Below, piece after piece: positions 1 to 39,846 of a stretch of DNA of 39,846 bases; the first letter of the stretch is position 1, and every line of letters begins with the position of its first letter. A model generated the notes under the pieces. That model had not been told where the DNA came from. It saw nothing but the letters and a program-made list of their open reading frames with translations, and did not search any database. Position numbers and translations under genes: made by a program. Origin of the DNA: an uncultured Pelagibacteraceae bacterium (GTDB taxonomy: Bacteria; Pseudomonadota; Alphaproteobacteria; Pelagibacterales; Pelagibacteraceae); assembly GCA_902604065.1 (NCBI GenBank), contig CACKXF010000011.1, positions 1-39,846 of the forward strand. The letters are read 5' to 3'.

Positions 1-1035
1 TTTCCCGAAGCTTACATGCGCAATGAGATTGTAATTAAGAATGGATCTCTCGATCAGTTTTTAATGTCTTTAGTGGAAAATTTAGGAAGAGATGAGATAA
101 CTGCTGCAAGTTATCTCTCAAAAAAAACTTTTGAAATCTTTAGATTTTTCTCAAACTTTAATCTGCCAGGCAAATCCAGAAAAAATGTTGAACATCATTA
201 TGATATTGGTGGTGAAAAGGGAGAAAAGTTATACGATATTTTTCTTGATAAAAAACACAGACAATATTCCTGTGGATATTGGAAAAAAGATACTGAAACT
301 TTAGAGGATGCACAACAAAATAAAATTGATCATATTATAAAAAAGTTAGATATAAAAAATGGTCAAAAAGTTTTAGATGTAGGTTGTGGTTGGGGTGGTA
401 TGGCCCTTGAGCTTGCAAGACAGAAAGGATGTGAAGTAACCGGAATATCTTTAAGTAAAAATCAAATTAATTATTGTAAAAAAAAAGCAAAAGAACTCGG
501 TCTTGATAATCAAGTTTCTTTCAAGCTCGCAGATTACAGAGAAATTATGGGAAAATACGATAGAATTTACTCAGTTGGCATGTTTGAACATGTAGGTAGA
601 AAATTTTATAATAAATTTTTTAAAACTATAAATAAACTACTTAAAAAAGATGGCTCTTTTTTATTACACACTATCGGAGTTGTAGACAAACCTACTCCTC
701 CTAATGAATTTATAAACAAATATATCTTTCCAGGAGGTATTTGTCCTTCATTAAGTCAAATAGTAAAATCTATAGAAAAAACAGGATTAATCGTTGCAGA
801 CACCGAAACATTGATACGTCATTATGATAAAACCCTTTTAAGTTGGTTAGAGAGATTTACGGCTAAAAAGGATTTAGTAAAAGATATGTTTGATGAAAAA
901 TTTGTGAAAATGTGGTCTTTTTATTTAGCAAGTTGTGCTGCAGCGTTTAGATACAGAGACTTAGTGGTATTTCAATTACAAATTGTGAAAAATTTTGATT
1001 CTGCACACCCCACAAGAGACTATATATATTCCTAA
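1..1035 (+). CDS. cfa: Cyclopropane-fatty-acyl-phospholipid synthase (5' end outside window)
   Basis: SAM-dependent methyltransferase that converts double bonds of membrane phospholipid acyl chains into cyclopropane rings. The class I SAM-binding motif VLDVGCGWGG is visible about 120 residues after the first in-window Met. The family motif HYDIG and the YSCGYW segment precede it, and a GMFEHVG segment follows, all in the family's order. The reading frame is open from base 1 and reads FPEAYM into the Met at base 16. Family members are usually 380-400 aa and have an N-terminal domain before this point, so the real start is upstream and the ORF-track Met is internal. The 339 visible residues cover the whole catalytic domain. 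The next gene follows after 26 bases on the same strand and could be co-transcribed. The family assignment is secure; the exact lipid product is inferred. Confidence 0.92.
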   Translation, partial: FPEAYMRNEIVIKNGSLDQFLMSLVENLGRDEITAASYLSKKTFEIFRFFSNFNLPGKSRKNVEHHYDIGGEKGEKLYDIFLDKKHRQYSCGYWKKDTETLEDAQQNKIDHIIKKLDIKNGQKVLDVGCGWGGMALELARQKGCEVTGISLSKNQINYCKKKAKELGLDNQVSFKLADYREIMGKYDRIYSVGMFEHVGRKFYNKFFKTINKLLKKDGSFLLHTIGVVDKPTPPNEFINKYIFPGGICPSLSQIVKSIEKTGLIVADTETLIRHYDKTLLSWLERFTAKKDLVKDMFDEKFVKMWSFYLASCAAAFRYRDLVVFQLQIVKNFDSAHPTRDYIYS

Positions 1036-1061
1036 AAACTGGTATTTAATTAATATCGGTT

Positions 1062-2246
1062 ATGAAAAAAAAAAAGAAAAAGAAAAAAATTAGAATAAAA
1101 TCGAAAATTAAAAGAAATACAAAAAAATTCAAAAAAATCAAGAGGAAGAATAAGCGTTCATTAAAAAAAAAACCAAAAAAAATTAAAAAAAACTTTCGAC
1201 GTAAAAAAAAATTTAAAACAAAAAAACGTTTAATTCTTAGAAAGTCCAAAAGTTCAAAAGAATTTTTTAGAAAAATTATTAGATTACGAGAAAAATTTAA
1301 ATTTAATATAAAATTAGACTTTAATATTGATAAAGCTTTGCAAAGTTTTTTTCAAGGAATAGCAGATAAAATTAATTCGTTCAAACAAGTTGTAGAAGAG
1401 GAGAGAGAGAAGAAAAAATTAGAAGTATTAAAAAGAATGAAACGAGAAAAGGAAGAGATTATCCGTAAAAACAAATTATTAAAACAAGAAGAATTAAAGC
1501 TTAAAAAAAATGAAGTTAAGGAAGAAATTAAATTAAACAAAGAGAGAAAAATTGAATTACGGAAATTTATAAGAGAAGAGCAAGCGCAAGTAAGAAAAGA
1601 GCAAGCAGAAAAGCAAAGATTGTTTTATGAAAAGATAAAATTAGAGAAGAAGATAGATCAATTTAGAAAAAGAGAGGCTTTAGAAATAAAAAACTTAGAA
1701 AAATTTGTTTTAAAACAAGAAAGAGAAAATTATGAAGAGGTTCAAGAAAGAATAGAAAAAATTAAATTAAAATACCAGGCCATAAGAGATCAAAAAATTA
1801 GAGAAAGAATTGAGCAATTAGGTATTGAGGTATCTGACCAGGACACTAGAGCAGACTTGCTAGAAAAAGAAAGACAATTTAATATAGCAAGAGAGAAAAT
1901 TGAAAATAATCTTGAAAGTTATTTCAGGTCAATGTCCTCTTGCGTATTTCAATTGAATCGTAGGTGGTTACCAAAAAAAATGTCGTTACTTAGAGTAATT
2001 GATAGACGATATGAAACATCAGAAATATTTATTAAGTTAGATGAAGAGAATGATGAAAACTGGATTATGTTGGTATATTTAAAAGATAATGATCCAAATT
2101 CTAATATTGTTGTTGAAGACAAAACTAACCCGGCAAAAAATTTGTCCAATGAATACAAGCCAAATGAAATTTTTAAATTTTCAGACTCTCTAGTAGACTC
2201 TCTTACTTCTATGATTGATAGAGAGTATAAAAAAAAATTAAACTAA
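1062..2246 (+). CDS. Lysine-rich coiled-coil protein of unknown function
   Basis: I do not recognise this family. Three regions can be seen. Residues 1-66 are extremely basic: about 42 of 66 are Lys or Arg, with no acidic residue, resembling histone-H1-like or other nucleic-acid-binding tails. Residues of roughly 105-290 form a long charged helical stretch with heptad-like spacing, a probable coiled coil. The last 100 or so residues are a compact, more normal sequence (SSCVFQLNRRWLPKKMS onward) that looks like a folded domain. No signal peptide or membrane segment is seen. The start codon runs straight into an 11-A tract, with no good ribosome-binding site. The stop overlaps the stop of the convergent hydrolase by four bases. 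A DNA/RNA-binding or scaffolding role is only inference from composition. That this is a real gene rather than low-complexity noise is supported by its length and the non-repetitive C-terminus. Confidence 0.75.
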   Translation: MKKKKKKKKIRIKSKIKRNTKKFKKIKRKNKRSLKKKPKKIKKNFRRKKKFKTKKRLILRKSKSSKEFFRKIIRLREKFKFNIKLDFNIDKALQSFFQGIADKINSFKQVVEEEREKKKLEVLKRMKREKEEIIRKNKLLKQEELKLKKNEVKEEIKLNKERKIELRKFIREEQAQVRKEQAEKQRLFYEKIKLEKKIDQFRKREALEIKNLEKFVLKQERENYEEVQERIEKIKLKYQAIRDQKIRERIEQLGIEVSDQDTRADLLEKERQFNIAREKIENNLESYFRSMSSCVFQLNRRWLPKKMSLLRVIDRRYETSEIFIKLDEENDENWIMLVYLKDNDPNSNIVVEDKTNPAKNLSNEYKPNEIFKFSDSLVDSLTSMIDREYKKKLN

Positions 2247-3292
2247 TCTAAAATCTCAGATAATTTTTTTACCTGACCAATATTAAAAATGATTGCATCT
2301 TCATCTTCAAAACCAAATTTTTGAGCATTTTTCTTAAATCTTTTTGGGGGCTCCATAATTGGTTCTAATGAAAGAACTACAGTTCCCCAATGCATTCCAA
2401 TAACTTTTCTACTTTTAAGATCTTTAGCTAGACTTAAAGCTTCTTCCGGATTCGTGTGATAAACAGATTTATCTTTTTTTGGCATTATTGGAAAAAAATT
2501 ATAAGCCCCGATATTTATAAAAGTAATATCAATAGGACCATACTTATTTCCAAGATCTTTATATATATTTCCTATACCCGTATCGCATGCAAATAAAATT
2601 TTTTTATTTTTATACTCAATTAAATAATTGCCCCATAAAGTTTTGTTAGTATCAAAAAGACTTCTTTTAGACCAATGAACTGCTGGTAAAAGCGTAATTT
2701 GTAATTCATCATTTATTTCAATTTTTTGGTACCAATCCAATTCATTCACATCTTTAAAACGATTAAAATATTTTGCTAATTTTAAAGGAGTGATTACCTT
2801 CGCGCTTTTATGTGGAAAATTTCTAACAGCACTTACATCAAGATGATCGTAATGGTTATGTGTCAAAAGAAGAATATCTGTTTTAGGAATCTCCTCTAAC
2901 TTTATAGCTGGATCCACATACCTCTTTGGACCGAAAATCAATGGTCCTGTATTTTTTGAGAATAGAGGATCTGTAATAATAGTATTTTCACCTAATTTTA
3001 TTAAAAAAGTTGCGTGTCCTATCCATGCAACATAATCATTATTTAAATTTTCATTTAAATCTCTTAAAACTTTACTTCTCGGAACCACATGTTCTTTGGG
3101 AAAAGTAAGCTTTATTTTTTTTCTTTCCTCGTTAAAAATTTTGTAAGACCATTTCACATTAGGGTCTCTTTTTGGCGATCCTTCCGGGTTTCTAAAAGTC
3201 CCATCCGCTAAGTGGTGATAAGGTTTTTCTGCCATAAGGTTAGTTGAAAGTATTATATTTATTATAAGAAAATAGACTGAAAATAATTTCAT
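2243..3292 (-). CDS. Exported metallo-beta-lactamase-fold hydrolase (NAPE-PLD/UlaG-like)
   Basis: A zinc-dependent hydrolase of the metallo-beta-lactamase fold. The metal-binding motif HNHYDHLD is at about residues 145-152. Further ligand candidates are H206 (AVHWSK), D237 (ACDTG) and H301 (GMHWGT). The WIGHATFLI opening of the domain is also present. This set is typical of the NAPE-hydrolysing phospholipase D / L-ascorbate-6-phosphate lactonase branch, so a lipid phosphodiester is a plausible but unproven substrate. An N-terminal hydrophobic segment ending near LMA-EK looks like a cleavable signal peptide, placing the enzyme in the periplasm. The start codon shares one base with the stop (TAATG) of a 56-aa membrane peptide upstream, suggesting translational coupling. 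The 3' end overlaps the stop of the convergent lysine-rich gene. Confidence 0.85.
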   Translation of the reverse strand: MKLFSVYFLIINIILSTNLMAEKPYHHLADGTFRNPEGSPKRDPNVKWSYKIFNEERKKIKLTFPKEHVVPRSKVLRDLNENLNNDYVAWIGHATFLIKLGENTIITDPLFSKNTGPLIFGPKRYVDPAIKLEEIPKTDILLLTHNHYDHLDVSAVRNFPHKSAKVITPLKLAKYFNRFKDVNELDWYQKIEINDELQITLLPAVHWSKRSLFDTNKTLWGNYLIEYKNKKILFACDTGIGNIYKDLGNKYGPIDITFINIGAYNFFPIMPKKDKSVYHTNPEEALSLAKDLKSRKVIGMHWGTVVLSLEPIMEPPKRFKKNAQKFGFEDEDAIIFNIGQVKKLSEILD

Positions 3293-3462
3293 TAATTTTT
3301 TTTATTTTTTGTTTTATCATTTATTTTTTTTCCATATTCCTTTATTTTTTCCCACTCATTTGATGTTTTCGAATCGCTCTCAGCTTTTTTGCTTATGAGT
3401 AAAGGTAGCACAATTAATATTCCAAATATTAAAATGATAGCAATAATAAGGGATAATGACAT
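3292..3462 (-). CDS. Small single-span membrane protein, 56 aa (not in the ORF track)
   Basis: Read directly from the minus strand: ATG at 3462, stop TAA at 3294-3292, giving MSLSLIIAIILIFGILIVLP followed by a charged, Lys-rich tail. The first 24 residues form one hydrophobic segment with few polar residues; the remaining 32 are cytoplasm-like. Its TAA overlaps the ATG of the downstream hydrolase by one base, the same coupling used elsewhere in this window, which supports it being a real gene. A perfect palindrome spans its start codon and its weak AAGGG ribosome-binding site (see separate entry). Function unknown. It could be a partner or membrane anchor for the exported hydrolase, which is inference from position only. 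Confidence 0.6.
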   Translation of the reverse strand: MSLSLIIAIILIFGILIVLPLLISKKAESDSKTSNEWEKIKEYGKKINDKTKNKKN

Positions 3463-3473
3463 TATCCCTTATT
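3445..3473 (-). promoter_or_regulatory. Perfect 14-bp inverted repeat over a start codon
   Basis: The arms AATAAGGGATAATG and CATTATCCCTTATT are exact reverse complements separated by one base. The right arm, read on the minus strand, contains the purine-rich AAGGG and the ATG of the 56-aa membrane protein. In RNA, steric limits would leave a loop of at least three bases and a stem of about 13 bp that hides the ribosome-binding site and start codon. As DNA it is equally a symmetric protein-binding site. A T-rich stretch follows it on the plus strand, but no plus-strand gene ends nearby, so a terminator reading is unlikely. Confidence 0.6.
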
Positions 3474-3502
3474 AGCACACTTTTGTTTTTTTTATAAATA
3501 AT

Positions 3503-3706
3503 TTAACTATTTAAACAATGTTTTTTATTGATTCTCTTATCAAAGTCCTTGATTGCTTCTTTTGAGACAAACCAGATAAAAGAGGACTCTTGAATCTGTT
3601 TTGAGTCCGCAACAGTACATTTTTTGCCTAATTTTATTTTTGCTACATTACCACTGGCACAGTTTGTCAACATAAGCAGTAAAGCTGCAATTGATAGTAT
3701 TTTCAT
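3503..3706 (-). CDS. Small lipoprotein, 67 aa
   Basis: The N-terminus is a short lipoprotein signal: a Lys, a hydrophobic run (ILSIAALLLML) and a lipobox LTNC with the lipidated Cys at residue 16, followed by Ala-Ser. The mature part is about 50 residues, basic, and contains two further Cys residues (CTV and HCLN) that could form a disulfide in the periplasm. I do not recognise the family. It is the first gene of a minus-strand group that continues to the 56-aa membrane protein 40 bases downstream and then the metallo-hydrolase. Residue 18 onward (SGNVAKIKLG) shows no Asp at +2, so sorting to the outer membrane would be expected under the E. coli rule. Confidence 0.7.
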   Translation of the reverse strand: MKILSIAALLLMLTNCASGNVAKIKLGKKCTVADSKQIQESSFIWFVSKEAIKDFDKRINKKHCLNS

Positions 3707-3751
3707 AATACTTTACTTAAATATAAATTTGGCAAATAGGTTGTCGTAAAA

Positions 3752-3779
3752 TTGTTCAAAATAAGAGTAATATTATAGT
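3752..3779 (+). promoter_or_regulatory. Candidate sigma-70 promoter for the thioesterase gene
   Basis: TTGTTC and TATAGT are separated by 16 bases, ending 38 bases before the ATG of the thioesterase gene. The -10 matches the consensus in five of six positions and the -35 in four of six. In DNA this AT-rich such matches occur by chance, so confidence is low. Confidence 0.35.
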
Positions 3780-3817
3780 AAGTTGAAGTTATAACAATAA
3801 ATACATATATTCTTGGA

Positions 3818-4207
3818 ATGGATCACAAATTCAAAGTTAGAATATATTATGAGGATACTGATGCAGGACAAGTAGTATTCTATGCTAATTATTTTAAATT
3901 TACTGAGAGGGCTAGAACAGAACTTATCTATGAAAAACTAAAACTCAAACACCTAGAATTGAAAGATAAATTTGATGTCATTTTTGTGGTTAAGTCTTTG
4001 TCATGCAAATATATAGCACCAGCTAAATTTGAAGATGATTTACTGGTTGTTACAAAAATTTTAGAAAAAACCCCGGTGAGATTGATGTTTGAACAGAATA
4101 TAGAAAAAGCTAATAAACTGATTTTTAAATCTACAATTGAACTAGCGGTAGTTTCTTCAAAAGGTAAAATTACTAAGCTGCCAGACGAACTTTTGTCCTT
4201 AATTTAA
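3818..4207 (+). CDS. ybgC: Hotdog-fold acyl-CoA thioesterase, YbgC/4HBT family
   Basis: A 129-aa thioesterase of the 4-hydroxybenzoyl-CoA thioesterase family, hydrolysing acyl-CoA or acyl-ACP thioesters. The active-site region YYEDTDAGQVVFYANY at residues 10-25 contains the catalytic Asp (D15), and FTERARTE follows as in the YbgC subgroup. The length is normal for the family. YbgC usually accompanies tolQRAB-pal, which is not within this window; here it stands in front of purE and purK, 53 bases upstream. A possible promoter lies 38 bases before the start. The family is secure; the physiological substrate is not visible from the sequence. Confidence 0.88.
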   Translation: MDHKFKVRIYYEDTDAGQVVFYANYFKFTERARTELIYEKLKLKHLELKDKFDVIFVVKSLSCKYIAPAKFEDDLLVVTKILEKTPVRLMFEQNIEKANKLIFKSTIELAVVSSKGKITKLPDELLSLI

Positions 4208-4260
4208 TTTTTTATTAAATGCTAGCTTGTAATTTTCAAAAAAATTGTTAAAAATATTCT

Positions 4261-4743
4261 GTGAAAGCAAATTCTCCAAATAAAGTAGCTATTATAATGG
4301 GTAGTAAAAATGACTATCCTGTAATGAGAGATTGTGAGCAAATTTTAAAAAAATTTAAGGTTAAAAATGAAGTTTTAATTGTAAGCGCACATAGAACTCC
4401 AGAAAGACTTTTTAAATTTGCAAAAAATGCACATAAAAATTATTCCGTTATTTGTGCTGGAGCAGGACGAGCGGCCCACCTAGCGGGAATGTGTGCTTCT
4501 TTAACAAAAATCCCAGTAATTGGAGTTCCGATCAAAGATAAAAAGACCGACGGAATTTCTGCTCTATTTTCAGTTTCAGAAATGCCAAATGGAATACCGG
4601 TAGCTACTACTGCTATTAATGGAGCACTGAATGCTGGATTACTCGCAATTTCAATAATTGCATTACAAGACAAAAAAGTCAGACTTAAACTTGAAAGTTA
4701 TAGAGTTAAACAAACTAAATCTGTGAAAAAAAAACCAAGATAA
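4261..4743 (+). CDS. purE: N5-carboxyaminoimidazole ribonucleotide mutase PurE
   Basis: Purine biosynthesis enzyme that isomerises N5-CAIR, the PurK product, to CAIR. The signature segments are all present: IIMGSKNDYP near residue 11, SAHRTPE at 42-48, the glycine-rich AGAGRAAHLAGM and PVIGVP. The usual bacterial length of about 160 aa fits the GTG start at 4261; the next Met (in IMGSKND) would remove the first strand of the fold, so GTG is preferred. The stop TAA is followed immediately by the purK ATG. The C-terminus ends in a Lys-rich tail. It belongs to the class I (PurK-dependent) type, consistent with purK next door. Confidence 0.95.
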   Translation: MKANSPNKVAIIMGSKNDYPVMRDCEQILKKFKVKNEVLIVSAHRTPERLFKFAKNAHKNYSVICAGAGRAAHLAGMCASLTKIPVIGVPIKDKKTDGISALFSVSEMPNGIPVATTAINGALNAGLLAISIIALQDKKVRLKLESYRVKQTKSVKKKPR

Positions 4744-5790
4744 ATGTCAAAATTTATTCGTTTAGGAGTAATTGGTGGAGGTCAACTAGGTTCGCTTTTA
4801 TGCACCGCTGCAAAAAAGTTAAAAGTGGAAACAATTGTTCTATCAGATGACAAAGATGGCCCAGCACAAAAATTTTGTGATCATTTTATTTATAGTAAAT
4901 ATGAAAATAATGAAAAATTAAAAGAATTTATCAGCAAAGTTGACGTTGTAACCTATGAATTTGAAAATATTCCTTTTAATTTTTTGAACTTAATTGAAAA
5001 AGAGAAAAAAGTTTTACCTTATCCAAAAATTAATAAAATTGCTCAAAATAGAAAACTTGAAAAGACTTTTGTTAATAAACTAGGAATTAATACAACGAAT
5101 TGGGTTTACATAAAATCAGCTGAAGATATAAAAAAAAATCAACAACTACTACCAGGAATACTTAAGTCAAACACACTAGGTTACGATGGTAAAGGTCAAT
5201 TTGTTATTAATTCTTTAGATGATGTAAAACAAAATTGGTGTTTTACATCTGATTATATTTTAGAAAAAAAAGTTAATTTAAAAAAAGAAATTTCAGTTGT
5301 AATTGCTAGATATATAGACGGTACATTATCATATTATGAACCTATCGAGAATGTTCATAAAGATCAGATTTTATATAAATCAAAAATACCTGCTGATATA
5401 AGTGATAAAATTTTTAAAGATGCAATTAATAATGCAAAAAAAATTGCAGAAAATTTTTCATATATAGGTGTTCTAACTGTAGAATTTTTTATTACAGAAA
5501 ATGATGAATTATTGGTAAATGAAATCGCTCCACGTTTTCACAACTCAGGCCATCTTACTATTGAAGCATTTAATATCTCTCAATTTGAAAATCATATTAG
5601 AGCAGTTTGTGATTTAGGGTCAAAACCTATTAAAAAAATTTCAAATGCAGAAATGTACAATGTTTTAGGTTTTGAAATTCAGGATTTTAAAAAAAAAGCT
5701 TTTAAGAAAAATGAATTTTTTCATGACTATTTAAAGAAAGAACCCAGGGCAGGAAGAAAAATGGGTCATCTTACAATATTTAAAGATTAA
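4744..5790 (+). CDS. purK: N5-carboxyaminoimidazole ribonucleotide synthetase PurK
   Basis: ATP-grasp ligase that makes N5-CAIR from AIR, bicarbonate and ATP. The N-terminal nucleotide-fold motif GVIGGGQLG is at residues 8-16. VVTYEFENIP is present near residue 70, the ATP-grasp core GYDGKGQ follows in the middle, and LVNEIAPRFHNSGH carries the metal-binding and substrate-binding residues near residue 257. The 348-aa length is normal. It starts directly after the purE stop with no gap, so the two are one transcription unit. Its stop abuts the stop of the convergent dioxygenase gene with no spacer base. Confidence 0.95.
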   Translation: MSKFIRLGVIGGGQLGSLLCTAAKKLKVETIVLSDDKDGPAQKFCDHFIYSKYENNEKLKEFISKVDVVTYEFENIPFNFLNLIEKEKKVLPYPKINKIAQNRKLEKTFVNKLGINTTNWVYIKSAEDIKKNQQLLPGILKSNTLGYDGKGQFVINSLDDVKQNWCFTSDYILEKKVNLKKEISVVIARYIDGTLSYYEPIENVHKDQILYKSKIPADISDKIFKDAINNAKKIAENFSYIGVLTVEFFITENDELLVNEIAPRFHNSGHLTIEAFNISQFENHIRAVCDLGSKPIKKISNAEMYNVLGFEIQDFKKKAFKKNEFFHDYLKKEPRAGRKMGHLTIFKD

Positions 5791-6588
5791 TTATTGAATA
5801 GTTATTCTAAACATTTTCCTGTCGCCATTAAATGTTGTTGCAGCGTGAAGCATAGAACGATTTGACCATAGAGCTATGTCACCTTTCTTCCAACCAAAAC
5901 TAAATGAAAAATCTTTTTTAATTTGATGAGATGATAAATAATTAATTAATTCCTGCTGCTCTGACGTCAAATCAACTATTCCAACAACATGACCAGGTGA
6001 GCAATAAATTGTTTTTCTGCCTTCAATAGATTGAACTAATTTATGTTCAGACTTTATTTCTTTTGTACCACTAGTGCCATGATCTACCATCCTTAATTCT
6101 CGTGTTTGTGCTATTTTTCCTTGAGAAGAAAAAATACCTTTTAAATTTTCAATCTTATCTTTCATATCTTTTGGTAGTGCTTCATAAGCAAGAAATTGGT
6201 TATAAAATAGAGTGTTTCCTTTTCCTTCATCAGGAACTTCAATTGCTTGTAAAAAAGTAAATCTAGGAGGATTTTCTAAATAGGAAGAGTCTGTGTGAGG
6301 ACCTTCTCCAAAACTTTTTCCAGTATCAGTTTTTTTTCTCTCTATGACGTAAATATCTTTATAATCATTGTGCGGTTTCAGCATAGGATATTTCGCTGGA
6401 GTCCCGAAATTTGATGAAAAATTGATATACTCTGAGGGATTTAGGTTTTGATTTTTAAAAAAAAGTACTCCATAGTTGTTGAGTAAATTTTTTATTTCGT
6501 CAATTTGTTCTTTTTTTACAGTTTTTAAGTCAGTATAGATAAAGCATCCGACTTTATTGTTTGTTGCTTCAAATTTTATTTCAGTCAT
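5791..6588 (-). CDS. TauD/TfdA-family 2-oxoglutarate-dependent dioxygenase
   Basis: A non-haem Fe(II) dioxygenase that couples 2-oxoglutarate decarboxylation to hydroxylation of an organic substrate. The iron facial triad is visible: H98 and D100 in GPHTDSSY, and H248 in SMLHAATT. R261 in MFRITIQ is placed to bind 2-oxoglutarate. The length of 265 aa is close to TauD (283) and related enzymes. The substrate cannot be read from the sequence; taurine or another sulfonate, or a small carboxylate, are the usual options, and no ssuABC/tauABC transporter genes are nearby. The next gene on the same strand ends 23 bases before its start. Confidence 0.85.
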   Translation of the reverse strand: MTEIKFEATNNKVGCFIYTDLKTVKKEQIDEIKNLLNNYGVLFFKNQNLNPSEYINFSSNFGTPAKYPMLKPHNDYKDIYVIERKKTDTGKSFGEGPHTDSSYLENPPRFTFLQAIEVPDEGKGNTLFYNQFLAYEALPKDMKDKIENLKGIFSSQGKIAQTRELRMVDHGTSGTKEIKSEHKLVQSIEGRKTIYCSPGHVVGIVDLTSEQQELINYLSSHQIKKDFSFSFGWKKGDIALWSNRSMLHAATTFNGDRKMFRITIQ

Positions 6589-6611
6589 AGAAAATTTTAA
6601 ACTAAATTATA

Positions 6612-7247
6612 TCAATTTGGCAATGGGTTAATTAGCTCTTTATAATTATTTTTTGGGTTATTAATCTCAAGTCCTATTTGATAATAATCGAGCTTAGGTG
6701 GCTTGATAGATTGTAAAACCTCATAGGCATTGTTTTTTAGATTCAAATAGTCATTTATCTTAGATTTATTTATTATTAATGGTTGACGGTTGTGAATCTT
6801 AGAATTGTCACCATCTGCTTCTCTTGTGATAATGCTAAATTGATTATTTTCAAAAACTCCAGCAAAATACATTAAGTCATTTTCATTTTTAAATTTAAAA
6901 CAATATGGAATTTTTTTATTTTCTTCAGATTTTGACCATTCATAAAAATAACTACAAGGTACCAACAATCTATTTTTCGAAATTAATTTTTTAAAATAGG
7001 GTTTGGTCAAACTTTCAAATCTTGTATTATGTAGGCGTCTAAAACCCTCTTTATCTTTAGCCCAACCAGGTAAAATACTCCAATGACAAAGCTCTAAAGC
7101 ACGTCCGTTGCTGTATTTTTTTATTACGGCTACTTCTTGTCCAGGACTTATATTAAAATTATTTATGTTATCTACTTTTCCAATTACAGTTTTAACTATA
7201 TCCGAAGTTGCCTTAATTATATTGGTTTGAGCAAATCTTCCACACAT
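6612..7247 (-). CDS. yedK: SRAP-family abasic-site crosslinking protein (YedK/HMCES)
   Basis: Protects abasic sites in single-stranded DNA by forming a thiazolidine crosslink through its N-terminal Cys. The sequence begins MCGRFAQ, so removal of Met exposes Cys2. The other conserved active-site residues are visible: N75 in NTRFE, E103 in FYEW and H152 in IHNRQP. The length of 211 aa matches the family. The start at MCGRF is fixed by the mechanism. It follows a small membrane protein gene by seven bases. No LexA-type operator was identified in front of it. Confidence 0.92.
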   Translation of the reverse strand: MCGRFAQTNIIKATSDIVKTVIGKVDNINNFNISPGQEVAVIKKYSNGRALELCHWSILPGWAKDKEGFRRLHNTRFESLTKPYFKKLISKNRLLVPCSYFYEWSKSEENKKIPYCFKFKNENDLMYFAGVFENNQFSIITREADGDNSKIHNRQPLIINKSKINDYLNLKNNAYEVLQSIKPPKLDYYQIGLEINNPKNNYKELINPLPN

Positions 7248-7254
7248 TGAAAAC

Positions 7255-7701
7255 TTATTTTACAAATTCTTTTATTCTTTCTAAAGTTGACTTGACTGGA
7301 CCGTCATATTCTATTGAATAAGAATTAGTTCTTGTAAGGACATCAATACCCTTTGTAAAAATAAAAATAAAAAACAATATAAAAAAAACAACAAATATTT
7401 TTGCTGGATTATAATTTCCTGTTTCAAATACACTTTTTTGTTCGACTTTAGCTTTGTGAAAAAATTTAAAAGTAATATATACAGCTATTATTAATCCTAT
7501 ATGTGCTAGCACTACTCCGGCCCAACCCCATATAAAACTAGTTAAACTAAATACGTATAGACTGAAAACAGTTGACCATACAAAAGATAATACAATTAAA
7601 ATTTGAAGCCTAACAGTTTTTGGAAGCGATCTTAAATCATTCTTTGAATCGTCAAACATAATATTTGCACAAGATATCATCCAATTTTTTATACTTTCCA
7701 T
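7255..7701 (-). CDS. Three-span membrane protein of unknown function
   Basis: 148 aa, not recognised. Three hydrophobic segments are visible at about residues 33-54, 57-80 and 102-119, the last being a Phe/Ile-rich run. A short soluble N-terminus has a Cys, and the C-terminus of about 28 residues ends in VKSTLERIKEFVK, probably amphipathic. It lies between the flavoprotein gene upstream (36 bases) and the SRAP gene downstream (seven bases) on the same strand, so co-transcription is likely. No enzymatic motif is seen. Confidence 0.7.
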   Translation of the reverse strand: MESIKNWMISCANIMFDDSKNDLRSLPKTVRLQILIVLSFVWSTVFSLYVFSLTSFIWGWAGVVLAHIGLIIAVYITFKFFHKAKVEQKSVFETGNYNPAKIFVVFFILFFIFIFTKGIDVLTRTNSYSIEYDGPVKSTLERIKEFVK

Positions 7702-7737
7702 AATTAATTTATATACTTTTTAGATAAAAATTAAAAT

Positions 7738-8313
7738 TTATAATTTTCTAGCTAAATCTCTTACTCTGTTCATGTAACTTTTAAACTTCTCCTGCGACAT
7801 TCCAGGTAATACCTCATAAAATCTTATATAACTAGTTTTCATCCCTCCTAGCTTCAAAACTCCTGCTTTAATTCTTCTAAAAGGAATATTTTGAAACCAA
7901 GTTTGTATTGAAAACCAATTACCACCATAGGTCATAGACATAATTGCTTTTTTATTTTTCATTGCTCCAGCCACTGGATAACCCCAATTACCAACTAATC
8001 TTTTAAAAGAAAAGAACCATTTAGGAGCAAGCACAAGATCTATCCAGTTTTCTAAAATTGCCGTAGCTCTTAAATTGTAGCAAGGAGATATCATGAATAA
8101 AACATCACTTTTCTCTAATCTTTTTCTATAATCTAAAATTTGTGTACTAGGCTCAGATCCGTCGTAAAAAGGCATAGGTTTTTCTTCATGTAAATTTACC
8201 AGATCAATCTCGTGACCTAATTTTTTTGCCTCTGAACAAAAGGTATCTCTAATTTCTTGATTGAAACTTTTATTTATATTGTGATGTCCATAAACAACAA
8301 ATATTCTACTCAT
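7738..8313 (-). CDS. NAD(P)H-dependent flavoprotein oxidoreductase (flavodoxin-like fold)
   Basis: 191 aa with the layout of the NQO1/KefF/MdaB quinone reductase family: an N-terminal beta strand and FMN/FAD loop (IFVVYGHHNINKSFN), the central SPCYNLRATAILENWIDLV, where related proteins have FP-W-F-PA-LK-W-D, and the segment MTYGGNW corresponding to the TTGG loop near the flavin. These proteins reduce quinones or other electrophiles by two electrons in the cytoplasm. The substrate is not visible. No potassium efflux (kefC) gene is nearby to support a KefF role. Confidence 0.75.
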   Translation of the reverse strand: MSRIFVVYGHHNINKSFNQEIRDTFCSEAKKLGHEIDLVNLHEEKPMPFYDGSEPSTQILDYRKRLEKSDVLFMISPCYNLRATAILENWIDLVLAPKWFFSFKRLVGNWGYPVAGAMKNKKAIMSMTYGGNWFSIQTWFQNIPFRRIKAGVLKLGGMKTSYIRFYEVLPGMSQEKFKSYMNRVRDLARKL

Positions 8314-8326
8314 TTACTCCTTTTAC

Positions 8327-8545
8327 TTATTTTTTTTTAAAATATCTAATTATTTCTTGTACTCTAATAAACTTAATTCCAAAAACAAACCCTAAACCAA
8401 TGCCATACCATACAGCTCCTGCTAAACCATATCCATCTATACTAATATCAACTTCATAATAGGTTTGAATTTTTCTAACAAAATAATAAAAAATTAAAGA
8501 ACCAATAAACCCATTAATAAAAAAAAATTTATTTATCCTTTTCAA
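8327..8545 (-). CDS. Small two-span membrane protein
   Basis: The ORF track begins at a GTG at 8578, which overlaps the upstream small gene by 50 bases. I prefer the TTG at 8545, which is preceded by GGAAGG at six bases' spacing and gives 72 aa starting MKRINKFFFIN. Two hydrophobic segments are present, one near the start (FFFINGFIGSLIFYYFV) and a Gly-rich one (GYGLAGAVWYGIGLGFVFGI). The C-terminus is basic (RYFKKK). No family is recognised. It ends 13 bases before the flavoprotein gene, so the two are probably transcribed together. Confidence 0.55.
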   Translation of the reverse strand: MKRINKFFFINGFIGSLIFYYFVRKIQTYYEVDISIDGYGLAGAVWYGIGLGFVFGIKFIRVQEIIRYFKKK

Positions 8546-8681
8546 TTTTGTCCTTCCAAAAAAAGACTCCTGTACCACCCCCTATTAATATAGCAGATAC
8601 TATCCATGCTGATTCGTGCTTTACAAATATAGTTATTACCCCTGCTATCACTAGAAGCACACCTAAATGTCTATTTTTCAT
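8529..8681 (-). CDS. Small membrane protein, about 50 aa
   Basis: The track ORF starts at 8759, but the Met at 8681 is preceded by AGGA at a good distance and starts a typical MKNRHLGVLLVIAGVI sequence, so the shorter form is preferred. Two hydrophobic stretches (LGVLLVIAGVITIFV and AWIVSAILIGGGTGVFFW) are separated by KHES; the C-terminus is charged (KDKIEKDK). No family is recognised. It overlaps the next small membrane gene slightly, suggesting a coupled pair of tiny membrane proteins. Confidence 0.55.
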   Translation of the reverse strand: MKNRHLGVLLVIAGVITIFVKHESAWIVSAILIGGGTGVFFWKDKIEKDK

Positions 8682-8735
8682 AATTAATCCTATATTGACT
8701 TTTATGAAGGTTATACAATAGAATTGAAATACCAT

Positions 8736-8768
8736 CCACATGGTCAGAAAGTGGCTCATCTACATGAG
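8736..8768 (+). repeat. Two short adjacent inverted repeats upstream of the small plus-strand gene
   Basis: CCAC/GTGG (8736-8739 with 8751-8754) is followed immediately by CTCAT/ATGAG (8755-8759 with 8764-8768, four-base loop). Both lie in the 36-70 bases before the ATG at 8805 and could fold in its leader RNA. Each stem alone is short enough to be chance. Confidence 0.35.
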
Positions 8769-8804
8769 TTAAAAGTAGGTTGAATAAACAAACAAGGAGT
8801 ATGC

Positions 8805-8996
8805 ATGGATAGACATACAAAATTGTTAAAAGAATTCAGCCTAAAAAAAACACAGGCTGAACTTTTAAACAAGCTAAGAAAATCCAGAAAAGCCATCGAT
8901 ACAGGCAAGTCAGGTACTTTTGGTTATAGATTAAAGCAAGGTACTAATGCTGGAAAAGTTCTTAAACATTTAAAAAAGACCTCGGATAACATTTAA
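8805..8996 (+). CDS. Small basic protein of unknown function, 63 aa
   Basis: Starts at an ATG preceded by AAGGAG at five bases' spacing, one of the best Shine-Dalgarno sequences in this window, which otherwise shows few. The product is basic and largely helical, beginning MDRHTKLLKEFSLKKTQAEL, with a Gly-containing middle (TGKSGTFGYRLKQGTNAG) and no membrane segment. I do not recognise a family. The coding sequence contains a strong imperfect hairpin and is followed eight bases after the stop by a GC-rich hairpin. It is either a genuine small protein gene, perhaps highly expressed, or a structured RNA that also carries an ORF. Confidence 0.55.
   Translation: MDRHTKLLKEFSLKKTQAELLNKLRKSRKAIDTGKSGTFGYRLKQGTNAGKVLKHLKKTSDNI
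8826..8868 (+). repeat. Long imperfect hairpin inside the 63-aa gene
   Basis: TTCAGCCT (8835-8842) pairs perfectly with AGGCTGAA (8854-8861) across an A-rich 11-base loop. Outside a two-base bulge, TTAAAAG (8826-8832) pairs with CTTTTAA (8862-8868). The total is 15 base pairs with one bulge, strong for DNA this AT-rich and unexpected inside a coding sequence. Confidence 0.6.
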
Positions 8997-9003
8997 CTCT
9001 TGT

Positions 9004-9026
9004 AGGGGCAGGACTATACTGCCCCT
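9004..9026 (+). terminator. GC-rich hairpin after the 63-aa gene, possible terminator
   Basis: AGGGGCAG and CTGCCCCT form an eight-pair stem, seven of them over the GC-rich core, around the loop GACTATA. It begins eight bases after the stop codon. The tail TAATCAAATAATTT has only scattered Ts, so intrinsic termination would be weak; a 3' stabilising hairpin is the alternative. Confidence 0.5.
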
Positions 9027-9079
9027 TAATCAAATAATTTAATAGCCAAATTCTATTTTTAATTATAAAAAAGATCTAT

Positions 9080-10114
9080 ATGGAATCAATGCTAGTAATA
9101 TTAGTAATATTATTAATAATTTTAAATCTGAGTATAATTTATTTTTTAACTCGAAAAAAAGAAAAAGAGCAAATTCAAGATACTACTCAAATATTAAAAG
9201 ATGAAATAAACTTATTAAAAAATAGTTTTAGCAACTCATTTGGCGACATGTCCAAAGAGATAGCTAAAGATATGACAGGCGCTCTTACAAGAGTTGATGA
9301 AAAAGTTGGTATTTTTAATAAACAAGTTGAAGATTTAAATAAAAGCCAAGATAGCTTCAGTAGAATTTTATCAGGTGTTAAACAATACGGTGTTCTCGCT
9401 GAATTTTCATTAGGATCTCTACTGAAAGATTTGCTCCCGGCATCACAATATCTTGAAAATGTAAAAACGAAACCAGAAGAAACATCTGACACAGTTGAAT
9501 TTGCTGTTCGTCTTCAAGATGTTCTAGTGCCTATAGACAGTCATTGGCCGATAGAAAAATTCAAAGCTATCGATGAAGCTTTTCAAAATAAAGATAAGGA
9601 GGCTTTAAATAATGCAAGAAAAGAATTAGCAGCAGCGTTTAAAAATAAAGCTAAAGCTGTAAATTCGAAATATATATCACCGCCTAAGACAACTGACTTT
9701 GCAATTATATATGCTCCCACCGAGGGTCTATTTGCTGAATTGTCTAGTTATAGAGATCCAAAAACAAAAGAACTCTTATTACAAGAGCTTAGAAATAAAT
9801 ACAAAATAACAGTAGCTGGACCAAATACATTATCGGCACTTTTGCAATCATATCATTTAGGATTTCAAACTTTGAAAGTTCAACAACATGCCACTCAAAT
9901 TTATGGAGACTTAAGAAATATTTCTAATCGATTTGAAAAACATTTTGAAGGGATTAAAGATTTAAGAAAAAAATTAGAACAAGCAATTTCTGCTACAGAT
10001 AATTTTGGTCGAGATGCTCGATCGATAATGAATACCTTAGGAAGCATTAAGGATCCAGAGCAAATCGATAAAGCTCTAGATGAAAACAATCAAAAGATTA
10101 AAATTTTAAAATAA
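9080..10114 (+). CDS. rmuC: RmuC family DNA recombination protein
   Basis: RmuC proteins limit recombination at inverted repeats and are predicted nuclease-fold proteins with an N-terminal anchor. Here residues 3-23 (MLVILVILLIILNLSIIYFL) form a single membrane anchor, followed by a helical region to about residue 95 and then the conserved core: GVLAEFSLGSLLKDLLP, VPIDSHWPIEKF, DFAIIYAPTEGLFAEL and ITVAGPNTLSALLQSY, all typical of the family. At 344 aa it is shorter than E. coli RmuC (475), mainly in the coiled-coil part. It is followed after six bases by exonuclease I on the same strand, making a recombination/repair pair. Confidence 0.92.
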   Translation: MESMLVILVILLIILNLSIIYFLTRKKEKEQIQDTTQILKDEINLLKNSFSNSFGDMSKEIAKDMTGALTRVDEKVGIFNKQVEDLNKSQDSFSRILSGVKQYGVLAEFSLGSLLKDLLPASQYLENVKTKPEETSDTVEFAVRLQDVLVPIDSHWPIEKFKAIDEAFQNKDKEALNNARKELAAAFKNKAKAVNSKYISPPKTTDFAIIYAPTEGLFAELSSYRDPKTKELLLQELRNKYKITVAGPNTLSALLQSYHLGFQTLKVQQHATQIYGDLRNISNRFEKHFEGIKDLRKKLEQAISATDNFGRDARSIMNTLGSIKDPEQIDKALDENNQKIKILK

Positions 10115-10120
10115 CCGATA

Positions 10121-11545
10121 ATGTCAAATTTTGTTTTCTATGATTTTGAAACAAGCTCATCTAACAAATACTGGGGTCAAATAATTCAAATCGGAGCTAT
10201 TCTAACTAATGAAAATTTAGAGGAGTTAGATCGTTTCGACGCCAGATGCAGGCTTAGCCCAGGAATAATACCTGAAGCAATGGCTTTAATAGTGAATAAA
10301 ACATCACCAGCAATGTTAAAAAAATCTAATTTATCTCATTATGAAATGATAAGACAGTTTGTTGAGACACTTAAAAAATGGGGAAAATCCACTTACATAG
10401 GATTTAATAGTATCGAATTTGATGAAGAATTTTTAAGATGTACCCTTTTTCAAACGTTAGAATATCCATATATTACTAGCACAAATGGAAATACTCGAGG
10501 AGATATATTAAGTTTAGCTAGAGCTGCAAATCTTTATTATCCAAAAACACTTAAAAATTCTGTAAATGCAAAGGGTAATGATGTTTATAAACTAGATCAA
10601 ATGGCTCCATTAAACGGCATAGACCATGGTGATGCTCATAGCGCAATCGGAGATGTAATAGCAACTTTAGGTATAGCAAAACTAATAGCTAAAAAAGCTC
10701 CTAATGTATGGAAAGCAAGCTTAATGACTTTGGACAAAAACCAAACTTTAAAATTAATAAAAGAAGAAGAATACTTTTGTACGAACGAGTATTTTTATGG
10801 AAAAAGCAGGCCTTATGTCCAAACATTTATTTGCCAACACCCACAATATCAATGGCCGTTATGTTTTGATTTAAGACATGATCCAAGTATTTATTTAAAA
10901 ATGCCTATTCAAGAATTAACATTAGCTATGAAAAAGCAACCTAAATTTATAAGAACCGTCAGGCATAATAAACATCCTGTGATTATGAATCCAAATTATG
11001 GAACAATCTTTGATGAATATAAAATTATAGGATTAAAAAAACTTAAAGAGAGAGCAAATTTAATAAAAGAAAATAAAGATTTTGCAGAAAAAATTACAAG
11101 CATTAAACAGTCAGAAATTGAAGAAAAAGAATACACTAAATCGCAAGAAGATCTTACTCCTGAGGAAAGTATATATGATTTTTCTCAATCCAAAAAAGAA
11201 GACAATAAAATTATGTCCGAGTTCCATAGTCAAAATTGGGATAAAAAATTATCCGTAATATCTAAATTTAAAGATGAAAGGCTTAAATATTTTGGAAAAA
11301 AACTTATGTATATGGAAAAACCTGATTTACTTAATAAAGAAGATTACAATTCAATCCATAAAGATATTGCTAAAAGGCTATTAAGTACGAATAATGAAAA
11401 ATGGAACACGATTCCCAGGACTTATGCAGAAATTGATACGTTAAGGGCCAAATTTGAGAAAGAAGAACAAAAAGAAAAATTAGAAATACTTGATGATATT
11501 AACGCATACGTTGAAGAGTTAGAAAAATTATACTCAAAAGTTTAG
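10121..11545 (+). CDS. sbcB: Exodeoxyribonuclease I
   Basis: Processive 3'-5' exonuclease on single-stranded DNA, active in recombination and mismatch repair. The DEDDh exonuclease residues are visible: DFET at residues 8-11 after MSNFVFY, FNSIEFDEEFLR in the second motif, and DHGDAHSAIGDV with the catalytic His and Asp. The remainder matches the ExoI layout, including a large middle domain and a helical C-terminus with a flexible Lys/Glu-rich linker around residues 320-370. The length of 474 aa is the same as the E. coli enzyme. It pairs with rmuC immediately upstream; thioredoxin follows after 34 bases. Confidence 0.93.
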   Translation: MSNFVFYDFETSSSNKYWGQIIQIGAILTNENLEELDRFDARCRLSPGIIPEAMALIVNKTSPAMLKKSNLSHYEMIRQFVETLKKWGKSTYIGFNSIEFDEEFLRCTLFQTLEYPYITSTNGNTRGDILSLARAANLYYPKTLKNSVNAKGNDVYKLDQMAPLNGIDHGDAHSAIGDVIATLGIAKLIAKKAPNVWKASLMTLDKNQTLKLIKEEEYFCTNEYFYGKSRPYVQTFICQHPQYQWPLCFDLRHDPSIYLKMPIQELTLAMKKQPKFIRTVRHNKHPVIMNPNYGTIFDEYKIIGLKKLKERANLIKENKDFAEKITSIKQSEIEEKEYTKSQEDLTPEESIYDFSQSKKEDNKIMSEFHSQNWDKKLSVISKFKDERLKYFGKKLMYMEKPDLLNKEDYNSIHKDIAKRLLSTNNEKWNTIPRTYAEIDTLRAKFEKEEQKEKLEILDDINAYVEELEKLYSKV

Positions 11546-11579
11546 TTGACTTTAAAAGAAAAATAACTATTTAAGTTAT

Positions 11580-11900
11580 ATGCCAACAAAACCAGTAACA
11601 GATAACTCTTTTGAAAACGAAGTTATTAAGTCTGATAAACCCATAGTAGTAGATTTTTGGGCAGAATGGTGCGGGCCATGCAAACAAATAGGACCTGTAT
11701 TAGAAGAAATCTCCAACGAAATGAGCGACCAAGTAATTATTGCTAAACACAATATAGATCAAGAACCTAACATTCCTACTAAGTATGGCATTAGAGGGAT
11801 ACCAACAATGCTATTGTTCAAAAGTGGAGAACTTAAAGCCACTAAAGTCGGAGCAACTACTAAAAGCAATATTCTCTCTTGGATTAAAGAAAATATTTAA
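11580..11900 (+). CDS. trxA: Thioredoxin
   Basis: Small cytoplasmic dithiol-disulfide oxidoreductase. The active site WCGPC is at residues 30-34 within the standard VVDFWAEWCGPCK context, and the cis-proline loop GIRGIPTMLLF is present. The length of 106 aa is exactly typical, with no signal peptide. The stop codon TAA shares bases with the stop of the convergent folC. In many Alphaproteobacteria trxA lies next to folC, as here, although on the opposite strand. Confidence 0.96.
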   Translation: MPTKPVTDNSFENEVIKSDKPIVVDFWAEWCGPCKQIGPVLEEISNEMSDQVIIAKHNIDQEPNIPTKYGIRGIPTMLLFKSGELKATKVGATTKSNILSWIKENI

Positions 11901-13159
11901 TTTTTATTTAAAATATTTCCACATTGATATAAAGAACCAAAAACACAAATAATTTTTTTTTGTTTTGTAGTAATTTTTTTTAATGCTTCGCTAAAACTTT
12001 TAGATGGAGAGGCATTGATAGAATTTCTTTTTGCTATTGATGCAAGAGTGTAGGGGGACATTGAATTCTTTTCTCCATCTATGGGAACCGTATATATTTT
12101 ATTAAAAACGCCCTTAAACTGCTTTATGAAGCTAGAAGGTTCTTTGTTTTTCATCATACTCCAAATTCCATATTTATTTTTTTTTATTGTTTTTAAATAT
12201 TCAGATAAATTTTTACCACTCACATCGGAATGACATCCATCTATTAAAAGTTTTTCTCCAGCCTTAAGTTTTTTTCTTAGTTTACCAGAATTTAAAAATT
12301 GAATTCTTCCCTCAAACACCAATTTTGGCAAGGCTTTTTGAATGACTTTTTTTTTAATACCCATATCCAAGGCAATCTTAATTGCCATAGCAATGTTGTT
12401 TAATAAACCTTTTGATAAAATTTTCAAATTTTTTAAGGGTATTAAATTATTTTTATCTTTAAAATAAAAATTATTATATTTTTTTATAATTTTCCAGTTT
12501 TTTGAATAAATTTTCTTACTCAAATTATCTTTTAAAATGTGTTTTATTTTTTTTTCATTTTTAGAGTTTTGCTTTCCAATATATATATTCGTAAAATTAC
12601 ATAAAAACCCCACTTTTTGTAATATAATTTCATCAATTGTTTTTTTTTTTACAAAATTTAAATGTTGTTTGTTTATATTTACAACAGCTTGTAGTTTCGG
12701 AAAATCAAAAACATTTGTAGAGTCTTTTGCAAATAAAGCTCCTGCCTCAACAAGATTATAGTCATTATTATTTTGTGATGCATTAATGATATAAATTAAT
12801 GTCAATGCCTCAAAAGTTGTCAATGGAATTTTTAAATTTTCAATTTTTTTTATTGTTTTTTTTATTTCATTGTAAGAAAGATATCTATTTCCCATCCAAA
12901 ATCTTTCATTAATACTTTTTAAACTTGGAGATATATAAGCACTAGTAGTTTGTCTATTTTCTTCTATAAAAGACTTTAATGAATTTAATACTGAATATTT
13001 ACCGTCTGAACCAAGAATATTAATAACATTTTTTAATTTTCTTTCAGGATTATCAAGTTTACTAAGAGCTAACTTCATTCTTCTTAGGTCAAAATTAACA
13101 GTTTTTTTGAAATGTTTGTTAGCTAGCTGATTGTAAAGTTTTATCGATTGTGACGACAT
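11897..13159 (-). CDS. folC: FolC-like folylpolyglutamate/dihydrofolate synthase with degenerate motifs
   Basis: By position after accD and overall Mur-ligase layout this is FolC, which adds glutamate to dihydropteroate or folates using ATP. Several signatures are altered. The P-loop, usually GTNGKGS, reads GSDGKYS (residues 50-56), keeping Lys and Ser but with Tyr in a glycine position. The GLGGRLDATN region reads GALFAKDSTN. The LDGAHN motif reads IDGCHSD. SPSLKSINER, the EGRIQ segment and the 420-aa length are as expected. The start overlaps the 3' end of accD by 41 bases and is fixed by the need for the N-terminal helix before the P-loop. It could be a working but divergent enzyme or one under relaxed selection; the family is clear, the activity is not. 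Confidence 0.8.
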   Translation of the reverse strand: MSSQSIKLYNQLANKHFKKTVNFDLRRMKLALSKLDNPERKLKNVINILGSDGKYSVLNSLKSFIEENRQTTSAYISPSLKSINERFWMGNRYLSYNEIKKTIKKIENLKIPLTTFEALTLIYIINASQNNNDYNLVEAGALFAKDSTNVFDFPKLQAVVNINKQHLNFVKKKTIDEIILQKVGFLCNFTNIYIGKQNSKNEKKIKHILKDNLSKKIYSKNWKIIKKYNNFYFKDKNNLIPLKNLKILSKGLLNNIAMAIKIALDMGIKKKVIQKALPKLVFEGRIQFLNSGKLRKKLKAGEKLLIDGCHSDVSGKNLSEYLKTIKKNKYGIWSMMKNKEPSSFIKQFKGVFNKIYTVPIDGEKNSMSPYTLASIAKRNSINASPSKSFSEALKKITTKQKKIICVFGSLYQCGNILNKN

Positions 13160-14039
13160 TTTCAGCTTCTTTTTTAGCCTGACTTTCAGATTTTTTCAAC
13201 ATTACGCTTAATAGCGTTCCTATTGTTGAGTTTAAATACTTTCTCTCAACAACTAGATCAATTCCACCATGATCTTTAACATATTCAGCAGTCTGAAATT
13301 CTGCTGGGAGAGTTTCCCTTACCGTATCTTGTATTACTCTACGTCCTGCAAAACCAATAGTTGCTTTAGGCTCTGCAATTAATATATCCCCTAACATGCC
13401 CCATGAGGCAGTAACCCCACCAGTTGTTGGATCGGTTAAAACTACTATGTATGGCAAATTATTTTTTTTAAGCTCATTAATAGCGAGAGTTGTTCTTGTC
13501 ATTTGCATAAGAGCTATAGATGACTCCATCATTCTTTGTCCACCGCTGCAACTAAAAAATATGTAGGGTGTCTTGTTGTTAATTGAATGCTGAACTCCAG
13601 CAATAAATGCTTCTCCTGAAGCTGCACCAAAAGAGCCTCCAATAAATCTAAAGTCTTGAGCTCCTATTGTTACCTCAATATTATTAACTTTTCCTGTTGC
13701 TATTAATATAGCATCGTCCTGACCTGTTTTTTTTCTAGCTACTTTTAATCTATCGGTATATTTTTTATTATCTGTAAAATTTAATGGATCATCTTTAGGT
13801 AAAGGTGTTTCTAATATTTCAAAGGCCCCATTATCCAAAAACATCTTAAATCTTTCTTTACAAGATAATTTATGATGGGCCCCACATTTTGGACAGCAAT
13901 TGTAATTATTCTTAAAGTCTTCTTTATAAATTAAATTTTTACACTCACAAGAAATCCAAAGAGTTTCATCAGCTGTAGACGTCTTTTTTTTAAAAAGTGA
14001 CTTTATTTTTGGTTTTATAAATTTAGTTATCCAGTTCAA
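13119..14039 (-). CDS. accD: Acetyl-CoA carboxylase carboxyltransferase subunit beta
   Basis: Beta subunit of the carboxyltransferase that transfers CO2 from biotin to acetyl-CoA to make malonyl-CoA. An N-terminal zinc-ribbon is visible (CEC and CPKCGAHH), though the first pair is spaced C-x-C rather than the usual C-x2-C. The crotonase-type carboxyltransferase domain follows, with GSFGAASGEAF, FFSCSGGQRMMES and GGVTASWGMLGD. The 306-aa length is normal. It overlaps trpA by four bases upstream and folC by 41 bases downstream. Its partner accA lies at the right end of the window on the other strand. Confidence 0.95.
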   Translation of the reverse strand: MNWITKFIKPKIKSLFKKKTSTADETLWISCECKNLIYKEDFKNNYNCCPKCGAHHKLSCKERFKMFLDNGAFEILETPLPKDDPLNFTDNKKYTDRLKVARKKTGQDDAILIATGKVNNIEVTIGAQDFRFIGGSFGAASGEAFIAGVQHSINNKTPYIFFSCSGGQRMMESSIALMQMTRTTLAINELKKNNLPYIVVLTDPTTGGVTASWGMLGDILIAEPKATIGFAGRRVIQDTVRETLPAEFQTAEYVKDHGGIDLVVERKYLNSTIGTLLSVMLKKSESQAKKEAENVVTIDKTLQSAS

Positions 14040-14836
14040 ATAATTTTCCTTTTAAGGTTTTTTACCATTTTATTTAACTTTGTGACAGGATTTTGTCCTC
14101 CCTCCAAAGATTTGCTTATACTTCTACATAATTGAGAGCCAACAACTAAGCCATCAGCTAATTTTAATGAAGAAATAGTTTTTGTTGTAATGCCAAAACC
14201 TATTACTAAGTTTTTTGCAGAATTTATATTTTTTATTTTTTGGTAATTTTTTAAAATCTTTTTTGAACTAACTTTCAGCTTTCCACCCGTAGTTGATAAC
14301 ATACTAATATAATAAATCATTTCATGAGAGTCTTTTATAATTCCCTTCATTCGTTTTAAAGTAGTAGTGGGAGAAATTAACTGAACATAACAAACTGAAA
14401 ACTTTTTGCATTTTTTTGCAAAAGATTTATTTTCAGGCCATGGTAAATCAACAATTATAATTCCATTAACACCTGAGGTTTTACATTTTTTTAAGAAGTT
14501 ATTCTCTCCATATTGTAAAACTAAATTATAATAGCCCATTAAAATTAAAGGATGATTTTTTTTATAACTCTTAAATTTTTTTGCAATTTTAAACACATCA
14601 TTAATCTTAATGCCTGCTTTTAAAGCTCTATGTGAGCTTTCTTGAATTTGTCCTCCATCGGCTATTGGAGTATTATGAGGAAATCCCAATTCGATAATGT
14701 CGGCATATTCTGAAATTGATTTAAGTATTTTTAATGAGCTATTCTTATTGTTATCTCCGGCAACAGTATAAGTCAAAAGAGCTGGTCTTTTTTCTTTTTT
14801 ACATTCTCGAAATTTATTTTCAATTAAATTTATCAT
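14036..14836 (-). CDS. trpA: Tryptophan synthase alpha chain with altered beta-interface loops
   Basis: TIM-barrel enzyme that cleaves indole-3-glycerol phosphate to indole and glyceraldehyde 3-phosphate. The numbering coincides with the enterobacterial protein: catalytic E49 (IIELG) and D60 (IADG) are present, as is loop-6 T183. The loop around 53-62, normally PFSDPLADGP, reads PHNTPIADGG, so the Asp56 that contacts the beta subunit is Thr. Loop 6, normally SRAGVTG, reads SMLSTTG, replacing Arg179 and Gly181. LMGYYN, VDLP, GFGIT and the phosphate site VVGSQ are normal. Length 266 aa. It overlaps trpB and accD by four bases on each side. Indole release chemistry looks intact; coupling to the beta subunit must differ from the textbook arrangement. 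Confidence 0.9.
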   Translation of the reverse strand: MINLIENKFRECKKEKRPALLTYTVAGDNNKNSSLKILKSISEYADIIELGFPHNTPIADGGQIQESSHRALKAGIKINDVFKIAKKFKSYKKNHPLILMGYYNLVLQYGENNFLKKCKTSGVNGIIIVDLPWPENKSFAKKCKKFSVCYVQLISPTTTLKRMKGIIKDSHEMIYYISMLSTTGGKLKVSSKKILKNYQKIKNINSAKNLVIGFGITTKTISSLKLADGLVVGSQLCRSISKSLEGGQNPVTKLNKMVKNLKRKII

Positions 14837-16062
14837 CTAGAATAATGCCCTAATCGTTTTTTAATTATATCTTTGTCTTTTAAAGAGTCGCCGCAACTAT
14901 TAACTATAAGTATGTTGTCTTTTTTTAATTTCGGAGCTATTTTAATAGCCTCTGCGAAAGCATGTGACGGTTCTAAAGATGGAGAAATTTTTTCTAAACT
15001 ACTGACTAGTTTAAATGCCTCCAAAGCATCCTCATCGCTTATTGCAGTATACCTAGCTCTCTTAATATCTTTTAAGTAACAATGTATTGGAGAAATTCCT
15101 GGATAGTCTAGACCAGCGCTAATTGACTCCGTTTTTCCTATTTGCCCTTCCTTATCTTGTATCACATATTGTTTCGCGCCATGTAAAATTCCGATTTTAG
15201 AATTATTAGTTAAAGGTGCCGCATGAAGCTTGCTGTTTCTAGGACCGCCTGCTTCTACACCAATTAATTCTATTTGATTTTTATCATAATTAATAAACTC
15301 ATTCCAAAATCCTAAAGCCGAACTTCCTCCTCCTACACAATTTATAAGTTTTAATTTTTTTGGAATTTTTCCAAACTCACTTTTAATTTGCAATATTAAC
15401 TCTCTTGAAATCTGTGATGTACTCCAAGCACATATTTTTATAAATATATTAGGACCTACAGTAGAGCCAACACACATTGCAGTAGAATCACAATTAGATA
15501 CCCAGTAACGCATACATTCACTTACTGCGTCCACTAAAGTCTGACTACCAGTTGTAACAGGTATTATTTCAGCCCCGTTTTCTCTCATAGCTTTAACGTT
15601 AGGTTTTTGCCTTTTTATATCTTTTGCTCCCATAAAGATTTTACATTTAAGACCAAATTTTTTAGCTGCCATAGATAACATCTTACCTGCGTAACCAGCA
15701 CCAGTATCTCCAACTATGTATTTTTTTCCAGATTTTTTTGCAATTAAACAATGAACTGTAGCATTATATATTTTATGAGCTCCTCCATTAGCCTCGGATA
15801 CTACTTTTGCGTAAATTTTAGCTCCACCTATAAATTTACTTAAATTTCTCAAGTATATAAAAGGAGTAGGAGATCCAATATAGTTTTTAAAATAGTAATC
15901 TCTTTGCTCTATAAAATTCCTATTATTCCTGAGCTTTTCAAATAAAACTGTAAGATCATCAATAGGTTTTTTAAGGGTTTCAGGAATAAAATTTCCACCA
16001 AATTTACCACCATAAAAAAAATTTTTGTCGTGTTTATCAATAATTAATTTAGATTTTTTCAT
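14833..16062 (-). CDS. trpB: Tryptophan synthase beta chain, strongly divergent active site
   Basis: PLP enzyme that normally joins indole and L-serine to make tryptophan. The Schiff-base Lys is K97 (GGAHK), and GLDYPG, CVGGGSSA and EDALEAF are in place. Unusual features, using enterobacterial numbering: the KREDL segment before the PLP Lys reads KVVSE; catalytic Glu109 is Asp (D119 in GDTGAG); the serine carboxylate loop TGAGQHG reads TGAGYAG; Lys167 in TLKDA is Val (V177); and the NLSGRGDKD region reads NSCGDSLKDKD. The length of 409 aa is normal, with no frameshift or stop. It overlaps trpF by 14 bases and trpA by four. It may be a co-evolved tryptophan synthase or one changed toward another beta-substitution. 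Confidence 0.85.
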   Translation of the reverse strand: MKKSKLIIDKHDKNFFYGGKFGGNFIPETLKKPIDDLTVLFEKLRNNRNFIEQRDYYFKNYIGSPTPFIYLRNLSKFIGGAKIYAKVVSEANGGAHKIYNATVHCLIAKKSGKKYIVGDTGAGYAGKMLSMAAKKFGLKCKIFMGAKDIKRQKPNVKAMRENGAEIIPVTTGSQTLVDAVSECMRYWVSNCDSTAMCVGSTVGPNIFIKICAWSTSQISRELILQIKSEFGKIPKKLKLINCVGGGSSALGFWNEFINYDKNQIELIGVEAGGPRNSKLHAAPLTNNSKIGILHGAKQYVIQDKEGQIGKTESISAGLDYPGISPIHCYLKDIKRARYTAISDEDALEAFKLVSSLEKISPSLEPSHAFAEAIKIAPKLKKDNILIVNSCGDSLKDKDIIKKRLGHYSR

Positions 16063-16666
16063 TTATTTTATTCACCTCATTTAAAAATTTTCTTATTTTC
16101 TTAATATCTTTTACTTTATTTGTTTCTAAAGAGCCAGAAACATCAACAATATCTGCAAGATTTGCTAGGCTACTAACATTTTTAGTATTAATATTGCCCG
16201 CTACCATTTTTATAATATTTTTAGGAATAAATTTAATCCAATTATAATTCCAACTTACACTTTTTTCATAGCCTGAACTATCCCATAGAATAATATCAGC
16301 AAAATTTTTAAAATTTTTGTAGTTTGCTACATCTCTCTCTTTTTTAATTTGCAAGGCTTTAATTATTTTTATTTTAGTTTTTTTTTTAGCAGATATAATA
16401 AATTTTTTATTCAAATCACCATATAACTGCATAAAGTCTAGATTTAATTTAGTGTATTTAAGAAATTCGTATTCTGAAGGATTAACTAATACCCCAACAA
16501 ATTTCGTTTTATTTTTTTTGATATTAAGTAAATTTTTGGCTTTTTTGAAACTTAGGTTTCTATGGCTTTTGGGATAATTTAAAATAAAACCACAAAATGA
16601 AACATTATTGTCTATACAGAATTTTAATTCTTTCTTTCGTGTTATACCACAAACCTTAACTTTCAT
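16049..16666 (-). CDS. trpF: Phosphoribosylanthranilate isomerase with altered phosphate loops
   Basis: Catalyses the Amadori rearrangement of phosphoribosylanthranilate in tryptophan synthesis. The catalytic Cys is C6 (KVCGITR) and the catalytic Asp is D129 (ILWDSSG). The substrate Arg is R36 (YPKSHR). The two phosphate-binding turns differ from the family norm: SGGLN reads AGNIN, and DVSSGVE reads DVSGSLE. QLHGD reads QLYGD. The length of 205 aa is normal. The start is one base after the pyrF stop, and the end overlaps trpB by 14 bases. Confidence 0.88.
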   Translation of the reverse strand: MKVKVCGITRKKELKFCIDNNVSFCGFILNYPKSHRNLSFKKAKNLLNIKKNKTKFVGVLVNPSEYEFLKYTKLNLDFMQLYGDLNKKFIISAKKKTKIKIIKALQIKKERDVANYKNFKNFADIILWDSSGYEKSVSWNYNWIKFIPKNIIKMVAGNINTKNVSSLANLADIVDVSGSLETNKVKDIKKIRKFLNEVNKINEKI

Positions 16667-16667
16667 C

Positions 16668-17360
16668 TTAGGATAATGAATTGATTAATTTTTGCATATT
16701 CAGTTTAGGGTTTCCTATAGTAATACTTCTTCCTATAACTATGGCATTAGCCCCATTTTTAAATGCCATTAGTGGAGTTGTTACTCTTTTTTGATCTTGA
16801 ATTTTATCACCACTCAAGCGAATACCAGGTGTTATAATTTCCATACCTTTGCAAATTTTTTTTAAATATTTTACTTCATGAGCAGAGCATATTATTCCGT
16901 CAAGTTTTGCTTTTCTTGCTAATTTAGCGTGTAACTTTACAGTATCTTTAATTGTTTTTTTATAACCTATAGCTTTAAAAGCCCTAGGTGATAAACTTGT
17001 TAAAACACTAACACCTAAAATTTTTATATTTTTATTAATTTTTTTTGCTTCCTTTTTAACACATTTGATCATTTCATACCCTCCATTTATGTGAACGGTA
17101 ATGTAGTTAATATTTTTAAGATCCCTTAAAGATTTTAATGCTGCAGTAGCTGTATTAGGAATATCATTTATTTTAAGGTCTAAGAATACGGGAATTCTTT
17201 TTAATTTAGAAATAAAATTTCTTCCACCAGCGCTATAAAAAAACTCTAATCCAAATTTATATCCAATTTTATAATTTTTAATTTTTAAATTAGTGCCTCT
17301 AATAACCGTTTTAGCTTTCGGGATGCTCGAAGTGTCACATGCTACAAAAATTTTTCTCAT
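16668..17360 (-). CDS. pyrF: Orotidine 5'-phosphate decarboxylase
   Basis: Last step of UMP synthesis: decarboxylation of OMP. The catalytic D-x-K-x-x-D array is visible as FLDLKINDIPNT, with Asn in place of the usual His between Lys and Asp. The N-terminal ACDT strand, the PGIR loop and the phosphate-binding IGRSIT end the barrel in the expected order. The length of 230 aa is normal. It lies five bases after ihfB and one base before trpF within the long minus-strand operon. Confidence 0.94.
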   Translation of the reverse strand: MRKIFVACDTSSIPKAKTVIRGTNLKIKNYKIGYKFGLEFFYSAGGRNFISKLKRIPVFLDLKINDIPNTATAALKSLRDLKNINYITVHINGGYEMIKCVKKEAKKINKNIKILGVSVLTSLSPRAFKAIGYKKTIKDTVKLHAKLARKAKLDGIICSAHEVKYLKKICKGMEIITPGIRLSGDKIQDQKRVTTPLMAFKNGANAIVIGRSITIGNPKLNMQKLINSLS

Positions 17361-17365
17361 TTGTA

Positions 17366-17647
17366 TTATGTATTTATTATTTCTTTCAGTCTTTTACTAG
17401 CCCTAAATCTAGCCTTATTTTTTTTTGGGACATATATGGATTCTCCAGTCTTAGGATTTCTAGCATTTCGTTTTTCTTTAACCTCCTTAATAAAAAAAGT
17501 CCCAAACGATCTAATTTCTACAGATTTTTTAATTGATAAAGAATTAGAGATGCTTTCAAAAAAAGTGTTTAATATCTGCAGAAGAATTTTTTTGTCTAAA
17601 TGTTTATTTTTTTCTTTGAGTTTTTTTAATATTTTAGATCGTGACAA
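17366..17647 (-). CDS. ihfB: Integration host factor beta subunit (HU/IHF family)
   Basis: DNA-bending nucleoid protein of 93 aa. The beta-arm motif RNPKTGESIYVP, with the intercalating Pro, and the preceding SFGTFFIKEV are diagnostic of the HU/IHF family. Location directly downstream of rpsA is the classic position of ihfB in Proteobacteria, which favours IHF beta over HU. No spacer separates it from the rpsA stop. IHF acts as a heterodimer with IhfA, which is not in this window. Confidence 0.9.
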   Translation of the reverse strand: MSRSKILKKLKEKNKHLDKKILLQILNTFFESISNSLSIKKSVEIRSFGTFFIKEVKEKRNARNPKTGESIYVPKKNKARFRASKRLKEIINT

Positions 17648-19381
17648 TTACTTATCTTTTTTTTTAGTGCTTTTTCTTCCTAGTGCTTTTTCAAATATTC
17701 CTTTAAGGGTAGCGCCTGATTTGGTTGCACCTTCTCCAAATTTAGCTACTAAACTTTTCTCTTCATCTATCTGAGCCGCTTTGACGCTTAATTTAATCTT
17801 TCTTTTCTCAGTATCTAATTCTGTAATCTTTGCGTCTAGAGCATTACCAGGCGAAAAGACTTCTGGCCTTGCATCTGCAGAAGTTTTGGCTAAATCTGCC
17901 TTTTTAATAGAAACTATTAGTTTTTTTTCATTATCTATAGAAACCTTTACTCCTGTTTTCATTACTTCATGAACTCTGGTAGTAATAACATCGCCAACAT
18001 CTTTCTTATTTTCTTTAAACCAGTCTAGTGGGTCTTTGTCCAAGGCTCTTTTAGAAAATCTTATTTTTTCATCTTTAACTTCAATTACTTTTACTTCAAT
18101 CAAATCATTTTTTTTGTAAGAGTCTAAATTTTCTATTTTTTCATCAAAATTTAATTCTTTGTAGTGTAGCATCCCAACAAGCCCCGAGTCTAACTCGCCA
18201 AAAATTGCTTTGTCAGTAATATTTTTAATTTTAATTTTAACTTTTTTACCTACTGAGTCAGCTATTTTATTCCAAGGGTTTTCTAAAGTCTCTCTATAAG
18301 ATAGTGATATTCTCTTAGCTTCTTTATCAATATTTATTATTTTAACTTTTACGTTTTGTGAAGGTGATAAAACTTTACTAGGTTGAACATTTCGATTTTG
18401 CCAAGATAATTCACTGTTATGTATTAGCCCTTCAACCCCCTCCTCTAATTTGACAAATACACCATAGTCCATAAGTTTTGTGCAAGAACCATCATAAATT
18501 TCTCCAATCTTAAATTTTTTAGATAAATTTTCATAAGGATCTTCCGTTAAAGCTTTAATTGATGCTGACACTCTATTAGTTGTTTTGTCGATTTTTGTAA
18601 TTTTAACTTTAAGGCTTTGCCCAATTGTAACTAAGTCGGCAGGTTTCTTTACTCTTCCATAAGATAAATCACTTACATGCAAAAGAGCATCTATACCATC
18701 TATGTCTAAAAAAATTCCCCAATCAGTAGTAGCTTTAACTTTTGCATTTTCTACAATGTCACCTTCTTTTAAATTTTTAAGAGCTTCTTTTAGTTCGGCG
18801 TTTTTACTTTTTTCTAGCACTGCTCTTCTGCTAGTACAAACATTCCCTCTTTTTTTATCTATTCTAGTTGCAATCACTTTAATAGGTGTGTTCATAAGAT
18901 GATCTACTTTTTTAAGTGGTCGAACGTCTATCTGTGAAGAAGGCATAAAAGTCGGAAGGCCATCAACGTTACAAACATAGCCACCTTTAACTTTACCAGT
19001 AATTAATCCAGTAACTTCCTCTTGAGTTTCAAAAACTTTTTCCATTTTTTTCCAAGCAGCCATTCTTTTTGCTTTTTCTCGAGAAATCACTATCTCTCCT
19101 TTAAAGCTTTCAATTCTTTCTAAATAAACATCTACTTTTGAACCTACTTTTAATTTGTCAAAGTCTGAGTCATTTTTAAATTCTTCTATAGGTATCATTC
19201 CTTCCATTTTAGCTTTGCAATCTACGACTACAAAATTTTTGGTAATTTCAGTAACTACAGCTTTTATAATTTCGTTTTCTTTAAGTTTACGTTCTTTAAA
19301 ATCTTCATCTAATAAAGATTTAAATTCATCGTATTTAGGATTAGTTTCAGAAGGGTATTTTTGACCTAGTTCAGTTGCCAT
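17648..19381 (-). CDS. rpsA: 30S ribosomal protein S1
   Basis: RNA-binding ribosomal protein that recruits mRNAs, which matters for genes with weak Shine-Dalgarno sequences such as most here. Six S1 (OB-fold) repeats can be followed; examples are VVDCKAKMEGMIP in repeat 1, DGIDALLHVSDLSYGRV in repeat 3 and EEGVEGLIHNSELSW in repeat 4. The later repeats are less conserved. The length of 577 aa matches E. coli S1 (557). The start overlaps the cmk stop by 11 bases, the standard cmk-rpsA arrangement. The C-terminal tail is Lys-rich (RKSTKKKDK). A separate promoter inside cmk is likely for a protein needed in this quantity but was not identified. Confidence 0.96.
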   Translation of the reverse strand: MATELGQKYPSETNPKYDEFKSLLDEDFKERKLKENEIIKAVVTEITKNFVVVDCKAKMEGMIPIEEFKNDSDFDKLKVGSKVDVYLERIESFKGEIVISREKAKRMAAWKKMEKVFETQEEVTGLITGKVKGGYVCNVDGLPTFMPSSQIDVRPLKKVDHLMNTPIKVIATRIDKKRGNVCTSRRAVLEKSKNAELKEALKNLKEGDIVENAKVKATTDWGIFLDIDGIDALLHVSDLSYGRVKKPADLVTIGQSLKVKITKIDKTTNRVSASIKALTEDPYENLSKKFKIGEIYDGSCTKLMDYGVFVKLEEGVEGLIHNSELSWQNRNVQPSKVLSPSQNVKVKIINIDKEAKRISLSYRETLENPWNKIADSVGKKVKIKIKNITDKAIFGELDSGLVGMLHYKELNFDEKIENLDSYKKNDLIEVKVIEVKDEKIRFSKRALDKDPLDWFKENKKDVGDVITTRVHEVMKTGVKVSIDNEKKLIVSIKKADLAKTSADARPEVFSPGNALDAKITELDTEKRKIKLSVKAAQIDEEKSLVAKFGEGATKSGATLKGIFEKALGRKSTKKKDK

Positions 19382-20030
19382 ATTTATTTTTTATCACTCT
19401 ATCAATATGTTTCGACATTTTTTTAATCATTTCGTTTTTGTTTAATTTTCCGGTGTGGATTTCTAGCGCATCTCTATGTTTGAGTAAAGGGCTATGTTTT
19501 CTGTTTTTATCCCTTAAATTACGTGATTTTATTGACTTTTTCACCTCAAGTAGTTTTATTTTAGAATTGTATTTTTTTAATTCTTTATACCTTCTTTTTG
19601 CGGCAATATCTAAATCACAAGTGAAATAAAATTTTACATCCGCACCTGGCAGTATTTCAGTCGAAATATCTCTTCCTTCTATAATACATTTTCCATGTTT
19701 TCTAGAGAAGGCAATTTGATAATTCTTTAAAATATCTCTAATTTTTTTTATCTTTGCTATTTGAGATGTGTGATTAGAAACTCTTTGAGAGTTCAAGTTT
19801 ATTTTTTTTTGTATTTTACTTATATTTAATTTTTTAAATATTTTTTTTAGAAAAAGGATCTTGTTTTTTGGTTTTTTTTGAAGCAGAAGAAAACCAGCAT
19901 ATCTATATAACATTCCTGAAGATAAAAACTTCAATTTATATTTTTTTGAAATTAATTTAGCTCCAGTAGTTTTTCCACTAGCGGCTCCTCCATCACAACT
20001 AATAACTATTTTCATATTATTTTTTTTCAA
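19371..20030 (-). CDS. cmk: Cytidylate kinase
   Basis: Phosphorylates CMP and dCMP with ATP. The P-loop is DGGAASGKTT near the N-terminus (usually GPSGSGKGT), followed by SSGMLYRYAG for the usual DTGALYR. The CMP-binding GRDISTEILPGADVKFY and the LID region with RDKNRKHSPL are also present. The length of 219 aa is normal. The first residues KKNN could be dispensable, as a second Met follows at residue 6. It overlaps aroA by 14 bases and rpsA by 11, in the widespread aroA-cmk-rpsA order. Confidence 0.92.
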   Translation of the reverse strand: MKKNNMKIVISCDGGAASGKTTGAKLISKKYKLKFLSSGMLYRYAGFLLLQKKPKNKILFLKKIFKKLNISKIQKKINLNSQRVSNHTSQIAKIKKIRDILKNYQIAFSRKHGKCIIEGRDISTEILPGADVKFYFTCDLDIAAKRRYKELKKYNSKIKLLEVKKSIKSRNLRDKNRKHSPLLKHRDALEIHTGKLNKNEMIKKMSKHIDRVIKNKYGN

Positions 20031-21360
20031 ATTTTCCTCCTAAATTTTTTATTATTTTTAAAAAGTTAGGAGAAGAGGTGTTAACAGTCTCAAAATTATT
20101 TATTTGTGTTTTAGCGCCAGTAATTAAAGCTAATATTGAAGCCGACATACAAATTCTATGATCTCCTAAATCAGGTACTTTAATATTCTTCTGGGTTAAT
20201 ACCTTTTTATTACTTCCAAAGATTTTGAGATTTTTATTTTTATAAATGGAAGATATTCCTATTTGTTTAAGGACTTTTTGCATTTCTTTTACTCTGTCAC
20301 TTTCTTTATTTGATAAATCTTCTATGCCATAAAAATTTGAAACTCCGTTTATTAAAGCTGACATTACAAATAAAATTGGATATTCATCGGTAGTGTTTAA
20401 GTAATATTTTTTAGATGCATTTATGGGCTTTAACTTACTGCTCTTTACTATAATATCACCAACTTTCTCATTATTAATATTTTTTATATTTATAAAATTA
20501 ATTTTAGCTCCACTTTTTTTTAATAAAAGATAAAAGCCAATTCTTGTTGGGTTCAATCCGACATTTTGGATTTTTAATTGAGAACTACTTTTTAGTAAAG
20601 TTAAAGCAGTAAAAAACGCAGCCGAAGATGGATCTCCAGGAACCCTAATTTTAAACTTATTTAAATAATTTTTACCGATTACAGTTATTGATTTTTTTTG
20701 GGTAGTAACTATTTTAATCGTTTTTTTGTTTGCACTTAACATTTTCTCAGTATGGTCCCTACTATAGTTCTTTTCATTGATAATAGTTTCTCCATAAGAA
20801 TTTAAACCAGCAAGTATTACCGCACTTTTCAATTGAGCAGAAGTGCCCGATTGATAATTGATACCTACAGGATAATTAGAAGAAATAATTTTTAGTGGGA
20901 AAGTAAATTTATTTTTTGGATGAAACTCTGCTCCAAATTGATTCATCAGATCAATTAATTTTTTCATATTTCTTTTGTTAAGAGATTTATCACCCGATAG
21001 TGCAATTTTAATATTTGGTGTTGTAGAAAGAATTCCTATAATCAACCTAGCTAATGTTCCTGAATTACCAAGATTTAACCTTCTCAAATTTTTTACTCGT
21101 AAAGACCCTAGACCTTTTCCATAAATTTCATATTTTTTATTTTTTTTCTTTAAAATTTTGATCCCTAAACTTTTTAAACAATTTATTGTTGAATATACAT
21201 CTTCTGACTCCAAAATATTTTCAGCGATTGATATACCTTGACTTATAGAACCAATCAAAAAAGATCTTATAGAAATAGATTTATCACTGTCTACTACAAT
21301 TGCTTTTTTAAAATTACCAATAGGTTGTGAGATGATTAAAGAAAATTTTTTTGAACTCAT
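20017..21360 (-). CDS. aroA: 3-phosphoshikimate 1-carboxyvinyltransferase (EPSP synthase)
   Basis: Shikimate pathway enzyme that joins PEP and shikimate 3-phosphate. The shikimate-binding DSDKSISIRS near residue 23, LGNSGTLARLI (PEP site), GTSAQLKSA, PGDPSSAAFF, TDEYPILF with the catalytic Asp, and GDHRICM are all in the proper order. The length of 447 aa is normal. The start codon overlaps the lptB stop by one base (TAATG). In most Alphaproteobacteria lptB is followed by rpoN rather than aroA, so this junction joins two blocks that are usually separate. Confidence 0.95.
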   Translation of the reverse strand: MSSKKFSLIISQPIGNFKKAIVVDSDKSISIRSFLIGSISQGISIAENILESEDVYSTINCLKSLGIKILKKKNKKYEIYGKGLGSLRVKNLRRLNLGNSGTLARLIIGILSTTPNIKIALSGDKSLNKRNMKKLIDLMNQFGAEFHPKNKFTFPLKIISSNYPVGINYQSGTSAQLKSAVILAGLNSYGETIINEKNYSRDHTEKMLSANKKTIKIVTTQKKSITVIGKNYLNKFKIRVPGDPSSAAFFTALTLLKSSSQLKIQNVGLNPTRIGFYLLLKKSGAKINFINIKNINNEKVGDIIVKSSKLKPINASKKYYLNTTDEYPILFVMSALINGVSNFYGIEDLSNKESDRVKEMQKVLKQIGISSIYKNKNLKIFGSNKKVLTQKNIKVPDLGDHRICMSASILALITGAKTQINNFETVNTSSPNFLKIIKNLGGKFEKK

Positions 21361-22121
21361 TAATTTGAAGAGTACTGATTTCCAAAATATAATTGTATAG
21401 CTTTCGATGATTTTAATATTTCATTAGGAGTACCTTGAGCTATAATCGATTGTTCGCCTAAAACATAAGCTCTATCTACAACATCAAATAAATTTCTCAC
21501 TTGGTGATCTGTTATTAAAATTGAGCAACCGTAAGATTGAATTTTTAATATATATTTTTGGATATCTTGAACAACTATTGGATCTAATGCTGCCATAGGC
21601 TCATCCAACAAAATGACTTTTGGTTTGTTAATCATTATTCTTGCCATCATAAGCCTTCTAACTTCCCCTCCGGATAGTACGTTACTATTTAGCGTTCTTA
21701 AATGTTGTAAATTAAATTCATCAAGGAGTTTTTCAGTAATTCTTCTTTGCTCTTCAGAACTTTTAATTGATAGTTGGCAAATGCCTAACAAGTTATCGTA
21801 AACAGACATGTTAAAAACACTTCTTTGTTGACTAAGATAGCCTAATCCCAACTTTGCTCTTTCATGTATAGGAATTTCCGAAATATCTTTGTTGCCAATA
21901 ATTATTTTGCCTTTATCAGCCATGTACTGGCCAATTATTATATTATATAAAGTAGATTTTCCGGATCCATTAGGACCCAGCAAGCCTACAATTTCTCCTG
22001 GGTGCATCTCAATAGAAATTTTTTTCAAGATAGGTCTTCCATCAAATGATTTACTAATTTCTTTTAATTCAAAGATGGGTTTATTCTTTTTGAATTTTAT
22101 TATTCTAAATCCTTTTTTCAT
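21360..22121 (-). CDS. lptB: LPS export ABC transporter ATPase LptB
   Basis: Cytoplasmic ATPase of the LptB2FGC complex that extracts lipopolysaccharide from the inner membrane. Walker A GPNGSGKST, Q-loop YLSQQRSVF, signature LSGGEVRR, Walker B VILLDEP and the H-loop DHQVR are all visible. The length of 253 aa is normal. An N-terminal extension MKKGFRIIKFKKNK precedes the usual start of the domain. It overlaps lptC by four bases (ATGA). The lptA gene normally between lptC and lptB is absent. Confidence 0.94.
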   Translation of the reverse strand: MKKGFRIIKFKKNKPIFELKEISKSFDGRPILKKISIEMHPGEIVGLLGPNGSGKSTLYNIIIGQYMADKGKIIIGNKDISEIPIHERAKLGLGYLSQQRSVFNMSVYDNLLGICQLSIKSSEEQRRITEKLLDEFNLQHLRTLNSNVLSGGEVRRLMMARIMINKPKVILLDEPMAALDPIVVQDIQKYILKIQSYGCSILITDHQVRNLFDVVDRAYVLGEQSIIAQGTPNEILKSSKAIQLYFGNQYSSN

Positions 22122-22708
22122 TTGTTTAAATTTATCTTAACCTGTTCACTATTATTCATTAAAAAATTAACTGATTGTTTTTCAAGATCTAATTCTAAAA
22201 CATCGCTCTCAAAAGTTCCATCTAAACTTTCACCTTCAACATTTCCATAAACATTTATCATTCTTTTTGAGTTGAAATAATCCAAATTATCAGAAAATAT
22301 TTTATTAGTATCTTGAATAACTTTTACATTCTCTCTAAATTCCATATCATTTGATATATTATTATATTTACCGTTATCTCCGTAAATATTGAGTATCTTT
22401 CCGTTTTTAAAATAAAATATTGCATTCATATTTACCATATTGATGAGCTCTGGATTTTGTTCATCAAAAGAAGCAAACTGAGATTTCAAAACATATCTAT
22501 TTCCATTTACGTCGATCCCTTTGTATTCTACATCTTCAAAATAGTTTGAAGTCGTATCTTCCTCATTAGATTCGATTAATTTATTATTAACCAATTCTGA
22601 GTCTTGGTTTTTAATATTTTTATAATAATAAACAAAATAAAAAATAGTTATTGCAAGTAAGAACAGAAAGCTCTGGATAGCAATTAATTTTCTTTTTCTT
22701 TTGCTCAT
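22118..22708 (-). CDS. lptC: LPS export protein LptC
   Basis: Bitopic inner-membrane protein that passes LPS from LptFG to the periplasmic bridge. A basic N-terminus (MSKRKRK) is followed by a single membrane segment at about residues 10-28 and then a periplasmic beta-jellyroll domain with the family's strand pattern (YKGIDVNGNRYVLKS, GKILNIYGDNGKY). The length of 196 aa is right for LptC alone, so it is not an LptC-LptA fusion. Position between kdsD and lptB supports the call, as sequence conservation in this family is weak. Confidence 0.88.
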   Translation of the reverse strand: MSKRKRKLIAIQSFLFLLAITIFYFVYYYKNIKNQDSELVNNKLIESNEEDTTSNYFEDVEYKGIDVNGNRYVLKSQFASFDEQNPELINMVNMNAIFYFKNGKILNIYGDNGKYNNISNDMEFRENVKVIQDTNKIFSDNLDYFNSKRMINVYGNVEGESLDGTFESDVLELDLEKQSVNFLMNNSEQVKINLNK

Positions 22709-23688
22709 TTTATTCCAAATTGTAAAATTGAATGAATATGAACTATACCCTTTAAATCAGCATGCTTTTTGTTTGTAGAGTAACTTTTTTCTGAAGTAAC
22801 TAGTAAACTAGTTATTTTTCTATTGTTCATAATTGACAAAGCTTTAGAGGCAGTAGATGTTTCTGAAATAAATAATGGTTTAGGATTCATATAAGTTTTT
22901 AAACTCTCTTTTTTTAAATTATACCTCAAACTTCTTCTTGCATCCCCATCAGTTAAAATTCCTTTTACTTTTTTCTTATCCATTACTATGGCTACACCAA
23001 GTTTATGTTTAGTAATTTTATTTGATGCTTCTTTTAAACTACTCTTAATATTAATTTTAGGCACTTTTGATCCTGAAACCATTATATCTTTTACCAACAA
23101 AAGTGTTTGGCCAATGTTTCCCCCTGGATGATATACTTTAAATCTTTCTTTTGAAAATTTTATTTTATTCATCAAAGCTACAGCCAAACAATCCCCTAAT
23201 AGTAAAGTAATACTAGTGCTAGTTGTTGGCACCATACCAGTTGGATCAGACTCTTTTACTTTAGGAATTAAAATTTTGATATCACTAGCTTTAATTAAAA
23301 TACTATCTGGCTTAGAGGCGATACCTATAACTTTAATATTAAATCTATTAGCATACCGCAGCATATTAGAAAGTTCTGTAGTGTTCCCTGAGTAAGAGAA
23401 AACCAGAAGAAGGTCTCTCTTATCAATTTGTCCAAGGTCCCCGTGGTTTGCTTCACTTGGGCTTAAAAAGAAAGACGATATTCCTACAGAAGATAACGTT
23501 GAAGAAATTTTTCTTGCTATTAAACCTGATTTTCCTACGCCAGCACAAATTACTTTTCCTTTACAATTGTAGATAGAATCAACGGCCTTAATAAAAGAGG
23601 AGTTAAAGACCTTATTTATTTTTTTTAATTCAGAAATTTGCTTTGAAGCAGAGTCTTTTGCTAATTTTATATAATTTTTTTTTTTCAT
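22705..23688 (-). CDS. kdsD: Arabinose-5-phosphate isomerase (KdsD/KpsF)
   Basis: Converts ribulose 5-phosphate to arabinose 5-phosphate, the first step of KDO synthesis for LPS. A sugar isomerase (SIS) domain occupies roughly residues 35-170, with GVGKSGLIARKISSTLSSVG, SPSEANHGDLG and SYSGNTTEL. Two CBS domains follow, roughly 200-320, including the ILTDGDARRSL segment. The length of 327 aa is standard. It shares one base with rnd upstream and four with lptC downstream. KdsB for the last cytoplasmic KDO step is elsewhere in this window on the other strand. Confidence 0.95.
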   Translation of the reverse strand: MKKKNYIKLAKDSASKQISELKKINKVFNSSFIKAVDSIYNCKGKVICAGVGKSGLIARKISSTLSSVGISSFFLSPSEANHGDLGQIDKRDLLLVFSYSGNTTELSNMLRYANRFNIKVIGIASKPDSILIKASDIKILIPKVKESDPTGMVPTTSTSITLLLGDCLAVALMNKIKFSKERFKVYHPGGNIGQTLLLVKDIMVSGSKVPKINIKSSLKEASNKITKHKLGVAIVMDKKKVKGILTDGDARRSLRYNLKKESLKTYMNPKPLFISETSTASKALSIMNNRKITSLLVTSEKSYSTNKKHADLKGIVHIHSILQFGIK

Positions 23689-24314
23689 TAGTGCTCAAAT
23701 ACATCAAACTTGAATCCATTTTGATCAAGCTCAATTCTTGTATCTAAAAAGTTTATACATCTATTATAAATATCTATTCTATTTTCTCTTATAAGCATTT
23801 TTTCTAATTGAGATTTTATCTTGTGTAAATAAATTACATCATTAGCAGCGTACTCTAGTTGCTTATCCGAGAGCTCATTAATATCTTTATTCCAGTCTGA
23901 GCTACCTTGTCTTTTGTCTAAAGATTTATTGCAAAATTCGTAAACTAAATTTTTTAAACCATGTTGATCAGTGTATGTCCTTACTACTTTAGAGGCAATT
24001 TTTGTATCGAAGATATTCTTTATTTTGCATTTTAAAAAATATTCAAGAGCATTTTTATCAAATCTCAAAAAATGCCCAATTTTTATAATTTTACGATTTT
24101 CTAGTACTGAAACTAAATTAGGTGACTTATAGTTTTTTCTATCTGGTTGAATTATATATACTTCTCCATCTTCTCCACATATTTGAATTAGACTCAACTT
24201 ATCTCTTTCCGGGATTTGTAGGCCAGTAGCTTCTGTATCTATAGCAACACTCTCTTTAAATGAATTAGCTATTTCGGGAGTAATGTCACCTTTCAATCTA
24301 TGAATTTTTACCAT
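23688..24314 (-). CDS. rnd: Ribonuclease D-type 3'-5' exonuclease (catalytic domain only)
   Basis: DEDD-family exonuclease acting on the 3' ends of stable RNAs. The first catalytic motif AIDTEATGL is near residue 25, the middle motif (HFLRFDKNAL) near residue 100, and YAANDVIYL carries the third with the DEDDy Tyr. At 208 aa it lacks the HRDC domains of E. coli RNase D (375 aa), as do many short alphaproteobacterial homologues, so this is not seen as a truncation. It is the first gene of the long minus-strand operon; only 14 bases separate its start codon from that of the divergent epimerase gene. Confidence 0.88.
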   Translation of the reverse strand: MVKIHRLKGDITPEIANSFKESVAIDTEATGLQIPERDKLSLIQICGEDGEVYIIQPDRKNYKSPNLVSVLENRKIIKIGHFLRFDKNALEYFLKCKIKNIFDTKIASKVVRTYTDQHGLKNLVYEFCNKSLDKRQGSSDWNKDINELSDKQLEYAANDVIYLHKIKSQLEKMLIRENRIDIYNRCINFLDTRIELDQNGFKFDVFEH

Positions 24315-24328
24315 ATTATCTAACTACC

Positions 24329-25276
24329 ATGAACAATTACCCAATAGCAACAATCCTTGGTGGTGGTGGATTTATAGGACGATATCTTGTTCGAAATTTG
24401 ACGAATAAACACTATAGGTGCATCATTCCTACAAGAAAGGCCTTTCAAAAGGGCTATCTAAAGACACAAGCTACACCAGGCGCTATAGAGTTGATTGATT
24501 TCAATGCAAAAAATTTTGATAAAATAGAGGAAGCTATCAGCAATTCCGACGTAGTAATTAATCTAATAGGAATATTGTTTGAAAACAGAAAGCAAAAATT
24601 TACAAAAATTCATTCAGATATCCCAGATATCATTTCAAGATTATGCGAGAAGTATAAAGTAAAAAAATATATTCATGTTTCTGCAATAGGAGCCAACAAA
24701 GATTCAAAATCTGCATATCAAAGATCTAAATTTGCCGGAGAAGAAAAATCTCTAATAAACTTTAAAAACACAGTTATTATAAGACCAAGTGTTGTATGTG
24801 GACCTGAAGATAACTTTACAAATTTATTTTCAAAATTAAGTTTTTCACCAGTAATTCCAATTGTGGGAATAAATTACAAATTTCAACCGATAATGGTAAC
24901 GGATGTAGCTGATGCTATTGTTAAAGCTATACAAACAAAAAAGAACGAGGGTAAAATTTACGAGATAGGTGGTCCCACAGTAATAAGTTTCGGTGATATG
25001 GTAAAATCTATAATGAAAACTATTAATAAAAAAAGATTTGTTATAGAGATGCCTATGACTATAGCCAAAATACAAAGTTCAATTTTAAGCTTATTACCAA
25101 TCCCGCCAGTCTTAACGAGAGATCAGTGCGAAATTTTATCAGAAGCTGATAACGTTGTTTCAAATAAAGAGCTTACAATTAGTGATTTAGAGATAAAGCC
25201 AAAAGATGTTGAACAAGCTATGGAAAAATGGTTGTGGCGTTATCGTGATGGAGGGCAATTCGCAAAAGCAAAATGA
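24329..25276 (+). CDS. NDUFA9-like NAD(P)-binding epimerase-family protein
   Basis: Atypical short-chain dehydrogenase/epimerase related to complex I subunit NDUFA9. The nucleotide-binding GGGGFIGRYLV is near residue 11, and VINLIGILFENR and the YQRSKFAGE (Y-x3-K) are in place. Family members in Alphaproteobacteria are associated with complex I or ubiquinone metabolism, but catalytic activity is uncertain. Length 315 aa. It overlaps the next gene by four bases (ATGA). Its start codon is 14 bases from the divergent rnd start, so its promoter must lie inside rnd. Confidence 0.82.
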   Translation: MNNYPIATILGGGGFIGRYLVRNLTNKHYRCIIPTRKAFQKGYLKTQATPGAIELIDFNAKNFDKIEEAISNSDVVINLIGILFENRKQKFTKIHSDIPDIISRLCEKYKVKKYIHVSAIGANKDSKSAYQRSKFAGEEKSLINFKNTVIIRPSVVCGPEDNFTNLFSKLSFSPVIPIVGINYKFQPIMVTDVADAIVKAIQTKKNEGKIYEIGGPTVISFGDMVKSIMKTINKKRFVIEMPMTIAKIQSSILSLLPIPPVLTRDQCEILSEADNVVSNKELTISDLEIKPKDVEQAMEKWLWRYRDGGQFAKAK

Positions 25277-25620
25277 AGAGTTTAAGTTTATTTTCAGGTT
25301 ATATTTTTTTAATTCTAGCCATTGCTAGCGGGATACTTTCAAACGGTTTTTTAAAAACAACTGCAGGTTTTACTAAATTTAACCCGACTTTATTTTGCAT
25401 CTTAAGCATAATTTTTTGTATTTTCTGTTTATCAAAAGCTATGTCAGTAATTCCTGTAGGATTTACTTATGCAACTTACGGAGCACTCACTATTACAGCA
25501 GTAACGTTATTTGGTATTTTTAAATATCAACAAACCCCAAACATTTATGGAATACTAGGAATAGGATTTATTGTTGTTGGAGTTATTCTCTTAAACACTT
25601 TAGGAAAACTTAAATCATGA
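25273..25620 (+). CDS. SMR-fold small membrane protein without the essential Glu
   Basis: 115 aa with four membrane segments and the pattern of the small multidrug resistance (EmrE) family: YIFLILAIASGILS in helix 1, GFTKFNPT in the first loop, IPVGFTYATYGALTI in helix 3 and a GIGFIVVGVILLN helix 4. EmrE depends on Glu14 in helix 1 for proton and drug binding; here the aligned residue is Gly20 (or Ser19), and the whole protein has no Asp or Glu. It therefore cannot be a typical proton-coupled exporter. It may be a non-catalytic partner, a lipid-carrier flippase-like protein or something new. It overlaps the genes on both sides by four bases. Confidence 0.75.
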   Translation: MKSLSLFSGYIFLILAIASGILSNGFLKTTAGFTKFNPTLFCILSIIFCIFCLSKAMSVIPVGFTYATYGALTITAVTLFGIFKYQQTPNIYGILGIGFIVVGVILLNTLGKLKS

Positions 25621-25847
25621 TGACATTATTATTTTTATCGTTAGCTGTAATTATTGCAATCGTTGTTATTCTAGTTTCTGCAAAATTTATCAAAGCTGGA
25701 TTTGATGCTAGAGGCGAAGTAAAAGAGCAGCAAAGAAATGAAAATGTTAGTCAAGAAGATGAGGAGATTTTAGACAAGTTAAAAGATAAAAATTTATCTC
25801 CTGAAGATCTTAAAAAAATTTATGAAGATCTCCAGAAGAAAAAATAG
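25617..25847 (+). CDS. Small membrane-anchored protein with charged tail, 76 aa
   Basis: An N-terminal membrane segment (residues 3-22, LLFLSLAVIIAIVVILVSA) is followed by an acidic-basic soluble tail rich in Glu, Lys and Asp. The tail ends with a short helical segment LSPEDLKKIYEDLQKKK that resembles short oligomerisation or docking helices. Either of two adjacent Met codons may start it (ATGATG); the first overlaps the stop of the SMR-like gene. No family is recognised. Third and last gene of the operon beginning with the NDUFA9-like protein. Confidence 0.7.
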   Translation: MMTLLFLSLAVIIAIVVILVSAKFIKAGFDARGEVKEQQRNENVSQEDEEILDKLKDKNLSPEDLKKIYEDLQKKK

Positions 25848-25856
25848 TTTTACTAA

Positions 25857-26825
25857 TTAATATAATCCCTTAGGAATTATAAAGTAATGAATTGCTAGCA
25901 CAATTGCCACTGAAACACTTAAGCCAAATATCATTTTCACAAAGTCTTTTCCTATGAGTGGAAACACATATTTGAATTTATAGTCTTTATTCATTGTAGA
26001 AATTGCTAGTTCTCTTCCACACAACAATCCAACAAATACCCATGTTGTTGACATTGGAAGATCATTTAATTCTTTAAAATAGAATAATACTGCAGCATAA
26101 ATAACGTTTATTATTGTTGCTGATCTAGCGTACCTTGTACCAGTTTTTTCTAAGACCACTTTATGTATTGGACCACCTCTAATGTAGAAGATGTAAAAAA
26201 GTAAGGCTGTAAAATATGCCAATACAATTAAAAGTAATGAAATATCTAATTGTCTAGGTAAGTATACAGCAATGTTTGCAACATCATGTGATAACCAGAC
26301 CCACCATAACCAGCCGGATGATACCCAAACTGAATTACGCCAAAATGCAATCCATTTTTCACCTTTAACTTCATCTAATTTTTCATTTATGAATTTTGAA
26401 ACTGCTATCCAGCAGAAGTAAGCAACTGTTGCTGCTATACCATAACCTACAATACTTTTTACAAGCATTTTCTCTAAAACTATTGTTGAGGCAAATGCAG
26501 ATAAAACTAAAAAAGTTGTAGATACAGGAATACCAATTTTTGTTAGTAGCAATAGAATTGCCGGAGCAACTGCGTGGTACCATTGTATTTCTTGGAAAGG
26601 TATTCTAGTTAGTCTTCCATAAGAAATATCTCCATCATAACTGTACCAACCCCAAGTTATTGCAACAATCATTACTAGTGATGCAGTACTTGCTAGTGTG
26701 TACCATTTGAACCATTTTTGCTTTGAAGCAATAAACGTTCCAAGTGTTTGTATAGAGTCATTAGCGATTACACTGTAACCTGCTAAACCGAACCCTATAA
26801 TCGTGTATATTAACGTAAGTTCCAT
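25857..26825 (-). CDS. PiT-family-like inorganic ion transporter
   Basis: 322 aa, about nine to ten membrane segments in two halves that resemble each other in reverse, as in PiT phosphate permeases. The first half has VIANDSIQTLGT (ND at 22-23) and IPVST (99-103). The second half has LSHDVANIA (HD at 180-181, N184) and LPMSTT (256-261). Standard PiT proteins carry GANDVAN-x2-GT in both halves; here each half keeps only part, so substrate or coupling may differ. Phosphate is the default guess and not proven. AAAGGA seven bases before the ATG is a clear ribosome-binding site. The upstream 267-base region contains no gene. Confidence 0.72.
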   Translation of the reverse strand: MELTLIYTIIGFGLAGYSVIANDSIQTLGTFIASKQKWFKWYTLASTASLVMIVAITWGWYSYDGDISYGRLTRIPFQEIQWYHAVAPAILLLLTKIGIPVSTTFLVLSAFASTIVLEKMLVKSIVGYGIAATVAYFCWIAVSKFINEKLDEVKGEKWIAFWRNSVWVSSGWLWWVWLSHDVANIAVYLPRQLDISLLLIVLAYFTALLFYIFYIRGGPIHKVVLEKTGTRYARSATIINVIYAAVLFYFKELNDLPMSTTWVFVGLLCGRELAISTMNKDYKFKYVFPLIGKDFVKMIFGLSVSVAIVLAIHYFIIPKGLY

Positions 26826-27092
26826 ATTATTTCCTTTTTGTCATTTTTTTATTGTTATTCTTGACGTCCGAATCATCTTTCATGAATTAATTTTATAACT
26901 TATTAGAAAACTTTATCTATTAAAGAATTTATTTATTTTTTTTTGGAAAGGGCCTTGGATCGTTTATAAAAATTTTTTGACATAATGCAAACTTATTTTC
27001 TGTAAAATTAAAAATTACCTTAACAAATTAAATAACATTATATTTCAATAAATTAATTTTAAAAAAATGTTTCACACGTTCATTTCACAAGG

Positions 27093-27743
27093 TTATTTGT
27101 ATGAAAAAATTTTTTTAATTACAAATAAAGCGATTAAGGCACCGAGTATTTCCGCAATTATATAACTAGGAGTATTTAAATAGTTTATACCTGTAAATGT
27201 ATCAGTAAAAGTTCTTGCTAATGCAACCGCAGGGTTAGCAAAAGAGGTTGATGAAGTAAACCAGTAGCCAGCAGTAATATAAGTTGCAACTGATGCAGCT
27301 ACAGAAGTTGAGCCTTTTTTTAATGAGCCAAATATAATAAAAATTAAACCAAAAGTAGCAATAAGCTCTGCAACAAAAATATTAATTCCAGGTCTTATCT
27401 TTCTAGATAATTCTATCGGAGGCAAATCAAACATAAAGTTCGCAAGCATTACGCCCAATAAACATCCTAAAATTTGCGCACATATATAAGTAAAAATTAA
27501 ATCTTTTTTAATTTTTTTTGTGAAATACATCGCCATCGTAACAACGGGATTAAAGTGAGCCCCAGAAATATTTGCGATTGAATTAATTAAAACAAATAAA
27601 CCAGCACCAGTAGCTAGAGTATTAGCTAATAACATTACCGCAAAATCTCTAGTTAAGTTTTGAGCCATTATTCCAGAACCAACAATGACCATGACTAAAA
27701 AAGCACTACCTATAAATTCACCAATAAATATTCTATTTTTCAT
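27093..27743 (-). CDS. Aquaporin / MIP-family channel
   Basis: Six-helix channel for water or small neutral solutes. Both pore motifs are visible: NPV in ISGAHFNPVVTM in the first half and NPA in SFANPAVALART in the second, each preceding a half-helix. The Arg after the second motif (ALART) is the selectivity-filter Arg. The length of 216 aa is typical of short bacterial members. The NPV variant and Ala-rich flanks resemble the AqpS-type channels known near arsenic genes in some Alphaproteobacteria, but no ars gene is seen here. Its start overlaps the stop of the 74-aa gene by one base (TAATG). Confidence 0.9.
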   Translation of the reverse strand: MKNRIFIGEFIGSAFLVMVIVGSGIMAQNLTRDFAVMLLANTLATGAGLFVLINSIANISGAHFNPVVTMAMYFTKKIKKDLIFTYICAQILGCLLGVMLANFMFDLPPIELSRKIRPGINIFVAELIATFGLIFIIFGSLKKGSTSVAASVATYITAGYWFTSSTSFANPAVALARTFTDTFTGINYLNTPSYIIAEILGALIALFVIKKIFSYK

Positions 27744-27967
27744 TAAAACAACAATTGATAAAACCCAATTATAAATAAAGGTATTTGCAACCCAAAGTTT
27801 GTAAGTATAGCTTTATCTTTTGATAAAAAACCAGCTACCGTCCAGCCTACAACTCCAGCTCCATGAAACATTATATTAATTGGATACATATTTAAGTTAG
27901 TTAATAATATACCTGTTAAGACTAAAAAAGTGCTTAACCATTTAAGGTATTTTTTTATGAAATTCAT
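27743..27967 (-). CDS. Small two-span membrane protein, 74 aa
   Basis: Two to three hydrophobic stretches (WLSTFLVLTGILLTNLNMYP, HGAGVVGWTVAGFL and IPLFIIGFYQLLF) with a short KDK connector. I cannot name a family with confidence. It lies between gcrA (15 bases) and the aquaporin (one-base overlap), so the three form one operon. The asymmetric position next to a channel suggests a membrane accessory protein, which is inference. Confidence 0.7.
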   Translation of the reverse strand: MNFIKKYLKWLSTFLVLTGILLTNLNMYPINIMFHGAGVVGWTVAGFLSKDKAILTNFGLQIPLFIIGFYQLLF

Positions 27968-27982
27968 ATGGTTAGAATATTG

Positions 27983-28489
27983 TTAACCTGCAGACTTAAC
28001 TTTTTTCTCAATAAATTCTGGTACTTCATCATCCTTATCCAGAACATCCTCTTTTTGACCTTTAGGTTGAAATGCGTATAAAACGTGTAATTTACAATAG
28101 GGAAAATCTTCTTCTGGTTTTCTACCGCAGAAATAAAAACTCTCCTCATTTGGATGACCTATAGGCCATTTACAAGTTTTTTCAGTTAAGTCTTCAAGAG
28201 ACTTAGGGTTCTCAGGTTCAAAATTTTTATCTAGTAATATTGATTGAAATTTTTGTTTTCTTGTTAGTGGTTGTTGAGAAGGTCTCCTTTGGATTTTATT
28301 TTGGCCTGAACTAGTTCCTGAAGTATGTGAACTTTTAGAAGGAGCTCTTGCTTCTAGATTTAATCTATGAGCTTTTCCAATTACCGCATTCCTTGTCGTA
28401 TCCCCTAACATCTCAGCAATTTGACTAGCGGTATGACCCTTTTTCCAAAGTTCCTTTAATTTTTGTACTTTTTCGTCAGTCCAACTCAT
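27983..28489 (-). CDS. gcrA: GcrA-type cell cycle regulator
   Basis: Alphaproteobacterial sigma-70-associated transcription factor that in Caulobacter acts with CcrM methylation. The N-terminal helix-turn-helix begins MSWTDEKVQKLKELW and continues TASQIAEMLG and TRNAVIGKAHRL. A variable basic linker (about residues 48-95) follows. The C-terminal sigma-binding domain has the family's Cys/His pattern: CKWPIGHP, FYFCGR and PYCKLH. The length of 168 aa is normal. The 147-base region in front contains three inverted repeats (separate entry). It heads an operon with a small membrane protein and an aquaporin. Confidence 0.93.
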   Translation of the reverse strand: MSWTDEKVQKLKELWKKGHTASQIAEMLGDTTRNAVIGKAHRLNLEARAPSKSSHTSGTSSGQNKIQRRPSQQPLTRKQKFQSILLDKNFEPENPKSLEDLTEKTCKWPIGHPNEESFYFCGRKPEEDFPYCKLHVLYAFQPKGQKEDVLDKDDEVPEFIEKKVKSAG

Positions 28490-28500
28490 AATTCAACTTA

Positions 28501-28575
28501 TACTATATATAGTAGATTAATAAAATATAAATACAGTATTTAGTGTTTATTTAGCTTTTTCAAACATAAAAAGCT
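28501..28575. repeat. Three inverted repeats in the gcrA/permease divergent region
   Basis: TACTATATATAGTA (28501-28514) is a perfect palindrome. TAAATAC-A-GTATTTA (28528-28542) is perfect around one base. AGCTTTTT-N7-AAAAAGCT (28553-28575) has an eight-base arm and could form an RNA hairpin. The first lies 12 bases from the gcrA start codon, where a -10 region or operator would fall. No T-tract follows the third on either strand in a position to terminate a gene. Confidence 0.45.
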
Positions 28576-28639
28576 CATAGTCTGAGGGTAACTAGAGTTT
28601 TACACAGTTTTTTCATAATTTAAAGTTATAAGACTATTG

Positions 28640-29452
28640 ATGGTTGAAATATCTGGAAAATATAAAATTGGAACAAGAAGATTTGGTTCAATTAATTGGA
28701 TAGGTGCCTGGACACTTTATAAAAAAGAAGTGTTAAGATTTCTTATTGTCTGGATACAAACTTTATTTTCTCCTCTTATTACATCCCTTTTGTTTTTATC
28801 CGTTTTATCTTTAGCTATTGGTAATGATAGAGGAGATGTTTTAGGTGTTCCTTTTATTGTTTTTCTTGCACCAGGTTTAATAGCGATGCAAATTATTCAA
28901 CAAGCGTTTTCTCACTCATCATCTTCATTTATGATTGGAAAAATTCAAGGAAACATTGTGGATTTATTATACGCACCTTTATCTGCAGGAGAAGTGACTT
29001 TAGCTGTAACTCTTGCTTCAGTTACGAGAAGTGTATTAATTGCGGCTATTTCATTATTAGTATTTTATTTATTTATTGATTTAGAAATTAAAAATTTTAT
29101 AACTTTAATATCTTTTACTCTGTTATCAGCTTTTTCTCTTGGGGCTCTTGGAATAATCGCAGGACTTTGGGCAGAAAAATTCGATCATATGGCCACCGTC
29201 ACTAACTTTGTTATAATTCCATTATCTTTTTTATCTGGCACTTTTTATTCAATTGAAAGACTTCCGGAAATATTACAAATCATTAGCAAAGCCAATCCTT
29301 TTTTTTATATGATTGATGGATTTAGATATAGCTTTTTAGGGCAATCAGACGGCTCTATTCCTTTTGGTCTTGTTTATTTATCTATCTTAAGTTTATTAGT
29401 ATGGTTTATTGCTTATATTTTGTATAAAAAAGGATATAAATTAAAATCTTAA
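28640..29452 (+). CDS. ABC-2 type transporter permease
   Basis: Six-helix inner-membrane permease of the ABC-2 family (polysaccharide/drug/lipid export). A cytoplasmic amphipathic N-terminus with WTLYKKEVLRFL precedes the first helix, as in NodJ/KpsM-type permeases. The conserved LSGTFYSIERLPEILQ segment near the second-last helix is diagnostic. The track starts at a TTG (28637); the adjacent ATG at 28640 is the simpler choice. No ATPase gene is adjacent: argD follows after two bases. Its ATPase partner must be encoded elsewhere. Confidence 0.88.
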   Translation: MVEISGKYKIGTRRFGSINWIGAWTLYKKEVLRFLIVWIQTLFSPLITSLLFLSVLSLAIGNDRGDVLGVPFIVFLAPGLIAMQIIQQAFSHSSSSFMIGKIQGNIVDLLYAPLSAGEVTLAVTLASVTRSVLIAAISLLVFYLFIDLEIKNFITLISFTLLSAFSLGALGIIAGLWAEKFDHMATVTNFVIIPLSFLSGTFYSIERLPEILQIISKANPFFYMIDGFRYSFLGQSDGSIPFGLVYLSILSLLVWFIAYILYKKGYKLKS

Positions 29453-29454
29453 AA

Positions 29455-30621
29455 ATGAGCGCCATTTTACAAACATACAATAGAAAAAAAATATCTTTTA
29501 GAAGAGGAAAAGGTTCTTATCTTTATTCAAATAATGGAAAAAAATATTTAGATTTTGTACAAGGTATTGCAGTAAATAGCTTAGGTCACAGCCACCCTCA
29601 TTTAATAAAAGCAATAAATTCTCAATCAAAAAAACTTTGGCACGTTTCTAATGCTTTTAATATCCCAGAGCAGGAAAAACTTGCGAAAAGATTAACCCAG
29701 AAAACATTTGCAAATTTTGTTGCTTTCCAAAATTCTGGAGCTGAAGCGACTGAGCTAGCTATAAAAATAGCGAGAAAATATTTTCATTCAAAAGGAAAAC
29801 CAAATAAAAACAGAATACTTTGTATAAATAATAGTTTTCACGGAAGAACCTTGGCGACTATTTTTGCAAGCAATAGTAAAAAAATGACAGAAGGTTTTGG
29901 CCCAAAAGTTGCAGGTTTCGATCACTTTATATTTGGAAATCATAAAGATTTAGAAAAAAAAATAACAAAAAAAACTGCAGCTATAATGATCGAAACAATA
30001 ATGGGAGAGGGAGGAATAAAAGTTATTCCAGATTTTTGTTTAAAAGGTCTCAGAAAACTTTGTAATAAGAAAAAGATACTTTTAATTTTAGATGAAGTTC
30101 AATGTGGAATAGGAAGATCAGGTAAATTCTTTGCTTTTGAATATGCAAATATAAAGCCAGATATAGTGCCAATTGCCAAGGGTATAGGCGGTGGATTTCC
30201 AATTGGAGCGTGTTTAGTAAACAAAAAAGTAGCATCAACGATGAAACCGGGGTCCCACGGAACTACATTTGGAGGCAATCCTTTAGCGATGAGTGTTGGA
30301 AATGCAGTTTTAGATGTTATTCTTAAAAAAAATTTTTTAAAAAACGTTAGAAATTTAAGTAAATATTTTAAAATAAAATTAAGCAACATTCATCATAATA
30401 ATCAAAAAGTAATTAGAGAAGTAAGAGGAACAGGTTTACTATTAGGATTGCAGCTAAAAGTGAACCAAGTAAAATTTATTGATAAATTAATGAAAGAAAA
30501 ATTACTTACCATCAGAGCTGCAGAAAATGTAGTGAGAATACTACCTCCTCTTAATGTTACAAAAAAAGAAATTGATCAAGCCGTGACAATTATAAATAAA
30601 GTATGTAATAGTTATAAATGA
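29455..30621 (+). CDS. argD: Acetylornithine aminotransferase
   Basis: PLP-dependent class III aminotransferase making N-acetylornithine in arginine synthesis; the same enzyme often also makes succinyl-diaminopimelate. NSGAEATELAIKIAR, ILDEVQCGIGRSG and the PLP-Lys segment AKGIGGGFPIGA are visible, as is GSHGTTFGGNPLA. The length of 388 aa is normal. It starts two bases after the ABC permease stop and overlaps argF by four bases. argD-argF adjacency supports the arginine role. Confidence 0.93.
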   Translation: MSAILQTYNRKKISFRRGKGSYLYSNNGKKYLDFVQGIAVNSLGHSHPHLIKAINSQSKKLWHVSNAFNIPEQEKLAKRLTQKTFANFVAFQNSGAEATELAIKIARKYFHSKGKPNKNRILCINNSFHGRTLATIFASNSKKMTEGFGPKVAGFDHFIFGNHKDLEKKITKKTAAIMIETIMGEGGIKVIPDFCLKGLRKLCNKKKILLILDEVQCGIGRSGKFFAFEYANIKPDIVPIAKGIGGGFPIGACLVNKKVASTMKPGSHGTTFGGNPLAMSVGNAVLDVILKKNFLKNVRNLSKYFKIKLSNIHHNNQKVIREVRGTGLLLGLQLKVNQVKFIDKLMKEKLLTIRAAENVVRILPPLNVTKKEIDQAVTIINKVCNSYK

Positions 30622-31544
30622 AAAACTTTTTAAATATTGCTGATCATTCTTCATCTTTGCTTAGAAATATAATCGAAGAGGCTAAAGATAGAAAAAGCAA
30701 AAGAGAAGGTCAGAATAAATCTTCTGTAGATAAAGATAAACCTTTGGATGGAAAATCAATGATAATGATTTTTGAAAAACCATCTACCAGAACAAGAATA
30801 TCTTTTGATTTAGCAATTAAACAACTTGGAGGGTCTTCAGTTATTCTGAATCCAGATGGAATACATTATGGCAAAGGGGATGAAAGTTTAAAAGACACGG
30901 CAAGAGTTTTATCAGAGTATGCTGATATACTTATGATAAGAACCTCTTCTCATAAAAATCTAGAGGAATTTTCAAAATACTCAACAGTACCTGTAATCAA
31001 TGGATTATCAGATCAAAGTCATCCATGTCAGGTTATGTCTGATATTTTAACTTTCGAAGAAAATAATGGAAATATAGAGGGAAAAACAATCTCGTGGATA
31101 GGAGATGGTAATAATAATATGTCTAACTCGTTTATAGAAGCTGCTGTAAAATTTAAGTTTAATCTAAATATTGGATGCCCTAAAAAATATAGTCCTAATA
31201 ATAAAATATTAAAATGGGCTTTGAAAAATAAATCTAAAATATTTGTAACAAAAGACCCTAAAGAAGCTGTAAAGAATGCAGATTGTATTATGACAGATAA
31301 GTGGGTTTCAATGAACGATAAAGTAAATAAAAAGGAGAAAAAAAAATCTCTTAAAGATTATCAAGTTAATAAAAAACTCTTGAAACTTGCTAAGAGCGAG
31401 TGTGTATTCATGCACTGCCTACCTGTTGGAAGAGGAGAAGAAGTTACTGACGATATAATAGATGGAAAAAAATCAGTAGTATGGCAACAAGCCTCTAATA
31501 GAGTTCATGCACAAAAAAGTATTGTTAATTGGTGTTTAAATTAA
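30618..31544 (+). CDS. argF: Ornithine carbamoyltransferase
   Basis: Transfers the carbamoyl group to ornithine to make citrulline. The carbamoyl-phosphate site STRTR is near residue 55 in FEKPSTRTRISFD. SHPCQVMSD carries the His and Gln of the second site, and FMHCLPVGRGEEV carries the catalytic Cys. The length of 308 aa is normal. It overlaps argD by four bases (ATGA). Its stop shares the four bases TTAA with the stop of the convergent cytochrome gene. Confidence 0.95.
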   Translation: MKNFLNIADHSSSLLRNIIEEAKDRKSKREGQNKSSVDKDKPLDGKSMIMIFEKPSTRTRISFDLAIKQLGGSSVILNPDGIHYGKGDESLKDTARVLSEYADILMIRTSSHKNLEEFSKYSTVPVINGLSDQSHPCQVMSDILTFEENNGNIEGKTISWIGDGNNNMSNSFIEAAVKFKFNLNIGCPKKYSPNNKILKWALKNKSKIFVTKDPKEAVKNADCIMTDKWVSMNDKVNKKEKKKSLKDYQVNKKLLKLAKSECVFMHCLPVGRGEEVTDDIIDGKKSVVWQQASNRVHAQKSIVNWCLN

Positions 31545-32089
31545 GGTAATGCTTTAGGACTCGTACTTTTTGAGTTCATATATAAAATAACAGAAGCTCT
31601 ATCTTTTTCTTTTCTTAATCCCGCGAAAGCCATTTTAGTTCCTTTGATATAAGCCTGAGGTTTAATTAAGTACGAGTTCATTTCTTCAAATGACCATTCT
31701 TTTGCATAAGCCTTCATAGCTTTTGAATATTTATAATCTGTAATCGATCCAGCAGTTCTGCCTATAACACCCCAAAGGTTAGGGCCAATTTTATTTTTTC
31801 CATCAGCGGCAATCATATGACAGGCTGAACATTTTTTAAAAACCTTCTCACCATGAGCAAGATCACCCATTGCTAAGAGATCCTTTATATTTATAACTTC
31901 TACGATCTTTTTTGACTCCGATGAGGTCTCACTTAAAGAAATATTATTTTCTAGTCCTTCTACTTTATAAGCGGAAACCTTAGGTTTTTCATTATAGAAA
32001 AGAATATCAGCTAGTTTCCCAATACCTATTATTATTAATGCAGTAAGCAGTATCGAAGCTATAATTTTATTTATTTCAAAACTGTCCAT
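31541..32089 (-). CDS. Membrane-anchored class I cytochrome c (CycM-like)
   Basis: A c-type cytochrome that carries electrons from the bc1 complex to terminal oxidase. An uncleaved N-terminal anchor (residues 9-30, IIASILLTALIIIGIGKLADIL) is followed by a linker of about 45 residues and one haem domain. The haem-binding motif is CSACH at 87-91, and the distal Met is probably M153 (GTKMAF). The IGPNLWGVIGR segment is typical of cytochrome c2/c552. Length 182 aa. This layout matches the CycM type of Alphaproteobacteria. Confidence 0.9.
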   Translation of the reverse strand: MDSFEINKIIASILLTALIIIGIGKLADILFYNEKPKVSAYKVEGLENNISLSETSSESKKIVEVINIKDLLAMGDLAHGEKVFKKCSACHMIAADGKNKIGPNLWGVIGRTAGSITDYKYSKAMKAYAKEWSFEEMNSYLIKPQAYIKGTKMAFAGLRKEKDRASVILYMNSKSTSPKALP

Positions 32090-32183
32090 ATATTTGATAA
32101 GTACATATGACGTATAACATGAGTTTAAAAAAAAAACCTTAATTTAAAATGATTTTTTTGCGTCTTTTTAGCCGCATTATTGC

Positions 32184-32915
32184 ATGACTGATAACGTAAT
32201 AATTATTCCAACAAGATTAGAAGCATCCAGGTTGCCTGGTAAGCCGTTAAAAAAAATTAATAATATAGAAATGATATTGCATGTTTATAAAGCAGCAAAA
32301 GAAGCCGATGTTGGTGAAGTGATTGTAGCTTCTCCTAATGACCAAATAAATGAGTTAATAAAATCGAAAAAAGGATTATGTATTAAAACCCGAGCTAATC
32401 ATAAAACTGGTACAGATAGGATTTTTGAAATTTTTGATAAATATTTAAAAAAAAAACCAAATGTAATTATCAATTTGCAAGGAGATATGCCAAACATAAA
32501 ACCAGAAACGATCCAATACTTATCAAAATATATGGAAAAAAATTTATGTGATATTGGAACATTGTCTAGCGAATTTAAGAATGAGTCCGAGATTAATAAT
32601 GTTAACAATGTTAAGGTTCTAACAGATAAGCCTATTAGAAATAATAATTTTGAAAATGCTGTTGATTTTTTTAGAACTAATGACAAAAAGGAAAATGGAT
32701 ATATTTATCATCATATAGGAATTTATGCCTTTACTAATGAAGCTTTATTGAGGTATGTAAGATTAAATCAAACTAATAACGAATTAGAACGGAATTTGGA
32801 ACAATTAAGAGCACTTGATAATAATATGAAAATTCATGTTGGATATACTACATTTCCGCCACTTAGCGTAGATACTGAAGAAGACCTAAATAAAATTAAA
32901 AGGTTAATGAAATAA
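32184..32915 (+). CDS. kdsB: 3-deoxy-manno-octulosonate cytidylyltransferase
   Basis: Activates KDO as CMP-KDO for lipopolysaccharide synthesis. The nucleotide-binding IIPTRLEASRLPGKPL is at the N-terminus, followed by TGTDRIFE, VINLQGDMPNI with the metal Asp, and the YHHIGIYAF and VDTEEDL motifs. The length of 243 aa is normal. With kdsD in the minus-strand operon, two KDO steps are encoded in this window. It is followed one base later by pheA. Confidence 0.95.
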   Translation: MTDNVIIIPTRLEASRLPGKPLKKINNIEMILHVYKAAKEADVGEVIVASPNDQINELIKSKKGLCIKTRANHKTGTDRIFEIFDKYLKKKPNVIINLQGDMPNIKPETIQYLSKYMEKNLCDIGTLSSEFKNESEINNVNNVKVLTDKPIRNNNFENAVDFFRTNDKKENGYIYHHIGIYAFTNEALLRYVRLNQTNNELERNLEQLRALDNNMKIHVGYTTFPPLSVDTEEDLNKIKRLMK

Positions 32916-32916
32916 T

Positions 32917-33759
32917 ATGAAAAAAATAAAAATAGCTTTTCAAGGAGAGCTCGGTGCTTATTCTCATATCGCTATCAATGCGCTCTTTGATAATGCAGAA
33001 ATTAAAACATGCTCAACATTTGAGGAAACTTTTAAAGTAGCGCATGAAGATGAAGACTATAAAATAATAATACCTTTAGAAAATTCACTAGCTGGTAGAG
33101 TTGCTGATATTCATTATTTGCTTCCAAAATACAAATTACAAATTCATGCTGAACATTTTCAGAAGGTTGAACACAACCTTTTAGCCAAACAAGGCTCAAA
33201 ATTAGAAGAAATAAAATTTGTAAGAAGTCATGCACAGGCTATTGGACAATGTCAAAAAATTATAATGGAAAAAAAGTATAAAACAATTATTTCAGCAGAT
33301 ACAGCTGGATCTGCTAAAGAACTAGCAGATGGAAATGATAAATCTATCGCAGCTATAGCCTCTAAACTTTCAGCTGATATCTATAAATTAAATATTTTAA
33401 AAGAGAACATAGAAGATGAAAAAGGCAACGTTACAAGATTTTTAATAATGGGAAAAAATGTTCAACAACCAGAATTTAAAAAAGGTATAAAATATATTAC
33501 AACTTGTATTTTCAGATTAAAAAGTGAACCTGCAGCTCTTTACAAATCTTTAGGAGGATTTGCTACCAATCAAGTAAATATGACAAAATTAGAAAGTTTT
33601 TCAGTAAAAAATACCTTTGCCCAAACCAATTTTTATTTAGATTTTGAAGGTCATTTGGAAGAAAAATCTGTTCAAAATGCCATGGAAGAACTTGGATTCC
33701 ACACTGAAAGCTTAGATATTCTAGGCGTTTACGAGGCATCGAATTTTAGACAAAATTAG
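32917..33759 (+). CDS. pheA: Prephenate dehydratase (monofunctional)
   Basis: Makes phenylpyruvate from prephenate in phenylalanine synthesis. The catalytic domain begins KIKIAFQGELGAYSH, includes PLENSLAGRVADI and ends with the catalytic TRF motif at residues 173-175. An ACT regulatory domain (roughly 190-272) follows, with the Phe-binding region ALYKSLGGFATNQVNMTKLE. No chorismate mutase domain is present, as usual in Alphaproteobacteria. The length of 280 aa is normal. Confidence 0.95.
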   Translation: MKKIKIAFQGELGAYSHIAINALFDNAEIKTCSTFEETFKVAHEDEDYKIIIPLENSLAGRVADIHYLLPKYKLQIHAEHFQKVEHNLLAKQGSKLEEIKFVRSHAQAIGQCQKIIMEKKYKTIISADTAGSAKELADGNDKSIAAIASKLSADIYKLNILKENIEDEKGNVTRFLIMGKNVQQPEFKKGIKYITTCIFRLKSEPAALYKSLGGFATNQVNMTKLESFSVKNTFAQTNFYLDFEGHLEEKSVQNAMEELGFHTESLDILGVYEASNFRQN

Positions 33760-33781
33760 TCCACATAAAATAATTCTACTC

Positions 33782-33811
33782 TTGTGGTAATCAAAAAGAT
33801 CTTGATATAAT
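33782..33811 (+). promoter_or_regulatory. Likely promoter of the SRP RNA gene
   Basis: A perfect TATAAT (33806-33811) lies six bases before the predicted 5' end of the 4.5S RNA, with TTGTGG (33782-33787) 18 bases upstream as a weak -35. Position relative to the RNA end gives this more weight than sequence alone. Confidence 0.6.
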
Positions 33812-33817
33812 CAATTT

Positions 33818-33907
33818 GAGGTTGGCATCAGGTGGATATTTCATCAACCCGGTCAGGTCTGAAAAGAAGCAGCCGTAGTGAAAATTATTCAGGTTGTTGC
33901 CTGCCTC
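33818..33907 (+). ncRNA. ffs: 4.5S signal recognition particle RNA (small bacterial type)
   Basis: The universally conserved domain IV is readable as GGTCAGGTCTGAAAAGAAGC followed by AGCC. The tetraloop is GAAA closed by a U-A pair, compared with GGAA closed by C-G in E. coli. Ends were set by pairing GAGG at 33818 with CCTC at 33904-33907. The about 90-base size fits the short bacterial form without an Alu domain. It binds Ffh for co-translational membrane targeting. It ends seven bases before dnaX, the usual alphaproteobacterial neighbour. Confidence 0.93.
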
Positions 33908-33914
33908 TTAAAAA

Positions 33915-35594
33915 ATGAAACAAAACAGAATTTTAGCATTAAAGTATAGACCTCAAAATTTTAAAGATTTAATTGGTCAAGACGTTATGTCAAAGACTGT
34001 GACCAACGCTATTAAAATTGAAAAAACACCTAACGCTTATTTACTAACAGGTATTAGAGGAGTTGGTAAAACAACTACTGCCAGGCTGATAGCGAAAGCT
34101 TTAAACTGTGAGAACAATAATAATAATAAATTAAATTGCAACTCTGCAAAACCTTGTTCTACTTGTAACGATATAATCAATTCTAAACATATAGATGTTT
34201 TAGAAATGGACGCAGCATCAAAAACGGGTATAGATGATATAAGAGAATTAATAGAAAACTCAAAGTATAGTCCTACGAATGCAAAATTCAAAATTTTTAT
34301 TATCGATGAGGTTCACATGCTTTCCAAACAAGCTTTTAATGGATTGCTTAAAACTTTGGAAGAACCACCTAATAGTTTAAAATTTATATTAGCAACGACA
34401 GAGGTAAAGAAGATACCCGTTACTATTATCTCTAGATGTCAAAGATTTGATCTTAAAAGAGTTAGTATATCAGAAATGCAAAAACATATTAAAGATATAT
34501 CAAATAAAGAAAATGGAAAAGTCTCTGATGGAGCTGCACGCATAATTGCTCAAGTATCAGAAGGATCTGTCAGAGATGCATTGTCTTTATTGGACAGAGC
34601 TTTAGTCTTTCAAAATATAGACGCAAAGAACCAGATTGAGGAGAGTGACATAAGAAACATGTTAGGATTAGCTGATAAAAGCAAATCGATTGAGCTTCTT
34701 AAAAATGCTTTCGGAGGAAACGCTGCAGGAGCTATGAAAATCTTAAAAAGTTTAATAGAGGACGGATTAGAGCCCAAGTCTTTTTTGTTAGATATTCTTG
34801 AAATATTAAGTCTTGTAAATAGAAAATTAAGTCTAGGCACGATTGAAAATGACAAGATGATTCCTGAAGCAGAGATTAATTTAATAAACGGTATGTCGGA
34901 GGGATTAAATATCGGAGATTTAGGACTATTTTGGCAATTAACTTTAAAAACTATTGAAGATTTAAAAATATTAGGAAATGAACAAATTACTCTAGAGATG
35001 TATATTTCCCAGCTCGTTTTTATTAAAGGATTAAGGTCAGAAAATAAAAATAGTATTGAAAAAGAAATTAAGGAAAATGCATCTTCAAAAGATCGAACCA
35101 TTGATGGTATTGATACAAAGACAAGTGATACTTCAAATTTAAAGATTAAAAGTCAGTTAAAAAATACAGAGCAATTAAAAACTAAAAACTTAAATAATCC
35201 AAATGCAGATGGAAAAACAATTAACAAATATAAAATTAATAAATATGAAGATATAGTTGAGCTTGCTAATAGAGAAAATGATATTGAACTTAAATATGAT
35301 TTAGAAAGAAATGTAAAATTAGTTAGTTTTAGTTATGGTAAGATTAATATTAGTTTCAATGAAAAGCTAAATAAAAATTTTATTAAACTGTTGACTGAAA
35401 AACTCGTTTCATGGACTGGTGATCGTTGGATTATTTCATTAAGTCAAAATGTTGGAGGTAAAACTTTATTTGAAAAAAAAGTCGAACAAAAATCTTCACA
35501 ACTAAATGAAGCTAAAAAAGATGAAGAAATAAAAAAAATACTTAATATCTTTGATGACGCGAATTTAGTAGAGATTAAGGAAAACGAGGAATAA
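33915..35594 (+). CDS. dnaX: DNA polymerase III subunits tau/gamma
   Basis: ATPase of the clamp loader. Walker A GIRGVGKTT is at residues 46-54, a zinc-binding Cys set is at 65, 75, 81 and 84, the IIDEVHML Walker B follows, and the sensor region has TTEVKKIPVTIISRCQRF. Domain III and a shortened, Lys/Asn-rich tau-specific C-terminal part (from about residue 375) follow. At 559 aa it is shorter than E. coli tau (643). The start lies seven bases after the SRP RNA, with no Shine-Dalgarno sequence. The stop TAA is followed directly by the ybaB ATG. Confidence 0.95.
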   Translation: MKQNRILALKYRPQNFKDLIGQDVMSKTVTNAIKIEKTPNAYLLTGIRGVGKTTTARLIAKALNCENNNNNKLNCNSAKPCSTCNDIINSKHIDVLEMDAASKTGIDDIRELIENSKYSPTNAKFKIFIIDEVHMLSKQAFNGLLKTLEEPPNSLKFILATTEVKKIPVTIISRCQRFDLKRVSISEMQKHIKDISNKENGKVSDGAARIIAQVSEGSVRDALSLLDRALVFQNIDAKNQIEESDIRNMLGLADKSKSIELLKNAFGGNAAGAMKILKSLIEDGLEPKSFLLDILEILSLVNRKLSLGTIENDKMIPEAEINLINGMSEGLNIGDLGLFWQLTLKTIEDLKILGNEQITLEMYISQLVFIKGLRSENKNSIEKEIKENASSKDRTIDGIDTKTSDTSNLKIKSQLKNTEQLKTKNLNNPNADGKTINKYKINKYEDIVELANRENDIELKYDLERNVKLVSFSYGKINISFNEKLNKNFIKLLTEKLVSWTGDRWIISLSQNVGGKTLFEKKVEQKSSQLNEAKKDEEIKKILNIFDDANLVEIKENEE

Positions 35595-35915
35595 ATGACC
35601 AACTTTAACGACATGCTACAAAAAGCAAAACTAATGCAAGATCAGATGAAAAAGGCTCAAGAAGAAATTAAAAATATTGAAGTAGAAGGTAAGTCCGGAG
35701 GAGATCTAGTGACTGTTATTTTAAAAGGTGATTATGAATTTAAATCTATTAAGATAAGTGAAGAGGCCAAAAAAGAAAATCAAGATATTATAAATGATTT
35801 AATTATTGCCGCATATAATAATGCCAAACAAAATCTTAAAAAAAAATCATCTGATGAGATCTCAAAAATAACAGGTGGAATAAATTTACCTTTTGACATT
35901 AAATTTCCAACATAA
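35595..35915 (+). CDS. ybaB: YbaB/EbfC family nucleoid-associated protein
   Basis: Small dimeric DNA-binding protein of the nucleoid, 106 aa. MLQKAKLMQDQMKKAQEEIK is the characteristic N-terminal helix, followed by the strand VEGKSGGDLVTVILKGDYEFKSI and the C-terminal helix. The dnaX-ybaB-recR order is one of the most conserved in bacteria and supports the call. It shares one base with recR. Confidence 0.95.
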   Translation: MTNFNDMLQKAKLMQDQMKKAQEEIKNIEVEGKSGGDLVTVILKGDYEFKSIKISEEAKKENQDIINDLIIAAYNNAKQNLKKKSSDEISKITGGINLPFDIKFPT

Positions 35916-36520
35916 TGGATAATAATATTCTAGAAATCGATGAGTTAATTAAACAATTTTCTAAGCTACCAGGGCTTGGGCCCAAATCAGCTAAACGAAT
36001 AATCTTAAAACTAATTAATAATAAAGACTCAATGATTAAGCCATTAACAAAATCTTTAGCTAATGTTTATAAAAATGTTGTCAGATGTAATGACTGTGGA
36101 AATTTAAAGATAATTGATAAAAATTGTATTTGTAAAATTGAAATGAATTATAACAAAATATGTGTTGTGGAGAATTTGGCAGACATGTGGGTTATAGACT
36201 CAGCCAGTATATACAAAGGCTATTTTCATATTCTCGGAGGAACGATTAGTTCTAATGAAAATTATGATAAAAAAAATCTATTAATAGACTCTTTGATTGA
36301 CAGAATAAAAAAAAATAGTTTAGAGGAAGTAATTATTGCCACTAGTGCAACTGTTGAAGGCCAAACAACTGCACATTATATAGAGGATTTAATAAAAAAT
36401 GATAAAATAAAAATTACTAAATTAGCTCAAGGTTTACCTGTTGGAGGAGAAATCGAACAACTCGATGATGGAACTTTGTTTTCAGCGTTCAAAAATCGTG
36501 TGCCAGTTAAGAAAATTTAG
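35915..36520 (+). CDS. recR: Recombination protein RecR
   Basis: Works with RecO and RecF to load RecA at gaps. The N-terminal helix-hairpin-helix [11 protein letters not shown] is at residues 18-28. A four-Cys zinc site (CNDCGN and CICK) is in the middle, and the Toprim domain begins [11 protein letters not shown]. The C-terminal Walker-like [16 protein letters not shown] is intact. The length of 201 aa is normal. Its stop TAG overlaps the convergent glcB stop in the four bases TTAG. Confidence 0.95.
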
Positions 36521-38682
36521 AATTCTTTTTTTTTAATTCTTTTTTCATGAAGAAGCGGCTCAGTATAACCTGATGGTTGAACTCTTCCTTTAAAAACGAG
36601 GTCACAAGCAGCTGAGAAAGCAATTGAATTTTCAAAGTCTTTTGACATTTTTGTATATCCCGACCTACCACTTCGATTATATGCTGGATCTTTATCATTT
36701 TGTTCATCTACTATTGTTGCCATCTTTTTCATTACTTTCATCACCTGTTCTTTTGTACAAATGTTGTGGTGCAGCCAATTAGCTATATGTTGAGAAGATA
36801 TTCTTAAAGTAGCTCTATCTTCCATTAAACCAATATTATTGATATCAGGCACTTTAGAACAACCTACACCTTGGTCAATCCACCTTACTACATAACCCAA
36901 AATACCTTGCGCGTTATTTTCAAGTTCTCTATTGATATCTTCAGAGGACCAATTAGGTCTATCCGCTTTAGGTATGTTTAAAATATCATTTAGTTTAGCC
37001 TTTGCTCTAGAACGAATTTTGTCTTGTTCAACAAACACATTTACTTTGTGATAATGCATTGAGTGCAATGTCGCAGCGGTAGGCGAAGGCACCCAAGCAC
37101 AATTAGCACCCGATTTTGGGTGTCCAATTTTTTGCTCCATCATGTTTCCCATTTGATCAGGCATAGCCCACATGCCTTTCCCAATTTGTGCCTTACCTGA
37201 AAAACCGCACTCTAAACCAATATCTACGTTCCAGTTTTCATAAGCGTTAAGCCATTTAGATTTTTTCATTTCACCTTTAAAAATCATAGGACCAGCCTCA
37301 AATGAGGTATGCATTTCGTCTCCTGTTCTATCTAAAAAACCAGTATTTATAAATACAACTCTATTTTTAACTTCTCTTATACATTCTTTTAAATTCACAG
37401 TAGTTCTTCTCTCTTCATCCATTATCCCTACTTTGAGAGAATATTTTTTAATATCTAATGCTTCTTCAACTTTTCCAAACAAGGTATTTGTGAAAGCAAC
37501 TTCTTCTGGACCATGCATTTTTGGTTTTACAATATAAACAGAGTTAGTTCTGGAATTTTTTTTATTTTTAAAATCGTGTAAAGAACAAAGAGAAGCTACG
37601 TAAGCATCCATTATACCCTCAGGTATCTCTGATCCATCTTTTAATATTATTGAAGAATTGGTCATTAAATGGCCAACGTTTCGATTTAATAATAAAGCCC
37701 TTCCATGTAAAGTAATTTTATCTCCATCTTTAGAAATATAATTTCGATTAGGGTTTAATTTTCGAATAAATTTTTTTCCATTTTTTTCCATATTAGCGGT
37801 CAAATCACCTTTCATCAGACCCAACCAATTTCTATAACATTTTACTTTATCTTCAGCATCAACTGCAGCTACTGAGTCCTCATTATCAATAATCGTAGAA
37901 ATAGCAGACTCCATGACAACATCGGATATAGATGCTTTATCTGATTTTCCAATTATATGATTTGGATTAATTAAAATATCTATATGAAGATTATTATTTT
38001 TTATTAATATTGAATCTGGAGCATTTTTTTCTCCTTTATAACCGATAAATTGTGCTTTATTTTCAAGATTATTTTCTTTCTCATTTGCAAAAAAAACTAA
38101 GTCTTTATTTTGTATTTTAATTTTTGTTACTTCTTTCCAACTTAAATTTGAAATGGGCGCTATTTCATTTAAAAAATCTCTAACATAATTTATAACTTTA
38201 GCTCCTCTTTCAGGATTATAGCCTGTACCTTTATCTCCTGAGATAACATCTGTTCCGTATAAAGCATCATATAAACTGCCCCAACGAGCATTAGCAGCAT
38301 TTAAAGCATATCTAGCATTGTCCACTGGAACTACTAGTTGCGGTCCTGCAATAGAAGAGATTTCCTCATCCACATTAGAGGTCTCAATCTTAAAACTTTC
38401 TTTTTCTTCAACTATATATGAAATTGATTTTAAAAATTCGGTATATTTTTTTTGGTCAAATTCTTTATCAGAATTATTTTTATGCCACTTGTCGATTTTA
38501 TCTTGTATTAACTCTCTCTTTTCAATTAATAATTTATTAATAGGCGCAAGTTCATGAACATCTTTTTCAAATTTTTTCCAAAAATTATCTGAATTAATGT
38601 TTGTACCTGGGATCACTTCTTCATTAATAAAATCAAATAGAGCTGAGTTTATCTGAAGTCCATTTTTGTTAATAATATTCAT
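36517..38682 (-). CDS. glcB: Malate synthase G
   Basis: Condenses glyoxylate and acetyl-CoA to malate. Family segments include [16 protein letters not shown] with the catalytic Arg, [30 protein letters not shown] and [17 protein letters not shown]. The 721-724 aa length is typical of isoform G. The track uses a TTG at 38691; the ATG at 38682 starts [18 protein letters not shown] and is preferred. A tandem glycine riboswitch ends just before the start codon, linking expression to glycine, which yields glyoxylate. The gene end overlaps recR by four bases. Confidence 0.95.
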
Positions 38683-38684
38683 AC

Positions 38685-38716
38685 GTACCAATCTAACACC
38701 CCATCTGTATTGGTAC
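38685..38716 (-). promoter_or_regulatory. Alternative stem that would mask the glcB start region
   Basis: On the minus strand GTACCAAT (within glycine aptamer II, 38716-38709) is the exact complement of ATTGGTAC (38692-38685), which ends two bases before the preferred glcB ATG and includes the alternative TTG start. Forming this 8-bp stem would break the 3' part of aptamer II, so the two folds exclude each other. This is the expected design of a translational ON switch: glycine stabilises the aptamer and frees the initiation region. No separate Shine-Dalgarno motif is seen. Confidence 0.65.
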
Positions 38717-38838
38717 CTGAGAGATTTGCTCCTTCGGTGAGATATTATCTCTTTCCAGAATTATTTTTGCACGGTCCTTTTGCCTGAGAGTTTCCGGGGT
38801 GGTTGCTCCTTCGGCGCTGTAAATACAGTCTCTCCCGT
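38697..38838 (-). promoter_or_regulatory. Tandem glycine riboswitch of malate synthase
   Basis: Read on the minus strand, two aptamers follow each other. Aptamer I (about 38837-38772) has CGGGAGAGAC, GCGCCGAAGGAGCAACC and AACTCTCAGGCAAAAGGACC. Aptamer II (about 38758-38697) has TGGAAAGAGA, TCACCGAAGGAGCAA and ATCTCTCAGG. These are the conserved cores of the gcvT-type glycine riboswitch. Aptamer II departs from consensus after CAGG, with TACCAATACAGA in place of CAAAAGGACAGA. The usual target is the glycine cleavage operon; control of malate synthase is characteristic of SAR11. Confidence 0.95.
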
Positions 38839-38950
38839 TTTTTTATATATTTTGGACTTTTATAAAATTAAAGTCAATTATTTATATCAACCTCAATATA
38901 AATTAATTAATTAAATTCTAATAAAACGGGAATTATGATATGTAACAATC

Positions 38951-39846
38951 ATGAAAAATTACCTTGAATTTGAAAAAGAAATAAAAAATTTAGAAGAGGA
39001 AATGGAGGGCCTTAAAAGCCCAGGTGCTGAGGGGATATCAGAAGTTGATACTAGTAAAATAAAATCTACTCAAGATCAGATAAACTCAAAATTAAAAAGT
39101 GTATATTCTAATTTAAATAGCTGGCAAAAAACATTAGTAGCAAGACACGAAGATAGACCTAGAGCAAAATACTACATAAATAAAATTTTTAATAATTTTA
39201 CACCTCTATCTGGAGATAGGTATTTTGGAGATGATAAATCTGTAACAGTTGGATTTGGTTTGATAGAAAATAAATCTGTACTTGTTATTGGCCAAGAAAA
39301 AGGAGAAGATTTAAATTCTAGAATTACAAAAAATTTTGGAATGATGAGTCCTGAAGGATATAGAAAATGTATTAGACTTATGAAATTAGCTGATAGATTT
39401 CGAATACCGATTATCACATTCATTGACACTCCTGGCGCGTATCCAGGAATTGGAGCTGAACAACGAGGTCAAGCATCAGCAATAGCACACTCTATAGAAT
39501 GTTCTATGTCTTTAAAAGTTCCTAATATTTCAATCATAATCGGAGAAGGTGGCTCTGGAGGCGCAATAGCTTTGGCTTCTTCAAATAAAGTAATAATGTT
39601 AGAGAATTCAATTTATTCAGTAATCTCCCCAGAAGGTTGCGCTTCTATTTTATGGAGAGACCCAGGAAAGTCGCTTGAAGCAGCAGAAGCTATGAAACTA
39701 TCGTCACAAGATTTATTAAAATTAGGAGTTATTGATGAAATTATAGAGGAACCTACAGGTGGAGCGCATAGAAATTACGATGAAATATCTCAAGAGGTAA
39801 AAAAAACTATATTAGAAAATTTAAATTATTTTAAAGATATGAGCCC
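38951..39846 (+). CDS. accA: Acetyl-CoA carboxylase carboxyltransferase subunit alpha (3' end outside window)
   Basis: Partner of AccD in the malonyl-CoA-forming carboxyltransferase. The ORF track missed it because no stop occurs before the window edge. It starts MKNYLEFEKEIKNLEEEMEG, matching the family's N-terminal coiled helix, and continues with ARHEDRPRAKYYI, FGMMSPEGYRK, FIDTPGAYPGIGAEQRGQ, IIGEGGSGGAIAL and VISPEGCASILWRD. About 298 residues are visible of an expected 315-320. The 258-base divergent region shared with glcB contains the riboswitch and presumably both promoters; an imperfect repeat GACTTT-N9-AAAGTC lies at 38855-38875. Confidence 0.95.
   Translation, partial: MKNYLEFEKEIKNLEEEMEGLKSPGAEGISEVDTSKIKSTQDQINSKLKSVYSNLNSWQKTLVARHEDRPRAKYYINKIFNNFTPLSGDRYFGDDKSVTVGFGLIENKSVLVIGQEKGEDLNSRITKNFGMMSPEGYRKCIRLMKLADRFRIPIITFIDTPGAYPGIGAEQRGQASAIAHSIECSMSLKVPNISIIIGEGGSGGAIALASSNKVIMLENSIYSVISPEGCASILWRDPGKSLEAAEAMKLSSQDLLKLGVIDEIIEEPTGGAHRNYDEISQEVKKTILENLNYFKDMS

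Follow-up and report, generated by a model that had tools for sequence, protein, structure and literature searches.

A covarying tandem-pseudoknot leader upstream of a tiny protein gene in SAR11 bacteria, a candidate riboswitch for nitrogen status

The 5′ leader of a small gene from an uncultured Pelagibacteraceae bacterium, analyzed here as part of a 39,846-nt stretch of DNA (the window), folds as two contiguous minimal H-type pseudoknots which are kept by matched mutations in two orders. This leader is probably (we would put it at roughly 60%) an undescribed cis-regulatory RNA, most likely a riboswitch for nitrogen status that controls a tiny nitrogen-assimilation protein. Glutamine is the leading candidate for its ligand, with a related nitrogen metabolite also being possible. 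Few cells in the ocean are as abundant as SAR11 bacteria, and for their nitrogen sensing and glutamine synthetase (GS) control the locus provides one RNA and one protein as candidates, each of a size suited to direct in vitro work.

The region 8731–9026, with all features on the forward strand, was read as one compact transcription unit with an mRNA of approximately 300 nt. A sigma-70-like promoter (TTGACT-18-TAGAAT, 8695–8724) was predicted by consensus match only (10/12 in a consensus scan), and in relatives this leader likewise has TTGACA boxes 5′ of it. The mRNA start predicted from this promoter lies almost exactly at the first pseudoknot. The unusually good AAGGAG remarked on in the original prediction is indeed present at 8794–8799, 15 nt downstream of the second pseudoknot, and is a Shine-Dalgarno (SD) sequence conserved among relatives, followed by the ATG (8805) of a 63-aa ORF (8805–8996).

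Pseudoknot 1 (8731–8754) consists of a first stem, S1, of ACCAT (8731–8735) with ATGGT (8740–8744), a second stem, S2, in which the loop CCAC (8736–8739) pairs with GTGG (8751–8754), and an A-rich crossing loop, CAGAAA (8745–8750). Pseudoknot 2 (8755–8779) abuts it with zero spacer and has the S1 CTCAT (8755–8759)/ATGAG (8764–8768), an S2 between the loop CTAC (8760–8763) and GTAG (8775–8778) that G8779 can lengthen, and the crossing loop TTAAAA (8769–8774). The two short leader hairpins of the original prediction do exist (ACCAT-CCAC-ATGGT, 8731–8744; CTCAT-CTAC-ATGAG, 8755–8768) and had been half-read, being parts of two pseudoknots; likewise, the pairing CCAC...GTGG from 8736, taken for the first hairpin, is real and forms the second stem of pseudoknot 1. 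Alignment of relatives showed each leader hairpin loop to be complementary to a GNNN strand just 3′ of it, with a unit consensus of NNCAU-[NNNC]-AUGNN-..AAA-[GNNN]. Conserved within the units are the CAU/AUG pairs, the C-G pair closing S2 and the AAA run before the S2 strand, the loop sequences being otherwise almost free.

The fold is carried by covariation. Counts were kept separate for compact and extended leaders because a joint MAFFT alignment of all leader types mis-registers the stem of pseudoknot 2. In the compact leaders (n = 18; 17 pairs), 98.4% of cells were paired compared to 87.3% in shuffled alignments, two-sided changes were seen in 9 of the 17 pairs (0/500 shuffles as high), and covariation was 0.385 against 0.178 ± 0.020 in shuffles, none of which reached the observed value. 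As such shuffles ignore relatedness, weight is carried by the slid control, in which a shift of 1–3 columns left 23–31% paired, and by how many distinct pair types occur. The extended leaders, whose second crossing loop holds an additional hairpin (n = 11), were 97.5% paired, with six pairs showing two-sided change. Approximately 15 different S2 types occur among relatives, all of them complementary, with loop and partner changing together. These include CCAC/GUGG, UCAC/GUGA, CUC/GAG, GUC/GAC, GAGC/GCUC and CUCC/GGAG in unit 1, and CUAC/GUAG, CGAC/GUCG, UCGC/GCGG, UCGC/GCGA, GAUC/GAUC, GUAC/GUAC, GCC/GGC, ACUC/GAGG and UUAAC/GUUAA in later units. S1 varies as well (CUCAU/AUGAG, CCGAU/AUCGG, CGGCAU/AUGCCG, CAGCAU/AUGCUG, CGCAU/AUGCG). 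Permutation of loop and strand partners gave 3.61 bp for the true partners versus 2.42 bp (0/2000), and a general tandem-pseudoknot descriptor fitted 90 of the 126 distinct leaders and none of 630 shuffles. Its 36 misses belong mostly to other branches of the protein family, the remainder being near-misses by eye (e.g., L153, L176, L045–L047). The covariation proposed earlier as a check was thus found in the 5′ leader, where a covarying structure lies in the 5′ UTR just upstream of the SD and start codon across species, as expected of a cis-regulatory structured RNA.

The nested fold of 8736–9035 had a minimum free energy (MFE) of −72.5 kcal/mol, with dinucleotide shuffles giving −52.9 ± 4.9 (z = −4.0, 0/200). 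When compared with the 396 other 291-nt stretches of the window, 8736–9026 ranked 3rd by MFE, and 2nd of the 397 in a GC-corrected MFE ranking; it is therefore among the most structured pieces, and the claim of far more structure than elsewhere was too strongly worded. Nested folding cannot display pseudoknots, the strongest feature of the locus. The leader suggests that H-type pseudoknots of only ~24 nt in series can form a regulatory element missed by nested-fold searches. Elsewhere in the window are a glycine riboswitch (RF00504, 38762–38847, reverse strand) and a small SRP RNA (RF00169, 33817–33911, forward strand).

The 63-aa ORF encodes a small, basic, Lys/Arg-rich protein. The dN/dS between relatives is mostly 0.03–0.34, so the comparison of synonymous and non-synonymous substitution, another of the proposed checks, indicates that the ORF is a genuinely coding one and its product a real protein. 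The conserved part reads NGTSGYxIKxGxNxGKVLKHL. Homologs were found in 263 of 397 Pelagibacterales genomes, and a class-wide search returned them from Pelagibacterales only, with phages also carrying the family. No Pfam or NCBIfam assignment and no PDB relative was found; matches to PF18921, TFIIE and NS1 in Pfam were below cut-off and were rejected. AlphaFold2 on the protein alone gave a pLDDT of 78 and a pTM of 0.31, and with 36 homologs an N-terminal helix (residues 3–31) was predicted with confidence, the C-terminal half not. In one locus (L044, genome G032), in-frame stops break the small ORF while leader remnants remain.

Two further stems had been pointed out. The bulged stem inside the ORF, TTCAGCCT/AGGCTGAA (8838–8845 with 8857–8864), exists, but as a conserved RNA element it found no support: it is present in close relatives, in L014–L027 an outer C-G pair becomes C.A without compensation, and it is probably mostly explained at the codon level. 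The eight-pair GC-rich stem past the stop, AGGGGCAG/CTGCCCCT (9004–9011 with 9019–9026), is present as described and is not followed by a U-run. Nearly all SAR11 members have a stem at this position, its sequence being entirely different among them; it is terminator-like and may be a terminator or 3′ stabilizer.

To survey the leader, a covariance model (R1) was built on the compact type. It matched in 60 of 327 Pelagibacterales genomes, nearly always as one copy, a count which is only rough because R1 loses many extended leaders and some of the weakest matches are chance; many of the surveyed genomes are incomplete SAGs or MAGs. Matches below 30 bits were chance-like and were not counted, nor were weak matches in G064–G079 near a ribB-like gene, which hold half of the motif only. 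The strong matches compared lie directly 5′ of an ORF of the 63-aa family, the exception being genus g5, in which another protein, of 48 aa, follows the leader. In another alphaproteobacterial order the leader is present in 21 of 32 genomes, in 20 of these before a third tiny protein of ~40 aa (MLLTxxIIKFNNFFVKIPKxTxRVWDxSENRWGYK). It was not found elsewhere in the phylum in 148 sampled genomes. The number of units per leader varies from two to three, and the three tiny proteins behind it have no visible similarity to each other.

Three associations link this system to nitrogen. Firstly, the glutamine-I riboswitch (RF01739) was detected only twice in the 327 Pelagibacterales genomes (G116 and G214, genus g8; 60.2 bits), and in both it lies directly before a member of the 63-aa family in place of the pseudoknots, which are present in the other g8 genomes G157, G167 and G376; orthology of the protein within g8 is not proven for so short a family. 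Secondly, in G833 of the other order, three pseudoknots in series run directly into RF01739 (66.4 bits), followed by a Gcw_chp porin gene and then amtB (PF00909, E 1e-88), with a GATase_2/GltB-type gene divergent from this unit; this association with amtB comes from a single genome, whose analyzed stretch contains 52 N. Thirdly, in genera g6 and g9 the protein family has a second branch, whose gene lies 3′ of sufA and at most g6 loci examined sits between sufA and glnA (TIGR00653, 648.6 bits), convergent with the latter. In g1 genomes sufA is near glnA, with no small ORF detected between them, and a search before amtB and glnA in 22 genomes returned only scattered single-unit chance matches to the pseudoknots. 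The three links are mutually independent and in agreement, each being indirect, and each may represent one evolutionary event. The substitution by and fusion to RF01739 are the context for a possible glutamine-sensing function of the leader.

Some neighboring observations were made at these loci. In the g6-branch leaders (L084–L098), the stretch from sufA to the ORF is without pseudoknots and holds repeats of (A)TGCATATC, which may serve as an operator or promoter. In part of g6, an alpha-tmRNA-like partial match that stays below cut-off (29 bits) lies 3′ of the small ORF (L059:440–532, reverse strand). Another alphaproteobacterial order, that of G566, also has RF01739 (23 of 32 genomes; L312–L330), mostly directly 5′ of a protein of ~468 aa (MYNEVYKNSKVRKFYNQIYDWAKSLPENV..., ATP-grasp-like by eye), contradicting the stated restriction of such riboswitches to cyanobacteria.

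The protein family is also carried by phages. The phrog_32989 protein is found in 27 phage records, 25 of them pelagiphages; against its profile, family members reach E-values of 8.5e-13 and 5.4e-18, and the window protein, aligned along the full profile, 0.0014. For the other two tiny proteins, no phage relative was convincing. The phage gene copies that were read lie in packed operons without the leader, and none was found in viral contigs with the one exact pattern searched. Carriers span podo-, sipho- and myovirus types (L309, L054–L056, H5–H31), and their copies reach 65% identity with the g6 branch. One carrier, HTVC027P, increases the host's transcripts of glnA, gltBD and amt (PMC12753301). 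The analysis thereby exposes a host nitrogen-linked protein carried by ~25 sequenced pelagiphages.

From these associations we infer small-molecule binding, the direction of switching and the function of the protein. By analogy with glutamine-II leaders, high glutamine or a related signal would alter how the pseudoknots fold, this would change translation of the small protein, and the protein, by analogy with GS-inactivating factors, would adjust nitrogen assimilation; pseudoknot units in series might give a sharper response. Control independent of PII would be needed because PII (glnB) is absent from most SAR11 (PMC10030771), a gap that such a circuit would fill. A wider reading is offered tentatively, being somewhat short of even odds: the leader may represent a third class of glutamine or other nitrogen-signal riboswitch, unrelated in structure to the first two, made of repeatable ~24-nt pseudoknots and exerting PII-independent control over nitrogen assimilation through tiny proteins in SAR11 and a second alphaproteobacterial order, with diverse pelagiphages having captured one of the proteins without the sensor.

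It is also conceivable, if rather unlikely, that the tandem pseudoknots are the site of an RNA-binding regulatory protein, such as a nitrogen-responsive antiterminator or translational repressor, and not a metabolite aptamer. Hairpin units that are small, repeated and poor in conserved unpaired bases resemble protein sites, to which Weinberg et al. likened mini-ykkC (PMC2864571), and a unit number of two to three would suit this. With some 15 S2 types the loops are almost free in sequence, however, so little is left for sequence-specific reading of the loops, and in g8 the element's place is taken by a metabolite riboswitch. Mini-ykkC itself was later found to bind a ligand (guanidine-II). That the pseudoknots merely stabilize the mRNA or tune translation at its 5′ end, responding to no signal and with coincidental nitrogen links, is improbable. 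Such a role would agree with the predicted transcription start at pseudoknot 1, with a 3′ end also closed by a stem and with the lack of a switching alternative fold, as no consistent SD-sequestering fold was found and SD accessibility in nested folds was not consistently altered; it does not account for the gene-specific distribution at about one copy per genome, the tandem organization or the substitution by and fusion to the glutamine riboswitch. Autogenous control, as known for T4 gp32 and ribosomal proteins, might be expected of a small Lys/Arg-rich protein with the leader directly 5′ of its gene in one family branch, but is quite improbable given that three proteins not visibly similar to each other share the leader and that the family also occurs without it (behind the g8 glutamine riboswitch, at the g6 sufA-glnA junction and in phages). 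The original prediction was right that both a structured RNA and a real ORF are present, but the dual-function RNA it proposed, trans-acting as well as peptide-encoding, can be dismissed as unneeded, since the ~300-nt transcript, though compact, structured and ending in a terminator-like stem, showed no conserved unpaired seed region, and the covarying structure is confined to a leader common to unrelated ORFs. That the structure is placed immediately ahead of a small ORF's SD, and is used before three unrelated small ORFs, argues for cis-regulatory behavior, and the riboswitch for nitrogen status is retained as the preferred reading.

No family of Rfam 15 matches the window leader, and searches of the window and 15 relatives at permissive E-values gave chance matches only. 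ANTAR targets have two hairpins with hexaloops carrying A at loop position 1 and G at position 4; this motif was rejected by eye, the loops here being of 4–5 nt, variable and complementary to downstream strands. SAM-II and SAM-V had no Rfam match on the coding strand (SAM-V 17 bits on the other strand only; cut-off 41). Like these, the leader has H-type pseudoknots near a start codon in Pelagibacter (PMC2704228), but with other sequences and other genes. Among the motifs of the SAR11 survey of Stav et al. (2019; RS05825, HRC-1/2 and sORF motifs; PMC6429828), RS05825 of SAR11 HIMB5 similarly lies near the ribosome binding site before a gene of unknown function, and differs, by its description, in having three hairpins and an asymmetric internal loop in P2 in place of tandem pseudoknots.

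Glutamine-I riboswitches (RF01739) are three-way junctions of ~53 nt with a conserved binding core (CGUUCA...GACGGAAGUAG...GGAACG) that the window leader lacks; no match was obtained in the window at gathering or at E ≤ 5, while L067 and L253 do match. The likeness lies in the same position before the same protein (G116/G214) and in the series with pseudoknots (G833). Cyanobacterial GS-inactivating factors are under glutamine-riboswitch control (PMC6316151), and the 63-aa protein may plausibly be a GS modulator working like them, with the convergence of the g6 branch with glnA as its context. The parallel with IF7/IF17 (DUF4278) is of the works-like kind, with a small basic protein under a glutamine riboswitch in one genus and another branch beside glnA; no DUF4278 match in Pfam or sequence relationship to IF7/IF17, and no homology to known GS regulators or PDB chains, was detectable. 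Glutamine-II (RF01704) gave no match in the window or 15 relatives. Its pseudoknot with C1, G2, G18, C19, C39, G40 and G41 (PMC6698751) is not resembled in sequence, and the leader differs in pseudoknot topology, in having no CGUUCA...GGAACG binding core and in minimal units that repeat two to three times without spacer. Glutamine-II, or Downstream-peptide, leaders precede orphan ORFs of 17–100 aa, and pseudoknots before three different tiny orphan proteins repeat this pattern (PMC2864571). Both systems place a pseudoknot leader directly 5′ of very short orphan ORFs, and both belong to streamlined marine bacteria and a nitrogen context (PMC2864571, PMC6698751, PMC6316151).
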